Source: Parafannyhessea umbonata (GTDB taxonomy: Bacteria > Actinomycetota > Coriobacteriia > Coriobacteriales > Atopobiaceae). From it: a stretch of 64,000 nucleotides of DNA. The DNA is taken from NCBI RefSeq assembly GCF_900111255.1, contig NZ_FOGP01000002.1, positions 1 through 64,000 of the forward strand. Reading direction: 5' to 3'. The position numbers and the translations under genes were made by a program. The stretch's first letter is position 1. Each line of letters opens with the position of its first letter. The notes beneath the pieces were generated by a model that was not told the DNA's origin, searched no databases, and was given only the letters and a program-made list of their open reading frames with translations. Shown piece by piece: positions 1 through 64,000 of the stretch.

Positions 1-356
1 CGACGGCGCCAGCCCGATACTGCACTCGGACATGGGCTGGCAGTACCAGCAGGCCGGGTGGTGCAACAGGCTGAAGGAGGCGGGCGTCGTGCAGAGCATG
101 TCCCGGAAGGGCAACTGCATCGACAACGGGGCGACCGAGCAGGTGTTCGGCCACCTGAAGGACGAGTTCTTCCGTGACCAGACATGGCCGAGCTTCGACG
201 CGTTCAAGAGGGACCTCGACGCCTACGTCGTCCACTGGAACACGAGGAGGCGTCAGGTTAAGCTGAAGGGACTGACCCCGGAGGAGTTCCGGAATCAGTC
301 CCTGCATGCGGCCTAGGCCGCTTTATTTGCCCGTCCAAGAACTGGGGCGCAGTTCA
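1..356 (+). mobile_element. Right end of an IS3-family insertion sequence (left part outside window)
   Basis: The 3' end of an IS3-type transposase (orfB) is followed after 16 nt by a sequence (about 333-356) that on the minus strand starts TGAACTGCGCCCCAG and continues TTCTTGGAC. That is the kind of TG-starting terminal inverted repeat IS3 elements carry, so I place the right end near 356. The left end and target duplication cannot be checked because the element runs off the window. Confidence 0.65.
2..316 (+). CDS. IS3-family transposase OrfB, C-terminal part (5' partial)
   Basis: The reading frame is open from base 2, so the gene begins before the window. The visible 104 residues are the end of a DDE integrase core (rve fold). 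They include a HSDMGWQYQ stretch (the second catalytic Asp region), SMSRKGNCIDNGATE leading to the catalytic Glu region, and the C-terminal pattern YxxxxNxRRR with LTPEEFR typical of IS150/IS3 OrfB. It would catalyse cut-and-paste transposition through a circular intermediate. The visible part has no frameshift, so the copy may be functional. Family assignment is secure; subgroup is not. Confidence 0.85.
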   Translation, partial: DGASPILHSDMGWQYQQAGWCNRLKEAGVVQSMSRKGNCIDNGATEQVFGHLKDEFFRDQTWPSFDAFKRDLDAYVVHWNTRRRQVKLKGLTPEEFRNQSLHAA

Positions 357-370
357 CATTCCGGACGGGC
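329..370. repeat. Inverted repeat spanning the IS right end
   Basis: GCCCGTCC (329-336) pairs with GGACGGGC (363-370), and a second internal hairpin GAACT/AGTTC lies between. The outer arms straddle the predicted IS terminus at 356. It could end transcription from the transposase or from the converging methyltransferase gene, but there is no clear T tract. Confidence 0.4.
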
Positions 371-440
371 CGCCTCCTTTAGTGCTAACGAGCCGTCATG
401 CAGAAAGAAGCCCCAAGCCGAAGGGTGAAGGACTTCTCCC

Positions 441-1283
441 CTATGCCCTCGGGCGGGCGCAGAGTTCCCAGAACGCAACGGCCGAAGACGCGGCGACGTT
501 AAGGGAGTCGACGCCGTGCGACATGGGGATGATGACAGTCCTGTCGACGCTGGCGAGGACCTCTTCGGTGAGGCCAGTGCCCTCCGTCCCGAAGAAGAGG
601 GCAAGCTTGTCCGCCTTCGCGAGAGAGGAGTCGCCCAAGGGAACCGCACGGTCGTCGAGGGCCATGGCAACGCTCTCGAAGCCATGGGCCCGCAGCGCCT
701 CGAACACGCCTCCAGCCCAGGGAGGCGGTGCGGGAGCCCAGGGAACCTGGAAGACCGTCCCCATAGAAACGCGAATCGATCGTCGCGAGAGCGGGTCGGC
801 GCAGGTCGGAGCCAAGAGGACACCGTCGACACCCAACGCGGCGGCGGACCTGAAGAGCGCGCCCATGTTGGACACGTCCACAAGCCCCTCCACGACCGCG
901 ATGCGCGAAGAGCTGGAGAGGATGTCCTCGGCGCTCGCAGGCCGCGGCCGGTCTACGCAGGCGAGGTAGCCGCGCGTCACCCGAAAGCCGACGATGCCCG
1001 ACATGACCTCGCGAGACGCGACGTAAATGGGGATGTCGAGGTCCTCGAGTGAGGGAATGAGGTCTAGCAGCCTCTGAAGGTGGCGCTCGTCGACGAGGAC
1101 GGACCTGAAGGCCAGGCCCAGCCGCGCGGCCAACTGGATCACGTACAGGGACTCGCAGATGATCGAGGCATCTCCGGGATTGATGACACTCTTGAGCTGC
1201 CTGCCGGTGAGCCGCGCGTAGGAGTCGATGCGCGGGTCGTCAAGGGAGTCGATGCGTGTAATTGTCATTAATAGGTCCGCCAT
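441..1283 (-). CDS. TrmH/SpoU-family RNA 2'-O-methyltransferase
   Basis: 280 residues, SPOUT-class RNA ribose methyltransferase using S-adenosylmethionine. The N-terminal ~110 residues match the substrate-binding part of TrmH-like enzymes; the knotted catalytic domain fills about 125-280. Motif 1 is at 138-145 (SNMGALFR, with the conserved Asn and Arg), motif 2 at 230-238 (FFGTEGTGL) and motif 3 at 253-266 (PMSHGVDSLNVAAS), so the SAM-binding knot is intact. The target (tRNA or 23S rRNA) cannot be told from sequence. It is divergent from the L,D-transpeptidase. The start at 1283 has no strong Shine-Dalgarno sequence and is the least certain point. Confidence 0.88.
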   Translation of the reverse strand: MADLLMTITRIDSLDDPRIDSYARLTGRQLKSVINPGDASIICESLYVIQLAARLGLAFRSVLVDERHLQRLLDLIPSLEDLDIPIYVASREVMSGIVGFRVTRGYLACVDRPRPASAEDILSSSSRIAVVEGLVDVSNMGALFRSAAALGVDGVLLAPTCADPLSRRSIRVSMGTVFQVPWAPAPPPWAGGVFEALRAHGFESVAMALDDRAVPLGDSSLAKADKLALFFGTEGTGLTEEVLASVDRTVIIPMSHGVDSLNVAASSAVAFWELCARPRA

Positions 1284-1377
1284 TCATCGAAACACCAGGG
1301 ACAATATTAGAATCAAAGTATTGCACATAAGATGCGTGCGGCCAGTCACGCTAGCGTATGAGAATTTGGGGATAGCG

Positions 1378-2928
1378 TTGTCTAGAGACGAGCAGAGTTC
1401 AGTTGACATTACGGAGAAGATCGAGGTCATAAGGCCCAAAAAGCCATCACGGGACGCGCACAGAAAGGGAGCACACTTCGCCACGCCGTCAGAGGACGAG
1501 AGGGAGAAGAACCACAAACCCGCCAGGGGGGCCAAGGTCGCGCTCGGCGTCTTGGGTGGAGTTGCCGCTGTCTACCTAGGCGGCGTCGTGGTCTGGTCCA
1601 ACGTCTTCATGCCCAACACGAAGATAAACGGGGCAGATGTCTCGCTTGCTACGGTCGGCGGCTACGCAAGCGCCAATGACAAGAAGATCGACTCCTACGA
1701 GCTCAAGATCACTGGCGACAACGTGGTCGCAAGCGTGTCAGCCTCCGAGATCGGCCTGAAGATCGACGGCACGGCGATAGCGCAGGAGGCCCTCAGGAAG
1801 ACGAACCCCTGGGCCTGGCCAGTTGTCATCTTCACCGGAAGCCGCGTCAACGTGAGCGCAAGCACCTCCTTCGACGAGGACAAGCTCGCGCAGATCATCT
1901 CTGCGGCAACCGAGAAGGCAAACGAGGGCGCAAGCGACCCCGTCGACGCGGCTCCCAGCTACAACTCGGAAAGCAAGAAATTTGAGATCAAGCCCGAGGT
2001 CCTGGGAACGAAGGTGGACGACCAGGCCGTCATCGAGCTCGCAAGCAACGCGATGGCAACGGGAACCGAGACGCTCGAGCTCGGCCCCGAGGCGCTTATG
2101 AAGCCCTCGGTCACCCACGACAGCCAGGATCTCGCACAGGCAGTCGAGAAGGCCAATCAGTACCTCGCCGCGTCGCAGACCCTAACCGCCGGCGGAAGTG
2201 AGGTCGCAAAGGTCGGGGCGGACGAGATAGCGCAGTGGGTGAGCTTCGGGGACAACTACGACGTCACGATCAACACCGACGCCCTCGCGCAGTGGGCCAA
2301 CGACAGCCTCGGATCAAAGCTCAACACCGTCGGCTCCAGCAGGACCTACACGCGCGCCGACGGAAAGAAGGTAACGGTGACGGGCGGCACCTACGGCTGG
2401 TCCGTCGACACCGGAGCCCTGGCCCAGACGCTCGCAAAGAACATCCAGGAGTGCACCGAGGCCACGACCGAGGTCAACTGGACGAGCAGCGCAGCCGTCT
2501 GGAACCCCGGTGGCGCCGATTGGGGCAAGCGCTACATCGACTGCGACCTCAGCGAGCAGCACGCACGCATGTACGACGAGAGCGGCAACCTTATTTGGGA
2601 GAGCGACTTCGTGAGCGGAGACGTTTCCGAGGGCAGGAAGACGCCCGAGGGCGTCTACACGATCAACTCCAACAAGGGCATGAACCAGACCCTCAAGGGC
2701 CTGGACGAGAACGGCGACGGCAAGCCAGACTACGAGAGCAAGGTCACCTATTGGATGCCCTTCGTGACCAACCTCGTAGCCTTCCACGACGCAAGTTGGC
2801 GCAGCCGCTTCGGTGGCTCCATCTATCAGACGAACGGAAGCCACGGCTGCGTGAACCTTCCTACAAGCGCAGCAAAGTCGCTCTACGACCTGACCAAGGT
2901 CGGCGACGTGGTGGTCTCGCACTACTAA
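1378..2928 (+). CDS. L,D-transpeptidase (YkuD domain) with peptidoglycan-binding-4 region
   Basis: 516 residues from a TTG start. The frame stays open upstream to 1228, but that would overlap the divergent methyltransferase gene; GGGG at 1369-1372 favours the TTG. Order: basic/acidic cytoplasmic tail, one membrane helix (about 54-77), a long extracytoplasmic region resembling the PG-binding-4 repeats of L,D-transpeptidases, then the YkuD domain in the last ~130 residues. The catalytic motif SHGCVNLP has its Cys near residue 491, preceded by a His in FHDASW. It should form 3-3 peptide cross-links or attach proteins to peptidoglycan outside the membrane. Start is uncertain; function is well supported. 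Confidence 0.88.
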   Translation: MSRDEQSSVDITEKIEVIRPKKPSRDAHRKGAHFATPSEDEREKNHKPARGAKVALGVLGGVAAVYLGGVVVWSNVFMPNTKINGADVSLATVGGYASANDKKIDSYELKITGDNVVASVSASEIGLKIDGTAIAQEALRKTNPWAWPVVIFTGSRVNVSASTSFDEDKLAQIISAATEKANEGASDPVDAAPSYNSESKKFEIKPEVLGTKVDDQAVIELASNAMATGTETLELGPEALMKPSVTHDSQDLAQAVEKANQYLAASQTLTAGGSEVAKVGADEIAQWVSFGDNYDVTINTDALAQWANDSLGSKLNTVGSSRTYTRADGKKVTVTGGTYGWSVDTGALAQTLAKNIQECTEATTEVNWTSSAAVWNPGGADWGKRYIDCDLSEQHARMYDESGNLIWESDFVSGDVSEGRKTPEGVYTINSNKGMNQTLKGLDENGDGKPDYESKVTYWMPFVTNLVAFHDASWRSRFGGSIYQTNGSHGCVNLPTSAAKSLYDLTKVGDVVVSHY

Positions 2929-2957
2929 ACCCCATGAGCCCCAACAGAGCAAAGCAC

Positions 2958-2993
2958 ATCGTGGCCCGTCAGACACCTCTGGCGGGCCACGAT
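2958..2993 (+). terminator. Stem-loop downstream of the L,D-transpeptidase
   Basis: ATCGTGGCCCG (2958-2968) and CGGGCCACGAT (2983-2993) are perfect arms that extend inward by four more pairs (one wobble), 30 nt after the stop codon. It is a very stable hairpin but no T run follows, so it may act as an intrinsic terminator with help or as an mRNA 3' stabiliser. Confidence 0.6.
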
Positions 2994-3120
2994 GCCATGT
3001 GAAGCCCATAGCAGGTAGCAAGCATGACACAAGAGCCCTTTGGGAGAAGGGCACGCCCTCATGGGCCGTCGCCGTGCCTCGTGTTGAAGAGGCACAAGAA
3101 AGGCAAGCCACACTGCAATA

Positions 3121-3149
3121 AAAAAAGCCGCCGGACAGAGTCCGGCGGC
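3121..3149 (-). terminator. Rho-independent terminator after the recombinase pseudogene
   Basis: GCCGCCGGA (3127-3135) and TCCGGCGGC (3141-3149) form a perfect 9-bp stem with a 5-nt loop. On the minus strand it is followed by six T residues. It sits just past the expected end of the serine recombinase and marks the left edge of the island's leftward transcription. Confidence 0.85.
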
Positions 3150-3154
3150 GTATC

Positions 3155-4731
3155 TATCATGGTGGAGTTCAGCGCGAATGGTTCGAACTCTAAATCTTGC
3201 TGGAAAGGCCATCGAACGACATAGCTATCGTTTTCTATTAGGTCTTCCGCAAACCACCAATACGACGGGTCGGTAAACCACCCAGTCAGCTCGATTCGAT
3301 CATCGAATACATAGATTCGGTCAACGAAATACTCAAGAACCTCGTCCTCGTCTCCTCGTCGCAAAGGTTTGCATTGGCGTACCTGCACAAATACTCTTCG
3401 AATGTACCTTCGTCTTCGAAAAGCTCGGCATTAGCCTCCTCTATAAGGATGGATTGCGCAAGCGTCTCTTGGCGGCTCTGCAATTCCAGCATACGGTTTT
3501 GGGTCATGTCGTTGAAGATGCCCGCCTCTATCGCTTTGAGGATGTTCGAGAGAGCCGTTTCCGTCTCTTTCAACTCCGTCCTCAAACTGCCAATGCACGA
3601 AGAGCCTCCCAGCTCGTTCTTGTAGTAATCAGCAGCCCAGGCCGCGATATCCGCCAAAAGTTCGGGATGCGTCAGGAAATCGCGGAGGGTTTGGAGCACT
3701 TCGGCCTCAATATCGTCCTTGCGGATGTTCCTCTTGCGACAGCCCATTCGCTTCGTCTTGCCCCTGCATGCATAAGTAATGCTTAGCCCCAGTCTTCGAC
3801 GTTCCGCTTATGCCCCACATCGGCTCTCCGCAATTGCCGCAATACAGCTTGCCCGTGAGCCAGAAACGTGGGGTATCCTCGTCGCAATCCGTCAAAATTG
3901 CGCGCCTAGGTGCACCGCCACGCTTGTTCTCCTTGAATTTTCGCTGCACCCGTTCGAACAGGTCGCGTTCGATAATGGCGGGCATGCCGCCCTCGATGAC
4001 ATGTCCAGCGTACTTGTACACGCCGATATAGGCATCGTTGTGCAAGACAGAGCGCAGGCCGTTGATAGTGAATCGTTGCCCCACGACGTGCGGATTCCCT
4101 GCGCATTCAACTCGTCGGCTATCTGCTGCATGGATGCGCCGCCCGCGTACTCGGTGAAGATGCGACGCACCACGGGAGCCGTTTTTTCATCAATAGCGTA
4201 AGGCTTGCCCACCTCGCCCACGTATCCGAGTATCGGCCTGCCGCAGTACAGGCCGCGTTCAGCGTTGTGCTGGATTCCTCACCTGATATCAGCCGAAAGC
4301 TTGTCGGAGAAATCCTCTGATTGCGTGTCCTCGACTACAGCGGCAATCAGCCCCATCATGTCCCGCATGTCGGGCGCTTGGCCGTCCGTGTAGACCAGCT
4401 CGACACCCTGTTCCACCGCGTCCATACGCATTCTCAAAGTGTCGAATGCGTTGCGCCCGAGGCGATTGCCATGCCATACGATGAGCGTGGACGGCTTGAG
4501 CCTTGGCATTTCGTCGAGCATGCGCAGGTAATCACTGCGTCCCTTTGTCGTGCGCCCGCTCTTTGCCCTGTCCTTGTACTCGCGGACTATCTCAAGTCCA
4601 TGCTCCACAGCGTACTTGCGCGCCGCCTTCGCTTGGTCTTCGATGGACGCTTCGCGCTGCGAACCAGAGCTGTAGCGCTAATAGCATACCGCCCTGTTGT
4701 TCTTGTTGTATGTCAAGTGACTTTTCGTCAT
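3155..4731 (-). pseudogene. Large serine recombinase, inactivated by nonsense and frameshift lesions
   Basis: Joining four fragments reconstructs one protein of about 520 residues. It has an N-terminal resolvase domain with RYSSGSQREASIEDQ, followed by the long recombinase domain (PYAIDEKTAPVVRRIF), a Cys-rich zinc-ribbon region (YCGNCGEP) and a coiled coil. Lesions read on the minus strand: TAG at 4680-4678 within the first strand (after residue 17 from ATG 4731), TGA at 4281-4279 where Arg is expected, a one-base loss near 4085, a frame change near 3715-3745 and another near 3315-3330. The final frame runs through the terminator, so the original stop (about 3155) is also displaced. It would have integrated and excised the island; it cannot be made intact now. 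Confidence 0.85.
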
Positions 4732-4752
4732 TTGATTTCAAGGTGGATAATC

Positions 4753-5886
4753 TTACAAGCCAGTCTTTGAAACGCCATACTCTGCTTGATCGTAAGTAAA
4801 GCCTTCGAATACAAGCTGCTCAACTAAGCCTTTATGCGAGAACGAACCCCAGCTCAGATATTTATTTGCCTTTTTGTAGGCTTGTTCGTTCCAGTCCGCC
4901 CCGCAGTATCGAACTCCCCATTCTGCATCTTCCTGCGAAAAACCCTCAAATTCTAGTTGCTCAATCAAGCCTTGCTCTGAGAAAGCTCCCCAGCTTAAAT
5001 AACTGTCAGCCTTTTTCAGAGCGTTCATCTTTGACTTTGAGATATCGGGGGTAAATGATTCGGTTTCGACGACCTGACCGCAAACGGTGCATTTCCGCGC
5101 TTTCTTGCCAGGCGTTATAGTTCCCGATGGGCTTATCTTTGCTTCCTCGGTTACCTCCCAATCTCCTGGCGTGTGTTTTGCTTTAGGAATGGTTTCTTGC
5201 ACCGTTTCTCCGCATCGCGTACATTTTCCATGGCGCAATCCCGTTGATGTGCAACTTGCCTCGGTGTCCACAGTCCACTCACTGACAGAATGACCTAATG
5301 CCGAACCTTGTGTTGCCCCGCATACAGAGCATGTTTCCGGTTCTGTGCAAGTTGCTGCTTTCCAATTATGGCCTGCTGGCTCGCCTTGCGTTCGTCCGCA
5401 GATGTTGCACGTTTCTGGTTCTGTGCATGTCGCTTCAGCCCAATCATGGAAACAAATGGTGTGCGTAGCGAAAAGGCCAATTACTATAAGAGCAACAACC
5501 GCGATGCCGACTCCAATGAGTACTGTTTTGTTCGAAAGGAGCTTCTTAATCGCATCAGTTGAGGGCTTCTTCTCTTCTCCCTGGCTATTCTCAGCCAACG
5601 TGACGGCATCTGTCTCGTCACTCTTGAATGAATCTCCTGTTCCGTTCGGGTTTTCTATTGCCTCCTCAGTCTGGTTTTCGAAGTTGGGGCTATCATCGTT
5701 GTGCTCGTTGTCGCTTTCGCCTTCGCTCTGCATAACCTCAGGCTCATCAAGCGCCTGGGGGGTAGTTTCAGTTTCTCCTTCGAACGAATTCTTGTCGGCA
5801 TCAACTTCGGAAGAGGTGAGCTCTGTTTCTTCGGTAATATCGGTAGACTCGTTTTGCTGCTCTTGCATCTTTTCTGATTCGGTCAT
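4753..5886 (-). CDS. Membrane-anchored Cys-repeat protein with two C-terminal Ltp repeats
   Basis: 377 residues from ATG 5886 (AAGGGGG lies 9 nt upstream; an in-frame TTG two codons earlier is too close to it). Order: Glu/Asp/Ser-rich N-terminus (~1-110), one membrane helix (~120-142), three Cys-pair units (two near-identical TCTEPETCxxCGxTQG units, then CTRCG/CTVCG), then two tandem ~42-residue repeats (~288-330 and 336-377) with the pattern AxxYLSWGxFSxxGLxEQLxFEGF. These match the Ltp family; phage Ltp proteins sit outside the membrane and block phage DNA entry. Here the lipobox is replaced by a transmembrane anchor. Upstream of the recombinase by 22 nt. The immunity role is inference from family and context. 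Confidence 0.75.
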   Translation of the reverse strand: MTESEKMQEQQNESTDITEETELTSSEVDADKNSFEGETETTPQALDEPEVMQSEGESDNEHNDDSPNFENQTEEAIENPNGTGDSFKSDETDAVTLAENSQGEEKKPSTDAIKKLLSNKTVLIGVGIAVVALIVIGLFATHTICFHDWAEATCTEPETCNICGRTQGEPAGHNWKAATCTEPETCSVCGATQGSALGHSVSEWTVDTEASCTSTGLRHGKCTRCGETVQETIPKAKHTPGDWEVTEEAKISPSGTITPGKKARKCTVCGQVVETESFTPDISKSKMNALKKADSYLSWGAFSEQGLIEQLEFEGFSQEDAEWGVRYCGADWNEQAYKKANKYLSWGSFSHKGLVEQLVFEGFTYDQAEYGVSKTGL

Positions 5887-6064
5887 GTGCAATTCCCCCT
5901 TCCCGATTCACTCTTGTTTAATCTAAGAGTGCATCTGTCATTTCTGCCTGTCCGTAAACTCACATCGAAAGCTGCAAACAGCCTGTCCCATATGAATATG
6001 AACAGTATAGTCCGCAATTAGGCCGACGCGACGGGTGAACCTGCTGTTTGTATGATGCAGAAAT

Positions 6065-6080
6065 CTCCCGCATGCGGGAG
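6065..6080. repeat. Perfect 16-bp palindrome CTCCCGCATGCGGGAG
   Basis: The sequence equals its own reverse complement with no loop, which suits binding by a dimeric protein more than an RNA terminator. It is the left member of the repeat cluster between the relaxase and the Ltp gene. Confidence 0.8.
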
Positions 6081-6136
6081 CGCACCGAGTACACCATGTG
6101 CACTTTGACGGGTCGCGGGCGGCGCCCGCGCGGGTT

Positions 6137-6183
6137 GGGGTCGAGGGGAAGGGCGGCGCTCTTCCCCCGCAGGGGTCGAGGGG
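6137..6183. repeat. Direct repeat GGGGTCGAGGGG, two copies
   Basis: Identical 12-bp copies at 6137-6148 and 6172-6183, start to start 35 bp. They lie between the GC hairpin at 6114-6130 and the large inverted repeat, and have an iteron-like spacing. Confidence 0.75.
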
Positions 6184-6195
6184 GCAGCGCCCCAT

Positions 6196-6258
6196 CGCAA
6201 GCGCTCGGTGTGGACACAAACCGTATCGGTAATTGTGGCCACACCGAGCATGCTTGCG
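6196..6258. repeat. 18-bp inverted repeat with 25-nt spacer downstream of the relaxase
   Basis: CGCAAGC plus GCTCGGTGTGG (6196-6213) is mirrored by CCACACCGAGC (6239-6249) and GCTTGCG (6252-6258), interrupted only by a 2-nt bulge. It begins 50 bp past the relaxase stop. It could be a terminator without a T tract, or the inverted repeat of an oriT. Confidence 0.75.
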
Positions 6259-6308
6259 CTATTGGAATATGCACCGTTCCCATCCTTTTCAACAGTCCTT
6301 CTCTTGCT

Positions 6309-7781
6309 CTAAAGCGAAAGTTGGTGGCTTCCTCTGCTGTAGGTGTATTCAAGTTCCATCTGCCGTTCGTCTTTGCGGGTTGTCGGCTCTTCGGCGGCGA
6401 ATCCATATTGTCGGCTGGTCTGCTCAATGACCCGTTGGGCAAGCTCCGCGCGTTCATCTGCCCCTATCGCTCGCCGCATTCGCTGCTCCATGGCTATACG
6501 CATGCGCCAGGGCGCCGCAAGCATGCGCGTGATGAGATTGCGTGCGCGCTTCTCGACAATCGACAAGACGGCCCGCTTAGTCTGAGCGGGCGTTTCGCCC
6601 TCGACGTTCGACGCGGGGCGCTCATCGTGTACGCGCTTCACCTCGCGGGAAAGGTCGCGCGCAGCCTCCCTCTTCGTCGCATCGTCGGCGCAGTTATCAC
6701 GAATGAGGTTCATGAGCGGCTCGTCTGCGTTTCCCGTCTTGCCCATTGCCTCCGTGAACCTCGCTCGCCAAAGCGCATCCAAATCCTTCGATACCTCGGA
6801 TGCATCTACGACCAGACGGCGGTTTGCCTTCTCGCTCTCGTTCCGCTCGATGCGGGCAATCCTCGCCCGCCATGTCGCTTTCTCCTCGTTGGCCTGCTTT
6901 CTGGCAATAGCCGATTCGCGTTCTCTTAGCAGGGGGAGAACGTCGTGCATGCGGAACGCGTCGTAGAGGTTCGCGTCCTTGCGGCGGCGCATGCGACCTG
7001 TCGCGTCTTTCATCGTGTATCGCCAGCATGCGATTTCGACAGCGCCCGTCGCGTGGTCTACCACGTCGCGACGCTTACCTGTCTTCGGGTCTTTCTCGCG
7101 TTTCGGTACTTCCACGATGCCGATACCCCTTTCGGAAAGCAGGCGTTTGAAGTCCTCAGTCGACGTTGCCGACTCGAGGCATTCGGACACTGCATCGCCC
7201 AACGTGCGCTCGAACTCGTCAACGCTTGGAAGGGCGCGCTTGGCTTGCCATCCGTTTGCGCCCTTATACGTCGGCTCGACGCCCCGCGATTCCTCCCACC
7301 GTGCACGTTTGGCTGGCGTCTCCCCAATGACAGACAGACCAAACTCACGGGAAAGGCCATCCGCGATCTGCCGCACGCGCGAGGCGCTGCGGTTCTCGCG
7401 GATAGCCTTTCCCGCGAACGCATCTGCGTTGGCAATCTCGCAGTGCACATGAAGCTTCCCGCCTTCTCCGTCACCATGCGCCACGATATGGCAGGGGCAA
7501 TCGGGAGCGATTCGCTTGCAAACTTCCTTCCCGAAGTCGATGGCCGTCTGCACGTCTTCCACGTTGCTTGCAGAAAGCTCCGCATCGTCGAAGCTGATTC
7601 GGACGCCGTAGGCCTCGACCCTTCGGCCGTGAAGCCTCCTCGCTCGCTCGCAGTATGCAACGAACAGGGGTGTGCTTCCAAGGTCGCAGTACATTGCGAT
7701 AGGGCGTTCCCCGTCCTTGCCCTCGGTGTAGACCGTCCGCTGTCGGGCGCTGCGCAACGGCTCAACGAACGTCGCAGCCAT
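6309..7781 (-). CDS. Relaxase / mobilization nuclease (MobA/VirD2-like)
   Basis: 490 residues from ATG 7781. A longer frame to 7847 exists, but GGAGGAGGG 9 nt before this ATG and the 1-nt gap to the MobC stop decide the start. The relaxase metal site is visible: HxD at 102-104 and HVH at 111-113 followed by an Asn at 118 (pattern HxD...HxHxxxN). After the nuclease domain come a Lys/Arg-rich linker and long helical, charged segments to the C-terminus, as in MobA-type proteins. It would nick oriT and lead single-stranded DNA into a conjugation channel. The nucleophilic Tyr cannot be assigned with confidence; the N-terminus is shorter than in many relatives. Confidence 0.82.
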   Translation of the reverse strand: MAATFVEPLRSARQRTVYTEGKDGERPIAMYCDLGSTPLFVAYCERARRLHGRRVEAYGVRISFDDAELSASNVEDVQTAIDFGKEVCKRIAPDCPCHIVAHGDGEGGKLHVHCEIANADAFAGKAIRENRSASRVRQIADGLSREFGLSVIGETPAKRARWEESRGVEPTYKGANGWQAKRALPSVDEFERTLGDAVSECLESATSTEDFKRLLSERGIGIVEVPKREKDPKTGKRRDVVDHATGAVEIACWRYTMKDATGRMRRRKDANLYDAFRMHDVLPLLRERESAIARKQANEEKATWRARIARIERNESEKANRRLVVDASEVSKDLDALWRARFTEAMGKTGNADEPLMNLIRDNCADDATKREAARDLSREVKRVHDERPASNVEGETPAQTKRAVLSIVEKRARNLITRMLAAPWRMRIAMEQRMRRAIGADERAELAQRVIEQTSRQYGFAAEEPTTRKDERQMELEYTYSRGSHQLSL

Positions 7782-7782
7782 A

Positions 7783-8244
7783 TCAAATGCCCTCCTCCAG
7801 CTCTTCGAGCAGCGCGGCGATTGCGTTATCCTGCGCTTTGAGAACATCGGTGCATTGCGATATCTCGCCGAACGTAACGCCGTGCATAACCTCCTCGCCG
7901 ACGCTAATCCAATCGTCTTGCCTGGCGCGCGTGTTCATCGCTTTCACAATTTGGTTGAGGTTGTTGCCGATGCGCCGATTCAGAGTGCCTAGCATGCCGA
8001 ACTTCGCCGAGGCATCAGCAATCGTTTCAAGAGGCGCTGTAGCCCCCGCCTGCTTCGATTCGGCGGTTTTGAGCAGATAGCGCACAGCCTCCGAACGACT
8101 GACGCCGAGTTTGCAGGCGTAGTCGTCCAGCCTTGAAAGCTCTTGTTCATTCATGCGCACCTTCAAAATAGAGCGGCGGCGCTCACGCGCCGCCTCCCCC
8201 TGCCTACTCGCCCGCCGATGATTATTAGAGGCTGAACTAGCCAT
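7783..8244 (-). CDS. MobC-like relaxosome accessory protein (ribbon-helix-helix)
   Basis: 153 residues from the third of three consecutive ATGs (8244), placed 8 nt after GAGG; the first two ATGs are too close to it. The N-terminus is basic. The centre reads ILKVRMNEQELSRLDDYACKLG then SRSEAVRYLL, a ribbon-helix-helix DNA-binding pattern. The following stretch with LNRRIGNNLNQIVKAMN is the conserved MobC core. It should bind oriT and help the relaxase open the DNA. Its stop is 1 nt before the relaxase start and its start overlaps the upstream gene's stop by 8 nt, so the three genes are translationally coupled. Confidence 0.8.
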   Translation of the reverse strand: MASSASNNHRRASRQGEAARERRRSILKVRMNEQELSRLDDYACKLGVSRSEAVRYLLKTAESKQAGATAPLETIADASAKFGMLGTLNRRIGNNLNQIVKAMNTRARQDDWISVGEEVMHGVTFGEISQCTDVLKAQDNAIAALLEELEEGI

Positions 8245-8617
8245 CATCATGCCTCGCAGATTTATTATCGGCATATTCGCTGACGAGCTGGGCGATTTTG
8301 CGCTCAAGGTCGGCCTTGCGTGCACGCTCGCGAGCGTTAAGGCGCTCGCGCTTGCGCTGTTCGCGGATGCGCTCGTCATCCGCCAGCTCCGCGAGGATGA
8401 GCGCCTGCCTCTGTTCGCGTTCGATTTCGGCGGCAGCTTCGGCGTTGCGTGCAGCCATCATCGTCGATACGGCCATCGTGGACGTCGTGCTCGTCGGCGT
8501 TTCGTTGACGATGAGCGGGGAGCGCCTATACTCGCGACCGCCCGCACCGTCATCGTACCCGCAGGGCGGGCAAATGCCATCCATATGCATGCATGCGCCG
8601 CACCGAGGACATGTCAT
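8237..8617 (-). CDS. Small zinc-ribbon/coiled-coil protein, first gene of the mob operon
   Basis: 126 residues, not recognised as a named family. The N-terminus has CPRCGACMHMDGICPPCG, a probable zinc ribbon with paired CxxC motifs. From about residue 55 the protein becomes a highly charged Arg/Glu-rich helix (EREQRQALILAEL...REQRKRERLNAR) likely to form a coiled coil. It overlaps mobC and is coupled to it, so a role in mobilization or its control is plausible but unproven. Upstream, AAGGGG precedes an in-frame ATG-ATT-TCG-TAG directly ahead of the ATG used here, so either the original start was lost to a nonsense codon or re-initiation occurs. Confidence 0.6.
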   Translation of the reverse strand: MTCPRCGACMHMDGICPPCGYDDGAGGREYRRSPLIVNETPTSTTSTMAVSTMMAARNAEAAAEIEREQRQALILAELADDERIREQRKRERLNARERARKADLERKIAQLVSEYADNKSARHDDG

Positions 8618-8816
8618 CTACGAAATCATATCTACCCCTTTCAGTCGTGTCGGCATCGTGCCGACGATTGCCAATCTGGGGAGATTCTAAGCCCGTGTTT
8701 AGGGCGATATTAGGGTGGTGCCACGCCCCCTTATCCTGAGGAACTGCCCCAAAAACGAATACAGCGAAGGACGTTGCAATATCCAGATTGTGTGAATTAA
8801 CGTGGTGCCAAAAAAA
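8618..8816. promoter_or_regulatory. oriT-like region upstream of the mob operon
   Basis: No gene is seen. GTCGGCA/TGCCGAC (about 8649-8665) is a short hairpin. Farther up, AGGGTGGTGCCACGCCCCC (8712-8730) has imperfect dyad symmetry and is followed by TTATCCTG (8731-8738). TATCCTG resembles the nick-site consensus of IncP-type oriT regions, where the nick follows the final G. Position next to mobC and the relaxase is right for an oriT, but this is pattern matching by eye. Confidence 0.4.
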
Positions 8817-8848
8817 GAGAGAGGACGGTTAATCAACCGTCCTCTCTC
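8817..8848 (-). terminator. Strong Rho-independent terminator after the tRNA pair
   Basis: A perfect 14-bp stem, GAGAGAGGACGGTT (8817-8830) against AACCGTCCTCTCTC (8835-8848), with a 4-nt loop. On the minus strand it ends in a T run (bases 8816-8811). It terminates the tRNA-Val/tRNA-Ala transcript. Confidence 0.92.
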
Positions 8849-8903
8849 CTTATTCTAACTACGAACTCGATTCCAAAAAATGCGAGTTCGCAGCTTCGTG
8901 TCG

Positions 8904-8979
8904 TGGTGGAGATAAGGGGGTTCGAACCCCTGACCTCGTGACTGCCAGTCACGCGCTCTCCCAACTGAGCTATATCCCC
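8904..8979 (-). tRNA. tRNA-Ala (anticodon GGC)
   Basis: 76 nt. The acceptor stem pairs GGGGATA with TATCTCC (one G-U), the discriminator is A and CCA is encoded. The anticodon stem CGTGA/TCACG holds the loop CTGGCAG, anticodon GGC, reading GCC/GCU. The T arm has GGTTCGAACC. It lies 4 nt downstream of tRNA-Val in the same transcript. Confidence 0.95.
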
Positions 8980-8983
8980 AATC

Positions 8984-9058
8984 TGGTGGGCGATGCTGGA
9001 TTCGAACCAGCGACCCCTTCCGTGTGAAGGAAGTGCTCTACCCCTGAGCCAATCGCCC
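8984..9058 (-). tRNA. tRNA-Val (anticodon CAC)
   Basis: 75 nt. The acceptor stem pairs GGGCGAT with ATCGCCC, discriminator A, encoded CCA. The anticodon stem CTTCC/GGAAG carries loop TTCACAC, anticodon CAC, reading GUG. The T loop has GGTTCGAATCC. It is first in the two-tRNA transcript. Confidence 0.95.
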
Positions 9059-9130
9059 TCAGTGCGTAGGCAATGGTACCAGAAGTCGGAGCGAATGAAG
9101 CCGAGAAGTTAAAAAACTGCTCACAAAGTG

Positions 9131-9150
9131 GCTCCGGCCAAAAGGGCCGA
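9131..9150 (-). terminator. Possible terminator after proS
   Basis: CGGCC and GGCCG pair around a short A-rich loop just past the proS stop; flanking bases extend the stem weakly. A run of six T follows about 25 nt later on the minus strand, too far for a textbook terminator. Confidence 0.35.
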
Positions 9151-9158
9151 CGCGAAGG

Positions 9159-10871
9159 CTACGCTCTCTGGCTCTCGACCTGCTTGACAACCATTGCAAC
9201 GACCTCGTCGATCGAGAGCTCCTGGCGCTCGCCTGTGGCACGGTCCTTGACCTCGACGTTACCGTTCTTGACGGCCTTCTTGCCGCAGACGATCTGGTAC
9301 GGGAAGCCGTACAGGTCGGCATCGTTGAACTTGACGCCGGGACGCTCCTTGCGGTCGTCGACTACGACCTCGATACCGGCGGCAACGAGGTCGGAGGCAA
9401 TCTTGACCGCAACTGGCCATACAAGGTCATCGTTCACGTCCAGGGGGACGACCTCGACCTCATACGGGGCGACGGACACAGGCCAGATAATACCGTGCTC
9501 GTCGTGATGCTGCTCGACAATGGCGGACACCATGCGAGAGACGCCGATGCCGTAGCAGCCCATGATGAGGGGCTTCTCCTTGCCGTCCTCGTCGGCAAAG
9601 GTCGCACCCATAGCCTCGGAGTACTTGGTGCCCAGCTGGAACACCTGGCCGCACTCGATTCCGCGGGCACCCTTGAGCTTGGCGCCGCACTTCGGGCAGG
9701 CATCGCCCTCCTTGGCTGACGCGAGGTCGGCCCACTCGTCCACCTGGAAGTCGCGGCCGGGCTTGGCGCCCTTGAAGTGGAAGCCAACCTCGTTGGCGCC
9801 GACAAGCCAGCTCTGAGAGTCCTTGAGCGAGACGTCAGCGACGACCTTGAGGCCGTTGGCACCCACGGGACCCATGAAGCCCTTGACAAGGCCGCACTTC
9901 TCGAGCTCATCGTCACTCATGAGGTCGTAGTGACCAAAGAGGTGCTCGGCCTTGACGTCGTTGATCTCGTGGTCACCAGGGACAATGGCGAGCACGAGCG
10001 TGCCATCCTCGGCGACGAGCGCGACGGACTTGCGGCAGGCACATTCCGGGAGGTCCAGCAGCTTCGAGACGGCCTCAATCGTGCCGTCACACGGAGTCTC
10101 GATCTTCTCGAGCTCGGAGCCCGGACCCTCCTCGACATGAATGCCGACGACAGCCGCCTCGGTGTCCGCGGCAAAGCCGCAGTCGTCGCAATAGACAAGG
10201 TCGGCCTCACCCGCGTCGGCAAGGGCCATGAACTCGACGGAGGTGTCCCCACCGATCTGACCGGAGTCGGCGACGACCTGGAGTGCCTTGAGGCCCGAGC
10301 GCTCCATGATGCTGGCATAGGCGTCCTTCTCCTGGTCATAGCACTCCTGCAGGGACTCCTGCGTGGCGCTGAAAGAGTAGGCGTCTTTCATGATGAACTC
10401 GCGACCGCGCATGAGACCGAAGCGAGGCCTGAGCTCGTCGCGGAACTTGTCCTGGATGTGGTAGAGCGTGACGGGGAGCTGCTTGTAGGAACGAAGCTCG
10501 TTACGTACGAGGTCCGTGTAGGTCTCCTCGTGGGTGGGACCGAGCGCGAACTCGTGGTCGTGGCGGTCACTCACGCGCATGAGCTCGGGGCCGTAGGCGT
10601 CCCAGCGACCGCTCTGGTGCCAGAGCTCGGCGTCGGTCAGGATGGGCGTAAGCATCTCCTGCGCATCGATGGCCTCCATCTCCTCGCGGATGATGGCCTC
10701 GATCTTGCTGATGGTACGCCAGGCAAGGGGCAGGTAGCTATAAAGGCCTGCGGCGCCGCGGCGAATCATACCGGCTCGAAGGAGCAGCCTGTGGCTGGCG
10801 AGCTCGGCCTCGGTCGGGTCCTCCTTGAGGGTCGGAGCGTAGAGCTTCGACATCTTCATGTACTGTCTCAA
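9159..10871 (-). CDS. proS: Prolyl-tRNA synthetase, bacterial type with editing domain
   Basis: 570 residues; charges tRNA-Pro in the cytoplasm. It has the class II catalytic core: motif 2 with FRDE (KFRDELRPRFGLMRGREF) and motif 3 near the GIGVSRM stretch. A long inserted domain between motifs 2 and 3 (about 225-390) corresponds to the YbaK-like editing domain that removes Ala-tRNA-Pro. A C-terminal anticodon-binding domain starts near WPVSVAPYEVEVV. TTG 10871 is preferred: GGAAGGA lies 6-8 nt upstream, whereas the ATG at 10859 is 16 nt or more from it. It follows ispG after a hairpin-containing gap. Confidence 0.96.
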   Translation of the reverse strand: MRQYMKMSKLYAPTLKEDPTEAELASHRLLLRAGMIRRGAAGLYSYLPLAWRTISKIEAIIREEMEAIDAQEMLTPILTDAELWHQSGRWDAYGPELMRVSDRHDHEFALGPTHEETYTDLVRNELRSYKQLPVTLYHIQDKFRDELRPRFGLMRGREFIMKDAYSFSATQESLQECYDQEKDAYASIMERSGLKALQVVADSGQIGGDTSVEFMALADAGEADLVYCDDCGFAADTEAAVVGIHVEEGPGSELEKIETPCDGTIEAVSKLLDLPECACRKSVALVAEDGTLVLAIVPGDHEINDVKAEHLFGHYDLMSDDELEKCGLVKGFMGPVGANGLKVVADVSLKDSQSWLVGANEVGFHFKGAKPGRDFQVDEWADLASAKEGDACPKCGAKLKGARGIECGQVFQLGTKYSEAMGATFADEDGKEKPLIMGCYGIGVSRMVSAIVEQHHDEHGIIWPVSVAPYEVEVVPLDVNDDLVWPVAVKIASDLVAAGIEVVVDDRKERPGVKFNDADLYGFPYQIVCGKKAVKNGNVEVKDRATGERQELSIDEVVAMVVKQVESQRA

Positions 10872-10915
10872 CGTACTTCCTTCCAACAAAGCATTCGTGC
10901 AACTCAGAAATGATA

Positions 10916-10947
10916 GCAATCGCGACGCAAGCTCACGCCGCGATTGC
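10916..10947 (-). terminator. Hairpin between ispG and proS
   Basis: GCAATCGCG (10916-10924) pairs perfectly with CGCGATTGC (10939-10947), with a further CG/CG pair inside. The following minus-strand bases contain only scattered T residues, so termination may be partial and proS may be read through from ispG. Confidence 0.55.
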
Positions 10948-10995
10948 CAAATCTACCACGCAATTTTCCGGATGCGAGACCGGCGCGAAACGAGG

Positions 10996-12090
10996 CTAGG
11001 CCTCGGTTCCAAAGCGATCTTCTATCTCCGAGAAGAGCTCGTCCACGATCTTGTCCTCGGGAACCTTGCGAATCATCTTGCCGTTCTCGAATAGGACGCC
11101 CTGGCCCTTGCCGCAAGCGATGCCGAGGTCGGCGTCACGCGACTCTCCGGGCCCATTTACGACGCAGCCCATGACGGCAACGGATATGGGGGCCTTGACC
11201 TTCTGCAGCCTCGTGGAGACCTCCTCGGCTATGCCGATAAGGTTCACCTGGCACCGGCCACATGTGGGACAGCTCACGAGCTCGGGATGGAGTCTGCGCA
11301 TGCCCAACGACGACAGGAGGTCCCACGCGACGTGGCACTCCTCCACCGGGTCCGCCGTGAGCGAGAGGCGGATGGTGTCACCGATCCCCTGCTCAAGCAG
11401 GATGCCGACGCCGGCGCAGTTCTTTACCGTGCCTTGGCGCAGCGTGCCGGCCTCGGTGACGCCGACGTGCAGGGGCACGTGTGGAAGCTCGCGCGAGAGA
11501 GCTCGATAGGTGGCAAGTGTCGTCGGGACCGAATGCGCCTTGGCCGACAGGACGACGTCCGCAAAGCCGCGGGACTCGAAGTGCTCGACGTATCCCGAGG
11601 CGGAGGCCACGAGCTTCTCGGGGAGCGTCATGTCATCGCGCTCGTCGAACTTGCGGTCGAGCGAGCCCGCGTTCACGCCGATGCGAATGGGGATACCGGC
11701 CTCGCCGGCGGCGTCGATCACCGCGTCGACGCGTTCGAAAGAGCCTATGTTCCCGGGGTTGATGCGGAGACCCGCGGCACCGCGCCGTGCCGCCTCGATG
11801 GCGAGCTTGTAGTCAAAGTGAATGTCAGCCACCACGGGAAGGACGCTCCCCTGGCAGATCTGGGAGAACCCGTCCAGAACCTTGGGCCCGGGAATGGCAA
11901 CGCGCACGATCTCGCAACCCGCGTCGGCGAGGTCGCGAATCTGCGCGAGGGTAGACTCGGGGTCGTCGGTCTTCGTGGTGCACATGGACTGCACCGAGAC
12001 GGGGGAACCTCCGCCGATGACCACCTCCCCTACGTGCACCTGATGGGTCAGGCTCCTTGCGGGAACGTCATGTGAAGACACGAAAACCAC
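10996..12090 (-). CDS. ispG: 4-hydroxy-3-methylbut-2-enyl diphosphate synthase (IspG/GcpE)
   Basis: 364 residues, compact bacterial form. It catalyses the penultimate step of the MEP isoprenoid pathway, reductive ring opening of MEcPP using a [4Fe-4S] cluster. Seen: the TIM-barrel N-terminal half with SVQSMCTTKT and ADIHFDYKLA, and the C-terminal cluster ligands in CPTCGRC and in GCVVNGPGE. The start is GTG, 7 nt after rseP. It closes the uppS-cdsA-dxr-rseP operon, so two MEP enzymes (dxr, ispG) are co-transcribed with the undecaprenyl carrier synthase that consumes their product. Confidence 0.97.
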   Translation of the reverse strand: MVFVSSHDVPARSLTHQVHVGEVVIGGGSPVSVQSMCTTKTDDPESTLAQIRDLADAGCEIVRVAIPGPKVLDGFSQICQGSVLPVVADIHFDYKLAIEAARRGAAGLRINPGNIGSFERVDAVIDAAGEAGIPIRIGVNAGSLDRKFDERDDMTLPEKLVASASGYVEHFESRGFADVVLSAKAHSVPTTLATYRALSRELPHVPLHVGVTEAGTLRQGTVKNCAGVGILLEQGIGDTIRLSLTADPVEECHVAWDLLSSLGMRRLHPELVSCPTCGRCQVNLIGIAEEVSTRLQKVKAPISVAVMGCVVNGPGESRDADLGIACGKGQGVLFENGKMIRKVPEDKIVDELFSEIEDRFGTEA

Positions 12091-12096
12091 CAGTCC

Positions 12097-13479
12097 TTAC
12101 GGAAGAAGCCTCAACACGTCATTCCTGACGGCGAGGACGAAGATGAACAGGAAGAACGCGAGGCCGACGTAGCTCACGGCGTTCTGGGCGCGCGTGGATA
12201 TCGGCCTGCCGACGATGAGTTGCACGACCTCGATGAGGATCTTGCCGCCGTCCAGGGGCGGAACCGGCAGAAGGTTCATGACACCCAAGGACATCGAGAC
12301 GAGGGCCATGAAGAGGAGAAGTGCGTTCGGTCCGCTCGCGGCCGCCTGCCCCGCCGCAGCAGAGATTCCAACGACTGAGGACGCGCTGTTGACGGTCTCG
12401 ATTGTGTGCTGGGGCATCATGAGCCTGAATGCGAACGAGACAGTCGTCTTGCAGTAGGTCCAGGAGGCCCGCAGCGACTCGTCGAGCGAGAGACGCCTCG
12501 TGACGATGGTCGCGTCGATGCCGAAGTGCCCCATGCCCTGGCCTTCGGGAACCTCGACGGTGCAGGTGGACTCGGAGCCGTCCCTCACATAGCAGACGTC
12601 GAAGTCACCTCCATGCGCGCCAGCCTGGTCAAGGGCGGAACAGAGCTCCCCCCAGGTCGCGACCGAGCAGCCTCCTACCTTGGTAACCCGGTCGCCGGGA
12701 AGCAGGCCGGCAGCCTGCGCATAGCTCCCCTCCTCGACGTTGCCCAAAACGGGCGCGTCCAGAACGACGCGAGCGCCGACAAGTGAGAACGAAGTCACAA
12801 GGATCAGAAACGCGCAGGCAATGTTGACAAAGGGACCCGCTAGAAGAATGGCGACTTTGCCCAGAAAGCCCCTTCCGGCATAGACCCGCGAGCGTTCGTG
12901 AGCGAGGAAGTCTTCGGGGTCTCCGTCGATGGGACAAGGAGCCCCAGGCTCGGCGGTGCCCTCGTCGCCCACGGCGTTGCGCGAGTCGAACTCGGTCAGT
13001 AGGGCCGCGTCGCGGGCCACGGTCTCGAAGCATTCCGGATACTCCCGCTGTCCCTCGCGCTCGCCTTTCTCGGGATCGTAGAAGGGACGGACGGAAGCCC
13101 AGTCGGCTAGCGTGATAAGAAGCGCATACGCCCTGTCGACATCACACCCCAGCTCCTCCGCGACGGCCGCCGCGCTGACGCGGCCCTCGCGCTGGACGAT
13201 GGCGAGGCACGGCGCAAGCAGCTCATCAGGGGTGCCCTCCATGCCACATATGCGGTTGTAGCCGCCCAGGAAAATAGGCGTCACCCCGAACTCGGTTCCG
13301 AATGAGCGAGACTTTCGGCTCCAGTGGAGCCGGCACGGGAGGCCGATGAAGAACTCGGTGATCCTTACGCCCTGCAGGTGCGCGACGATAAAGTGGCCGC
13401 CCTCGTGGATGATGACAAGGGCCGAAAGCGTGACGATGCCCCAGAAAGCGGCCGAGAGAAAGCCCCAGGCGAAACTCAT
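12097..13479 (-). CDS. rseP: Site-2 protease RseP-like (M50) with a large inserted helical region
   Basis: 460 residues, intramembrane zinc metalloprotease that cleaves membrane-bound regulators. HEGGH at 25-29 is the HExxH zinc site in the first helix. A PDZ domain is seen around AAGLLPGDRVTKV. The third zinc ligand motif is NLLPVPPLDGG near the C-terminus, between hydrophobic helices. Between the first helix and the PDZ domain, residues ~84-195 form an insertion absent from typical RseP, with a winged-helix-like stretch (VSAAAVAEELGCDVDRAYALL) and an acidic linker. It overlaps dxr by 4 bp. The protease role is secure; its substrate is unknown. Confidence 0.9.
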   Translation of the reverse strand: MSFAWGFLSAAFWGIVTLSALVIIHEGGHFIVAHLQGVRITEFFIGLPCRLHWSRKSRSFGTEFGVTPIFLGGYNRICGMEGTPDELLAPCLAIVQREGRVSAAAVAEELGCDVDRAYALLITLADWASVRPFYDPEKGEREGQREYPECFETVARDAALLTEFDSRNAVGDEGTAEPGAPCPIDGDPEDFLAHERSRVYAGRGFLGKVAILLAGPFVNIACAFLILVTSFSLVGARVVLDAPVLGNVEEGSYAQAAGLLPGDRVTKVGGCSVATWGELCSALDQAGAHGGDFDVCYVRDGSESTCTVEVPEGQGMGHFGIDATIVTRRLSLDESLRASWTYCKTTVSFAFRLMMPQHTIETVNSASSVVGISAAAGQAAASGPNALLLFMALVSMSLGVMNLLPVPPLDGGKILIEVVQLIVGRPISTRAQNAVSYVGLAFFLFIFVLAVRNDVLRLLP

Positions 13480-14675
13480 CGACCGACCTCGGAGAGAACG
13501 CTGCGAGCGACCTCGCGGGAGCGCTCGTCCACCTCATGGAGCTGCTGCAACGATTCGACGGGCTGCGGCTCGGAGAGTTCCATCGTGTGACCGACGATTC
13601 GCTCGACGTCCAGGAAACCACACTGGCCGCAGCGGAAGGCATAGTTCGCGACCTCGTTGGCGGCGTTCATGACCGTGGGCATCGTGCCTCCGGTGCGACC
13701 GGCCTCCTTGGCGAGCGCGAGGCAGCCGAAGGCCTCCTCGTCGGCCTTGCCGAAGCTGAAGTCGGGAGCGGACCAGTAGTCGACGCGGTCCGAGGGAGTC
13801 TCCCAGCGGTCGGGATAGCTCAGGGCGTACTGGATGGGGATCCTCATATCAGAGGGCCCAAGCTGCGCCTTCACGACGCCATCGGAGAACTCGACCATAG
13901 AGTGGACCATGGACTGACGGTGGACAAGGACGTTCACCCTGTCGACCTCGACGCCGAAGAGATGATGCGCCTCGAGGACCTCAAGTCCCTTGTTCATGAG
14001 CGTCGCGGAGTCGATGGTGATCTTCTCGCCCATATGCCAAGTTGGGTGCCTCAGGGCGTCGGCGGGCTTGACGCGAGAGAGCTCCTCTCGGCTCATACCG
14101 TAGAACGGACCGCCAGAGCAGGTGAGCCAGATGCGGTAGATGTCACTTCGGCGCTCCCCCACCAGGCACTGGAAGATTGCCGAGTGCTCGGAGTCAACGG
14201 GGATGAGCTGGCCGGGCTTGGCAAGCGGCATCAGGAGGTCGCCACCGCAGACAAGCGACTCCTTGTTGGCGTACACGAGCAGCTTGTTAGCCTTGAGGGC
14301 GGCGTAGCCGGCGTTGATGCCAGCAAAGCCCACCACGGCACTCACGACGCAGTCGACGTCGTCGCGGGCCACAAGGTCGACGAGGGCGTCGTCACCGAAG
14401 CTGACGTCGCACGAGTCGGGAATCTGGGCGACGGCGGGGTCACCCTTGCGCTGCTCCTCGACGATCACAACGTGCTCGACCGAGAACTCCCGCGCAATCG
14501 CGGCGGCCTTCGCCACGGAGCCGAAGACCGAGATGGCAACGACCCGGAGCTTGTCCGAATGCTGCCTGCAAACATCAAGCGTCTGGGTTCCGATAGACCC
14601 AGACGCCCCAAGAATGGCAACCCTCAGCGGCTCGGGGCGCTTGCCCCCAAAGGCCGCGTTCTCGAAGAAGTTCAA
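13476..14675 (-). CDS. dxr: 1-deoxy-D-xylulose 5-phosphate reductoisomerase
   Basis: 399 residues, usual length. It converts DXP to MEP with NADPH and a divalent metal, the committed step of the pathway. Seen: nucleotide-binding GASGSIGTQTLDV at the N-terminus, the ANKESLV segment, PVDSEHSAIFQ with metal-binding Asp/Glu residues, and SGGPFYG. It overlaps both cdsA and rseP by 4 bp in the isoprenoid/lipid operon. Confidence 0.97.
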   Translation of the reverse strand: MNFFENAAFGGKRPEPLRVAILGASGSIGTQTLDVCRQHSDKLRVVAISVFGSVAKAAAIAREFSVEHVVIVEEQRKGDPAVAQIPDSCDVSFGDDALVDLVARDDVDCVVSAVVGFAGINAGYAALKANKLLVYANKESLVCGGDLLMPLAKPGQLIPVDSEHSAIFQCLVGERRSDIYRIWLTCSGGPFYGMSREELSRVKPADALRHPTWHMGEKITIDSATLMNKGLEVLEAHHLFGVEVDRVNVLVHRQSMVHSMVEFSDGVVKAQLGPSDMRIPIQYALSYPDRWETPSDRVDYWSAPDFSFGKADEEAFGCLALAKEAGRTGGTMPTVMNAANEVANYAFRCGQCGFLDVERIVGHTMELSEPQPVESLQQLHEVDERSREVARSVLSEVGR

Positions 14676-15640
14676 ATGACGCCTCCCAAATGGAGAATTA
14701 CATATATGACCATGCCGCCAAAGAGCATGGAGTCGGATCGGTCAAGAAGCCCGCCATGGCCGGGCATGATGTCGCCGGAGTCCTTCACCCCAACGCCGCG
14801 TTTGATGCGCGACTCGAAGAGGTCGCCGACGACGGAGATAACTCCGGAGCACGCGCCGATGAGGACGGCGAGCGGGAGGGAGATGTTCCAGAGGCCCAGG
14901 GCCCAGACGAGGACCCAGACCGCGACGCACCCGACGAGACCGCCCCAGAAGCCCTCCACGCTCTTGTTGGGAGAGATCTTCGGAGCGAGCTTGTGGCGCC
15001 CGAACTTCGTTCCGACGAAGTAGGCGGTCGCATCAGAGACCCAGATGCATCCCATTGCCGCAAGAGTAAGAAGCCCGCCGATCCACGTGGGGTCACTCCT
15101 CCTGATGAGCACGATGCACGAGAAGAGAAGCGATGTGTAGATGGGAGCAAAGGCCGTGAGGGCCACGTCGGCAATGTTGGAGCGCGGTGTCGCGACGTAC
15201 CAGATGGCACAGCAGATAAGGAGAAGGACGAGGACGAGCCGCATTGCGCCCGCAAACGGCATGACGGCGGCGACGGGGAACGCAATGGCCGCTGCGAGGC
15301 CCAGGATGTCGTTGGGCATGCGCCCGCTCATGCGAACCATGCGGAAGAACTCCGAGCAGCACAGCCAGGCCATGGCGGTGACGATTGCGCAGGTAGGCAT
15401 CACGCCCGCGAACAAGCAGGCGAGTATGACGATGGTGTACACCGCGCCAGAGGTCGTGCGCGTGAGGAGTTTCTCGGTCCAACCACGAGCGCCCTGACCG
15501 CGCGGACCCTCGGGCGTGGATCTCTCCGCCTTGGAATCGTTCTTGGTCCCCAAACTAGCCATCCCCCTCTTGAGCCCGGCGGGAATGCGCTTCTCCGCGA
15601 CCTTCGGCTCCTTGCCGGACATCGGCCTGTCTTCGCTCAC
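14672..15640 (-). CDS. cdsA: Phosphatidate cytidylyltransferase
   Basis: 322 residues, polytopic inner-membrane enzyme making CDP-diacylglycerol from phosphatidate and CTP. The C-terminal signature is clear: SVEGFWGGL, then GDLFESRIKRGVGVKDSG and PGHGGLLDRSDS. About eight hydrophobic segments precede it. The first ~70 residues are a charged cytoplasmic extension that is not conserved. GTG start, 4-bp overlaps with uppS and dxr. Confidence 0.95.
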   Translation of the reverse strand: MSEDRPMSGKEPKVAEKRIPAGLKRGMASLGTKNDSKAERSTPEGPRGQGARGWTEKLLTRTTSGAVYTIVILACLFAGVMPTCAIVTAMAWLCCSEFFRMVRMSGRMPNDILGLAAAIAFPVAAVMPFAGAMRLVLVLLLICCAIWYVATPRSNIADVALTAFAPIYTSLLFSCIVLIRRSDPTWIGGLLTLAAMGCIWVSDATAYFVGTKFGRHKLAPKISPNKSVEGFWGGLVGCVAVWVLVWALGLWNISLPLAVLIGACSGVISVVGDLFESRIKRGVGVKDSGDIMPGHGGLLDRSDSMLFGGMVIYVILHLGGVI

Positions 15641-16422
15641 TTGGAAACCACCCCGCCGAACCTGCGATTGCGAGACTGGAACGCGCGCACCGCACGCAGG
15701 AACTCCCAGCGATCAAAGTCTGGCCAGTACTTCGGCGTGACGTAGAACTCCGTGTACGCGAGCTGCCAGAGCAGGTAGTTGGAGAGTCTCAGCTCACCGG
15801 AAGTGCGGATCAGAAGGTCAGGGTCAGGAAGTCCTGACGTGTACAGGCGAGAAGAGATTGCTTCCTCGCTGACATCGTCGGGGCTGAGAGCACCGCTGGC
15901 GACGTCCTGGGCGATCGACCTCGCCGCACGCGTGATCTCGGCGCGCGAACCATAGTTGACTGCCAGCGCAAACTCCATGCCCGTGTGGTCCGCAGTCTCA
16001 TCGAGGCCACGCTGGAACACCTTGAGCGTCTCCTTGGGAAGGGCCTCGAGGTCGCCGAGGAAGCGGAGGCGGACGTTCTCCTGGTGGAAAAGAGGCAGCT
16101 CCTTAACGAGGGTGGTCGCGAAGAGGTGCATGAGAAGGTTGACCTCGCGCTGCGGGCGCTTCCAGTTCTCGGTGGAGAAGGCGTAGACCGAAAGCGCGTC
16201 AACGCCGAGCCGCACACAGGTGGTCACGGTCTCGCGAAGGGAGTCCACGCCGGCAACATGCCCGCGCGAGCGGTCAAGTCCGCGCTCCTGGGCCCATCTT
16301 CCGTTGCCGTCCATGATGATCGAGACGTGCGAGGGAATGCGATCGAGGTCGATCTCCGAAAGAGAAATATCTTCCCGGGCGTCGCTATAGTAGGCCTCGA
16401 GCTTTTTGGAATCGAAATCCAA
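15637..16422 (-). CDS. uppS: Isoprenyl transferase (undecaprenyl diphosphate synthase)
   Basis: 261 residues, cis-prenyltransferase making the C55 lipid carrier for cell-wall synthesis. The hallmark IIMDGNGRWA has the catalytic Asp at 38. SFSTENW-like YAFSTENWKRP and the C-terminal RTSGELRLSNYLLWQ motif are intact. TTG start with GGGGG 8 nt upstream. It is first gene of the operon driven by the promoter at 16450-16477. Confidence 0.96.
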   Translation of the reverse strand: MDFDSKKLEAYYSDAREDISLSEIDLDRIPSHVSIIMDGNGRWAQERGLDRSRGHVAGVDSLRETVTTCVRLGVDALSVYAFSTENWKRPQREVNLLMHLFATTLVKELPLFHQENVRLRFLGDLEALPKETLKVFQRGLDETADHTGMEFALAVNYGSRAEITRAARSIAQDVASGALSPDDVSEEAISSRLYTSGLPDPDLLIRTSGELRLSNYLLWQLAYTEFYVTPKYWPDFDRWEFLRAVRAFQSRNRRFGGVVSK

Positions 16423-16449
16423 GGCTGTTTCCCCCTGCTCAGCCGTTCA

Positions 16450-16477
16450 TTTATACGTAAGCCCTAATACACTACAA
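16450..16477 (-). promoter_or_regulatory. Promoter of the uppS-cdsA-dxr-rseP-ispG operon
   Basis: On the minus strand TTGTAG (16477-16472) and TATAAA (16455-16450) are separated by 16 nt, about 30 nt before the uppS start. Both boxes are close to the sigma-70 consensus. Confidence 0.65.
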
Positions 16478-16532
16478 CAAGCGCATCTATATGTCAGCAA
16501 ATACGCAATAGCCGCAGAAGCAAAAGAGGCAA

Positions 16533-16567
16533 AGAAGGCCCCGTCCCCCAGCGGGAAAGGACCTTCT
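16533..16567 (-). terminator. Terminator of the frr transcript
   Basis: AGAAGG...CCTTCT arms enclose further CC/GG and TCCC/GGGA pairs, and the minus strand continues with TTTGCC then TTTTGC. It lies 37 nt past the frr stop and separates frr from the uppS promoter. Confidence 0.75.
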
Positions 16568-16603
16568 CAAATCGTCAATCTATTCTGGCTGAGTCAAGAC
16601 GGA

Positions 16604-17149
16604 CTAGATCTCCATGACCTCGGCGGTCTTGTTCTTCAGAAGCTCGTCGACCTTGGCAACGTAGTCGTCGGTCAGCTTCTGGATGGCCTTCTTCTCGCGA
16701 GACACCTCGTCCTCGGAGAGCTCCTCGTCCTTCTCGGCCTTGTTGTTGGCGTCACGACGGGCGTTGCGAATGCCGACCTTGGCATCCTCGGCATAGCGTC
16801 CGCACTCCTTAACGAGCTCCTTGCGCCTCTCCTCGGTGGGCCTGGGGAACGGAAGGCGAATGCTCGCACCGTCATTGCTGGGGGTAATGCCCAGATCGGA
16901 GAGCTCGATAGCCTTCTCTATGTCCCTCAGGATGCCCTTGTCCCATGGCTCGATGACAAGCATGGATGCCTCGGGGACCTTGACACCAGCGAGCTGGGTG
17001 ATGGGAGTGGGCTGGCCGTAATAGTCAACTTTGATGCCGTCAAGGACGTGAGCGTTCGCGCGGCCCGTGCGGACCCTGGTGAAGTTGTAGACGAGAGAAT
17101 CGATGCTCTTCTCCATCTGCTTCTTTGCAGCGGAAGTGTACTGGCTCAT
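16604..17149 (-). CDS. frr: Ribosome recycling factor
   Basis: 181 residues, close to the usual 185. With EF-G it splits post-termination ribosomes. The sequence covers the whole family: N-terminal helix, RTGRAN motif (VRTGRANAHVLDGIKVDYYG), TPSNDG-like ITPSNDGASIRLPFP, and the long C-terminal helices. It starts 4 nt after pyrH, the standard pyrH-frr pair. Confidence 0.97.
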   Translation of the reverse strand: MSQYTSAAKKQMEKSIDSLVYNFTRVRTGRANAHVLDGIKVDYYGQPTPITQLAGVKVPEASMLVIEPWDKGILRDIEKAIELSDLGITPSNDGASIRLPFPRPTEERRKELVKECGRYAEDAKVGIRNARRDANNKAEKDEELSEDEVSREKKAIQKLTDDYVAKVDELLKNKTAEVMEI

Positions 17150-17153
17150 AGCG

Positions 17154-17879
17154 TTACTCCTCTTCTTCGACTACGGTCGTGCCGACGGACTCGCCGCGAA
17201 GCGCGCGGTCGAAGATGCCGTCGCCGTCAAGGTTAAAGACCATGATGGGCATGTGGTTGTCCTGGCACAGGGCCGTCGCGGTGGCGTCCATGACGTGCAG
17301 GTTGCGCCGAAGGACCTCGCGGTAGGAAATCTTGTCGAACTTCACGGCATCAGGATTCTTGACCGGGTCGCAGTCGTAGATGCCATCCACCTTGGTGGCC
17401 TTCATGAGAACCTCGGCGCCGATCTCGCAGGCCCTGAGCGCTGCCGCGGTGTCGGTCGTGAAGTACGGGTTGCCGGTTCCCGCCGCAAAGATGGTGATGC
17501 GACCCTTTTCGAGGTGTCTGATGGCACGGCGACGGATGTAGGTCTCGGAGACCTGGTGCATCTCGATGGCACTCATGACGCGGCACATCATGCCGTTGCG
17601 CTCGAAAGTGTCCTGAAGCGCAAGCGAGTTGATGACCGTCGCAAGCATACCCATGTTGTCGCCCTGGGCGCGATCCATACCCGCGGCGGCACCAGAAAGG
17701 CCCCTGAAGATGTTGCCTCCGCCGACGACGACGGCGATCTCAAGGCCGGCATCATACGCAGGCTTAAGCTCGTCGGCAATCTTCTGAGGAACCTCGGGGT
17801 CGATACCGAAATCGTTATTGCCCATGAGTGCCTCGCCCGAGAGCTTGAGAAGCACACGCTTGTACTTGTAGTCAGACAA
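17154..17879 (-). CDS. pyrH: UMP kinase
   Basis: 241 residues; phosphorylates UMP to UDP, a hexameric enzyme of the amino-acid-kinase fold. Seen: N-terminal [19 protein letters not shown], and the [14 protein letters not shown] region. TTG 17879 sits 8 nt after GGAGG; the TTG six bases earlier is too close. It is separated from tsf by a terminator, so it needs its own promoter in the ~110 nt upstream; a TATCAT box near 17935-17930 is a weak candidate. Confidence 0.96.
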
Positions 17880-18000
17880 AAACAACGCCTCCAGTCAAAT
17901 CGGCATGTGGTGTCATGCGACGTAAGCCTATCAGATGATACCAGAGGCCTATCGAAGCAACCCCATTTTTAAGGTTAGGGAACAGTCTCCGCATACAAAA

Positions 18001-18026
18001 GGAGCCGACGCAAAAGCGCCGGCCCC
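18001..18026 (-). terminator. Terminator of rpsB-tsf
   Basis: GCCGGCGC and GCGTCGGC pair around TTTT on the minus strand (18023-18004, one G-U), with GGGG/CTCC extending the base, followed by TTTTG. It lies 20 nt past the tsf stop. Confidence 0.8.
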
Positions 18027-18046
18027 CAAAAGTATCAACTCAGATC

Positions 18047-18916
18047 TTACTCGCCAAAGGAGAAGCGGACGAAGCTGACGACCTTGACGTCATCACCCGC
18101 GGACTTGCTGACCTTAGCAGCAAGCTCGTTGATGGTGGTGCCAGACTCTTTGATGGACTCCTGCTCGGTCAGGACGTTCTCCTTGTAGAACTTCTCGAGC
18201 TTGCCGACGGCAATCTTCTCCTGGATTGCCTCGGGCTTGCCGGAGTCGGCAGCCTGAGCCATGTAGATGCTCTTCTCGTGCTCGACGACGGCGGAGTCGA
18301 CGTCCTCGCGACGAGCGGCAACAGGAGCGGCAGCAGCGACCTGCATGGCGACGTCGTGCGCGAAGGACTTGAACTCGTCGTTGTCGGCGGTCTCGGCGTT
18401 GTTGAACGAGAAGGTGACGATGTCAGCGAGCTTGCCGTTGTGGTGCACGTAGTTGGCAAGGACGCCGTTCTCGACGGAGAGACGCTGGAAACGAGCGACC
18501 TTCATGTTCTCGCCGATGACGTGGATCATCTCGGTGAGCTCGGACTCAACAGTGCCCTCGCCCATGGCGCAGGCCTTGAGAGCGACGACGTCGGCAGGAT
18601 CGTTCTCGGCAACGACCTTGGCAAGGTCCATAGCGAAACCGGTGAACTTGGGGTTGGTGCCGACGAAGTCGGTCTCGCAGGTGAGCTCAAGAAGAGCGCC
18701 CGTCTTGCCGTCCTCGGAGACGTAAGCAGCGATGGTACCCTCGTTGGTGTCGCGACCAGAGCGCTTGACGGCCTTGGCAACGCCCATCTTGCGCAGGACG
18801 TCAACGGCCTTCTCGATGTCACCATCGGCCTCGACGAGAGCCTTCTTGCACTCCATCATCGGCGAGTCGGTCATCTCGCGAAGCTGCTTAACAAGAGCGG
18901 CGGTAATCTGTGCCAT
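18047..18916 (-). CDS. tsf: Translation elongation factor Ts
   Basis: 289 residues, full-length nucleotide exchange factor for EF-Tu. The N-terminal UBA-like domain has VKQLREMTDSPMMECKKAL with the family's ECKKAL, followed by the TDFVGTNPKF motif. Strong SD (AAAGGAGGGG) before the ATG. It follows rpsB by 53 nt in the usual rpsB-tsf operon. Confidence 0.97.
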   Translation of the reverse strand: MAQITAALVKQLREMTDSPMMECKKALVEADGDIEKAVDVLRKMGVAKAVKRSGRDTNEGTIAAYVSEDGKTGALLELTCETDFVGTNPKFTGFAMDLAKVVAENDPADVVALKACAMGEGTVESELTEMIHVIGENMKVARFQRLSVENGVLANYVHHNGKLADIVTFSFNNAETADNDEFKSFAHDVAMQVAAAAPVAARREDVDSAVVEHEKSIYMAQAADSGKPEAIQEKIAVGKLEKFYKENVLTEQESIKESGTTINELAAKVSKSAGDDVKVVSFVRFSFGE

Positions 18917-18969
18917 GTTATGCCCCTCCTTTGGGGATACTAATGCCTATCGGAAAAAGCTGAAGCTAC

Positions 18970-19725
18970 TTACTCGGCAGCGGGAGCCTCGACTGCGGGA
19001 GTGGTCTCGCCAGCAGCCATCTCCTCAACAGAAATCTGCTCCTTGCCAGAGCCAGCGAGAATCGCGTCAGCGACGAGCTCGCACATGAGGTTGACGGAGC
19101 GGATGGCATCGTCGTTCGCGGGGATGCCGTAATCGACGACGTCGGGGTCGGAGTTGGTGTCCAAAAGGCCAACGACGGGGATGTGCAGGCGGTTGGCCTC
19201 GCGGATGGCGATCTCCTCGCGCTTGGTGTCGACGACGAAGAGGGCCTGGGGCAGGGCGTGAAGATCACGGGCGCCGCCGAGGTTGCGCTGGAGCTTCTCG
19301 AGCTCCTTGCCCAGGACAGCCTGCTCCTTCTTGGGGAGAAGCGCCATGCGGCCGTCCTCGACCATAGCCTCAAGCTCCTCCATGCGGTCGATGCGAGAGC
19401 GCATGGTCACGAAGTTGGTGAGCATGCCGCCGAGCCAGCGCTGGTTAATGAAGGGCATACCGCAACGCTCGGCCTGAGCGGCGACGGGCTCCTGAGCCTG
19501 CTTCTTGGTGCCGACAAAGAGGATGCGACCACCCTTGGCGGCGGTCTCCTTCAGGAAGGTGTATGCCTTGTCAGCGCCGAGGACGGTCTGCTTGAGATCG
19601 AGGATGTAGATGCCGTTGCGCTCGCCGAAGATGTAGGACTTCATCTTGGGGTTCCAGCGACGGGTCTGGTGACCGTAGTGGCAACCGGCCTCGAGCAGGG
19701 TACGGATGTTGATCTTAACAGCCAT
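18970..19725 (-). CDS. rpsB: 30S ribosomal protein S2
   Basis: 251 residues. Family signatures: [19 protein letters not shown] at the N-terminus and the [23 protein letters not shown] region near the C-terminus. GGAGG lies 7 nt before the ATG. First gene of rpsB-tsf, with a clear promoter 140 nt upstream leaving a long leader that could host feedback control by S2, as known in other bacteria. Confidence 0.98.
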
Positions 19726-19866
19726 GTTCTAACCTCCATTGGTTTTGCCTCCGCATGATGTCAACCCCGTCAGAGCCACCCAGGACACGGCTGATGCCCC
19801 AGGCACCGTGGCCGACGAGTCGTCACGCGTGCGAATTTATGCTGCACGGACGCACAGCGATTTGAC

Positions 19867-19896
19867 AGTATAACAGCGATTTGGCCACCTTGTCTA
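19867..19896 (-). promoter_or_regulatory. Promoter of rpsB-tsf
   Basis: Minus strand TAGACA (19896-19891), 18-nt spacer, TATACT (19872-19867). The -10 box is near consensus. The predicted transcript has a leader of about 135 nt before the rpsB ATG. Confidence 0.7.
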
Positions 19897-19954
19897 ACGG
19901 AAGGCCTCGCACACCTTCACTACATAAGCACATTCGAAGCGCGGCAAGAGGAGG

Positions 19955-20923
19955 CTAGTCGCCCTCTCCCCCGCGCGGATGGGCCTGTCTTGCGGCGTCC
20001 TTGAGACGCTCGACCGAAAGGTGCGTGTAAATCTGCGTCGTAGAGAGGTCGGCGTGGCCCAGCAGCTCCTGGACGCTTCGAAGGTCGGCCCCGCCCGAAA
20101 GCAACTCGGTCGCGAAGGTGTGCCTCATGGAGTGGGGGGTGACGTGCGGGCCAAGACCAGCCCGCAGCGCATGCCGCTCGAACATGGTCCTCAGCGCGTC
20201 GGCGCTCATGCGCCTGCCCCGGGTCGACAGGAACAGCGCGGCCTCATCGGCACCGGAGGTCGAAAGCACAGGTCGGCCAAGCTGCAGATAGGCCTTAATC
20301 TTGTCGAGGGCGACGGCGTAGACGGGAACAATACGCTCCTTCGACCCCTTGCCGAAGAGTTTGGCCTGTCCCTGGGAGAAGTCGATGTCACGAACGTCAA
20401 GCCCCGAGACCTCCGAAATCCTGGCGCCGGTAGCGTACATGAGCTCCAGGACGCTGCGGTCTCTCAGGCCGACGGGCGTGTCTTCGTCGCAGTCGTCTAA
20501 GAGGTCGCTCACCTCTTCGTCAGTCAGGGCGTGCGGCAGCGACTTGGGCCGCCGCGGACTCGCAAGCGCGGCCGCAGCGTCCTTCTTAGTGTGCCCCTCT
20601 CGAAGAAGCCAGGCGTAGAGCCCGCGAATCGCCGAGAGGTGACGGTTTATGGTCGACGAACCGTAGCGTGCGCTGACCAGATACGCAAGGTAACTGCGAA
20701 GCTGCGCATGCGTGATGTCGAGCGGCTCCACACCTGACCGCCGCGCCCAGCGACAGAAGGCGTCGAGGTCCGTGGCGTAGCCCCGAACAGTGTTCGGGGA
20801 GTAGTTGCCCAGGCGCGAGATGCGATTCAGGTAGGCCTCGACAAGGAGGGAGAAGGACGTGTCCTTCTCGGTGCCCTCACGCGAAAGTCCCCTGCCGCTC
20901 TCCCCCTCAACCGACGCTGACAT
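19955..20923 (-). CDS. xerC: Tyrosine recombinase XerC/XerD
   Basis: 322 residues from ATG 20923, which follows the trmFO stop by 1 nt; longer forms would run into trmFO. N-terminal SAM-like core-binding domain (25-115), C-terminal catalytic domain with Arg168 (ATGARISE), Lys193, His264 and Arg267 (HSMRHTFAT), His290 (LLGH) and Tyr299 (TTQIYTH), all catalytic positions present. It resolves chromosome dimers at dif. The trmFO-xerC-rpsB order supports XerC rather than a phage integrase; XerC versus XerD cannot be settled without the partner. Confidence 0.92.
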   Translation of the reverse strand: MSASVEGESGRGLSREGTEKDTSFSLLVEAYLNRISRLGNYSPNTVRGYATDLDAFCRWARRSGVEPLDITHAQLRSYLAYLVSARYGSSTINRHLSAIRGLYAWLLREGHTKKDAAAALASPRRPKSLPHALTDEEVSDLLDDCDEDTPVGLRDRSVLELMYATGARISEVSGLDVRDIDFSQGQAKLFGKGSKERIVPVYAVALDKIKAYLQLGRPVLSTSGADEAALFLSTRGRRMSADALRTMFERHALRAGLGPHVTPHSMRHTFATELLSGGADLRSVQELLGHADLSTTQIYTHLSVERLKDAARQAHPRGGEGD

Positions 20924-20924
20924 C

Positions 20925-22250
20925 TCAGGGCCCAAACAGGTCGCCGCGGTCAGAGAGGTACGCGTCAAAGTCGGTGGACGCGCGTTTCGCATAGGCCTGG
21001 TACCTCTCGCGCTTATTCATGCGCGGGCCGGCCAGAGGAGGCACGATGCCGAAGTTCACGTGCATGGGCTGGTAGTCAACGGTGCTGGGATCGGTGGCGT
21101 ACGACACGAGCGCGCCGAAGGCAGAGGTGCGCGGAAGCGAGACGCGCGGGAGGCCGCGAAGGTCGGCGATGGTGTTGAGGGCCGCGAGGAGCCCAGAGCC
21201 GATGGCCTCCGTGTACCCTTCGGTGCCCGTAATCTGGCCGGCAAGACGCACGGTAGTCCCAGGAATCGCAAAGCTGTCGTCCAACACATGAGGCGAGTCG
21301 ACGAAGGAGTTCCTGTGCATGACGCCGTAGCGGAAGAACTCTGCATTCTCAAGGCCGGGAATCATCCTGAAGACGCGCCTCTGATCTCCCCAGGTGAGGT
21401 TGGTTTGAAAGCCGACAAGGTTGTAGGCGGTCCCGTCCGAGTTCTCGGACCTCAACTGGACCGCCGCCCAAGGCCGACGGCCCGTACGTGGATCGTTGAG
21501 ACCAACCGGCTTGAGGGCACCGAAACGCAGCGAGTCGCGACCGGTTTTGGCGACCTCCTCGACAGGCTGGCACGCGTTGAAGAGGTCTGTCTGCTCGAAC
21601 TCCTTCGAGACGACTTTCTCGGCAGAGACAAGAGCGTCGTAGAACGCATCGTATTCGTCCTTGTTCATGGGGCAGTTGAGATAGTCGCCGGACCCAGACT
21701 CCTCGTAGCGGGACTGCTCGAAGATAACAGAGCGATCCAGCGACTCTGCATCGACAATGGGGGCAGCGGCATCGTAGAACGACAAGGCCTCTCCACCGAG
21801 CCTCTGCCTCAGGGCTTCGAACAAACCGTCGCCGCAGAGGGGGCCGGCTGCGACGACCACGTAACCGTCGGGGATGTCCACGACCTCGCGGCGTTCGACC
21901 TCGATGTTCGCATTAGACTCAATGGCCTCGGTAACGGCAGCCGAGAAGCCGTTTCTGTCGACCGCAAGCGCCCCGCCGGCAGGAACAGCATTCTGGCGTG
22001 CCATCTCCAGGACGAAGGAGCCCATCTTCTGGAGCTCCTCCTTGAGAAGTCCAGCAGCGCTGTCGCGACGCATCGACTTGAGCGAGTTGGAGCATACGAG
22101 TTCGGCAAAATTAGAGGTGTGATGCGCTGGAGAAGGGACAGTGGGCCTCCGCTCGACCAGCGTCACCTTGACTCCCCTTGCCGCAAGCTGAAGCGCGCAC
22201 TCGCTGCCCGCAAGCCCCCCGCCAATCACCGTAACTCGCTCTTCCACCAT
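20925..22250 (-). CDS. trmFO: Methylenetetrahydrofolate--tRNA-(uracil-5-)-methyltransferase
   Basis: 441 residues, folate- and FAD-dependent enzyme forming m5U54 in the tRNA T loop. The N-terminal dinucleotide fold reads VTVIGGGLAGSECALQLA. Family segments NFAELVCSNSLK, the LNCPMNKDEYDAF stretch and the C-terminal EGYTEAIGSGLLAA with NFGIVPP are present. Strong SD (AAAGGAGG). It sits between dprA and xerC as in many Gram-positive genomes. Confidence 0.96.
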   Translation of the reverse strand: MVEERVTVIGGGLAGSECALQLAARGVKVTLVERRPTVPSPAHHTSNFAELVCSNSLKSMRRDSAAGLLKEELQKMGSFVLEMARQNAVPAGGALAVDRNGFSAAVTEAIESNANIEVERREVVDIPDGYVVVAAGPLCGDGLFEALRQRLGGEALSFYDAAAPIVDAESLDRSVIFEQSRYEESGSGDYLNCPMNKDEYDAFYDALVSAEKVVSKEFEQTDLFNACQPVEEVAKTGRDSLRFGALKPVGLNDPRTGRRPWAAVQLRSENSDGTAYNLVGFQTNLTWGDQRRVFRMIPGLENAEFFRYGVMHRNSFVDSPHVLDDSFAIPGTTVRLAGQITGTEGYTEAIGSGLLAALNTIADLRGLPRVSLPRTSAFGALVSYATDPSTVDYQPMHVNFGIVPPLAGPRMNKRERYQAYAKRASTDFDAYLSDRGDLFGP

Positions 22251-22261
22251 GCCTCCTTTAC

Positions 22262-23173
22262 TTAGTTTGCTTCATGTTCAATACTATCGCGCATGGCAAG
22301 ATAATCCTTCGAAGCGGAGTACCTTCCATCGCGAAGTCGCACGACAAAGCCGTTGGCCTCGTAGTCGGCAAGCGTCCCGAGAACAGTCAGCACATCTTCG
22401 GCAACATAGCGTGCAAGGTCGTCCGCCCTCATGGGCGTAGCGACGAGAGCCGACATAATCCGAGTCTCGCTCTCGCACGGACGCTCCTCCGCGAGTCTCA
22501 GCCGATTGTAGTCAAGTGCGATGCAGGCCTCGAGATCGTGCTCCGAGCATATCGGAGAGGCGCCGTCGGCGATCAGCCTGTTGGTTCCTTGGGATTCCGC
22601 CGAGAAGATGGAACCCGGGACGGCATAGAGGGTCCTCCCAAGGTCCGATGCGGCAAGCGCCGTGCTCATAGTTCCAGACTTCTCCCCCGCCTCGCAAATG
22701 AGGGTCACGGGGGACAGCGCAGCAATCACGAGGTTGCGCTTAGGAAACGCGTACTTTCTTGGTGGCGAACCCCAACGCTCGAGCGATACGACGGCACCTC
22801 CTGACTCGACCGCTCGCTCGAACACATCGCGGGAGGTTCGCGGGTACACGACATCTGCACCGCATCCCGAGACGACAACCGTGCGTCCGCCGGCGTCCAG
22901 CGCTGCGCGAGCGGCCATGGAGTCGCAGCCCATTGCACCCCCCGACACTACCGTGATCCCGCTCTCCGCTGACACCCTGCCCGCAATCTCGGCAACGGCG
23001 CAGCCGTAGGGAGTGCAACGCCGAGCCCCCACGATGGAAATGGTCTCGGTGCAAAGCGAGTCGGGGTCTCCGAACACATATATGGCTTCCGGTGGACTCT
23101 CCATATCGAGCAACGACGCGGGGTAACGGTCGTGACCCCTCTCGATCACGCATCTAGGAACGTTGGCGGACAT
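22262..23173 (-). CDS. dprA: DNA-processing protein DprA
   Basis: 303 residues. It loads RecA on incoming single-stranded DNA in transformation. The extended Rossmann fold has SIVGARRCTPYG, then SGGAMGCDSMAARAAL, and the KYAFPKRNLVIAAL segment. The C-terminus looks like a winged helix (TPMRADDLARYV). ATG 23173 overlaps the comM stop as TGATG, with GGAG 6 nt upstream. Neighbour comM is also a competence gene, but both are widespread in non-competent species. Confidence 0.94.
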   Translation of the reverse strand: MSANVPRCVIERGHDRYPASLLDMESPPEAIYVFGDPDSLCTETISIVGARRCTPYGCAVAEIAGRVSAESGITVVSGGAMGCDSMAARAALDAGGRTVVVSGCGADVVYPRTSRDVFERAVESGGAVVSLERWGSPPRKYAFPKRNLVIAALSPVTLICEAGEKSGTMSTALAASDLGRTLYAVPGSIFSAESQGTNRLIADGASPICSEHDLEACIALDYNRLRLAEERPCESETRIMSALVATPMRADDLARYVAEDVLTVLGTLADYEANGFVVRLRDGRYSASKDYLAMRDSIEHEAN

Positions 23174-24660
23174 CACCTGCTCCTTTCCCGATACGCGCAG
23201 GCCTCGCCGACGTCCTCCCTGGACACCCGTGCCCGATGGTCAAGGTCGGCGATGGTTCGCGCGACAGAGGCGACCTTAACGGTCGCGCGCCCGCCCAGCC
23301 CCAGCTGTCGTGAGAGCACCTCGAGCGAGCGACGGGCATCGGCGCCAAGGGATAAGCTCGAGACGGTCGGGCGTCCTTCGGACGGCTCTCGCCCCCTTCG
23401 CCATGCGGCGTACTCCCGCGCGGAAATGACCTTCTCCCGCATCTCGTCCGACCCCGTGCCCTGCTCGTCCCGGACAACCAGACGCGAGTCGGGCCGTGAC
23501 ACGAATATATGCATGTCGATGCGGTCAAGAAGCGGCCCGCCGACGCGTGACTGGTACTTCTCGATCTGCGCAGGCGAGCATCTACACTCGCGGCCGATAT
23601 CGCCCAGGTGCCCACAGGGGCATGGGTTCGCGGCCGCGAGAAAAGAGAACCTGCACGGAAAACGGTAGAGCCCGTCTGCCCGAACGAGCCTTACCTCGTG
23701 CTCCTCGAAGGGTTGTCTGAGCGCCTGGAGGACGTTAGATGCGAACTCGGGAATCTCGTCGAGGAAGAGCACGCCGCCATGCGCAAGCGAGACCTCACCA
23801 GGAACGACGGGCCGGCCTCCGCCAATCATGCCGGCACACGAGATGCTGTGATGCGGTGAGCGAAACGGGCGCTGCCCGGCCAAGAGGCCGCCGATGTCCT
23901 CCTCTGCGACCGAGTGAACGAGAAGCGCCTCTTCCCTCTCGGAATTGTGAAGGGGCGGGAGGATAGACGTCATCCTTTGCGCAAGCATGCTCTTGCCAGA
24001 GCCGGGAGGGCCGACCATAAGGAGGCCATGGTCTCCCGCCGCAGCAATGACGAGCGCGCGCTTTGCCATCTCCTGGTCAATCACGTCTCTATAGTCAAGC
24101 GGTTCGGGAGAGACGGGCGAGACGGACGAGACGACGGGTGCGTCCAGCGTGGGAATACGGAGGGCGCCGCCACGAAGCTGTGAGAGATTGCTGAGTCCCA
24201 AGGTCCTCTGTGGGTCTGGTCCGACGGGAGACTCGGGAGCACAGACGAGCCTGAGCCCGAGAGAATCTGCGAGGTGTCGATACGCGACCATGCCTCGAGA
24301 CTCATTGACCGACCCGTCCAGGCCAAGCTCTCCGACGAACAGCAGGCCGTCCAGACCCCCGCGCGGAATCTGCCCCGTCGCGGCGAGGATGCCCACGGCC
24401 AGAGGAAGGTCGAAGCCGGTGCCCGTCTTGCGAAGCTCGGCCGGGGCGAGGTTAACTGTGATGTGAAGGCGAGGCAACTCAAAGCCGCAGTTTCTGATGG
24501 CGCAGCGGACCCGCGTGCGCGCCTCGAGCACGGACCCGTCAGGAAGTCCCACGATGCTGATGCCCGGTATGCCACCACTGCACGAAACCTCGCAAGACAC
24601 ACGAAAGGCCTCCACACCCCGTATGGTCGCAGCGTTAACGGCCAGCGAGTCCCGAGACAT
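23173..24660 (-). CDS. comM: YifB/ComM-family AAA+ Mg-chelatase-like ATPase
   Basis: 495 residues. Known ComM is a hexameric helicase promoting branch migration during transformation. Order: N-terminal Lon-like domain (FRVSCEVSCSGGIPGISIVGLPD, 20-170), AAA+ core with Walker A VGPPGSGKSML and Walker B VLFLDEIPEF, Mg-chelatase C-terminal domain with CPCGH near CSPAQIEKYQ. ATG 24660 follows the yraN stop by 1 nt. Overlap with dprA shows coupled translation. Confidence 0.93.
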   Translation of the reverse strand: MSRDSLAVNAATIRGVEAFRVSCEVSCSGGIPGISIVGLPDGSVLEARTRVRCAIRNCGFELPRLHITVNLAPAELRKTGTGFDLPLAVGILAATGQIPRGGLDGLLFVGELGLDGSVNESRGMVAYRHLADSLGLRLVCAPESPVGPDPQRTLGLSNLSQLRGGALRIPTLDAPVVSSVSPVSPEPLDYRDVIDQEMAKRALVIAAAGDHGLLMVGPPGSGKSMLAQRMTSILPPLHNSEREEALLVHSVAEEDIGGLLAGQRPFRSPHHSISCAGMIGGGRPVVPGEVSLAHGGVLFLDEIPEFASNVLQALRQPFEEHEVRLVRADGLYRFPCRFSFLAAANPCPCGHLGDIGRECRCSPAQIEKYQSRVGGPLLDRIDMHIFVSRPDSRLVVRDEQGTGSDEMREKVISAREYAAWRRGREPSEGRPTVSSLSLGADARRSLEVLSRQLGLGGRATVKVASVARTIADLDHRARVSREDVGEACAYRERSR

Positions 24661-24661
24661 G

Positions 24662-25297
24662 TCAGTCGTCCCACGAGAAGGCACCGACGAGATGTCTGAG
24701 CTTCGCGAGGCGCTCCCCCACGACGTTGACGGCTATGGCGTCGAACCTGATAGATGTGGCCTCGGGATGGTCGACGAGGTAGCAGAGGGCCATGTTTCGA
24801 TACCGCCTCTGTTTCTCGATGCTTACGCCAAGCTCGGGCATCTCATCAGCCCGATCACCCAGGGCCAGTCTCGTCTTCACCTCCACAAGTACGACAGTAT
24901 CATCCTCACGCGCCACGATGTCGGCCTCACCGTACTTGGTACGCCAGTTGCAGGCGAGGACCTCCATCCCGCGGCGCATCAAGTAGCTTCGGGCGATCCT
25001 TTCGCCCTCATCCCCAAGCTCCTTGTTAGTCATCTCCTCGACCGGCTTTCGCACCTCGCGCCCAAGATCCGAGCGACAGCCGCAGCCGCAGGAGGTCGCC
25101 GTCTCCTCCTCACGCCCGGACGAGGCCCCGTCGGTCTCTCCCCCGCACGAGGGAGAGGTGCCGCCATCCAAATCGTCATGAAAGGCAGGGGCGCTCGCTG
25201 AATGCGACTCCGTACCACACGATCTGCCCTCCCCCGCCCATGCCCCAGACTCCTCGACGCGCGCCGAGCGCGCGTCCCTCTCTTTGTCGTCACCCAT
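24662..25297 (-). CDS. yraN: YraN/UPF0102-family endonuclease-like protein with long N-terminal tail
   Basis: 211 residues from ATG 25297, placed 6 nt after GGGAGG. The last ~120 residues are the UPF0102 domain, a restriction-endonuclease-like fold: NKELGDEGERIARSYL, then the catalytic pattern GEADIVAREDDTVVLVEVKTR (Glu-x-Asp...Glu-x-Lys), all residues present. The first ~90 residues are an acidic, Ser/Gly-rich low-complexity tail ending in a CGCGC run, not seen in standard YraN (~120 residues). A short form could start at ATG 25033 but its GAGGAG is directly adjacent. Biochemical role unknown. Confidence 0.85.
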   Translation of the reverse strand: MGDDKERDARSARVEESGAWAGEGRSCGTESHSASAPAFHDDLDGGTSPSCGGETDGASSGREEETATSCGCGCRSDLGREVRKPVEEMTNKELGDEGERIARSYLMRRGMEVLACNWRTKYGEADIVAREDDTVVLVEVKTRLALGDRADEMPELGVSIEKQRRYRNMALCYLVDHPEATSIRFDAIAVNVVGERLAKLRHLVGAFSWDD

Positions 25298-25395
25298 AGC
25301 ATCCTCCCGTGATTGTCTCGACAGTGGGGGCATTGTCGCCTGAGCGGCTTGCACCTGGCTATATCCGTATGACACGAAGCTGCATCGCGGAACTT

Positions 25396-25443
25396 GCACG
25401 AAGCAGACCCGCCGAGCACTGGCTCGACGGGTCTGCTTCGTGC
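25396..25443 (-). terminator. Long hairpin between rnhB and yraN
   Basis: GCACGAAGCAGACCCG (25396-25411) is an exact inverted repeat of 25428-25443, with CGAGC/GCTCG continuing the stem inside. It starts 16 nt past the rnhB stop. T residues after it are sparse on both strands, so strength is uncertain; it splits the rplS-rnhB transcript from yraN-comM-dprA. Confidence 0.7.
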
Positions 25444-25458
25444 GGTTTAGCCTGTCTA

Positions 25459-26247
25459 TCAGAAAAGTGCGGGCGTCTCGAGAAAATTCCCGCAGAAGGA
25501 GACTCTGTGAATCGGCGTGAGGCCGTTCTTTCGTATCGCCTCAATGTGTGCGGCAGAGCCGTAGCCCTTGCATTCTGCGAGGTGGTAGCCGGGATACTCG
25601 CTGTCGTAGGCAATCATCAGTGAGTCCCTGGTCACCTTGGCCACAATCGAGGCGGCGGCGATTGCGGCGATCTTTGCGTCACCCTTGACCATTGTCTTCT
25701 CCTTAGAGTGGACGTGCATGGGATTGCCGTCGATGAGGACGCAGTCGGGATCGACGCCCGTATCCTCGATTGCCTGCGACATGGCCATTCGCAAGGCGTT
25801 GGCCATTCCCACCGCGTCGATGGATGCGGGCTCGATGTGCGCGATGCCTATGGCGACGGCGACGTCAGCAATCTGCGCCGCAAGCGACTCGCGACGGGCG
25901 GGTGTCAGCTGCTTCGAGTCGTTGATCCCCCAGACGCGAGGCTCGTTGGGAAGCACGACGGCGCCCACGGTGAGGGGACCTGCAATGGCACCACGGCCGA
26001 CCTCGTCAACCCCAATGACGAGACCTTCTCCGCCAATCTCGCGCTGCAGGTCGTACATGGCATCGACGCGCTCCCGTTCTGCCCGCTCCCTCTCACGGCG
26101 CGCAAGCGCGCTTGCGATGGCATGCTGGACCTGCTTGCGGGGGTCCTCGCCATAGCGCTCGACCAGAGCGTCGAGCTCCTGTCCGCTTGCGCTAGAAAGC
26201 AAGGCGGCCACCTCGCGCGCACTCGCTGCCCTGACACCGTTTGCCAT
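25459..26247 (-). CDS. rnhB: Ribonuclease HII
   Basis: 262 residues; removes RNA primers and misincorporated ribonucleotides from DNA. Catalytic core: VIGVDEVGRGAIAGPLTVGAVVLP with the conserved Asp-Glu pair, the VLIDGNP Asp, and KVTRDSLM. A ~75-residue helical, Arg/Glu-rich N-terminal extension precedes the core, as in the longer Gram-positive RNase HII. SD GGAGG overlaps the terminator of rplS. Confidence 0.96.
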   Translation of the reverse strand: MANGVRAASAREVAALLSSASGQELDALVERYGEDPRKQVQHAIASALARRERERAERERVDAMYDLQREIGGEGLVIGVDEVGRGAIAGPLTVGAVVLPNEPRVWGINDSKQLTPARRESLAAQIADVAVAIGIAHIEPASIDAVGMANALRMAMSQAIEDTGVDPDCVLIDGNPMHVHSKEKTMVKGDAKIAAIAAASIVAKVTRDSLMIAYDSEYPGYHLAECKGYGSAAHIEAIRKNGLTPIHRVSFCGNFLETPALF

Positions 26248-26260
26248 ATATTGCCTCCAA

Positions 26261-26289
26261 AAAAAGCGACGCCTGTGAACAGGCGCCGC
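26261..26289 (-). terminator. Terminator of rplS
   Basis: GCGACGCCTG (26266-26275) and CAGGCGCCGC (26280-26289) pair around a 4-nt loop with one mismatch; seven T follow on the minus strand. It lies 24 nt past the rplS stop and overlaps the rnhB leader, so rnhB may depend on read-through. Confidence 0.85.
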
Positions 26290-26312
26290 AAAAGAGCGAA
26301 TATAAAGAACTA

Positions 26313-26654
26313 CTAGCGCTTCTCGGGAATGCGGGCAGCCTTGCCAACGCGCTCGCGGAGGTAGTAGAGCTTTGCGCGGTGAACGTCACCGTGACGCACG
26401 ACCTCAAGCTTGGCAATCTTGGGGCTGTGCAGGGGGAAGGTACGCTCGACACCGCAGCCGAAGCTGAGCTTGCGGACGGTGAAGGTCTCGCGGGAGCTGC
26501 CGCCGCTCATGCGGATGACGTCGCCCTGGAAGACCTGCTCACGCTCGCGGTCACCCTCCTTGATGCGATAGTGAACCTTAACGTTGTCGCCAACGCGAAC
26601 CTGGGGGATGTCCTCACGGATCTGCTGACGCTCGATAGCGCGAATGTAATCCAT
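26313..26654 (-). CDS. rplS: 50S ribosomal protein L19
   Basis: 113 residues from the ATG at 26654 ([12 protein letters not shown]), which matches the family start; the frame is open 19 codons further but those residues do not fit L19. Signature: [23 protein letters not shown] and the end [30 protein letters not shown]. In many relatives rplS directly follows trmD; here trmD is 9 kb away. Confidence 0.97.
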
Positions 26655-26806
26655 CGTTTCCTCGTCTCTAGAGGTGCCGTCGTAATGTGCGCGACACATA
26701 GCTTTACACACAAGAAGGAATTATATGGGTTGCCCACCGCGCAAGCAAGGCGAATCTTCAAGAGCGCGCAACTTCACAGCTTCGCGACACGATGCGGGAA
26801 ATCACC

Positions 26807-27874
26807 TCACATGCCCAGCTTCCAGGCGCGTGGGACAAACACCTCCTGATAGACGCGAATGGCGTAGCGGTCTGTCATGGAGCTCACGTAGTCAGCGACC
26901 CGCACCACATCGGACTCACAGGCTCTCAGATACTCTTGCGGGACTTCGTCGACGTGGTCCATGAAATAGTCAAAGAGCGAGACGAGCATTTGCTCGGCCT
27001 TGGGCTCCTCCTGCTTGGCATCCCCGGTGTTATAGAGGTTCTCGAAGAGGAAGGACCTCAAATCGAGAAGGGCGTCTTCCTTCTCCCTTGACATCAAGAC
27101 GTCTCCCGCGCCGTCGCTCGCGGCTATGACGTCCTCGACCATGGTCTGGATTCGTTCGGAGGACGAGCCACCAAGGATGGCACGCGAAGCGGCAGGGAGC
27201 ATGTCCTCCGTCAGCAGACCGGCGCGCACCGCGTCGTCGATGTCATGATTCACGTAGGCTATCCTGTCCGCACGCGCGACGACGCGCCCCTCAAGCGTGG
27301 ACGCCCTGAGGGTGCCGGCATGGCAGCGTATGCCGTCGAGGACCTCGCGCGTGAGGTTGAGCCCGCGGCCGTCCTTCTCGAGGAAGCGCACGACGCGGAC
27401 GCTCTGCTCGTTGTGGCGGAAGAGGCCCCCGAAGCGGTCGCCGTCCTCCTCCGAGACACCGACCCTGGAGCCGATGGCGCGGCGCAGCGCGCGCTCACCC
27501 GCATGGCCGAAGGGCGTGTGGCCCAAATCGTGCCCCAGGGCTATTGCCTCGGTCAGGTCTTCGTTGAGGCGCAGGGGACGCGCAATGTCGCGGGCAATCT
27601 GGGCAACCTCGAGCGTGTGGGTGAGGCGCGTCCTGTAGTGATCACCCTCGGGCGCAAGGAATACCTGCGTCTTGTTGGCGAGACGACGGAAGCTCTTGCA
27701 GTGCAGGATACGGTCGCGGTCGCGTTGGAAGCATGTGCGGTACGCATCGGGCAACTCGTCGCGCTCCCTGCCCAGGCTGGCAGACGAGCGCGTCGCGAAA
27801 CGCGAGAGCCTCTCGCCCTCCTCGGCCTCAATCTGAACCCTGCCCAGAGCATCCATGTCCCACTCCGTAGTCAA
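26807..27874 (-). CDS. dgt: dGTP triphosphohydrolase-like HD-domain protein
   Basis: 355 residues. The HD phosphohydrolase site is intact: RTRLTHTLEVAQIAR, then IALGHDLGHTPFGHAGE (His-Asp pair) and a distal HDIDDA-like NHDIDDAVRAG. Preceding FRRLANKTQVF is characteristic of Dgt-type enzymes. It would hydrolyse dGTP or other dNTPs to the nucleoside and triphosphate. TTG 27874 is chosen because GAGGGG lies 6 nt upstream. Lies downstream of the ppdK terminator. Confidence 0.9.
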   Translation of the reverse strand: MTTEWDMDALGRVQIEAEEGERLSRFATRSSASLGRERDELPDAYRTCFQRDRDRILHCKSFRRLANKTQVFLAPEGDHYRTRLTHTLEVAQIARDIARPLRLNEDLTEAIALGHDLGHTPFGHAGERALRRAIGSRVGVSEEDGDRFGGLFRHNEQSVRVVRFLEKDGRGLNLTREVLDGIRCHAGTLRASTLEGRVVARADRIAYVNHDIDDAVRAGLLTEDMLPAASRAILGGSSSERIQTMVEDVIAASDGAGDVLMSREKEDALLDLRSFLFENLYNTGDAKQEEPKAEQMLVSLFDYFMDHVDEVPQEYLRACESDVVRVADYVSSMTDRYAIRVYQEVFVPRAWKLGM

Positions 27875-27906
27875 CGTAGACCCCTCATGCAACGTGATAG
27901 CACAAA

Positions 27907-27932
27907 GGGGAGAAGCCCAAGGGCTTCCCCCC
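27907..27932 (-). terminator. Terminator of ppdK
   Basis: On the minus strand GGGGGAAGCCC pairs with GGGCTTCTCCCC across a 2-nt loop with one bulged T, followed by TTTGTG. It lies 38 nt past the ppdK stop and just before dgt. Confidence 0.75.
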
Positions 27933-27969
27933 TACTGATTACTCAGTCACTCGACGAGCGTGCCTCAGC

Positions 27970-30732
27970 CTAGAGCTTGGCAGGGCCGCCGTTGGACTTG
28001 ATCTTGGCCTGCGCACCGGCAAGGCGAGCGATGGGCACGCGGTACGGGGAGCAGGAGACGTAGTCGAGACCGAGGTCATAGTACATCTGGATGGACTCGG
28101 GATCGCCACCGGTCTCGCCGCAGACGCCGCAAATGATCGTGTCGTTGGAGGCGTGGCCGCCCTCGACGCCCATCTTGACGAGCTTGGCGATGCCCGAATC
28201 GAGCGTCTCGAACGGATTGGTCTTCAGGATCTTCTTCTTGAGGTACAGGGGGATAAAGGCGCTCTCGACGTCGTCACGGGAGTAGCCGAAGCCCATCTGC
28301 GTAAGGTCATTGGTACCGAAGGAGAAGAAGTCCGCATACTTCGCGATCTCGTCGGCAGTGACGGCTGCGCGCGGGATCTCGATCATGCAGCCAACGGGGA
28401 TGGAGAGCTCGACGCCGGTCTGCTCGACGACGGAGGCGACGACCTCCTCGACCTGGTCGCGAACAACCTTGAGCTCCTGCCAGGTGCCCACGAGGGGAAC
28501 CATGATCTCGGGGCGAGGATCGAAGCCGCGCTTCTTCAGGTGAGCGGCGGCGCTGGCGATGGCGCGAACCTGCATCTCGGTGAGCTCCGGGTAGACGATG
28601 CCGAGTCGGCAGCCGCGGAGGCCGAGCATCGGGTTGGCCTCCTGGAATGAATCCAGACGGGCAAGGAGATCGCGACGGGCCTTAATCTGTGTGTCGTTCT
28701 CGCCGCGGTCCTCGGCATGAGCAAGCTCAACCGCGTACTCGCGCGGATTGTCGAGGAACTCGTGCAGAGGCGGATCGAGGAGACGAACGATGACGGTCTT
28801 GCCGTCCATCTCCTTGAACATGCCGAGGAAGTCGTCAGTCTGGGCCTTCAGAAGCTTGCCAAGCGCCTTCTGCTTGTCGCCGGTGCGGTCGGCGAGGATG
28901 AAGGACTGGATGATCTCCTTGCGCTCGCCAAGGAACATGTGCTCGGTACGGTCGAGGCCGATGCCGTCTGCGCCGAAGTCGCGAGAGATGTGCGCGTCCT
29001 CAGGGTTGTCGGCGTTGGCGCGGACGCCGAAGATGCGGCCGCGGGAAGCGTCACGACGGACGTCGTCCGCCCAGGAGAGGATGGTCTCGAGGTCGCCGGT
29101 CAGCTCAGGGCGGACCAGGGGCACCTCGCCGATAATAACGTCGCCTGTGGTGCCGTTAATCGAGATGATGTCACCCTCGTGCAGGACGATGTCGGTGCCG
29201 GAGATGACGCATTCCTTTGCCTTGGCGTCGATCTTGAGCGCCTCGGCGCCGCAGACGCACGGCGCACCCATGCCACGGGCAATGACAGCCGCGTGCGATG
29301 TCTTGCCGCCGTGAGAGGTGAGGATGCCCTCTGCCGCGACCATGCCCTTGAGGTCATCGGGAGTGGTCTCCCAACGGACGAGGATGCAGGGCTTCTCGAT
29401 GTTGGAGTAATGAACCGCAGCGTCAGAGGAGAAGACGACGGCGCCGACGGCCGCGCCAGGAGAGGCGTTCATGCCCTTGGCAACGACGTCGACCTCGGCC
29501 TTGGGGTCAAACTGCGGGTGCAGGAGCTGGTCGAGCTGGTCGGGAGCGACGCGCATGATGGCCTGCTCCTTGGTGATGCGACCCTCCTCGACCATCTGAA
29601 TAGCAACCCTGAGGGCGGAGAGCGCGGTGCGCTTGCCGACGCGGGTCTGGAGCATCCAGAGTTTTCCCTGCTCGATGGTGAACTCAAGATCCATCATGTC
29701 GGCGTAGTGGTCCTCGAGGATCTCGAAGACGTGGTAGAGCTCCTCACCGGCCTCCTTAAGGGCAGGGATCTTGACGAGATCGGCGATCGGCTCCGTGTTG
29801 CGGATGCCGGCGACGACGTCCTCGCCCTGCGCGTTGACGAGGAAGTCGCCATAGCGCTCGTTGGTGCCGTCGGCAGGGTTGCGCGTGAACGCGACGCCGG
29901 TCGCGGAGGTATCACCCTTGTTTCCGAAGACCATGACCTGGACGTTGACTGCCGTGCCGAGGTCATCGGGAATCTTGTTCTGCTTGCGGTACAGGACTGC
30001 GCGCTCCGTGTTCCAGGAGCCAAAGACTGCCTGCTCTGCAAGACGAAGCTGCAGGTAGGGATCCTGGGGGAAGGAAGCAATGCCCTCGGGAGCAACCTCG
30101 GGGTGAGCGGTTGAGTCGACGTTCTTGGCGAAGATCTGCTTGAAGGTCTCGGTGAGGTCCTTCAAATCCTCGGCAGTGAGCTCGGTGTCGAGCTTGACGC
30201 CCTTCTCCTCCTTCTTGGCGTTGATGGCCTCCTCGAAGAGGTCACCGTCGATGCCCATGACGACGTTGGAGAACATCTGGACGAAACGACGGTAGGAGTC
30301 CCAGGCGAAGCGCTCGTTGTTGGTCTGCTTGATGATACCCTGGACGGAGTCGTCGTTCAGACCGAGGTTGAGAACCGTGTCCATCATGCCAGGCATGGAG
30401 AACGGCGCGCCGGAACGGACGGAGACGAGCAGAGGATCGTCCTTGTCACCGAGCTTCTTGCCCATGCGCTTCTCGAGATCCTTGCGATACTCGTCAATCT
30501 CGTCGAGAACGCCCTCAGGCCAGACGTTGCCCGCGCCAGAATAGGCAACGCAAGTCTGGCAGGTGATGGAGAATCCCGGAGGAACGGGAAGGCCAATGTT
30601 GGCCATCTCGGCGAGGTTGGCGCCCTTGCCACCCGTAATCCACTTGGCCTCGTCGACGGAAGCCCCTGCGACCTCGGTCACGTTGTTGCCGTTTTCGTCG
30701 ACACCGAACTTGTACACGTGTTTTTCAGCCAT
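27970..30732 (-). CDS. ppdK: Pyruvate, phosphate dikinase
   Basis: 920 residues, full length. It interconverts pyruvate+ATP+Pi and PEP+AMP+PPi, important in anaerobes for PPi-linked glycolysis. Seen: N-terminal ATP-grasp domain (KWITGGKGANLAEMANIGLPVPPGF), central phosphohistidine domain LTSHGGKTSHAAVIARGMG with the phosphoacceptor His, and the C-terminal PEP/pyruvate barrel ending FFSFGTNDLTQM and CGVCGETGGDP. ATG 30732 lies 7 nt after AGGGG. A hairpin-rich 200-nt leader and the short regulator gene lie directly upstream. Confidence 0.98.
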   Translation of the reverse strand: MAEKHVYKFGVDENGNNVTEVAGASVDEAKWITGGKGANLAEMANIGLPVPPGFSITCQTCVAYSGAGNVWPEGVLDEIDEYRKDLEKRMGKKLGDKDDPLLVSVRSGAPFSMPGMMDTVLNLGLNDDSVQGIIKQTNNERFAWDSYRRFVQMFSNVVMGIDGDLFEEAINAKKEEKGVKLDTELTAEDLKDLTETFKQIFAKNVDSTAHPEVAPEGIASFPQDPYLQLRLAEQAVFGSWNTERAVLYRKQNKIPDDLGTAVNVQVMVFGNKGDTSATGVAFTRNPADGTNERYGDFLVNAQGEDVVAGIRNTEPIADLVKIPALKEAGEELYHVFEILEDHYADMMDLEFTIEQGKLWMLQTRVGKRTALSALRVAIQMVEEGRITKEQAIMRVAPDQLDQLLHPQFDPKAEVDVVAKGMNASPGAAVGAVVFSSDAAVHYSNIEKPCILVRWETTPDDLKGMVAAEGILTSHGGKTSHAAVIARGMGAPCVCGAEALKIDAKAKECVISGTDIVLHEGDIISINGTTGDVIIGEVPLVRPELTGDLETILSWADDVRRDASRGRIFGVRANADNPEDAHISRDFGADGIGLDRTEHMFLGERKEIIQSFILADRTGDKQKALGKLLKAQTDDFLGMFKEMDGKTVIVRLLDPPLHEFLDNPREYAVELAHAEDRGENDTQIKARRDLLARLDSFQEANPMLGLRGCRLGIVYPELTEMQVRAIASAAAHLKKRGFDPRPEIMVPLVGTWQELKVVRDQVEEVVASVVEQTGVELSIPVGCMIEIPRAAVTADEIAKYADFFSFGTNDLTQMGFGYSRDDVESAFIPLYLKKKILKTNPFETLDSGIAKLVKMGVEGGHASNDTIICGVCGETGGDPESIQMYYDLGLDYVSCSPYRVPIARLAGAQAKIKSNGGPAKL

Positions 30733-30784
30733 TTTCACACCCCTGATCGAAATCTCATGGCACTCGCATGCCGGACTTACAAGA

Positions 30785-30814
30785 GCGCCTGCTGTGATTG
30801 CTCACGGCAGGCGC
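30785..30814 (-). promoter_or_regulatory. 13-bp hairpin in the ppdK leader
   Basis: GCGCCTGCTGTGA (30785-30797) pairs with TCACGGCAGGCGC (30802-30814), one G-U, loop TTGC, 53 nt before the ppdK ATG. On the minus strand only CTCTTGT follows, so it may be an attenuator or an RNA stabiliser. Confidence 0.5.
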
Positions 30815-30840
30815 CTCACAACGTGTCTTATTTTTATCCA

Positions 30841-30862
30841 GAGGGTTTGGGTGATAACCCTC
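30841..30862 (-). promoter_or_regulatory. Second leader hairpin upstream of ppdK
   Basis: GAGGGTT (30841-30847) and AACCCTC (30856-30862) form a 7-bp stem with 8-nt loop, 27 bp upstream of the larger hairpin in the same 206-nt interval between the regulator gene and ppdK. Confidence 0.4.
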
Positions 30863-30944
30863 AGTCCGACAGGCGGCACTAAATGGGCCGTAGGGGAAAT
30901 ATCCGCACATAGGGTGCAAAAAAGTCCTATACTACCCGGCCCCA

Positions 30945-31346
30945 CTAGACCTCCTGAACCTCCGTATCCATCCTGCGTCCAGGCTCGTACTTGGGCTCCT
31001 CGCCCGTGAGCGTGGAGATGACGGTGATAGCCGGACCAAGAAGGTCGATGGAGGGAATGCCGCGCTTGTCGAGCTCGCGGCGAATATCGCGCCTCAGGTT
31101 GCGCTCGACAATGGTGTGGAAGACCGCAAGGGGAACGTCCTCCTCGATGTTTCCGTTGAGGAACTCGCACACGGTATCGACGGTCTTGACGTTACTGAGC
31201 CTCTTGATGACCACGGAATCGGCGCCAAACTGGTCAGCCGCTGCCTCAACGACGCCGGTAGCCGTCTTGCCACAGGCATCAGAGATGACAATGACGACAG
31301 GGGCTGCAGCGTTGAACAGTTCTTCATCGGTTGCTGCGTCTGTCAT
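30945..31346 (-). CDS. PPDK regulatory protein, N-terminal half only
   Basis: 133 residues from ATG 31346 (GGAGG 5 nt upstream). It matches the N-terminal half of the bifunctional PPDK kinase/pyrophosphorylase family (DUF299): PVVIVISDACGKTATGVVEAAADQF, then HTIVERNLRRDIRRELDKRGIPSIDLLGP. Full proteins have ~270 residues with a P-loop after this point; here translation ends after YEPGRRMDTEVQEV and no frame downstream continues the family. The catalytic P-loop is therefore absent. It lies immediately upstream of ppdK. It may be a remnant or a reduced binding-only form. Confidence 0.72.
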   Translation of the reverse strand: MTDAATDEELFNAAAPVVIVISDACGKTATGVVEAAADQFGADSVVIKRLSNVKTVDTVCEFLNGNIEEDVPLAVFHTIVERNLRRDIRRELDKRGIPSIDLLGPAITVISTLTGEEPKYEPGRRMDTEVQEV

Positions 31347-31364
31347 GTAGACCTCCAAACAGGC

Positions 31365-31382
31365 GGGGGCAGGACTGCCCCC
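31365..31382 (-). terminator. GC hairpin between glyS and the PPDK regulator gene
   Basis: GGGGGCAG (31365-31372) and CTGCCCCC (31375-31382) are perfect arms with a 2-nt gap, 30 nt past the glyS stop. The minus strand continues with CGCCTGTTT, a weak T tract. Confidence 0.55.
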
Positions 31383-31411
31383 TGACTCGCGGATCGGACT
31401 CCCCGACCCTA

Positions 31412-33508
31412 TTACTTCTTCTTTGAGAGTACCCCGATGTTAGCAACATCGCTAAAGACGGAAGCAAACTTGTTAAGAAGCCTCAGGCGATTCTCTCTCA
31501 CAACAGTGTCATCGTCCATGACAAGAACGTCATCAAAGAAACGGTCGATTGGCTCCCTTAGTTCGGCGAGAGCCTTGCAGGCACCGGAATAGTCGCCGGC
31601 AGCCAAGGCGGATTCGACGCTCGAGGCACCCTTGACGCATGCGGAGAGCAGCTGGAGCTCGGACTCGCCCATGATGCTCTCGTCGACGTCGCAGCCCAGG
31701 CTCGCGTCACCAAGGTGTGCCGCGCGAGCGTACGCGGTCGCGAGGTCATCAAAGAGCTCCGGCTGGTCCTTGCGGGCGTCGTCGAGGGCACGGGCACGGT
31801 CGATGAACTCGACCGGATCGATCACGCCGACAGAGGAGACGGCCTCGATGGTGTCGAACGAGATCTTCTCGTCCTTGGCGATGGTGTTGAGTCGGCCAGC
31901 GAAGAACTTCTCGACCGCCTTGGTGACGGCGGCAGAGTCAAATTCGAGGCCCTGGGCGGCGTATGCGGCAAGGGAAACGGCGATGAGGGACTTGAGAGAG
32001 ACGCTCGGAAGCGTGCGAAGCATGGCGATAATGCCGATGGCAGACCTGCGGACGGCAAACGGGTCAGAGGAGCCAGTGGGGGGCTCGTCGATGGCGAAGA
32101 TGCCGCAAACCGTGTCGAGCTTGTCGGCGATGGCAACGCATCGACCGACGGTTCCCTCAGGCAGATCGTCACCAGCAAAGCGCGGACGGTAGTGATCGCG
32201 AATCGCAGCGGCGACGTCATCAGACTCGCCAGAAGCCTTGGCGTAGTACCCGCCCATGACGCCCTGCTGGCTGGTGAACTCGACGACCGCCTGGGTTACG
32301 AGGTCGGCCTTAGCGAGAAAAGCCGCACGACGAGCGTCCTCAACGAGCCCGTCGGACTCCGCGACCTGCTTGGCGACCTCGCCTGCAACCGTCACCATGC
32401 GCTGGGACTTTTGCAGGACCGTGCCGAGCTTCTCTTGGAAGACGACAGAGTCAAGCTTCTGGACATAGTCCTCGAGGGGCTTCTTCAGGTCCTCGTCGTA
32501 GAAGAACTTGGCATCGTCGAGGCGGGCACGGACGACGCGCTCGTTGCCGTCGATCACGCGCTCGTTGTTGCGCGGGTCGGAGTTAGAGACGACGACGAAC
32601 TCTCGGGTGAGCTTGCCCTCGGAGTCGTAGATCGGGAAGTATCGCTGGTTAGAAAGCATCGACTCGCAAATGATCTCGTTGGGGACGTCGAGGAATTCCT
32701 CGTCGAACTTGCCAACAAGCACCGTCGGGTACTCGCAGAGATTGACAACTTCATCGAAGACCTTCTTCGGCGTGTCGACATGGGCGCCACCACGCTCCTG
32801 CTCAACCTTCTTGATGCCGTCGAGAATGGCCGCGCGACGCTCGCCCTCGAGAAGGACGCCGGCGTTGCGAAGGACCTCGACATAGCTGGAGGGATCCTTG
32901 ACGACGTGCTCGCCGGGGCCGAGGACGCGGTGACCGTAGGTGACGTTGGAGGAGGTGACGTCAGCATAAGAGACGGGCACGACATCCTCGCCCAGAAGCG
33001 CGCAGATCCACCTGACGGGACGGACAAACGTCTCGTGGTTGCCGCCCCAGCGCTGGCTCCTGTAGTTTGGCCAGTCGAGCGCGGCGATGCTCTTCTCGCA
33101 GAGCTCGGACAGGATGGGCGTCGCGGGCATGGAGGGGATGTTCTTCTCGGCGAAGACGTACTCGCGGCCGTCGGAGTCGACCTTGCGCACAAGCTCGTCG
33201 GCGGAGAGGCCGAACTTGCGGGCGAAGCCCATGGCGGCCTTCGTGGCACTGCCCTCGGCGTCGAAGGCGATGCTGGTCGCGGGTCCGCGCATGACCTCGT
33301 GCACCTCGGCCGTGGAAGTGGCGAGATCCTTGACGATGACGGTCAGGCGGCGAGGCGTGCTCATGGCCTTGACCTCGCCGTGGTCGAGGCCGGCCTTGTC
33401 GAGGCCCGACTCGATGAGCTGGCCAAACTGCTTGATTGCGTGGATGAGCGGAGCCGAGGGCATCTCCTCGGTGCCTACCTCAAAGAGGAAATCGAGAGTG
33501 TCTGCCAT
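31412..33508 (-). CDS. glyS: Glycyl-tRNA synthetase beta subunit
   Basis: 698 residues, full-size beta chain of the alpha2-beta2 type enzyme. It opens with DFLFEVGTEEMP and contains the RPVRWICALLG region, HD-like central domain and a C-terminal anticodon-binding domain with RLRLLNKF. It binds tRNA-Gly; the alpha chain forms the adenylate. Its ATG directly follows the glyQ stop (TAAATG), ensuring equal synthesis. Confidence 0.97.
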   Translation of the reverse strand: MADTLDFLFEVGTEEMPSAPLIHAIKQFGQLIESGLDKAGLDHGEVKAMSTPRRLTVIVKDLATSTAEVHEVMRGPATSIAFDAEGSATKAAMGFARKFGLSADELVRKVDSDGREYVFAEKNIPSMPATPILSELCEKSIAALDWPNYRSQRWGGNHETFVRPVRWICALLGEDVVPVSYADVTSSNVTYGHRVLGPGEHVVKDPSSYVEVLRNAGVLLEGERRAAILDGIKKVEQERGGAHVDTPKKVFDEVVNLCEYPTVLVGKFDEEFLDVPNEIICESMLSNQRYFPIYDSEGKLTREFVVVSNSDPRNNERVIDGNERVVRARLDDAKFFYDEDLKKPLEDYVQKLDSVVFQEKLGTVLQKSQRMVTVAGEVAKQVAESDGLVEDARRAAFLAKADLVTQAVVEFTSQQGVMGGYYAKASGESDDVAAAIRDHYRPRFAGDDLPEGTVGRCVAIADKLDTVCGIFAIDEPPTGSSDPFAVRRSAIGIIAMLRTLPSVSLKSLIAVSLAAYAAQGLEFDSAAVTKAVEKFFAGRLNTIAKDEKISFDTIEAVSSVGVIDPVEFIDRARALDDARKDQPELFDDLATAYARAAHLGDASLGCDVDESIMGESELQLLSACVKGASSVESALAAGDYSGACKALAELREPIDRFFDDVLVMDDDTVVRENRLRLLNKFASVFSDVANIGVLSKKK

Positions 33509-34420
33509 TTAGGCCACCTCCCCCTTCTTGTCAGACGCATCGGTGGCGCCGGCGACCTTTTCCATGTACGCCTCGCAGCATGCCTTGGCGACGGTGCGGA
33601 CGCGCAGGATATAGTTGGCGCGCTCCGTGGCCGAGATGGCGCCACGCGAGTCAAGAAGGTTGAAGGCGTGCGAGCACTTCATGACGCAGTCGTATGCGGG
33701 AAGAGGCAGGCCGCGGTCGAGGCAGGCATGGCACTCGTTCTCGTAGTCGTCGAACTTCTGACGCATCATCTCGACGTTGGCGACCTCGAAGTTGTAGGCG
33801 CTGAACTCGTACTCGTTCTCATGGAAGACGTCGCCATAGGTCATGGGCGTGCCATCGGGCAGGTAGCTCCAGACGAGATCGTAAACAGAGTTGACGCCCT
33901 GAGCGTACATGGCGATGCGCTCGAGGCCGTAGGTAATCTCGACGGGGACGGGATCGACCTCGATGCCGCCAACCTGCTGGAAGTATGTGAACTGAGTGAC
34001 CTCCATGCCGTTGAGCCAGACCTCCCAGCCGAGGCCCCAGGCACCAAGCGTCGGGGACTCCCAGTCATCCTCGACGAAACGGACGTCATGGTCCTTGGGG
34101 TCGAGGCCGATAGCGGCAAGGCTGCCAAGGTAGAGGTCCTGAGAGTCCGCGGGGGACGGCTTCAGGAGAACCTGGAACTGGTAGTAGTGCTGCAGGCGGT
34201 TGGGGTTGTCGCCGTATCGGCCGTCGGCCGGACGGCGGCACGGCTGCGGATAGCAGGTGCGCCAGGAGTCGGGACCCAGGGAGCGAAGGAGCGTGGCAGT
34301 ATGGAACGTACCGGCACCAACCTCAGAATCGTACGGCTGCATCACCGTGCAGCCCTTATCGGCCCAGTAGTGCTCAAGCGCCAGGATCATTTCCTGAAAC
34401 GTCAAAGGCTTGTCGCTCAT
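33509..34420 (-). CDS. glyQ: Glycyl-tRNA synthetase alpha subunit
   Basis: 303 residues from ATG 34420; earlier in-frame codons overlap lepB and do not fit the family. Signature start [19 protein letters not shown], then [23 protein letters not shown] and YGLERIAMY, characteristic of the class IIc-like alpha chain that activates glycine. Lies 37 nt after lepB and is followed without gap by glyS. Confidence 0.97.
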
Positions 34421-34457
34421 CGCCCTATCTTCCCCTCTTTCGATTAAAAACAAACTC

Positions 34458-35027
34458 CTAAAGTGTAGCGAAATCATCAGGCGGCCAGAAGATGACGCAC
34501 GCCTTAGATGAAACTGAACTTATCGGCACGGCCCCAAAGTATCGAGAGTCGAGAGAGTTGGTGCGGTTGTCTCCCATAACCCAAACGCATCCCTCGGGGA
34601 CGGTGTAGGGATACACAATCGGCCCCTGCAGCGCGCTCGCGTAGCGGTCCAGCGGATAGCTGGGCTTGCCATGCGCATACGGCTCGTCGAGGGCCTCGTC
34701 GTCGACGTAGACCACGCCGTCGCGAAGGTCAACCGTCTGGCCGCCTACGGCGACGACGCGCTTGATGAGCGTCGTCGAGCCGTCAGTGGGATCGACAAAG
34801 GTGACGACGTCGCCACGCTGCGGCGAGGACCCCTTGTAGGTGATCTTCTCGCCGAGGACGCGATCACCCTCCTGAATGGTCGGGACCATCGACGCAGACG
34901 GGATGAGGAACGGCTCGGCGACGAACGCCCTCACCAGGAGCGCGATGCCCACGCCCACGGCAATCGTCAGTACCCACTCGACCCAAGCGGGAATGCGGCG
35001 GCCCGCGTCCCCCCCGACCTTACTCAT
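34458..35027 (-). CDS. lepB: Signal peptidase I
   Basis: 189 residues. One N-terminal membrane helix (~15-35) then the extracytoplasmic S26 domain: catalytic Ser46 in PSASMVPT, general base Lys89 in [10 protein letters not shown], and the [15 protein letters not shown] box. It cleaves signal peptides of Sec-exported proteins. The second ATG (35027) is chosen: GGAGG is 8 nt upstream but only 2 nt from the first. It overlaps the trmD stop by 8 nt. Confidence 0.95.
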
Positions 35028-35775
35028 CGACATCGCCTCCGCCGTTAGACCTCTGGATCACCTCTCGCGCAAAGGCGAGCTCCTCGGGGGTGAGGTCGGC
35101 ACCCTTGAGGAGGTCGGGCCTCCACAGGGCAGTGCGTTCGATGGCGTTTCTGCGCCTCCAGCGGTCAACGGCCCCGTGGTCCCCCGACAGCAAGACGTCG
35201 GGAACGCCCATCCCGCGGTACTCGGCGGGACGGGTGTACTGGGCGTACTCGAGCAGGCTCCCAGAGAACGACTCGTCCTTGGCGCTCATGTCGTCTCCCA
35301 AGGCCCCGGGAAGAAGCCTCACGACCGAGTCGATGACGACGAGCGCAGCGAGCTCTCCGCCCGTGAGCACGTAGTCACCCAGCGAGAAGACCTCGTCAGC
35401 AAGCTCGTAGGCCCTTTCGTCCATGCCCTCGTAGCGTCCGCAAACAAGAAGCACGCGTTCCTCGCCAGCAAGGCGCTCGGCGCACGACTCGTCATAGCGC
35501 CTTCCGCAAGGCGAGAAGAACACGATGTGGGGTCGCCCCTCTCCCATGGATGAAATCTCGTCGACGGCCTCGTAGATGGGCTCGGGCTTCATGAGCATGC
35601 CCTGACCGCCGCCAAATGGGGCGTCGTCGACGGTGTTGTGCCGGTCGTGAGTCCAGCGCCTCAGGTCGAAGGCCTCGAAGTCGAACACGCCCTTGCGCTG
35701 CGCGCGGCCCATGATGGACTCGTCCAGATAGGGCGCGAACACCTGCGGAAAAACGGAAAGCGTCTCAAACCTCAT
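35020..35775 (-). CDS. trmD: tRNA (guanine-N1-)-methyltransferase
   Basis: 251 residues; makes m1G37 beside the anticodon. It is a trefoil-knot SPOUT enzyme: start MRFETLSVFPQVFAPYLDESI, LVCGRYEGMDERAYE, GDYVLTGGELAALVVID. The ATG at 35775 follows the rimM stop by 1 nt. Part of the rpsP-khpA-rimM-trmD-lepB operon. Confidence 0.97.
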   Translation of the reverse strand: MRFETLSVFPQVFAPYLDESIMGRAQRKGVFDFEAFDLRRWTHDRHNTVDDAPFGGGQGMLMKPEPIYEAVDEISSMGEGRPHIVFFSPCGRRYDESCAERLAGEERVLLVCGRYEGMDERAYELADEVFSLGDYVLTGGELAALVVIDSVVRLLPGALGDDMSAKDESFSGSLLEYAQYTRPAEYRGMGVPDVLLSGDHGAVDRWRRRNAIERTALWRPDLLKGADLTPEELAFAREVIQRSNGGGDVDE

Positions 35776-35776
35776 G

Positions 35777-36292
35777 CTATGCGCCCTCAATCAAACCGGA
35801 TGGAATCGTGACTCGGATTGGACCGTCCTCGACGAGCTCGTCGACGACGGCGTCGACGACGGGAATCAGCACCTCGCCGTACGGCCCCCTGACGACCCAG
35901 ACGTCATTGGCACGGCCAACCATCACCTCAGCCACGCTGCCCAGCGCGCCCATGTTCGAGTCCACAACCTCACGGCCCAAAAGGGCGTCGACATCGTGTC
36001 TCTCGAACCCCTCGGGAAGGTCGTCAATGCGTGCCAGGAGAACCTTCCCCACAAGCTCTGACGCCGCGTTGATGTCGCTGACGCCGCCGAGCGAGACGAG
36101 CTGCCCCGAGCCGTTGTAGCTCGCCGACATGACGACGCGGCCCCTCGGCCCCTTGAGGGCCGGCGGCACTGGCGTCACGTCGAGTCTCTCGCGCAACATA
36201 GGGGGAAGGCCGTGAACGGGAACCGTCACGACCTCCCCCCTCTTCCCGTGCGTCTTCACCACACGGGCTATAGCCCTATATCTCGTGTGCAC
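35777..36292 (-). CDS. rimM: Ribosome maturation factor RimM
   Basis: 171 residues. N-terminal RimM domain (ARVVKTHGKRGEVVT...) and C-terminal PRC barrel (DVDALLGREVVDSNMGALGSV, then VLIPVVDAVVDELV). It helps 16S rRNA processing through binding of S19. The gene lies 6 nt after khpA and 1 nt before trmD. Confidence 0.94.
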   Translation of the reverse strand: MHTRYRAIARVVKTHGKRGEVVTVPVHGLPPMLRERLDVTPVPPALKGPRGRVVMSASYNGSGQLVSLGGVSDINAASELVGKVLLARIDDLPEGFERHDVDALLGREVVDSNMGALGSVAEVMVGRANDVWVVRGPYGEVLIPVVDAVVDELVEDGPIRVTIPSGLIEGA

Positions 36293-36298
36293 GGATCG

Positions 36299-36607
36299 TT
36301 AGCCCAGAACCTCAACCTCGACGGAAGTCCCCACGCGCGAACCAAGGGCACGTGCAAGCGTGCGGATAGCCTTGATCGTACGGCCCTTCCTGCCGATGAT
36401 GCGGCCGGCATCCTCCTCTGCGCAGCTTACCTCGATAAGTGCGGAACCATCGCTGTCCGTGACGTCAAGCGACACGGCGTCCTCGTTGGTAACGAGACCG
36501 CAAACGATGTACTCGACAAGATCAGCGACCTTGTCGGAAGCCATTTCCTCGCCGTTATCGACGGTCTGGTCGAGGGAATCCACAACGTCCGTGAGTTCCT
36601 CGGACAC
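36299..36607 (-). CDS. khpA: KH-domain RNA-binding protein KhpA
   Basis: 102 residues, somewhat longer than the usual ~76 because of an acidic N-terminal stretch of ~20. The single KH domain has the loop GRIIGRKGRTIKAIRTL. KhpA pairs with KhpB in Gram-positive bacteria and affects cell-wall growth and RNA stability. Encoded between rpsP and rimM, its normal place. Confidence 0.92.
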   Translation of the reverse strand: MSEELTDVVDSLDQTVDNGEEMASDKVADLVEYIVCGLVTNEDAVSLDVTDSDGSALIEVSCAEEDAGRIIGRKGRTIKAIRTLARALGSRVGTSVEVEVLG

Positions 36608-36612
36608 AGTAG

Positions 36613-36951
36613 CTACTCCGCGTCCGCAGCCTCGGCAGCGGCCTCGGCGGCAGCAGCGGCCTTGGCGGCAGCCTTCTTGGAGAGCTTCTGCTTCTTCTCG
36701 GGAGCAGGAGCGTCAGAGCGGGCGATGTCGATCAGGTGAGCGACAGCGTTGGAGGGCTGGGCACCCTTGGAAACCCACTCGTCGATCTTCTCGAGGTCAA
36801 GGTCAATGGTCTTGGGGTTGGTCAGGGGGTTGTAGCGACCAACGAGCTCGATGTAACGACCATCGCGCGGCATGCGGCCATCAGCAACGACGACGCGGTA
36901 GTACGGACGCTTCTTTGCACCGTGACGGGCGAGACGAATCTTAACTGCCAA
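36613..36951 (-). CDS. rpsP: 30S ribosomal protein S16
   Basis: 112 residues. Signature start [22 protein letters not shown] and [11 protein letters not shown]. The last ~28 residues are an Ala/Lys/Glu-rich extension beyond the core. TTG start, 7 nt after AAGGAG. First gene of the rpsP-khpA-rimM-trmD-lepB operon. Confidence 0.97.
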
Positions 36952-37185
36952 AACTAAACTCCTTCAGACGAGCGACGCCGTGGATAGATGGATGGTGCGT
37001 CGCGTTGCCACATAAAGCGAAAGCTAATGATACGCCACGTACAGGGGCTCTGTGGGTGTCGTTTTTGTGAACCTTGTGCGAAGGCACACGTTCATGCAAA
37101 GCCCGCAAAGCGCCCTTTAAGGCTCACTTCAGCGTCACATTTTAAACTTGCTTAAAATGAGTAACCGCCAGCAAAGGGAGAACAC
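36952..37185. promoter_or_regulatory. Divergent promoter region between rpsP and the response regulator
   Basis: 234 bp without a gene. For rpsP, a TATCAT box lies near 37033-37028 on the minus strand with no convincing -35. For the regulator, an A+T-rich stretch with an inverted repeat occupies 37138-37159. The promoter of the two-component operon must lie in or next to it. Confidence 0.5.
37138..37159 (+). promoter_or_regulatory. Inverted repeat CATTTTAA-N6-TTAAAATG, possible regulator operator
   Basis: Perfect 8-bp arms (37138-37145 and 37152-37159) 27 bp upstream of the response-regulator ATG, in an otherwise GC-rich region. Position suggests autoregulation, and TTAAAAT may double as a -10 box. 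Confidence 0.5.
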
Positions 37186-37881
37186 ATGAACATCCTTGTT
37201 GTCGAAGACGAGAAGAACCTTGCAGACGCAATCGTGAAGATTGTTTGCGACGAGGGCTACAACTGCGAGGCAGTCTACGACGGCAACGCAGGCCTCGCCT
37301 CATGTAAGAGCGGGCTGTACGACGCCGTCATCATGGACGTCATGCTTCCTGGCATGGACGGTTTCGAGATAGTTCACGAGCTACGCAGAAGCGGCAACTC
37401 CATCCCGGTTCTCATGCTCACGGCCCGCATCGCGACCTCCGACAAGGTCACGGGACTCGACACCGGAGCCGACGACTACATGACGAAGCCCTTCGAGGCA
37501 CCGGAGCTGCTCGCGAGGCTCAGGGCCCTCACGCGCAGGCAGGGCGACGTGGTAATCGAGCAGGCCAAGTACGCCGACCTCACCCTCGACCTCCAGACGC
37601 ACGACCTCAGCTGCAAGGAGCGCACGGTGCATCTCTCCGGCAAGGAGTTTGAGGTCCTCAAGATGCTCATGAGCTCCAACGCACGGGTCGTCTCGAAGCA
37701 GGACCTCCTGACACGAGTCTGGGGAACCGACGGCGACGCATCCGAGAACTCCGTCGAGGCCTACATCTCGTTTCTGCGCAAGAAGCTAGCGCACGTCCAC
37801 TCCATGGTCCAGATAACCACCCTGCGCATGCTTGGCTATCGCCTCGAGGTGTTCGACGTGGGCGACGGCGCGAGCGCCTAG
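37186..37881 (+). CDS. OmpR-family response regulator
   Basis: 231 residues. Receiver domain (1-118) with acidic pair in VVEDEKN, phosphoacceptor Asp51 (IMDVMLPGMDG), the conserved Thr in MLTAR and Lys in MTKPF. C-terminal winged-helix DNA-binding domain (~130-225) with LSGKEFEVLKMLM and SVEAYISFLRKKL. Good SD (GGGAG). It is followed 20 nt later by its sensor kinase. Signal and targets are unknown; an AT-rich inverted repeat upstream may be its own operator. Confidence 0.95.
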   Translation: MNILVVEDEKNLADAIVKIVCDEGYNCEAVYDGNAGLASCKSGLYDAVIMDVMLPGMDGFEIVHELRRSGNSIPVLMLTARIATSDKVTGLDTGADDYMTKPFEAPELLARLRALTRRQGDVVIEQAKYADLTLDLQTHDLSCKERTVHLSGKEFEVLKMLMSSNARVVSKQDLLTRVWGTDGDASENSVEAYISFLRKKLAHVHSMVQITTLRMLGYRLEVFDVGDGASA

Positions 37882-37901
37882 CCCCGAAAGCGAGGAGCGC
37901 C

Positions 37902-39146
37902 ATGCTCAAGAAGCTCAAGCGCAAGTTCATCCTCATAGTCATGGTGCTTGTCGGCGCCGTCCTGATTGGCGTGCTCGGCATGTCGATGTACTCCTCGTAC
38001 GCGAACCAGCGGAGCATCATCTCGGGTGCCCTCGACCGCAACCTCGACGGAGAACTCAACTCGGTGCCGACAATCGGCGGCATGACCGCACCCCAGGAAG
38101 ACTCTGCGCACGGAAGGACCATGCTCGCGCTGACCGTCGAGGTCTCTTCCGACGGAGTCGTCCTCCAGTCAAGCGAAGGTCCCGTCTACATCAACAGCAG
38201 CGTCCTCTCGCAGGTTGTCGACGCAGCGCTCAACTCGGGCCAAAAAGAGGGATACGACGGCTCCATTCACGTGTCGTGGAAGGCAAAGGCGATCGGCGGG
38301 GGCGCGGTGCGCATCGCCATAGTCGACACGACCGATGCCGACTTCACCTTCCAGAGCATGATCGTACGAAACCTCGAGATTGTGGCGCTGGGCCTGCTGC
38401 TCATGTTCGCCATCACGTGGTTCCTGGCCGACTGGGCCCTCAAGCCCGTATCCGTCGCATGGGAGCAGCAGAAGAGTTTCATCGCCGACGCATCTCACGA
38501 GCTCAAGACGCCACTTGCCGTAATTTCGGCAAACAACGAGATACTCGAGAGGGCCAAGGACATCCCCGCCGAGAGTCGCCGCTGGATCAAGAGCAACGTC
38601 GAAGAGGCCAACCACATGAAGGGTCTCGTTAACGACCTCCTCCAGCTCGCCCGAGCGGACGAGTGCATAGCAGGCCTCGCGAGCGCGATGCGAATTGAGC
38701 CCATAAGTCTCTCCGAGATGGTCGAGCAGTCAGCCCTCGAATTCGACGCCGTGGCCTTCGAGAACTGGAACGACATCAGCACAACGGTTCAGGACGGGAT
38801 CGTCATCAACGCCGACAGGGAATGGATGGAGCGGCTGATTCGCATACTCATCGAGAACGCCTGCAAGTACGCGAGCCCCAAGACGACCATCAGCGTGAGC
38901 CTAGCCCGCCAGGGACAGCGTGTCGTCTACTCGGTCAACAACCGCGGAGCGGTCATCGACCCACAGGAACTTCCCCACGTGTTCGACCGCTTCTACCGCT
39001 CCGACAAGGCTCGTAGCAGGACGAAGTCAGAGGGTGGCTTCGGCCTTGGGCTCGCCATAGCCAAGGCGACAGCCGAGGCGCACGGCGGCAGCATATCGGT
39101 CACGAGCAATGAGCAGGCGGGGACGACGTTCACGGTCGTCCTCTAG
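37902..39146 (+). CDS. Sensor histidine kinase
   Basis: 414 residues. Membrane helices at ~8-30 and ~156-178 flank a ~125-residue extracytoplasmic sensor with no recognised fold. No clear HAMP is visible; the H box follows soon after (FIADASHELKTPL, His199). The ATPase domain has an N box (LIENACKYASP), a modified G1 (NNRGAVIDPQ) before FDRFYRSD and a G2 box GGFGLGLAIAKA. It should phosphorylate the regulator encoded upstream. Confidence 0.94.
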   Translation: MLKKLKRKFILIVMVLVGAVLIGVLGMSMYSSYANQRSIISGALDRNLDGELNSVPTIGGMTAPQEDSAHGRTMLALTVEVSSDGVVLQSSEGPVYINSSVLSQVVDAALNSGQKEGYDGSIHVSWKAKAIGGGAVRIAIVDTTDADFTFQSMIVRNLEIVALGLLLMFAITWFLADWALKPVSVAWEQQKSFIADASHELKTPLAVISANNEILERAKDIPAESRRWIKSNVEEANHMKGLVNDLLQLARADECIAGLASAMRIEPISLSEMVEQSALEFDAVAFENWNDISTTVQDGIVINADREWMERLIRILIENACKYASPKTTISVSLARQGQRVVYSVNNRGAVIDPQELPHVFDRFYRSDKARSRTKSEGGFGLGLAIAKATAEAHGGSISVTSNEQAGTTFTVVL

Positions 39147-39171
39147 ATCACGCAAGAGGCCAGCGGGCACC

Positions 39172-39190
39172 TATAATGCTCTCATGGGCA
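39172..39190 (+). promoter_or_regulatory. TATAAT box 6 nt before the dinB ATG (leaderless promoter candidate)
   Basis: A perfect -10 hexamer at 39172-39177 lies 6 nt upstream of ATG 39184, where transcription would start at or next to the start codon. No Shine-Dalgarno sequence precedes the ATG. The -35 region is not recognisable. Confidence 0.55.
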
Positions 39191-40512
39191 CAAATGGAGA
39201 AATAGGATCAGGGCTCCTGAGCTGGAGCGGACCGGCAATCGGCCTGCTCGACCTCGACGCTTTCTTCGCGTCGGTCGAGCAGCTGGACCATCCCGAATGG
39301 CGGGGCAAGCCCGTCATCGTGGGCGGCTCCGCCCATAAGAGGGGCGTCGTGTCCACCGCTTCCTACGAGGCGCGCATGTACGGCGTCCACTCAGCAATGC
39401 CCTCGTCCCAAGCCATGAGACTCTGCCCGAACGCAATCTGGACGCGCGGCCGCTTCGACCGCTATCGCGAGATGTCGGCCATGGTCATGTCCGTGATCTT
39501 GGACGAGACGCCGCTCATGGAACAGGTATCCATCGACGAGGCGTTCTTCGACATCACGCCAGGGCGTTTCTCGAAGGAGAGTCCCATAGAGATCTGCAGG
39601 CGAATCCAGAGGCGCGTGGGCGAGCTAGGCGTGACCTGCTCGATTGGGCTCGGAACGAACAAGACGATCGCGAAGATCGCCTCCGAGCGGCAGAAGCCGC
39701 GCGGCATCACCATCGTAGCGCCAGGAACGGAGCCGTCCTTCCTGGCTCCCCTGCCAGTTCGTGCGATGAGCGGAGTCGGAGCGGCAACCGAGCGCGCCCT
39801 GCTTGAGTGCGGCATCAACACACTTGGACAGCTCGCCCGCCAGGACCCCGATAAGATGGAGAAGCGCTTTGGCGTCTCGGGTCCACGCATGGTCCTGCGT
39901 GCCGCGGGCCAGGAGAGGTCGGAAGTGCGTCCGGCAGACGAGGCCGGGGTCGTCAAGTCGGTCTCGAACGAGCGCACCTTCGCGCAGGATCTTCGAAAGA
40001 GGGACGAGGTCGAGGCTGCGATTCGTCACGTGAGCGCACTCACGGGGTCGCGACTTCGGCGCAAGGGCCTCCGGGGAAGGCGCGTGACGCTCAAGCTGCG
40101 CTTTGACATGACGCACACGCGGACCATCCAAGAGATGATGGACGAGGCAACCGATAACGAGCACGTGTTTGGCGAGGCCGCCGTGCGCCTGCTGGACAGG
40201 TGCTGGGCAGAGGGGACGCCCGTCCGCCTGGTCGGCGTGGCCGTCAGCGCGTTTGGGGAGGGCCAAGGGCGGCAGCTCGAGCTCTTCTCGGATATGAGCG
40301 AGGCATACGCCGCGCCGCAAGACGTCACGCAGGGGAAAACGAGGGCCGCGACCGGCTCACTCTCGCACGACAAGGACGAGCTGCGGGAACTGTCGGTCGC
40401 CGCGGACGAGGTCAGAAGACGCTTCGGTAAAGACGCACTCGCGTACGGGCGCGACCTAAGATTCAGGGACGGCACCACCGGCACCGCCCCCATGAACAAG
40501 GAGGACTTCTGA
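39184..40512 (+). CDS. dinB: DNA polymerase IV (Y-family)
   Basis: 442 residues from ATG 39184; the frame is open to 39109 but that overlaps the kinase gene. Palm residues: Asp23/Asp25 in LLDLDAFFAS, Asp118-Glu119 in SIDEAFFDI; YEARMYGV fingers motif; helix-hairpin-helix thumb; little-finger domain from ~245. A ~90-residue C-terminal tail follows. Translesion polymerase, normally induced by DNA damage. A -10 box almost abuts the start codon; no LexA-type site was recognised. Convergent with rsfS. Confidence 0.95.
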   Translation: MGTNGEIGSGLLSWSGPAIGLLDLDAFFASVEQLDHPEWRGKPVIVGGSAHKRGVVSTASYEARMYGVHSAMPSSQAMRLCPNAIWTRGRFDRYREMSAMVMSVILDETPLMEQVSIDEAFFDITPGRFSKESPIEICRRIQRRVGELGVTCSIGLGTNKTIAKIASERQKPRGITIVAPGTEPSFLAPLPVRAMSGVGAATERALLECGINTLGQLARQDPDKMEKRFGVSGPRMVLRAAGQERSEVRPADEAGVVKSVSNERTFAQDLRKRDEVEAAIRHVSALTGSRLRRKGLRGRRVTLKLRFDMTHTRTIQEMMDEATDNEHVFGEAAVRLLDRCWAEGTPVRLVGVAVSAFGEGQGRQLELFSDMSEAYAAPQDVTQGKTRAATGSLSHDKDELRELSVAADEVRRRFGKDALAYGRDLRFRDGTTGTAPMNKEDF

Positions 40513-40539
40513 CGACCAAAGGAGGCCCATAGAAGAGCG

Positions 40540-40974
40540 CTACTCCGCGTCCTCGGAAGAAGTTCCCGCGGTCCCCTTGGAGGACACGAGGGCCTCATAT
40601 TCGCTCTCGGGCATGGCGCCCGCGAGGTCCAGAGCGACGCGCGGGGCCTCACCCCACAGGCGCTCGAGTCGGTAGTACTCGCGCGACTCGGGCTTGAAGA
40701 CGTGGACGACGACCGCACCGTAGTCCATGAGGACCCAGCTGGTGCCCGCGCGACCCTCGCAAGAGAGCGGTTTCTCCTGGCAGTTGACGCGGACCTTCTC
40801 CTTGATCTCGTCCAGGACGGCGTCCATCTGCGGGTTGTTCTGGGCAGTGCAGATCAGGAAGTAGTCACTGACGTCGGAGATGCTGGTAAGGTCCAGCAGG
40901 ACGATGTCGGATGCCTTCTTGTCGTCGGCGGCCGCGGCCGCGACCTTAGCAAGCTCAAGCGGGGTAACTGCCAT
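40540..40974 (-). CDS. rsfS: Ribosomal silencing factor RsfS
   Basis: 144 residues. It binds L14 on the 50S subunit and blocks subunit joining under starvation. Signatures: DIVLLDLTSISDVSDYFLICTAQNN and GRAGTSWVLMDYGAVVVHVF. A ~25-residue acidic tail is added. Last gene of the obgE-proB-nadD-yqeK-rsfS string. Confidence 0.96.
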   Translation of the reverse strand: MAVTPLELAKVAAAAADDKKASDIVLLDLTSISDVSDYFLICTAQNNPQMDAVLDEIKEKVRVNCQEKPLSCEGRAGTSWVLMDYGAVVVHVFKPESREYYRLERLWGEAPRVALDLAGAMPESEYEALVSSKGTAGTSSEDAE

Positions 40975-41008
40975 TGATGTCCCTTCTCTGGGTTGCGATG
41001 GTCGAGCG

Positions 41009-41626
41009 CTAGGACGCGCGTCGCCTCACAAGTTCGTTGTAGATTTCGATAGTTCCAGGATAAAGGTAGCGCCTTGTGTCTACGACATAGGATATACCCC
41101 CGGCAAAGGAGTTCCAGAACAGGTCCTCAAGTGAACTCTTCCCAACCATCGCGCGCACCTGATCGATGTTGGGACAGGAGCGTCGGAGCGGTTCGATTCC
41201 GTCGGCGACGAACACGACCATGTCGAGAGGGGTCATGTCGACCGCAGCCGTGGTGTGCCTTTCGATGGCGACGAGCACGTCACGCGAAAGCTCGGGGTAG
41301 ATCTCGGGAAGCTCGCGGGCCGCGAGGATGCCGTGAAGCAGCGGAAGAACGAGCTCGAGATCAACGCCTAGATCGATGCCACGCTCCTGCGAGCGCCTAA
41401 GCAGCTCTTCGTCGGGAAGCACTTTGTCCCAGTCGTGGAGGATACCGGCGACGCGAGCCTCGAAGGGATCGACGTCGTAGAGAAGCGCGAGCTTCTGGGC
41501 AGTCTCCGCAACGGAAAGCGAGTGCTCGTAGCGCCGCGGCTTCACGGCACGCATATGATTGCGAAGGTCCCCCTGGACCCGGATTATGAACGACAGCTGG
41601 TCGGCGGTGAATGCCCCTTGACTCAC
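41009..41626 (-). CDS. yqeK: HD-domain Ap4A hydrolase YqeK
   Basis: 205 residues. The HD signature is seen: RYEHSLSVAETAQKLA, then AGILHDWDKVLPDEEL, and a later ERHTTA with DMTPLDMVVFVAD. Family members split diadenosine tetraphosphate symmetrically to ADP. Its start overlaps the nadD stop (ATGA). The nadD-yqeK-rsfS order is the standard one. Confidence 0.93.
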   Translation of the reverse strand: MSQGAFTADQLSFIIRVQGDLRNHMRAVKPRRYEHSLSVAETAQKLALLYDVDPFEARVAGILHDWDKVLPDEELLRRSQERGIDLGVDLELVLPLLHGILAARELPEIYPELSRDVLVAIERHTTAAVDMTPLDMVVFVADGIEPLRRSCPNIDQVRAMVGKSSLEDLFWNSFAGGISYVVDTRRYLYPGTIEIYNELVRRRAS

Positions 41627-42354
41627 GAAGACTCGCCTTCCTCGAGAACAGAAACGTAGCGCGTCGGGACGACGCCGTACAGATGGTGCTTGTGAATGTA
41701 GCCCGTAACTGAGTCGGGCGTGAGGTAGCGAAGGCTCTGGCCGCCACTCACACGCTCGCGAAGGTAGCTGGACGATATCGCCAGCGCGGGAACCTCGAGG
41801 TATGTCACGTCGAAGTCGTAGGGCGACCCGCTGATCAGGTCATCCGCGCGATCGAGGTCGTACCCGGGTCTCGTCGCGCCGACAAGGTGCGCGAGCCGCG
41901 CGATGCGCCCGGCCTCCCTCCAGGTGACGATCTCGGCAATGGCATCGGCTCCGGTGATGAAGAAGAGCTCGACGTTGTCGGGATAAATCTCGCGCAGGAG
42001 CTCGAGCGTGTCCGCCGTATAGGTGACGCCGGCGCGGTCGACCTCGAAGCGGGTAGCGACGAAGTGCGGGTTGTCGGACGTGGCAAGCAGCGTCATGGCA
42101 TAGCGGTCCTCGCCGGAGGTGACGTTCCGGCCCTGCTTGAACGCCGGCCTGCCGGCAGGCATGAAGACGACAACGTCCAGGTCAAGGTCGTCGAACGCTT
42201 GCTCGGCGGTGACGAGGTGGCCGTAGTGGATGGGGTCGAAGGTCCCGCCCATGATGCCAAGCCGGTAGGTGCGAGACACATCCTGTCCCAGCAGAGGCAG
42301 GTCTCCCCTCTCGACTAAATCGGCCCTCGTACCCAGGCCGTCAGCGTCAGCCAT
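41623..42354 (-). CDS. nadD: Nicotinate-nucleotide adenylyltransferase
   Basis: 243 residues; converts NaMN to deamido-NAD in NAD synthesis. The nucleotidyltransferase fold starts with GIMGGTFDPIHYGHL (HxGH), and the C-terminal SSSYLRERV motif is present. A ~30-residue tail precedes the core. ATG 42354 is 7 nt after AAGGAGG; the TTG two codons earlier is too close. Confidence 0.96.
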   Translation of the reverse strand: MADADGLGTRADLVERGDLPLLGQDVSRTYRLGIMGGTFDPIHYGHLVTAEQAFDDLDLDVVVFMPAGRPAFKQGRNVTSGEDRYAMTLLATSDNPHFVATRFEVDRAGVTYTADTLELLREIYPDNVELFFITGADAIAEIVTWREAGRIARLAHLVGATRPGYDLDRADDLISGSPYDFDVTYLEVPALAISSSYLRERVSGGQSLRYLTPDSVTGYIHKHHLYGVVPTRYVSVLEEGESS

Positions 42355-42366
42355 GAACAAACCTCC

Positions 42367-43491
42367 TTAGAAGACGAGAAGCTCGTCCCTGTGAATCGCA
42401 GGCTGGCCGGCCTTGTGCGGCAGGAATCGCTCGATGACGTCGAGCTTGAGTCCGTGGACGCGACCGATGTCCTCGCTCGAGTAGCGGACTATACCTCTTC
42501 CAAGGAGCTTTCCGGCATCGTCGATGACGTTCACGACGTCACCCTCCTCGAAGACGCCCTCCGCTCCGACAACGCCGACGGGAAGCACCGAGGCTCCGCG
42601 CGATACGACTGCCTCGCTCGCGCCCGCGTCAAGGACAAGCGACCCCTTGGGCATCTCGGCCAGGCCGATCCAGAGCTTGCGGGCACTTTCGTGCGTCGTC
42701 CCAGAAGGGGCCTCAAATCGCGTGCCAAGCGCCTCTCCCCTGACGACGCGCTCGAACGAGAAGCGCTCGCGGCCCTTGCAGATGACCATGGGGATGCCTG
42801 CGGCGAGCGTCGCGCGGGCGGCGCGCAGCTTTGAGGCCATGCCGCCGGTGCCCACGCTCGATCCGGCCCCACCGGCCATCGCGGCGATGCGCGGCGTGAT
42901 CTCCTTCACGAGGGGAACGAGCTCGGCATTGGGATCGTCCTGCGGATTTGCGGTATAAAGACCATCGATATCCGAGAGGATGACGTAGAGGTCGGCGTTA
43001 AGCATGGTCGAGACGATAGCGCCCAGCGTGTCGTTGTCGCCGAAGTTAAACTCGGTGAACGAGACGGTGTCGTTCTCGTTGATGACGGGAATTGCGCCCA
43101 AGCCTATGAGCCGACCGAGCGTGTTGCGCGCGTTGAGGTAACCCTCGCGGTCGGTGAGGTCCCTGCGAGTAAGGAGGACCTGGCCGCACGCGATGCGATG
43201 GCGCCCCAGGAGGTCGGCGTAGACCTCGGTGAGGGCCGCCTGACCCGCAGACGCGCAGGCCTGGCGGCCAGGCATGTCCTGGGGCTTGCAATCGAGGCCG
43301 AGGCGCTCCATGCCGGCAGCAACGGCTCCGGACGAGACGATGACGACGTGGTAGCCATCGTGCTGGAGCTCGGCGGCCTGATCGCACAGCGTCTCAATGA
43401 ATGCACGGTCGGGACGGTTGTTGGCATCAACGAGAGTCGACGACCCGACCTTGACCACGACGACATCCGGCGTGTCGAATACCCCCTCCAA
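42367..43491 (-). CDS. proB: Glutamate 5-kinase
   Basis: 374 residues; phosphorylates glutamate for proline synthesis. Kinase domain: VVVVKVGSSTLVD, VSSGAVAAGMERLGL, INENDTVSFTEFNFGDNDTL and GTGGMASKLRAA. A C-terminal PUA domain (~290-374) is present. TTG start one nt after the obgE stop, with GGGAG 9 nt upstream. The open frame runs ~100 codons further into obgE but has no family sequence. No proA in the window. Confidence 0.96.
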   Translation of the reverse strand: MEGVFDTPDVVVVKVGSSTLVDANNRPDRAFIETLCDQAAELQHDGYHVVIVSSGAVAAGMERLGLDCKPQDMPGRQACASAGQAALTEVYADLLGRHRIACGQVLLTRRDLTDREGYLNARNTLGRLIGLGAIPVINENDTVSFTEFNFGDNDTLGAIVSTMLNADLYVILSDIDGLYTANPQDDPNAELVPLVKEITPRIAAMAGGAGSSVGTGGMASKLRAARATLAAGIPMVICKGRERFSFERVVRGEALGTRFEAPSGTTHESARKLWIGLAEMPKGSLVLDAGASEAVVSRGASVLPVGVVGAEGVFEEGDVVNVIDDAGKLLGRGIVRYSSEDIGRVHGLKLDVIERFLPHKAGQPAIHRDELLVF

Positions 43492-43492
43492 G

Positions 43493-44956
<1,464 letters not shown>

Positions 44957-45019
44957 TTAGTGCGTAGTCCATCGTAAAACAAATGGGAGCCGCATGCTCG
45001 GAAGGAAGTCGCGAACCAC

Positions 45020-45766
45020 CTAGAAGATTGCGCCAAGCACAATAACCACAAGGCAGAGCGAGAAGATCGCATAGTCGCGGGTTGCCATGGGATAGCGCTT
45101 GTAGGACGACTCGCGCGTCCTCAGGTAGAAGCCACGCTGCTCTGCCGCAAGCGCCGTGTCGTCCGCCTTGCTGACCGAGGTGATGAGCAGCGGCGCCGCC
45201 AGGGGCATCATGAGGCCGAGCTTCCTGAGCGGGTTGCCGGAGTCAAACTCGACGCCACGGGCAGTCTGGGCCTCGACGATGCGGGACATCTCGTGCGAGA
45301 AGATGGGCACGAATCTGAGAGCAGTGGTAATGGTGAAGGCATAGCGATATGGCAGGTGAAGCACCTCGACCGCAGCGTTGGTCAGGTCGGTAAGGCGCGT
45401 CACGGTAAGCATGAGAACCAGGGGAAGCGCGAAGGTCACGAGACGCAGGGCAACATGAGCGCCCGTGTCCGCCCCCCTATCGGTAACCCAGAGGAACACG
45501 GGAGTGCCAGCACGCACGATGACAGTCTGCACCAGGAACATGAGCGCACCCAGAGACGAGAACGCCAGAAGGAGCGAGACGGCCTTCTTTCCCACGCCCG
45601 CATAGACTCCCGCCAGGAGCACGAGGGCCAGCAGGAGAACGAGCGTGAGGTACTCGTTCGCGAGAAACGTCGCAATGCAGACGGCGACGGCGAAGGCGAC
45701 CTTCGAGATGGGGTTCGCGCGGTGCAGCAACGTGCTGCCCTCGCTGTATTCGAGCAGTCCGGCCAT
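45020..45766 (-). CDS. ecfT: ECF transporter T component
   Basis: 248 residues, about five membrane helices. The two coupling-helix signatures are visible: EAQTARGVEF (Ala-Arg-Gly) and AEQRGFYLRTR. EcfT couples the ATPases to the S protein. It starts right at the stop of the S-A-A fusion gene, so the operon encodes a complete dedicated transporter. Downstream, obgE follows after 75 nt without an evident terminator. Confidence 0.93.
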   Translation of the reverse strand: MAGLLEYSEGSTLLHRANPISKVAFAVAVCIATFLANEYLTLVLLLALVLLAGVYAGVGKKAVSLLLAFSSLGALMFLVQTVIVRAGTPVFLWVTDRGADTGAHVALRLVTFALPLVLMLTVTRLTDLTNAAVEVLHLPYRYAFTITTALRFVPIFSHEMSRIVEAQTARGVEFDSGNPLRKLGLMMPLAAPLLITSVSKADDTALAAEQRGFYLRTRESSYKRYPMATRDYAIFSLCLVVIVLGAIF

Positions 45767-48226
45767 CTACCCCACCAGTCCCTTCATGACGTCCACGATG
45801 TCCTTAACCTCGGTAATTCCGCGGAAGCGCTCGAAACCGGCATCCGCCAACCCCTGAGACAGCTCGCTCACCTGGGGGGGTGCGATGCACGCCTTGCCAA
45901 GCAGCTCCGCACGCGAGAACAGCACGGAGGGTTCGCCGTCCTCCAACACCCTGCCGTTTGCCATTACGATGAGACGCGTCGCGTAGTCGGAGACCACCTC
46001 CATGTCGTGGCAGACCATGACCACCGCGCAGCCGCGCTCGCGCGCCGCGTTGACCGAGTCCATGACGGTCATACACTCGCGGTAGTCGAGACCACTTGTC
46101 GGCTCGTCGAGAATCATCACCTTGGGGTTCGTCACGACGACCGAGGCAAGGGCGACGATCTGGCGCTGTCCGCGCGAGAGCGTGAAGGGGGCCGCCTCGG
46201 GGTCGAGGCCGAAGTACGACACGACGTCCGCAGCGCGCTGGAACGCCTCGTCGTCGGGGACGCCAAGCAGTTGCAGGCTGAAGGCGACCTCCTCGAGCAC
46301 CGTCTGCCTGCAGATCTGGTGATCGGGGTTCTGGAACAGCGTGGAGACCTTCTGGGCAATCTCGCTGGTGCGCGCCCGGCGCGTGTCGAGACCGCAGATG
46401 TTGACGCTACCGTCACCCGGCTTGAGCAGGCCGTTCATGAGCTTAGTGAGGGTGGTCTTTCCCGCTCCGTTCTGCCCGACGACGGCGACGAGTTCGCCGG
46501 CGCCCACGTCGAAGCAGACATGGTCGACGGACGCCTTGCCGACGCCATAGCTAAACGACACGTCCCTCAAGGAAAGCATGGGGTCGCCTGCGGGCGCGGG
46601 AGTGGCAAGGCGATGAGGAGAAGCCGAGGGGGCAACGTGAGACGCGGCCTTCACCGGCGTGGAAGAGAGCAGGCCGAGCAGGCCGTCACGGGCCTGCGAG
46701 ACGGTGAGGAAGCCCTTCTCGGCAGGGTCAAGGACTCCAGTCACAGCAAGGCCATTGGATATGCGCGTGACGCGGGGGCTGTCCACACCGATGTCGCGAA
46801 GGTCCTTGGAGTGCGAGAACACCTCTCGCGGAGAGCCGTCAAGCGCGACGGAGCCCTGGGAGAGGACGATGACGCGGTCGCAGTACTCAGAGAGAAGGGC
46901 GACCTTCTGCTCGATGACGATGACCGTGATGCCACGCGCATTGAGCTCCCTGAGGGTCTCGAAGACCATGCGCGAGGACGCGGGGTCGAGGGCCGCGGTC
47001 GGCTCGTCGAGCACCATGACCCGTGGGCTGATGGCGAGGATGGCGGCAATCGCCACCTTCTGCTTCTGGCCGCCCGAGAGCGTCGAGATCTCCCTGCGCC
47101 TCAGGTCCTCGATGCCTGCGGTGCGAAGCGCATACGACACGCGCTTCTCGATGGCGCTCCGCTCGAAGCCAAAGTTCTCGAGTCCGTACAAGATCTCGTC
47201 CTCGACGTCCGCAGCCACCATCTGGGCGTCAATGTCCTGCAATACGGACCCTACGACGCGCGAGACGTCCGTCAGCGCCACCTCGCAGGTGTCCATGCCG
47301 CCGACGAGTGCCGCTCCACGGAACTCCCCGGCGAAGTGATGGGGAATGGCACCGGAGACGACCGAGGCCAAGGTGGTCTTTCCAGCTCCAGAGGGGCCGA
47401 TCACGCCCACAAAGGATCCGGCACCAAAGGTCAGGCTGACGTCGTCAAGGGCGCGGCGACGGGCTCCGTCATAGGTAAAGGAGACGTGCTGAAGCTCCAC
47501 GGCCGCGGCACCTGGGTAGACGTCAGGAACCGCCTCCGTGGTCGCGGTCGACACGTCAAGCGACTCGTTTGATCCACCTTCGGCACGAACGCCTTGGACG
47601 ACGCCGTCCGAGTCGTCGCGGGATGTGCCCGACGCCTCCCCCGTTGAGGGGAGCCTCTGCAGGAAGGCACTCCTCAGGGGAAGATACAGCGATTGGACCA
47701 CTATAGCGTTGGCGAGGGCGGTGCCAATGACAATGGGCAGCATGGCCACCACGGCCAGGGGCTCGCCCCTGAGCACGACCACAGTCGCAAGGGTGGCAAA
47801 GATGAGGCCCGAGACGGCCGTCGTGACGCACGTGGACAGGAAGGGCACGAGGCCGCGCGGCCCCCTTTCCCCCGTAAGCCTGACGATCGCGGCCATGAGG
47901 AGAGACGCGGGGATGTCGCAGACGTACTCGAGGCCGGGAATCGACGTGGTGAACTGAATGACGGTGGCCGCGAGAACCCCGATGAGAACGCCATGAGGCA
48001 GGGTCGGGCGCAGCAGGAGAATCGCAAGGCAATACGACGAGATGACGAACTCGGGCTGGATGCCCGTCATGGAGAGGGCCTTGCCGACGGTCATGTTGAG
48101 GATGAAACCGGCCGCGAGGAGCATGGCCACCAGGACCAGGCTAGCGACATCGAACCTCGGACCTTCTCCGCCGCGCCGGACTGCCTTTTGATTCACGAGC
48201 TGACCTCCCTGGTCAAAATAACGCAT
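45767..48226 (-). CDS. Fusion of an ECF S component with two ECF ATPases
   Basis: 819 residues in three parts. 25-195: six hydrophobic helices similar to the separate S protein encoded upstream (TGIQPEFVISSYCLAIL against its TGIKPQFVIASYCLAVL). ~200-240: linker. First ATPase: Walker A 277-285 (GPSGAGKTT), signature LSGGQKQK at 383-390, Walker B VMVLDEPTAALD. Second ATPase: Walker A 584-592 (GQNGAGKTT), signature LSRGQRQI near 683-690, Walker B VMILDEPTSGLD. Both sites look active. In usual ECF systems S, EcfA and EcfA' are separate chains. The upstream attenuator points to tryptophan as substrate. Confidence 0.93.
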   Translation of the reverse strand: MRYFDQGGQLVNQKAVRRGGEGPRFDVASLVLVAMLLAAGFILNMTVGKALSMTGIQPEFVISSYCLAILLLRPTLPHGVLIGVLAATVIQFTTSIPGLEYVCDIPASLLMAAIVRLTGERGPRGLVPFLSTCVTTAVSGLIFATLATVVVLRGEPLAVVAMLPIVIGTALANAIVVQSLYLPLRSAFLQRLPSTGEASGTSRDDSDGVVQGVRAEGGSNESLDVSTATTEAVPDVYPGAAAVELQHVSFTYDGARRRALDDVSLTFGAGSFVGVIGPSGAGKTTLASVVSGAIPHHFAGEFRGAALVGGMDTCEVALTDVSRVVGSVLQDIDAQMVAADVEDEILYGLENFGFERSAIEKRVSYALRTAGIEDLRRREISTLSGGQKQKVAIAAILAISPRVMVLDEPTAALDPASSRMVFETLRELNARGITVIVIEQKVALLSEYCDRVIVLSQGSVALDGSPREVFSHSKDLRDIGVDSPRVTRISNGLAVTGVLDPAEKGFLTVSQARDGLLGLLSSTPVKAASHVAPSASPHRLATPAPAGDPMLSLRDVSFSYGVGKASVDHVCFDVGAGELVAVVGQNGAGKTTLTKLMNGLLKPGDGSVNICGLDTRRARTSEIAQKVSTLFQNPDHQICRQTVLEEVAFSLQLLGVPDDEAFQRAADVVSYFGLDPEAAPFTLSRGQRQIVALASVVVTNPKVMILDEPTSGLDYRECMTVMDSVNAARERGCAVVMVCHDMEVVSDYATRLIVMANGRVLEDGEPSVLFSRAELLGKACIAPPQVSELSQGLADAGFERFRGITEVKDIVDVMKGLVG

Positions 48227-48772
48227 CTAGCGCTTGAGAGCCTTCTTGAGCGGCAGGTAGAGAGCCTGCACGACGATTGCGTTGAACACTGCAGTGCCAA
48301 GCACGATGGGAAGCTTGACAACGACGGTCGCGATGTCGGCACCCATGATCAGCGTTCCGCAGGCCGCGAACAGAAGACCGGACACGAGCGTCGCGCAGAA
48401 CGCTCCGACGAGAGGAACAACCCTGCCCTCCCCGGAAGTGCCGTTGACGATGGCGGCCATGACCAGCGCACCGGCGGACTCGGTCAGGAAGTTGAGCCCC
48501 GGAATCGAGGTGGAAACCTGGATGATGGCGGCGGAGATCAGCCCGAGCACGACGGCCTGGCTCGTCTTGGGCCTGATGAGCAGCACGGCAAGGCAATACG
48601 ACGCGATGACGAACTGGGGCTTGATGCCCGTGACCGCAAGGGCGTTGCCAAGCGTGATGTTGAGGATGATGCCCGCTGCCACCAGGATGGCGGTGAGCAC
48701 GAGCGAAGAGATGTCGAGGCCATTGTTCTTGGCGGACTGACTAACGGTGCGAGGCTGGTTTGCGTCTGACAT
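48227..48772 (-). CDS. ECF transporter S component, probably tryptophan-specific
   Basis: 181 residues, about six helices, hydrophobic throughout. The segment TGIKPQFVIASYCLAVLLIRP resembles the TrpP family of substrate-binding subunits. It is a near duplicate of the N-terminal domain of the next gene's product, and its stop is directly followed by that gene. GGAGGA lies 5 nt before the ATG. The Trp leader peptide and attenuator upstream give independent evidence for tryptophan. Why two S domains are kept is unknown. Confidence 0.82.
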   Translation of the reverse strand: MSDANQPRTVSQSAKNNGLDISSLVLTAILVAAGIILNITLGNALAVTGIKPQFVIASYCLAVLLIRPKTSQAVVLGLISAAIIQVSTSIPGLNFLTESAGALVMAAIVNGTSGEGRVVPLVGAFCATLVSGLLFAACGTLIMGADIATVVVKLPIVLGTAVFNAIVVQALYLPLKKALKR

Positions 48773-48824
48773 GGCTTCCTCCTACTGGCTGTTGGAACTG
48801 CGGACTTTAGCGCGGCAAAGCAAA

Positions 48825-48896
48825 GGCGACCCCCGATCAACTCGGAAGTCGCCATCTTCTTTACCTATGCGGCAGCGATCGGCTCAGAGTTGACCG
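48825..48896 (-). promoter_or_regulatory. Tryptophan transcription attenuator (terminator/antiterminator)
   Basis: Terminator: GGCGAC/GTCGCC (48853-48848 with 48830-48825) plus an inner CCG/CGG, followed on the minus strand by TTTGCTTT. Antiterminator: CGGTCAACTC (48896-48887), the end of the leader ORF, pairs over 10 bp (one G-U) with GAGTTGATCG (48843-48834), which lies inside the terminator stem. The two are mutually exclusive. A ribosome stalled at the Trp codons leaves the first element free, so transcription continues; one at the stop codon covers it. Confidence 0.85.
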
Positions 48897-48946
48897 AGAG
48901 AGGATAGACTATGCCACCACCAGTTCTTGCTCGCGAGAAAAGGCAT
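48884..48946 (-). CDS. Trp leader peptide of the ECF transporter operon
   Basis: A 20-residue ORF with AGGAGG 8 nt before its ATG. It contains three consecutive Trp codons (TGG TGG TGG, 48922-48914, residues 9-11, context KNWWWHS) and ends with TGA at 48886-48884. Trp is normally the rarest residue, so WWW in 20 codons is not chance. The ORF overlaps the antiterminator strand, exactly the geometry of ribosome-mediated attenuation. The peptide itself need have no function. Confidence 0.88.
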   Translation of the reverse strand: MPFLASKNWWWHSLSSLGQL

Positions 48947-49052
48947 GTAATCCACCTCCTGGGTCTATATCCGATGTCGCTGGTGACAATCTATCAAAAC
49001 CGACGAAAACGCTCCACAACAATTCGGCACACGTCTTTGTCTAGTAACAAAA
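48947..49052. other. Promoter-bearing gap upstream of the Trp leader
   Basis: Between the rpmA terminator and the leader ORF. The operon promoter must lie here. TATAGA near 48970 and GATAGA near 48998 (minus strand) are possible -10 boxes but neither has a well-spaced -35, so I leave it unassigned. Confidence 0.3.
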
Positions 49053-49074
49053 AGCCCCCTCGAAGGAGGGGGCT
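49053..49074 (-). terminator. Terminator of rplU-rpmA
   Basis: AGCCCCCTC (49053-49061) and GAGGGGGCT (49066-49074) are perfect arms around GAAG, followed by TTTTTG on the minus strand. It isolates the ribosomal protein operon from the Trp-controlled one. Confidence 0.92.
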
Positions 49075-49096
49075 CAACAAACTCTAAGCTCTTGCA

Positions 49097-49345
49097 CTAG
49101 GCGGTGCGAACGTGCACGTAGTGCTTAGCACCCTTGACGAACTCAACGGTGCCATCAGCAAGTGCGAACAGGGTGTCGTCCTTGCCACGACCAACGTTCT
49201 CGCCGGGGGTGATGTGCGTACCACGCTGGCGGACGATGATCTGACCAGTCTTCACGGCCTGGCCACCATAAATCTTGGTGCCAAGACGCTGGGCGTTGGA
49301 GTCACGGCCGTTGCGAGAAGAGCCGAGGCCTTTCTTGTGAGCCAT
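49097..49345 (-). CDS. rpmA: 50S ribosomal protein L27
   Basis: 82 residues; contacts the peptidyl-transferase centre. Family start [15 protein letters not shown] directly after Met, so no cleavable N-terminal extension as found in some Firmicutes. Follows rplU by 45 nt. Confidence 0.98.
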
Positions 49346-49390
49346 TGTCTTACCTGCCTATCTACTCAAAATGAAAAAATGCTCGGACGT

Positions 49391-49747
49391 CTACTCGGCC
49401 TTGGCCTCGGTAGAGGCGGACTTTGCCGCGCTGGTCCTGGTGGTGGGCATCGAGGTGACCTTGAGCCTGGTGAGGTTCTGGCGGTGGCCCTTGGTGCGGT
49501 GGTAGCGCTTGCGCTTCTTGAGCTTGAAGACGAGGACCTTCTCGCCCTTGAACTGCTCAACAATCTCGCAGGTGACCTTCTTCTTAGCGAGCGTGGCAGC
49601 GTCAACGACAGTCTTCTTGCCGTCATTAAGCATGAGGACGTCAAGCTTAACCTTGTCGCCAGGCTGCGCGTCGAGCTTCTCGACGTCGAAGACGTCGCCC
49701 TTGGCAACCTTATACTGCTTGCCACCAGTGGTAACGATTGCGTACAT
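49391..49747 (-). CDS. rplU: 50S ribosomal protein L21
   Basis: 118 residues from ATG 49747 (MYAIVTTGGKQYKV); the frame is open upstream but that sequence does not fit L21. Core ends with KKRKRYHRTKGHRQNLTRLKV; a ~20-residue Ser/Ala/Lys tail is added. First gene of rplU-rpmA with a clear promoter 40 nt upstream. Confidence 0.97.
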   Translation of the reverse strand: MYAIVTTGGKQYKVAKGDVFDVEKLDAQPGDKVKLDVLMLNDGKKTVVDAATLAKKKVTCEIVEQFKGEKVLVFKLKKRKRYHRTKGHRQNLTRLKVTSMPTTRTSAAKSASTEAKAE

Positions 49748-49787
49748 TTGGTAACCCTTCATTACTGGTTTTGTGCAACAGCAACAC

Positions 49788-49816
49788 ATCTTACTAGCGA
49801 TTACCTGCTCGGTCAA
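49788..49816 (-). promoter_or_regulatory. Promoter of rplU-rpmA
   Basis: Minus strand TTGACC (49816-49811), 17-nt spacer, TAAGAT (49793-49788), giving a start about 34 nt before the rplU ATG. Both boxes and spacing are close to sigma-70 consensus. Confidence 0.72.
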
Positions 49817-49888
49817 CAAAAAGCTGGCATTCACAAGCAGTACACGCCTTGGACAGAATACCTGCCGCAAAGCCGTCAAGCGGCCCGT

Positions 49889-50593
49889 TTACAGCGCATT
49901 CACGAGAAGCCCATCTTCGCCCTCGTGCCACTGCCCGATGCGCGCGACGCGCGGCACGGGAACGTCGCTTCCAGCCACGCCGAGCCTATCAAAGGCTGCG
50001 TTGAGAAGAACCTGCGGGCGAAGGGATCCGTCGTTGGACGACCTGGTCGCGAGCTCGATGTGCAGCGCGTCATCCATTAGTGAGATCTCCCATGACACGA
50101 GGGCCGACGAGACGTCAATGGTCTTTCTCTTCTCGCCGCGCAGGTAGCTCAGTACGCCTTCAGATTTAAGGGCAGAGAAGGACTCGCCAAGGCCAGAGAC
50201 GTCTACACCCTGAGCGGGCAGCTGAACGTGCCAGTCAGCACGCGTTAGCCAGGCCTCGAGCGCCGGCAGGCTCCTGTCGACGTAGCCAGCCTCGTCGGGA
50301 GCGAGGGCGGACGGCGTCGCTCGGCGAAGCATGTCGAGCGCGCGGGAAGGCTCGAGTTCCTCGGTGAGCGTGAGGTCGTAGAACTCGCACTCCGAGGACG
50401 CGCCCACGGGCAGCGCCTGCGAGAACTGCAGCCTGATGCGGCGAGCGAAGCCATTGCCGACGGCAAAGGGCACGTCAGAGCGTCGAACGGAGCGGTTGAT
50501 TGTGTTAAGCACCTCGAGGTGACCGAGGTAGGCCAGGCGACCATCCTTGCGGTAGCGAACCCTGAGCCTCTTCTGCGTGCTAGCGTCCGACAT
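49889..50593 (-). CDS. DUF2344 (TIGR03936) radical-SAM-linked protein
   Basis: 234 residues. The start LRVRYRKDGRLAYLGHLEVLNTINRSVRRSDVP is the DUF2344/TIGR03936 pattern. It overlaps the end of the radical SAM gene by 14 bp; in some bacteria the two are one protein. Biochemical role not established; conserved placement before rplU-rpmA suggests RNA or ribosome modification. Confidence 0.88.
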   Translation of the reverse strand: MSDASTQKRLRVRYRKDGRLAYLGHLEVLNTINRSVRRSDVPFAVGNGFARRIRLQFSQALPVGASSECEFYDLTLTEELEPSRALDMLRRATPSALAPDEAGYVDRSLPALEAWLTRADWHVQLPAQGVDVSGLGESFSALKSEGVLSYLRGEKRKTIDVSSALVSWEISLMDDALHIELATRSSNDGSLRPQVLLNAAFDRLGVAGSDVPVPRVARIGQWHEGEDGLLVNAL

Positions 50594-52466
50594 GGCGGTC
50601 CCCCACTATCGCATTCTTCACACCAAGCGCGGGACACACGCCGCAGCCGGTGCAGCTGGTCATCGTACAATCGGGCGTCGTTACGCCCTCAGCGGCCCTT
50701 CGCCACTCGCGCTGGAGGAATCCCTTCGACACGGCGGGAGAGGTGTGCTCCCACGGCAGGCGCACGGTGAGCGGAAGCTGCTCGGATGCGATCTTCTGCA
50801 GGTCGAAGCCCACCTCCTGGGCGGCATCCTCCCACTTTTGGAACGAGAACTGGTCCGTCCAAGCGTCGAAACGGCAGCCATGTCGCCAGGCCGCGTAGAT
50901 GAGTTCAAAGCCGCGCCTGCCCATCTTCGAGAGGACCGCCTCTACAAGGGAGACATCTGCGTCGTGGTACGAGATCTTGATGGCGTGGTCGGGACAGCTG
51001 TGAAGCAGCAGCTGCTGGCGGCGACGCACCTCCTCGAGCGGCAGCTGACCCGCCCACTGGAAGGGCGTGTGCGCCTTGGGAACGAAGACGGCAACCGAGA
51101 TGGAAACCGAAACGCCACTCTTCGGGCCCTTTCCGACCACGTCGCGCCCAATCTCGAGCACGCGGTCGGCAACCTCGTTGATCGCCACGATGTCGTCGTC
51201 GGTCTCCGTGGGCAGCCCCATCATGAAGTACAGCTTCATGCGGCGCCAGCCGTTCTCGAAGGCGTTGCGAGCCGCCATGTCGATGTTCTCGACCGTGACG
51301 TTCTTGTTGATGACGTCGCGCAGACGCTGGCTGCCCGCCTCGGGGGCGAATGTTAGCCCACCCTTCTTGGCGCCGCCGACCTCGGCCGCCATCTCGACGC
51401 CAAAGGAGTCTAGGCGCTGGGACGGGATTGACACGCGGACGCCCGTGCCGCGAATGTCCTCGTTGAGCTGGTGCAGGATCTGCGCGCACTGCGAGTGGTC
51501 GGTGGTCGAGAGCGACGTAAGCGAGACCTCGTCATGCCCCGTCACGGCAAGCCCCTCCTGGGCCGCGGCAATGACGTCGCCGGCGGGACGCTCGCGGACC
51601 GGGCGATAGCTCATGCCCGCCTGGCAGAACCTGCACCCTCGCGCGCAGCCGCGAAGAACCTCAATGGCCAGGCGGTCCTGAACGATTCCCATGTAGGGAA
51701 CGATCTTCTGTGGAAGGGGGTCGGTCTTCGAGAAGTCCCTGAGGGTGCGCTTGAGGACGACCTCGGGCGCGTCAGAGCCCTCGCGTGAAACCGCGTAGCC
51801 CCACTCGGTGGAGCTCTGGTCTACAACTACGTCGTAGAGCGAGGGGACGTAAACGCCCTCGACCTCAGAGAGTCCGCGGAGGATTTCTGCCCTGGTCATA
51901 CCGCAGGCGCGCGCGTCGCGGACGACGTGGCACATCTCGACAATGGCCTCCTCGCCGTCACCAAGAAGAATAGCGTCGAACATGGGCGAGACGGGCTCGC
52001 AGTTCCAGACCGAAGGTCCTCCGGCAATGACGATCGGGTCATCCTCGGCGCGCTCGGCCGCGCGAATGGCGATGCCGGAAAGATCGAGTGCCTCGACGAT
52101 GTTGGTGCAGGCCATCTCATGAGCAAGCGTGAAGCCAACGATGTCGAACGACGCCACGGGAGAAGAGCTCTCGAGGGCAAGCAGCGGGATTCCCTTCTCC
52201 CTCATGAGATCGGAAAGATCGATCCAGGGCAGGAAGCCCCTTTCGCAGGAGATACCCTCCTGCGCGTTGAGCGTGTTGTAGAGGATGGCGATGCCCATGT
52301 TGGGCTGGCCGACCTCGTAGACGTCGGGGTACATCATGCAAACGTGGAAGGGGCCGTCCTGGTCCTCGACTGCGCCCCACTCGTGGTCGAGGTAGCGCGA
52401 GGGCTTCTCGACGCGTGCCAGCAGTGGCTCGAGTCGGTCGTACCAGTCCTCTCTGGGAAGTCTCAT
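50580..52466 (-). CDS. TIGR03960-family B12-binding/radical SAM protein
   Basis: 628 residues from ATG 52466. N-terminal half (40-200) resembles a B12-binding-like fold seen in radical SAM methyltransferase relatives (YPDVYEVGQPNMGIAILYN, VIAGGPSVWNCEPVSP). The radical SAM cluster is C274xxxC278xxC281 in RGCARGCRFCQAG. A C-terminal pair CTGCGVC may hold a second cluster or zinc. Co-encoded with the DUF2344 partner. Substrate unknown. Confidence 0.9.
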   Translation of the reverse strand: MRLPREDWYDRLEPLLARVEKPSRYLDHEWGAVEDQDGPFHVCMMYPDVYEVGQPNMGIAILYNTLNAQEGISCERGFLPWIDLSDLMREKGIPLLALESSSPVASFDIVGFTLAHEMACTNIVEALDLSGIAIRAAERAEDDPIVIAGGPSVWNCEPVSPMFDAILLGDGEEAIVEMCHVVRDARACGMTRAEILRGLSEVEGVYVPSLYDVVVDQSSTEWGYAVSREGSDAPEVVLKRTLRDFSKTDPLPQKIVPYMGIVQDRLAIEVLRGCARGCRFCQAGMSYRPVRERPAGDVIAAAQEGLAVTGHDEVSLTSLSTTDHSQCAQILHQLNEDIRGTGVRVSIPSQRLDSFGVEMAAEVGGAKKGGLTFAPEAGSQRLRDVINKNVTVENIDMAARNAFENGWRRMKLYFMMGLPTETDDDIVAINEVADRVLEIGRDVVGKGPKSGVSVSISVAVFVPKAHTPFQWAGQLPLEEVRRRQQLLLHSCPDHAIKISYHDADVSLVEAVLSKMGRRGFELIYAAWRHGCRFDAWTDQFSFQKWEDAAQEVGFDLQKIASEQLPLTVRLPWEHTSPAVSKGFLQREWRRAAEGVTTPDCTMTSCTGCGVCPALGVKNAIVGDRHVGR

Positions 52467-52488
52467 GTGGGTGAATCTCTCCTTGCTT

Positions 52489-53685
52489 CTATTCGTGGGC
52501 CTCGCCCGGGCGGAAGTGCTTGGGGACGGGCCTCTCGAGCACGACGTAGCTGGTGGATCGCGAGGAGCCCGACTCGCCGTCGGCGTCGGCGTCGGCGAAA
52601 TCGTCGGCCTTCGCCGCGGGCCTGCCGGACGGAGAGACGAACTCGACGTGGACGGGGTCGATGCGGCCATCCCTCCCGGAGCCGCCGCGCGCCAGGAGCG
52701 ACAGACGCCGTGGCGGGCGCTGGGGCGCAGCAGGCGCCTTGCCCAGGGCACGGGACAGGTCAGTCAGCGCTCCTGCGGCCGCCGAGGCCACATGCACGCC
52801 CTTCTCCCTTGCGCGGGAGAGGCCGTCGGCCAAGCTCGATGCCATGCGTCTGGCGTCAGGGTCATAGCGAAGTGCAAGCGCCTTGCCCGTCGCGAACGTA
52901 CCCGCGTAGCCGACGCCGCCCTTGAGCGCCCAGCCGATCCCCGGGACCATCCCGACGAGCGTGCGGGCAACGTAGCGGTACAGGAAGCCCGCGCCCAAAA
53001 CGGCACCCAGGTCGGACACGCGGTCGAGCGCAATGGGCTGACCGTACGCGGCGGCGATGTTGAGGGCAAGACGCGCCTGGTTGACGGTCATGACCGGAAA
53101 GTCCGCACCGGGGATGAAGTCGACCGCTCCCACCGCTGCGTTCTCGAGCGCGCATGCACTGACGAGGCGCCTGACCTCCGCATTACGGCAGAAGGCCAAG
53201 CCGGCCGCCAGCGCAATGCCCTTCTCGTCCACGACCTCTACGAGCCAGTCGGCGAGCTTGTCCAGAAGGGCATCGGGACCCGAGGCAAAAACGCAGCTCA
53301 GAAGCGGGCGAGCCGCCTGCGGAAGCCCCTCGAGGAAATCCTCGGCATCGAGACTCGACTCGGCAACGAAGGCGACGGGCACGCCGCAGCGAACAAGAAA
53401 GGTGACGGAGGACGTCGACCGCGCGGAGTTGGCGCCCGGAAGCACTATCGCCGCGTCGAAGGCCGAGGGGTCGCCCGGCAACTCGTCGGAGGGCGCAACC
53501 CTCACGCAGGTTGTGGACTGCAGGGGGACGAAGGCCTTCTTGAGGGCAAGCGCGAGGTCCATCTGGCTGTCGTGGTCCACGACGAGCAAGACGGAGACGC
53601 TTGCCGACCTCAGTCGCTCGGAATCGACGCCGGCATTTATGACGTCGAAGACGTTACCCAGGGAAACCCTGCTCTTACGTGCCAT
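52489..53685 (-). CDS. DUF697-like membrane-associated protein
   Basis: 398 residues from ATG 53685, 6 nt after AAGGGG. The N-terminal ~140 residues resemble a Rossmann-like domain (VLLVVDHDSQMDLALALKKAF...AAIVLPGANSA) without a P-loop. Residues ~200-285 match DUF697 (VNQARLALNIAAAYGQPIALDRVSDLG, then helices with VPGIGWALKGGVGYAGT), found in GTPase-associated membrane proteins. The last ~80 are a disordered Ala/Pro/Arg and acidic tail. Located between rodA and the radical SAM gene; a role in envelope growth is only guilt by association. Confidence 0.75.
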   Translation of the reverse strand: MARKSRVSLGNVFDVINAGVDSERLRSASVSVLLVVDHDSQMDLALALKKAFVPLQSTTCVRVAPSDELPGDPSAFDAAIVLPGANSARSTSSVTFLVRCGVPVAFVAESSLDAEDFLEGLPQAARPLLSCVFASGPDALLDKLADWLVEVVDEKGIALAAGLAFCRNAEVRRLVSACALENAAVGAVDFIPGADFPVMTVNQARLALNIAAAYGQPIALDRVSDLGAVLGAGFLYRYVARTLVGMVPGIGWALKGGVGYAGTFATGKALALRYDPDARRMASSLADGLSRAREKGVHVASAAAGALTDLSRALGKAPAAPQRPPRRLSLLARGGSGRDGRIDPVHVEFVSPSGRPAAKADDFADADADGESGSSRSTSYVVLERPVPKHFRPGEAHE

Positions 53686-53742
53686 GACACACCCCTTTGC
53701 TGCGCGCGCAAACCAAGTACAAACGCAAGGCACCTTGCCCGG

Positions 53743-54969
53743 CTACGCTGCCTTGGGCCTATGGTGCCAGACTGACTGTACCATGCCGATAGCGGTCATC
53801 TGGGCAAGCATCGACGAAGACCCGAAGCTGATAAAGGGCAGGGGGATGCCCGTGATGGGCATGATGCCAATGCACATGCCCACGTTCTGGAGCAACTGAA
53901 ACGACCACATCGTCGCAACGCCGGCGAGCACGAGCTTGCCGAAGGGCGCGTCGATGCGCTGGGCCATGCCGACGGTCGTAAAGATCATCGCACCGAACAG
54001 GGCGAGCAGGGCGACGGCCCCGACGAAGCCGAACTCCTCGGAGAGAAGGGCGAAAACGAAGTCGGTGTGTGCCTCGGGGAGGAAGCCGCTTCCGGCCTGC
54101 GTAGCGTTGCCAAAGCCCTTGCCGAAGAACCCACCGGAACCGACGGCGATCTTGGCCTGCTGGAGATTGTATCCGTCTCCCGCGGGGTCGACCGAGGGGT
54201 CAACGAAGACGATGAGTCGCTTGAGCTGGTACTGCTTGAGCAGATGCGGAAGGCCATCGGTCAGCGAGGTGGCGACGATGAGGGCAGCGCCGACAACGAT
54301 GAGGGCAATGGTCACCAGAACCCATGTGCGCTTCGCGCCCGAGCAGATGATGATGGCTGCGCCTGTCACGAGGATGATCAGGCCAGTGCCCAGGTCAGGC
54401 TGGGTCATGATGAGCCCAAACGGGATGCAGAGGATGGCGCAGAGCTTCACGTAGTCGCGAAGCGTCTCGATGCGGCCGTTGTACTCGGCGCCGAGCGACG
54501 CCATGAGGTAGATGGTGACGAGCTTGGCGAGCTCAGACGGTTGGAAGGTCATGCCGATGAGCGGGATCTTGATCCAGCCCGTCATGCCAAGCGCCGAGTA
54601 GCCCAGACCCGGAACGCTCGGAAGCAGCATGAGGACAGCGTCCGTAATCAGCAGAGCCTTCGACATGTTGGCGAAGGCGCGGTAGTCGTAGTGCCAGATG
54701 GCCAGGGCACCCGCTGCGCCCATGGCCACGCCGACCAGGTGCCTCACAAAGGACGCGTCAGCGATGGTGAGCGAGGCCGTGTAGATAACGACCGAGCCAT
54801 ACACGACCAGAAGCAGGGCAGGTATGAGCTGTGGAAGGAAGAAGGGGCCTCGGCTGAGTTTTCCAGAGCTCGCGCGTGGCGCGCGGCGGCCGACGATATG
54901 GCTATAGAAGGCCGAGAAAGACCCGAGTCCTCCCTCGCCAACCTTGCTGTCTACGGCAGGCTTTGCCAT
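53743..54969 (-). CDS. rodA: Peptidoglycan glycosyltransferase RodA (SEDS)
   Basis: 408 residues, about ten membrane helices. It polymerises lipid II in the elongasome with PBP2. Signatures: GMTFQPSELAKL, EFGFVGA in SEEFGFVGAV, and GIPLPFISFGSSSMLAQMTAIGMV. A ~50-residue cytoplasmic tail precedes helix 1. Follows mrdA by 15 nt. Confidence 0.95.
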   Translation of the reverse strand: MAKPAVDSKVGEGGLGSFSAFYSHIVGRRAPRASSGKLSRGPFFLPQLIPALLLVVYGSVVIYTASLTIADASFVRHLVGVAMGAAGALAIWHYDYRAFANMSKALLITDAVLMLLPSVPGLGYSALGMTGWIKIPLIGMTFQPSELAKLVTIYLMASLGAEYNGRIETLRDYVKLCAILCIPFGLIMTQPDLGTGLIILVTGAAIIICSGAKRTWVLVTIALIVVGAALIVATSLTDGLPHLLKQYQLKRLIVFVDPSVDPAGDGYNLQQAKIAVGSGGFFGKGFGNATQAGSGFLPEAHTDFVFALLSEEFGFVGAVALLALFGAMIFTTVGMAQRIDAPFGKLVLAGVATMWSFQLLQNVGMCIGIMPITGIPLPFISFGSSSMLAQMTAIGMVQSVWHHRPKAA

Positions 54970-54984
54970 GTCTTCTCCTCCCCC

Positions 54985-57015
54985 CTAGTCCGCGGACCCG
55001 CCGGTCGCGGCGGCGGTGTCGGGTTGATCGTACAGCGCGCCCAAGATGTCTCGCACGACGTAAAGGGCACCCTCGCTACCGAAGCCGCTGCTCTCCATCA
55101 CGCAGCCAACCACGTACTTTGGGTCGTCGGCGGGTGCGTAGGCAATGAACCAGCCGGTAGGCTGCTCGGTCGACGTCTGCGCGGATCCCGTCTTGCCCGC
55201 AACCTTCACCGACATGTTCGTGAAGTGGACGGCCTGGGACTCAGACTCCTCGTAGACCACGCCGACCAGGCCGCGGTGCACTAGGTCCATGTAGGACGAG
55301 TCCTCATCTGCGGTACGGGCGACCTCGGTCTTGTAGTCGACGGAAGATCCGTCGCCAACGGCCGCCTTGACGCCCTTGAGCACGTGAGGGCGCCAGATGG
55401 TCCCTCCCGTCGCGATGCCCGCGTAGGCGCAAAGCATCTGCAGCGGGGTGACGAGGATGTCGCCCTGGCCGATGACGAGGTTCGTGTTGTCGCCACCCTG
55501 CCAGGAGCGCGCCGTGTCGTCCGACGAGGTGAAGTAGTTCCACTTCCAGTCGGCATCGGGAACGCGACCGGAGGCCTCGGCGGGAAGGTCGATTCCGGAC
55601 TTCGACCCCAGACCCCACTTGCGGAAGGTGTCCTGAAGCCCGTTGGGAGTGTCCGAGTAGAAGAAGCCCTTGCCGATCTCGTAGAAGACGACGTCGCACG
55701 AGAACGTGATTCCCGTCTGGAGCGTCATCAGGCCATGGCCCGACCTCTGCCAGCAGTACTGGCCGAATCCGCTTCCGAAGCCCGTCCAGTAGCCGGTGCA
55801 GTTGTAGGTGGAACCGGTGTTGGCGATACCGTAGTCGAGCGCCGCAAAGGTGGAGAGCGGCTTGATGGTGGACGCCGAGGGATACTGGCCCGAAACGGCG
55901 CGGTTGAGCAGCGGATTGTGCGCGGACTCGGACGAGAGCTGATTCCAGTCGTCGCTCGACACGCCGCCGACGAACACGCTGGGCGAGAAGGTCGGGGCAC
56001 TTGCCATGGCAAGCACTTCACCGTTCGTGACGTCCATCGCAATCGCGGCACCACCGTAGCAGTCGGGCGCCCCCGACTCGTGGCGCTTCTTGATCCAGCT
56101 CTGGAGCGACTCCTCGGCCGCGGATTGGATCTTGGAGTCCAGCGTCAGGACGATGTCGGAGCCGCTGCGGGCCTCGACCGAGCCCGAGTAGCTCAACACG
56201 GCGCCACTTGCGTCGACGTAGACGGTCTGCTCGCCCTTAACGCCCTGGAGGACGCTCTCGTACTGGTACTCGACGCCGGCCTGGCCGACGATGTCGCCGG
56301 AGGAGTACGAGATAGCCGCCTCGGAGTCAGATTTCTTGGAGGCGTCGAGCTGCTCGGACGAGACCGTTCCGACGTAGCCCAGCACGTGGGCCGCGAGGTT
56401 GCCCTGGGGGTAGTGGCGCTGCGTCTTCTGCTCGACGCTCACGCCCTCGAAAACGTAGGGATGCTCGCCGATGTAAGCAACGACCCGGCGGGAGACGTCT
56501 ACCGCGACGGTGCGCAGGCTCTGGGCGCCGTCGCTGGAGTTCTCGATCTTGCGTTTGACAGCCATCTTGGGCATGCCGATCAGGTTGCCGAGCAGCTGCA
56601 TCTCGACCTCATCCTGCACGACATCGGACTTGGCCGCGACAGTGAGGCTCGCGCGATTGTTAACGAGCTCCACGCCGTTTCGGTCCAGAATCCTGCCACG
56701 CGGGGCGTCAACCGATATGGTCCTGGTCCTGTTCGACTCGGCTTGGGCGCTGTACTCATCGGACGAGACGAGCTGCATGGTCCAAAGCTTGCCCAGCAAG
56801 ACGGCGATGATCGACCCGGCGAACACGTCTAGCCCGAACAGGCGCGTCTTGAAGCCCGTCTCGGTGGACATGTCCGACCCGCCCGCAGCAGTGGGGGCGG
56901 CTCCACCAATGTCGAACGTGAATCGCGAGCCGCCACGGCCAAAGAGCAGGAAGATGGCGATGAGCGCAACCAAGATCACCGCGAGGACGATGATTATGAC
57001 GATGATGGGACTCAA
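54985..57015 (-). CDS. mrdA: Penicillin-binding protein 2 (MrdA)
   Basis: 676 residues, class B transpeptidase. It has a dimerisation domain with RGRILDRNGVELV, then the transpeptidase domain with S382TIK, SCD in FSCDVVFY, and KTG in AGKTGSAQ. All active-site motifs are present. There are two N-terminal hydrophobic helices (~3-25 and ~64-82) instead of one. The TTG at 57015 is supported by AGGAG 6 nt upstream; a standard one-helix form would start at ATG 56871, which lacks a good SD. Confidence 0.94.
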   Translation of the reverse strand: MSPIIVIIIVLAVILVALIAIFLLFGRGGSRFTFDIGGAAPTAAGGSDMSTETGFKTRLFGLDVFAGSIIAVLLGKLWTMQLVSSDEYSAQAESNRTRTISVDAPRGRILDRNGVELVNNRASLTVAAKSDVVQDEVEMQLLGNLIGMPKMAVKRKIENSSDGAQSLRTVAVDVSRRVVAYIGEHPYVFEGVSVEQKTQRHYPQGNLAAHVLGYVGTVSSEQLDASKKSDSEAAISYSSGDIVGQAGVEYQYESVLQGVKGEQTVYVDASGAVLSYSGSVEARSGSDIVLTLDSKIQSAAEESLQSWIKKRHESGAPDCYGGAAIAMDVTNGEVLAMASAPTFSPSVFVGGVSSDDWNQLSSESAHNPLLNRAVSGQYPSASTIKPLSTFAALDYGIANTGSTYNCTGYWTGFGSGFGQYCWQRSGHGLMTLQTGITFSCDVVFYEIGKGFFYSDTPNGLQDTFRKWGLGSKSGIDLPAEASGRVPDADWKWNYFTSSDDTARSWQGGDNTNLVIGQGDILVTPLQMLCAYAGIATGGTIWRPHVLKGVKAAVGDGSSVDYKTEVARTADEDSSYMDLVHRGLVGVVYEESESQAVHFTNMSVKVAGKTGSAQTSTEQPTGWFIAYAPADDPKYVVGCVMESSGFGSEGALYVVRDILGALYDQPDTAAATGGSAD

Positions 57016-57024
57016 GACGCGCTC

Positions 57025-57588
57025 CTAGCGCTTGCCAAGGCTGTACTTGATGGAATGCTTGCCCACGGGCCCAAGCCCGCCACCAAGGGAGCTTCCGGCC
57101 GTGCCCTTTCCCGCGATTAGGGCAAAGGGCACGAAGGCGGCACCGGTGAGAATGAATGTGGGAAGCGTCCTCAGGAAGAGCATGTCGACAATGGAGCCAC
57201 CCTGCCCAACGAGGAACATGGCAAGGTTGTAAAAGACACTCACGACGAAGGCGCACATTACGAAAAGGACCACGGATCCCGAGAAGTCCTCGGCAATCCT
57301 GTTGCGAACCTCAATCCCCATCAGAAAGGCGGCGACCGTGAGAAGGAGCGACATGAGCCCGACAGGACCCGTCGTGCACAGATCGAACACGAGACCCGCG
57401 AAGAAGCCCGCGACGACGCCGGTGCGACCGCCAATGGTCAGCGCGATGACGCCCGCATAGATGAGGCCGAAGTTAATGCGCCCGTTGGCAATGCCAAAGT
57501 TCGGGGCAAGTGCAAGCTGCAAGAAGAGGCATACGAGGGCGAGCCGGACCATGCTCCTACGGTTCTTGTTGCTGTCATTTACCTGCAT
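57025..57588 (-). CDS. mreD: Rod shape-determining protein MreD
   Basis: 187 residues with five to six membrane helices. The MreD pattern is visible (INFGLIYAGVIALTIGGRTGVVAGFFAGLVFDL, then PVGLMSLLLTVAAFL). Membrane component of the MreBCD complex. It ends 10 nt before mrdA and its stop overlaps the mrdA SD region. Confidence 0.9.
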   Translation of the reverse strand: MQVNDSNKNRRSMVRLALVCLFLQLALAPNFGIANGRINFGLIYAGVIALTIGGRTGVVAGFFAGLVFDLCTTGPVGLMSLLLTVAAFLMGIEVRNRIAEDFSGSVVLFVMCAFVVSVFYNLAMFLVGQGGSIVDMLFLRTLPTFILTGAAFVPFALIAGKGTAGSSLGGGLGPVGKHSIKYSLGKR

Positions 57589-57597
57589 GTCACCCTC

Positions 57598-58590
57598 CTA
57601 CTCGCTGCTCTTGGACTCGTCCGAAGAAGCCTTGGAGTCCGAATTCGACTCGGAGTCATTGCCGGTGCCGGAGCTGCTGGAGTCCTGCGAGTCGGCCGAC
57701 GCAATGTCCTCGTTGGTTGCCTGCTGGTCCTCAGTCAGAGAGGTGATGACGAGGACCTCCTCGAAGCTCTCCGTGGAGGAGAGGGGCTTGACCACGATCT
57801 CGTAATAGAGCGCGCCTGCGGGCTTGTTGACGCTCTGAACCGTACCCAGTGGAAGCCCCTTGGGAAAGACGCCGCCCAGACCGCTGGTCATCACGGTGTC
57901 GCCGACCGAGACGTTCTGGTCGGTGCTGATCAAGGTGAGGTGGAGCGTACCGTCGGCCGACCCCTTGAGCATGCCCTGGGCCCTGCTCGACTGAATCATG
58001 GCCGAGACGCTCGAATTCTCGTCAGTGATGAGACGAACGGTGGACGTCGCCACGCCGCACTCGATGATCTGCCCGATAGCACCATTGGAGTCCGAGACCG
58101 GCATTCCGACGGCAAGCCCGGCCGAGCTTCCCTTGTCGATAGTGACCGTGTCGCTCCATGAGTCGTTCGACCCCGAGATGATGCGGGCGGCAGTCGACTG
58201 GAGGTTGTAGGTGCTCTTCAACGCAAGCAGGTTCTGAAGCCTGGTCGCAGTCTGCTCGGCCTCCTCGAGCTCGGCGTTCTTGCTCTTGAGGGCCTCGTTC
58301 TCGGCCTTGAGGTCCGAAAGGGTCCCCTGGTCAGCCGTCAGGTTCGAAAAGATGTTGCCAAGCCCGTTGAACGGAGCGGTAACGGCCACGCCGAGGTAGC
58401 GGACCGGCATCGTAATCGTCGAGAAAGCCCCCCTGACACCCGAAAAGAGTCCAGTTCCGTTCTCCCTGACGCTCATAGTGAACATGACGAGCGAGAGAGC
58501 AACGAATATCACGAGAAGAGCGCCACCGGAACTCGAGTCGTTTCGACGAAATCCGGAAGGCGCCGTTCCCTTACCCGATAGTTTGGGCAT
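57598..58590 (-). CDS. mreC: Rod shape-determining protein MreC
   Basis: 330 residues. One membrane helix (~24-42), a coiled coil (~85-115, DLKAENEALKSKNAELEEAE), then the extracytoplasmic beta domain (GSSAGLAVGMPVSDSNGAIGQI, VGDTVMTSGLGGVFPKGLPLG). A Ser/Asp-rich ~40-residue tail ends it. Links MreB inside to PBP2 outside. Confidence 0.94.
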   Translation of the reverse strand: MPKLSGKGTAPSGFRRNDSSSGGALLVIFVALSLVMFTMSVRENGTGLFSGVRGAFSTITMPVRYLGVAVTAPFNGLGNIFSNLTADQGTLSDLKAENEALKSKNAELEEAEQTATRLQNLLALKSTYNLQSTAARIISGSNDSWSDTVTIDKGSSAGLAVGMPVSDSNGAIGQIIECGVATSTVRLITDENSSVSAMIQSSRAQGMLKGSADGTLHLTLISTDQNVSVGDTVMTSGLGGVFPKGLPLGTVQSVNKPAGALYYEIVVKPLSSTESFEEVLVITSLTEDQQATNEDIASADSQDSSSSGTGNDSESNSDSKASSDESKSSE

Positions 58591-58601
58591 GCTTTTACCC
58601 T

Positions 58602-59645
58602 CTAATTTGCACTTTGCACGAAGCCACCAGACAGCGCATTCGCCTCGAGGACCTTCGCACAGCCATTAACGACGTTTTCCAGCGCGGTCGGACTGACGTT
58701 GACGGGAACGCCCGTCTCTTCGCGAAGCCTCTGGTCGAGACCGCGAAGCAGTCCACCACCTCCCGTGAGGAGGACACCATAGTACATGAGGTCGCTGGCA
58801 AGGTCAGGAGGCGTGACGTCGAGAGCGTCCTTGACAGCCTTGGTTACGGCGTCAAGCGGACCGTCGAGAGCCCTGCGAATCTCCTCGCTCTCGATTCTGA
58901 CGCTCTTGGGCAGGCCGCTCATGACGTCGCGGCCATTGACCTCGACGTCCAACTCCTCGGCAAGGGGCGCAGCGGAGCCGACCTTGATCTTGATGTCCTC
59001 AGCGGTCCTCTCGCCAATCGAGAGGTTGTAGGCATCGCGGACGTGCTCGAGGATGGTCTGGTCAAACTCGTCACCGGCGGTCCTGATCGACTGCGAGACG
59101 ACGATGCCGCCCATGGCGATAACGGCAACCTCGGTCGTGCCGCCGCCGATGTCGACGACCATAGAGCCCGTGGGGTCCTCGATAGGAAGGTCGGCGCCGA
59201 TAGCGGCAGCCATGGGCTCCTCGATCAGATAGGCCTGGCGCGCTCCGGCGGAGATGGTGGCCTCGAAGACCGCGCGTTTCTCGACGGAAGTGACGCCAGA
59301 GGGAACGCAGACGACGACGCGGGGGCGCGGGGACCAAGGATACCTGCTTGCGCCGCGGGCCTTCTCGATGAAGTAGCGAAGCATGACCTCGGTGACGTCG
59401 AAGTCGGCGATGACGCCGTCCTTGAGCGGGCGCTCTGCAATGATTGAGCCAGGCGTGCGACCAATCATCCTCTTAGCGTCAGCGCCAACCGCCAGAACAC
59501 GGTCCTCGCTCTTATCAATGGCGACGACAGATGGCTCGTTGAGGACGATGCCACGGCCACGGGCCGCCACAAGCGTGTTGGCAGTTCCGAGGTCGATGGC
59601 AAGATCGCCGTCATACTCACCAAAGAGAGAGTCGAGAATCGACAT
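58602..59645 (-). CDS. mreB: Rod shape-determining protein MreB
   Basis: 347 residues, actin homologue. Phosphate 1 loop DLAIDLGTANTLV, phosphate 2 MVVDIGGGTTEVAVI, adenosine motif LTGGGGLLRGLD. First gene of mreB-mreC-mreD-mrdA-rodA, so the cell is expected to elongate as a rod or short rod. Confidence 0.97.
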   Translation of the reverse strand: MSILDSLFGEYDGDLAIDLGTANTLVAARGRGIVLNEPSVVAIDKSEDRVLAVGADAKRMIGRTPGSIIAERPLKDGVIADFDVTEVMLRYFIEKARGASRYPWSPRPRVVVCVPSGVTSVEKRAVFEATISAGARQAYLIEEPMAAAIGADLPIEDPTGSMVVDIGGGTTEVAVIAMGGIVVSQSIRTAGDEFDQTILEHVRDAYNLSIGERTAEDIKIKVGSAAPLAEELDVEVNGRDVMSGLPKSVRIESEEIRRALDGPLDAVTKAVKDALDVTPPDLASDLMYYGVLLTGGGGLLRGLDQRLREETGVPVNVSPTALENVVNGCAKVLEANALSGGFVQSAN

Positions 59646-59698
59646 TTCTTCCTATCCCTAACAGTAAGCGGGCAGAGCCGCAATTTAGCCTAGTACGT

Positions 59699-61126
59699 TT
59701 AGCCCTCGCTGGAAATGGTGCCAGTGGTGGTGCTTGAATTCGAATCGGAGGTCGCGCTCGTCTCGGCAGAGTCGGCGGACTCGGAATCCCCGGACTTTGA
59801 GGAGTCGGAGGAAGTCGACTTTGCCGTAGGCGCGGTGGAGTTCTGAGACGCATAGACGGCCTCGACGGAAGTGACCTTCCAACCCAAACCGCTTCGAACC
59901 ATCTTGATCTCGTACGACTGCGAGCCGCCCGACTCCAGGGAGGCGGTGGCAAGGGCAGTCGAGGAGTTCATGGAGCGGTCGAGACCGTCGACGCTCACCT
60001 TGGTCGAGCTCTTGGGGAGCACGGACTCGATCTGGGAGCGGGAGTCGCTCGAGACGCTTCCGTCAAGGAACGACGCCACGTCACCGCCAGAGGCGTTGGT
60101 CTGGAACAGCGACTCGACAACGGACTGCTGGGTGGGCCAGCCGTAACCCTTGTAGTAAGCGAAGCCGCAGGCACCGGCAAGCGCCAGAAGGAGGACCAGG
60201 ATGAAGATCAGGACCTTCAGGCCGCGATGCTTCTTCTTGCGACGAATCTTCCTCTCCTTCTTGTCAGCGGCGACGAGGTCCTCCTCGCTCACCGAGAAGA
60301 AGCCCGTGTCCTCGGGAGACGGCATGAACTCACCAGTCGAGCCCGTCGGGTCGAGGGGGTCGATGGCGCCGGTGCCGTAGCCCGCGGCAGCAAGGAAAGC
60401 ATCGGTCTCGGAGGGGCCGTCGCCGGTGATAGCCGAGACCGCGCGCTTGGCGGCGTCGAAGGCAGCCTGGGCCTCGGGACGAAGCGTGTAGCTGCCGTCA
60501 GCGGTTGCGTGATTGAAGGCGTCGACGGCCTCGCTCATGCGGTTGGCAGCGACGTAGGCAAGGCCGAGGTCGCCGTAGATAACATTCTGGTCGGCCAGGG
60601 GCGTCGAGAAGTCGAGGGCAGTGCGATAGGCCTCGACGGCGTCGACGGCTCGACCCATCTGCATGAAGCAACCGCCGAGGTTGCGGAGCGACGAGGAGGG
60701 ATCGGGGTTGCTCTCGTCGATGGCGGCGTTGCGGTAGGCGACGCCGGCCTCGCGGACATTGCCGACGCGCATGTAGGCGTTGCCGAGCGCAACATAGGCC
60801 TTGTAGGGTGTGGCGTAGTCACTGTCGCGGGTCGCCATGGTCAGCGAGGCAATGGCCTCCTGGGGCTTGTTGGCGGCGAGGAGGGCCCTGCCCCTGTTGC
60901 AGGCAAGAGCGCCAGAGTGACCATAGGAGGTGTCGCTCAGTGCCTCGCCATAGGCCGCGGCGGCCTCCGCAAAGCGACCGAGCTTCATGAGGCAGTTGCC
61001 CAGGATGTGGTCAACAGAGCCCGAAACCTCACCCGGGTCCTTGGCCTGAGAAAGCTGGTTGACAGCGTTCAGGAAGTCACCCTGTTTGTAGGCGGCCTTT
61101 CCTGATTCGAATGCCTGCTGATTCAT
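59699..61126 (-). CDS. TPR-repeat membrane protein
   Basis: 475 residues. Residues 1-220 carry about six TPR units (AYKQGDFLNAVNQLSQAKD, then repeats with LGNAYMRVGNVREAGVAYRNA and NLGGCFMQMGRAVDAVEAYR). A Lys/Arg-rich stretch precedes one membrane helix (~304-325), then ~110 extracytoplasmic residues and a Ser/Thr/Asp-rich tail of ~50. The topology puts TPRs in the cytoplasm. No named family recognised; lies upstream of mreB and downstream of a cyclophilin. Confidence 0.8.
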   Translation of the reverse strand: MNQQAFESGKAAYKQGDFLNAVNQLSQAKDPGEVSGSVDHILGNCLMKLGRFAEAAAAYGEALSDTSYGHSGALACNRGRALLAANKPQEAIASLTMATRDSDYATPYKAYVALGNAYMRVGNVREAGVAYRNAAIDESNPDPSSSLRNLGGCFMQMGRAVDAVEAYRTALDFSTPLADQNVIYGDLGLAYVAANRMSEAVDAFNHATADGSYTLRPEAQAAFDAAKRAVSAITGDGPSETDAFLAAAGYGTGAIDPLDPTGSTGEFMPSPEDTGFFSVSEEDLVAADKKERKIRRKKKHRGLKVLIFILVLLLALAGACGFAYYKGYGWPTQQSVVESLFQTNASGGDVASFLDGSVSSDSRSQIESVLPKSSTKVSVDGLDRSMNSSTALATASLESGGSQSYEIKMVRSGLGWKVTSVEAVYASQNSTAPTAKSTSSDSSKSGDSESADSAETSATSDSNSSTTTGTISSEG

Positions 61127-61163
61127 ATCTCTCCTCGTTCGTGGGGACGATTATGGTGCGATG

Positions 61164-61706
61164 TTATGCGTGCTCGATCCTGATCGAGTTGATGACGTCG
61201 CCGGCACGCAGCTCCCTCTCGACCTCTATGCCCTCGAGCGTGGAGCCGAAGACCGTGTAGCCGCCGTCGAGCATGTGCTGCGGGCCAAGGCAGAAATAGA
61301 ACTGGGACCCGGCAGAGTCTGGGTCCTGGGAGCGGGCCATTGCAAGCGCACCGTCGTCGTGGCTATTGTTGGGGTTCGTCGTGAACTCCTGGCGTATCCT
61401 GTATCCGGGGCCGCCCGTGCCGGGCATGCCGGAGGGGCCAGGCCTACCACCCGCAACCTGCTCGGGGCTCATGTCGCGGGTGTTGGGGCAGCCGCCCTGG
61501 ATGACAAAGCCGGGAACATAGCGGTGGAACTTGAGGTCGTCGTAGAACCCGGAGCTCGCCAGCTCGCAGAAGTTGGCGACGTGGACGGGAGCGCCCTCGC
61601 AGTCCAGCTTGACGCGGATGACGCCCTTGCTCGTATCAAATACCGCGACCTCGTCACCAGCTACCTGATACTCGGGCGTGTAAAGCGGATCGGAAAAGAA
61701 ACCCAT
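61164..61706 (-). CDS. Cyclophilin-type peptidyl-prolyl cis-trans isomerase
   Basis: 180 residues from ATG 61706 (GGGGAGAGG just upstream). Cyclophilin signature FHRYVPGFVIQGGCP, GALAMARSQDPDSAGSQFYFCL and GYTVFGSTLEG, with the catalytic Arg in FHR. No signal peptide, so cytoplasmic. A Gly/Pro-rich loop (RPGPSGMPGTGGPGY) replaces the usual TGxGG. Speeds proline isomerisation in folding. Confidence 0.95.
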   Translation of the reverse strand: MGFFSDPLYTPEYQVAGDEVAVFDTSKGVIRVKLDCEGAPVHVANFCELASSGFYDDLKFHRYVPGFVIQGGCPNTRDMSPEQVAGGRPGPSGMPGTGGPGYRIRQEFTTNPNNSHDDGALAMARSQDPDSAGSQFYFCLGPQHMLDGGYTVFGSTLEGIEVERELRAGDVINSIRIEHA

Positions 61707-61815
61707 GCACCTCTCCCCTTTCTGGAAAACCGCGAAAAGCAACGAAATTGCTAGATAACCATCCGATTAATTTTAACAGCAGAGCTATTCTTTCACATTT
61801 TCGGCAGACCAAGCA

Positions 61816-62802
61816 CTAGGAACCGTTTTTATCGGCGGGCTTCCAACCGGAATAGCTGTCGTTGAAGAGCTTCCGATAGCTTTCCGTGACGGAGGCACCA
61901 TCAGAGTTGTAGAGCGGAGCCTTGATCTTGCCAGCGTTGGCCTGAGCGTCGTCGTACGAGACGCTGACGTCCCACGCCGAGGAAAGCGCATCCATCCTGT
62001 TGCGCAGCCACGACCCCAGCGTCTTGAGGTTGTTGGCGTCGTCGGCATAGGTTCCGGAGGTCACGTCAACCGAGTCGATGGACGAGATGAGATTGCTGAT
62101 CTCGATGGAGAGCTCGTCCGCCGCCGCCTTGCCCTTCTTGCGGTCGTCAAGCGAGCCCGAGGCGCCAACCTGGTTGAAGAGGTCTTCGTTCTGGTCGACC
62201 TTGGACGAGAGTTCGCCAAGCTTCGAGTAGACGTCGGAGAGCTTTTCGTAGGTGGCCTGGTCGCCGCTCTTGACCTCCTCGGAAGAAGAGCCGTTGCTGT
62301 CCTGTCCCTGAAGCTCGGAGACCGTGCCGGGAAACCCCGCCATCGACGTGTCGGCCTCGGTCTTTGCCTTGGTGTCGAAAGCATTGGGGTCCCAGGGGTG
62401 CGTGATCGCAAGGACGACGGCGCTCATCGCAAGGACGCCGACGACGAGGGAGGTGATGATGACGCGAGTCCTCGGGAGCCTGTCTCGCACAATCGACGCA
62501 CCGTCGTCAGGATCGGCCGGCACGGCGCTCTCGATGCGCGGAATGGCGGTCGTACGCTCCTTCTCGGCGGCTTCGGAGCCGTCCTCGGTAGAGTCACCCT
62601 CGGGCGCCGGCGCAACGTAGTTCGGGTTGGGCATGCCACACTCCGGGCACACAGGCTGGTCCGAGGGCATGAGGGCACCGCAGTTGGTGCACCAGGAGCC
62701 CGACTGCTTCGGTATCGTCGTAGTCCTATCCAGTTCGGCGTGGCACGCCGGACAGCGGAGTGAAGAATCGGGAATGTCAGAGCCGCAGTTGGGACATATC
62801 AA
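61816..62802 (-). CDS. Zinc-ribbon single-pass membrane protein of unknown function
   Basis: 328 residues from TTG 62802 (AAGGG 9 nt upstream); TTG 62811 is also possible but abuts it. Two N-terminal zinc ribbons (CPNCGSDIPDSSLRCPAC; CTNCGALMPSDQPVCPEC), an acidic linker, one helix (~112-133), then ~190 extracytoplasmic residues with helical segments (KLSDVYSKLGELSSKVDQNEDLF...). Similar ribbon-TM-sensor layouts are common in Coriobacteriia and Firmicutes. No enzyme motif is seen. Confidence 0.75.
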   Translation of the reverse strand: MICPNCGSDIPDSSLRCPACHAELDRTTTIPKQSGSWCTNCGALMPSDQPVCPECGMPNPNYVAPAPEGDSTEDGSEAAEKERTTAIPRIESAVPADPDDGASIVRDRLPRTRVIITSLVVGVLAMSAVVLAITHPWDPNAFDTKAKTEADTSMAGFPGTVSELQGQDSNGSSSEEVKSGDQATYEKLSDVYSKLGELSSKVDQNEDLFNQVGASGSLDDRKKGKAAADELSIEISNLISSIDSVDVTSGTYADDANNLKTLGSWLRNRMDALSSAWDVSVSYDDAQANAGKIKAPLYNSDGASVTESYRKLFNDSYSGWKPADKNGS

Positions 62803-62837
62803 GGCAACCAACCCTTAGGTGACGAGCGAACGGCGAC

Positions 62838-64000
62838 CTACGCCGACAATTGATTAAGGACGAAAGGAAGGATACCCCCCTCGGAGAGGAAGCCGCCTTC
62901 CATGGGCGTATCCACCCTGACGACACAATCGAACTCGACCTTCTCGCCGTTCTCGCGACGGGCGACGACGTGGGTCTTGCGGCTCTTGGGAAGGCCATCC
63001 GAGACGTCGACGGGCTCGATGTCAAAGTGCTCGGTGCCGTCAAGGCCCAGGGAGGCAGCGCTCTGTCCCTCCTCGAACTGGAGCGGGAGTACGCCCATCT
63101 GGACGAGGTTCGAGCGGTGGATGCGCTCGAAGCTCTCGGCGAGGACGGCCTTCACGCCAAGCAGCGCGGGGCCCTTGCCGGCCCAGTCGCGGCTAGAGCC
63201 GGAGCCGTAAAGCTTGCCGGCGACGACGACCAGATCCTGGCCGGCCTTCTGATAGGCCTCGGCCGCGTCGAAGATGCTCTCGACCTTGCCGGAAAGGAAG
63301 TTCTTTGTCCATCCGCCCTTGCGACCCTCGGCCAGGGAGTTCGAAAGCTTAACGTTGGCGAACGTTCCGCGTGCCATGACCTCGTGGTTGCCGCGACGGC
63401 TGCCGTAGGTGTTGAACGCGTCGCGCTCGATGCCGCGCTCCTCGAGGTAGCGGGCAGCGGGCGAGTCCGCGGCAATGGACCCGGCCGGGGAGATGTGATC
63501 GGTTGTGACGAAGTCGCCGAGAAGGGCGAGCGCTCGAGCATCCGACACCCTCAGAACAGAGGCTGGCTTGGCGAGGTCGAAGTACGGCGCCTTGCGGACG
63601 TAGGTGGACTCGGGATCCCAGGCAAAGGTGTCGGAGGAGCCGGCGTCGATCTCTTGCCACTCGCGGGAGCCCTCGAACAGGCCCTTGCCCCCCTCGACGA
63701 AGAGCTCCTTGTCGAGCGAAGTGGCGAGGGCGGCCTCTATCTCGGCGTTAGTGGGCAGCAGCTCGGAGAGCATGACGGGCTTGCCGTCGGAGTCAAGGCC
63801 GACGGGACTCTCGGCCAGGTTCACGTCAAGGGTGCCGACGAGCGCGTAGGCGACGACGAGAGCGGGCTGGCAGAGGTAGTTCTGGCTGACGTCGGGCGAG
63901 ATACGTCCCTCGAAGTTCCTGTTGCCCGAGAGGATGCTCGTGAGCTCAAGGTCACCCGAGACTGCCTTAAGGGAGGACAGGATCTCGCCAGAGTTTCCGA
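62838..64000 (-). CDS. acnA: Aconitate hydratase, C-terminal part (5' end beyond window)
   Basis: 387 codons are visible and the frame is open to base 64000. Seen: SGNRNFEGRISPDVSQNYLCQPALVVAYALVGT of the Fe-S enzyme core, then the C-terminal swivel domain with GDFVTTDHISPAGSI, YGSRRGNHEVMARGTFANV and VVAGKLYGSGSSRDWAGKGPALLGVKAV. This matches the AcnA/IRP1-type enzyme isomerising citrate to isocitrate. The swivel domain is complete. Confidence 0.95.
   Translation of the reverse strand, partial: GNSGEILSSLKAVSGDLELTSILSGNRNFEGRISPDVSQNYLCQPALVVAYALVGTLDVNLAESPVGLDSDGKPVMLSELLPTNAEIEAALATSLDKELFVEGGKGLFEGSREWQEIDAGSSDTFAWDPESTYVRKAPYFDLAKPASVLRVSDARALALLGDFVTTDHISPAGSIAADSPAARYLEERGIERDAFNTYGSRRGNHEVMARGTFANVKLSNSLAEGRKGGWTKNFLSGKVESIFDAAEAYQKAGQDLVVVAGKLYGSGSSRDWAGKGPALLGVKAVLAESFERIHRSNLVQMGVLPLQFEEGQSAASLGLDGTEHFDIEPVDVSDGLPKSRKTHVVARRENGEKVEFDCVVRVDTPMEGGFLSEGGILPFVLNQLSA

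Follow-up and report, generated by a model that had tools for sequence, protein, structure and literature searches.

On the minus strand of the window, by which we mean the whole 64,000-nucleotide stretch of Parafannyhessea umbonata DNA that was analyzed, rpmA (L27) is followed by a putative attenuator, an ECF transporter operon and obg, in that order. The features of the locus are as follows.

49345-49097, minus strand: rpmA (L27)
49052-49075, minus strand: terminator of the upstream rpmA (L27)
48955-48960, minus strand: leader Shine-Dalgarno sequence AGGAGG; almost all relatives have a similar motif before the leader ATG
48884-48946, minus strand: leader ORF of 20 codons with the predicted translation MPFLASKNWWWHSLSSLGQL, ATG at 48946 and stop codon TGA at 48886-48884
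48914-48922, minus strand: three adjacent Trp codons TGG (TGGTGGTGG), the presumed sensor
48912-48917, minus strand: P1 5' arm GTGGCA of a pause-type hairpin, overlapping Trp codons 2 and 3; covaries in relatives
48869-48874, minus strand: P1 3' arm TGCCGC, directly after the leader stop codon; covaries in relatives
48887-48900, minus strand: putative antiterminator strand (region 2), CTCTCGGTCAACTC, within the end of the leader ORF
48830-48843, minus strand: partner of region 2, GAGTTGATCGGGGG, comprising the terminator loop and part of its 3' arm
48825-48853, minus strand: intrinsic terminator GGCGACTTCCGA-GTTGA-TCGGGGGTCGCC, 12 bp with the loop GTTGA (-21.4 kcal/mol)
48816-48824, minus strand: interrupted T tract TTTGCTTTG after the terminator
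48227-48772, minus strand: first gene of the operon, a TrpP-like ECF S component (Pfam TrpP, PF17099, E 3.4e-5, 24.2 bits)
45767-48226, minus strand: 819-aa fusion of a second TrpP-like S domain (S match 47666-48184) with EcfA1 and EcfA2 ATPase domains (TIGR04520, TIGR04521)
45020-45766, minus strand: EcfT (CbiQ-type) transmembrane coupling protein (PF02361, E 3.9e-26)

Because the rpmA terminator lies at 49052-49075, transcription of the leader probably begins between 49052 and 48961; no promoter for it was found in the window sequence. An Rfam search of the window returned two tRNAs only, with no known Trp leader or T-box at gathering score.

The operon encodes an ECF transporter with its own T and A components, as two ECF ATPases and EcfT accompany the S gene. 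With 24.2 bits the S component falls short of the Pfam TrpP cut-off (27.2 bits) and by that measure is not assigned to PF17099; homologues from Gordonibacter (47.1 bits), Gardnerella (28.8 bits) and Clostridium pass the cut-off, and 13 of 23 S homologues match PF17099 at E 0.001. Among solved structures, none in the PDB was related in sequence to the S family at E 0.1. The S component is homologous to that of the TrpP family, but here it stands in a dedicated operon in which a second S domain is fused to the ATPases. Long S-containing frames like the 819-aa fusion were also seen in three other genomes (G042, G049 and G008). We infer that the S component transports tryptophan, which the Trp leader supports indirectly.

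A preliminary description, made from the letters of the window, had placed a 20-codon ORF with a Shine-Dalgarno sequence and three Trp codons at this site, and its coordinates and description are correct. It had also assigned the attenuation to an ECF transporter operon rather than to biosynthesis genes. This assignment is strongly supported, with the TrpP-like S gene first, followed by the EcfA1/EcfA2 fusion and EcfT. A leader ORF with tandem UGG codons is present, as is a terminator between the leader and the first gene. The string TGGTGGTGG alone is not rare, occurring at 31 genomic sites vs 24 for a reversed control.

The final segment of the leader ORF can pair with the terminator. The antiterminator contains 10 bp (CGGTCAACTC:GAGTTGATCG), which G-U pairs lengthen to a helix of 13–14 bp with a duplex energy of -18.4 kcal/mol. 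For the window alone this pairing is moderately unlikely by chance, since an equally good duplex arose in 68 of 5000 dinucleotide shuffles. A 10-bp antiterminator with one strand at the leader end had been proposed before; strand and pairing stand, while the partner is now refined to the terminator loop, the 3' arm and the last bases of the 5' arm. Region 2 is similar to the 5' arm of the terminator, with which it competes for the loop and 3' arm. Thus, as read from the pairing strands, the putative antiterminator is one that captures the loop and 3' strand of the terminator, not its 5' strand.

To analyze relatives, we gathered Atopobiaceae S-component homologues by protein match alone and then read their upstream regions. 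A WWW leader with a terminator after it precedes the S gene in 62 of 69 loci, a result that favors attenuation on the point at which the preliminary description would have failed, namely relatives lacking both the Trp codons and the pairing. In the remaining loci the leader has WW (L032), is cut by a contig end (L019) or is lacking (L025, L026, L069, L071 and L072). Among named genomes, a set that overlaps the Atopobiaceae set, WWW was found in 65 of 80 loci and WW in one; carriers include Olsenella, Lancefieldella, Tractidigestivibacter, Thermophilibacter, Collinsella, Enorma and Gardnerella. Where the upstream sequence is complete, loci of Collinsella and Enorma carry the WWW leader (WW in L144), and nearly all Coriobacteriaceae loci have a WWW leader and terminator before a TrpP-like S gene. 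No WWW leader was found upstream of the S-gene loci of Eggerthellaceae such as Gordonibacter and Raoultibacter, or of Clostridia, and no T-box reached the gathering threshold at 13 loci picked mainly for an absent leader. Overall, three actinobacterial families share the leader, its spacing and its pairings. The leader peptide is conserved only at WWW and at the GR/GQ encoded by region 2, with an N-terminal part that varies freely. Judged by this conservation, the leader ORF is not a chance feature. The case for a real attenuator rests on this comparative evidence, which is decisive; the evidence from the single sequence is moderate.

Three observations were made at individual loci. Eight Gardnerella (Bifidobacteriaceae) loci (L121, L124, L129, L131, L132, L138, L152 and L159) are TrpP-ECF operons with a WWW leader and their own matched region 2 and loop. 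In Olsenella profusa (L089), a terminator with GGGTTGACCGGG is retained and the Trp leader ORF is lost, leaving an apparent attenuator remnant. In L069, RNase P RNA (5570-5927) lies directly upstream of the S gene, where the attenuator would be.

We aligned 63 distinct Atopobiaceae and Coriobacteriaceae leaders chosen for TGGTGGTGG; the Trp codons are therefore invariant by selection in this alignment, while the count of 62 in 69 loci is free of that selection. The terminator is 93.4% paired, with compensatory changes at 8 of its 12 pairs (63 compensatory cells), a level that none of 500 shuffles reached. P1, in which the third Trp codon and the following bases pair with the segment just past the stop codon, is 81.5% paired, has 5 of 8 pairs changed on both sides and exceeds all 500 shuffles in covariation score; an example is GCGCGA/TCGCGC in Olsenella vs GCGTGA/TCACGC in Collinsella. 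The antiterminator core CGGTC sits at a fixed position, nucleotides 27–31 from the first Trp codon; its pairing partner GACCG lies in the terminator loop and 3' arm. The antiterminator is 91.5% paired and nearly invariant in the ECF family, and covariation inside that family is therefore weak (31 of 500 shuffles reach its score). The leader search upstream of S homologues and the covariation tests, both called for in the preliminary description, thus found the leader to be common and the terminator and P1 to covary.

Swapping arms between species worsened the energies of P1, the antiterminator and the terminator. No arm permutation in 5000 equalled the true pairing for P1, the terminator or the antiterminator in a wide window, and two did so for the antiterminator in a narrow window. 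A further possible helix, P0, in which the ribosome-binding site would pair with the Trp codons, also passed the swap test (0 of 3000), but it is weak in the window (-7.8 kcal/mol) and was therefore left out of the mechanism.

Between attenuator families, region 2 and its target change together. Leaders of the TrpB type (described below) have region 2 as CTCGGATTA or CGGGTTATCG, matched to the target TAATCCGGGG or GGTAATCCG, and in Gardnerella region 2 is GAGTTTACTC, matched to GGGTAAGC. The TrpB-type leaders' own duplexes average -15.7 kcal/mol, vs -10.9 for ECF region 2 with TrpB-type terminators. Similarly, Gardnerella's own duplexes average -12.5 kcal/mol, vs -7.7 to -9.5 when Gardnerella region 2 is combined with other terminators. 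This matched change supports the proposed antiterminator pairing and its topology.

To follow the order in which the structures could form, we computed base-pair probabilities, in a pseudoknot-free model, for the RNA outside ribosome and polymerase while its 3' end lengthens. In the window, a ribosome on Trp codon 1 or 3 gives the antiterminator a probability of 0.98–0.99 when RNA is exposed to nucleotides 93–96 and still 0.93–0.98 at nucleotide 97; the terminator takes over once the last base of its 3' arm is exposed. A ribosome at the stop codon makes the antiterminator impossible, and the terminator then has a probability of 1.0. The average over the 63 leaders is similar, with the terminator gaining earlier, from about column 107. 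Because the fully exposed terminator is predicted to win, the switch must, in this model, be kinetic. Pseudoknots lie outside the model, and the lower 6 bp of the window terminator could in principle persist beside the antiterminator. Folding both conformers, as had been suggested, thus gave the antiterminator for a ribosome stalled at Trp and the terminator for one at the stop codon. The claim that the two hairpins are mutually exclusive was borne out by sequence, comparison and this computed ordered folding, in which the antiterminator is exposed only with the ribosome at the Trp codons.

Conservation, covariation and ordered folding make attenuation the best explanation of the locus, which is very probably a transcription attenuator that works through the ribosome, responds to charged tRNA-Trp and governs an ECF importer for tryptophan. 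For this mechanism we infer leader translation, stalling, read-through and the direction of the response, with tryptophan as the substrate. When Trp-tRNA is sufficient, the ribosome would clear the three UGG codons, arrive at the stop codon and mask region 2; the terminator would then fold and transcription would end before the S gene. When Trp-tRNA is too scarce, the ribosome would stall on UGG, opening P1 and leaving region 2 free to pair with the loop and 3' strand of the terminator on their emergence from RNA polymerase, so that the operon would be read through.

A short Trp-containing leader before tryptophan-handling genes could also work as TnaC does, a known precedent for arrest (PMC3902921): the nascent WWW peptide would sense free tryptophan and arrest the ribosome at the stop codon, and expression would rise at high tryptophan. 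We rejected this type of sensing and consider it quite improbable, since the leader combines three adjacent cognate codons with an intrinsic terminator, and arrest at the stop codon would place the ribosome over the antiterminator. In addition, the peptide is conserved only where the RNA itself requires it (WWW and the GR/GQ of region 2). The same pattern, with nothing of the peptide conserved beyond WWW and the residues encoded by region 2, weighs against action of the leader peptide or RNA in trans with attenuation secondary, as for the rhizobial rTrpL/peTrpL; although activity of peTrpL beyond attenuation is reported (PMC7298713), we regard such action here as slightly less probable still. 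Least credible, and rejected as contradicted by the comparative data, is a plain terminator beside a chance Trp-rich ORF with no regulatory role: the pairing in the window is only moderately unlikely by chance (68 of 5000 shuffles) and TGGTGGTGG is not rare in the genome, but leader, spacing and covarying structure are kept across three families.

Leaders of this kind also occur beyond the ECF operon. With a covariance model of the leader, R1, the window site gets E 2.5e-13. Of 398 Coriobacteriia genomes, 161 have a match at E up to 0.01; the weakest of these matches may be chance. Strong matches mostly precede ECF-TrpP operons. Other matches, with a WW or WWW leader and a terminator, precede a TrpB-like PLP enzyme (TIGR01415/PRK12391) or an NSS-family sodium symporter (PF00209). 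In one Eggerthellaceae genus, Trp leader attenuators were observed before NSS-family sodium symporters (L219-L225), which suggests that these symporters may be tryptophan transporters.

The genome that contains the window has a TrpB-like gene (G000:C3:359740-360987) preceded by a WW leader, MTKSPDMLSCAAPVRCAGRWWHGEA, and a terminator with six Ts. By these features the leader is a second putative Trp attenuator in the same genome. R1 alone misses it, so the number of TrpB-like leaders is a lower bound. The absence of any trp biosynthesis gene, noted earlier for the window, extends to the whole genome (99.8% complete) for trpA and trpC, but the TrpB-like gene is kept under its WW leader. Lacking trpA and trpC, the genome depends on outside tryptophan, or perhaps indole, which the TrpB-like enzyme could use, judging from its family.

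In relatives with a trp operon, biosynthesis has a different control. No Trp leader with a Shine-Dalgarno sequence and T run was found in 12 regions upstream of trpA, and a T-box core was found in 10 of the 12. At two of these operons trpE was confirmed, and a T-box (RF00230) whose specifier is apparently UGG lies ahead of it (L249 7693-7948, E 3.4e-16; L253 7342-7597, E 1.3e-12; both below the Rfam gathering score). We consider it reasonably likely that Coriobacteriia use an attenuator regulon (ECF-TrpP, NSS and TrpB-like), with an antiterminator that mimics the terminator 5' arm and traps its 3' arm, for uptake and salvage, and a tRNA-Trp T-box for biosynthesis.

In Escherichia coli trpL, UGG codons and stalled-ribosome logic select between alternative hairpins, the 2:3 antiterminator takes up the terminator 5' arm, and biosynthesis is what is controlled. 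The present leader shares the UGG codons, the stalled-ribosome logic and the alternative hairpins. In contrast to trpL, region 2 pairs with the loop and 3' arm, and uptake is controlled instead of biosynthesis. The classical trp attenuation geometry put forward in the preliminary description thus holds for leader, terminator and exclusive antiterminator, but the textbook 1:2/2:3/3:4 topology does not apply.

The nearest published cases are the trp operon attenuators of Corynebacterium and Streptomyces and that of trpS in Streptomyces avermitilis (Seliverstov et al. 2005, PMC1262725). Those attenuators, also from Actinomycetota, likewise have a leader peptide with double or triple UGG, a GC-rich terminator with a U tract and an exclusive antiterminator. 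However, they precede trp biosynthesis operons or trpS, with no transporter mentioned, whereas here the target is an ECF transporter. Theirs is a conserved triple motif, gGCC-rGCy-GGCC, in place of which the present leader has CGGTC..GACCG and a region 2 that looks like the 5' arm of the terminator and pairs with its loop and 3' arm. A T-box (RF00230) is similarly a leader RNA that senses tRNA-Trp charging and controls tryptophan acquisition, and a tryptophan uptake system of Streptococcus suis is reported to be under one (PMC9382623). The T-box binds uncharged tRNA directly, while a ribosome-mediated leader is proposed here. A 2015 paper on tryptophan-dependent classical attenuators in Actinobacteria, cited in PMC4833913, may already mention attenuators of Coriobacteriia. 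A full-text search of open-licence papers returned no report of a Trp attenuator on an ECF transporter. Thus, the mechanism class is well known, while the target, the topology and the division of labor look new.

Regulation would assign tryptophan to ECF proteins of common gut and oral bacteria, and also to NSS and TrpB-like proteins, independently of protein similarity. Ribosome attenuation would act on acquisition of tryptophan, not on synthesis. If the proposed division is true, two kinds of tRNA-Trp sensor are split between biosynthesis and uptake in one lineage and serve two routes to one amino acid. The antiterminator design lends itself to a test by compensatory mutation.

Lastly, no terminator was seen in the 75 bp ahead of obg, and attenuation could therefore affect this gene too. 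An inserted Trp ECF operon separates rpmA (L27) from obg (window 43493-49345), an arrangement also seen in 18 of 120 related loci.
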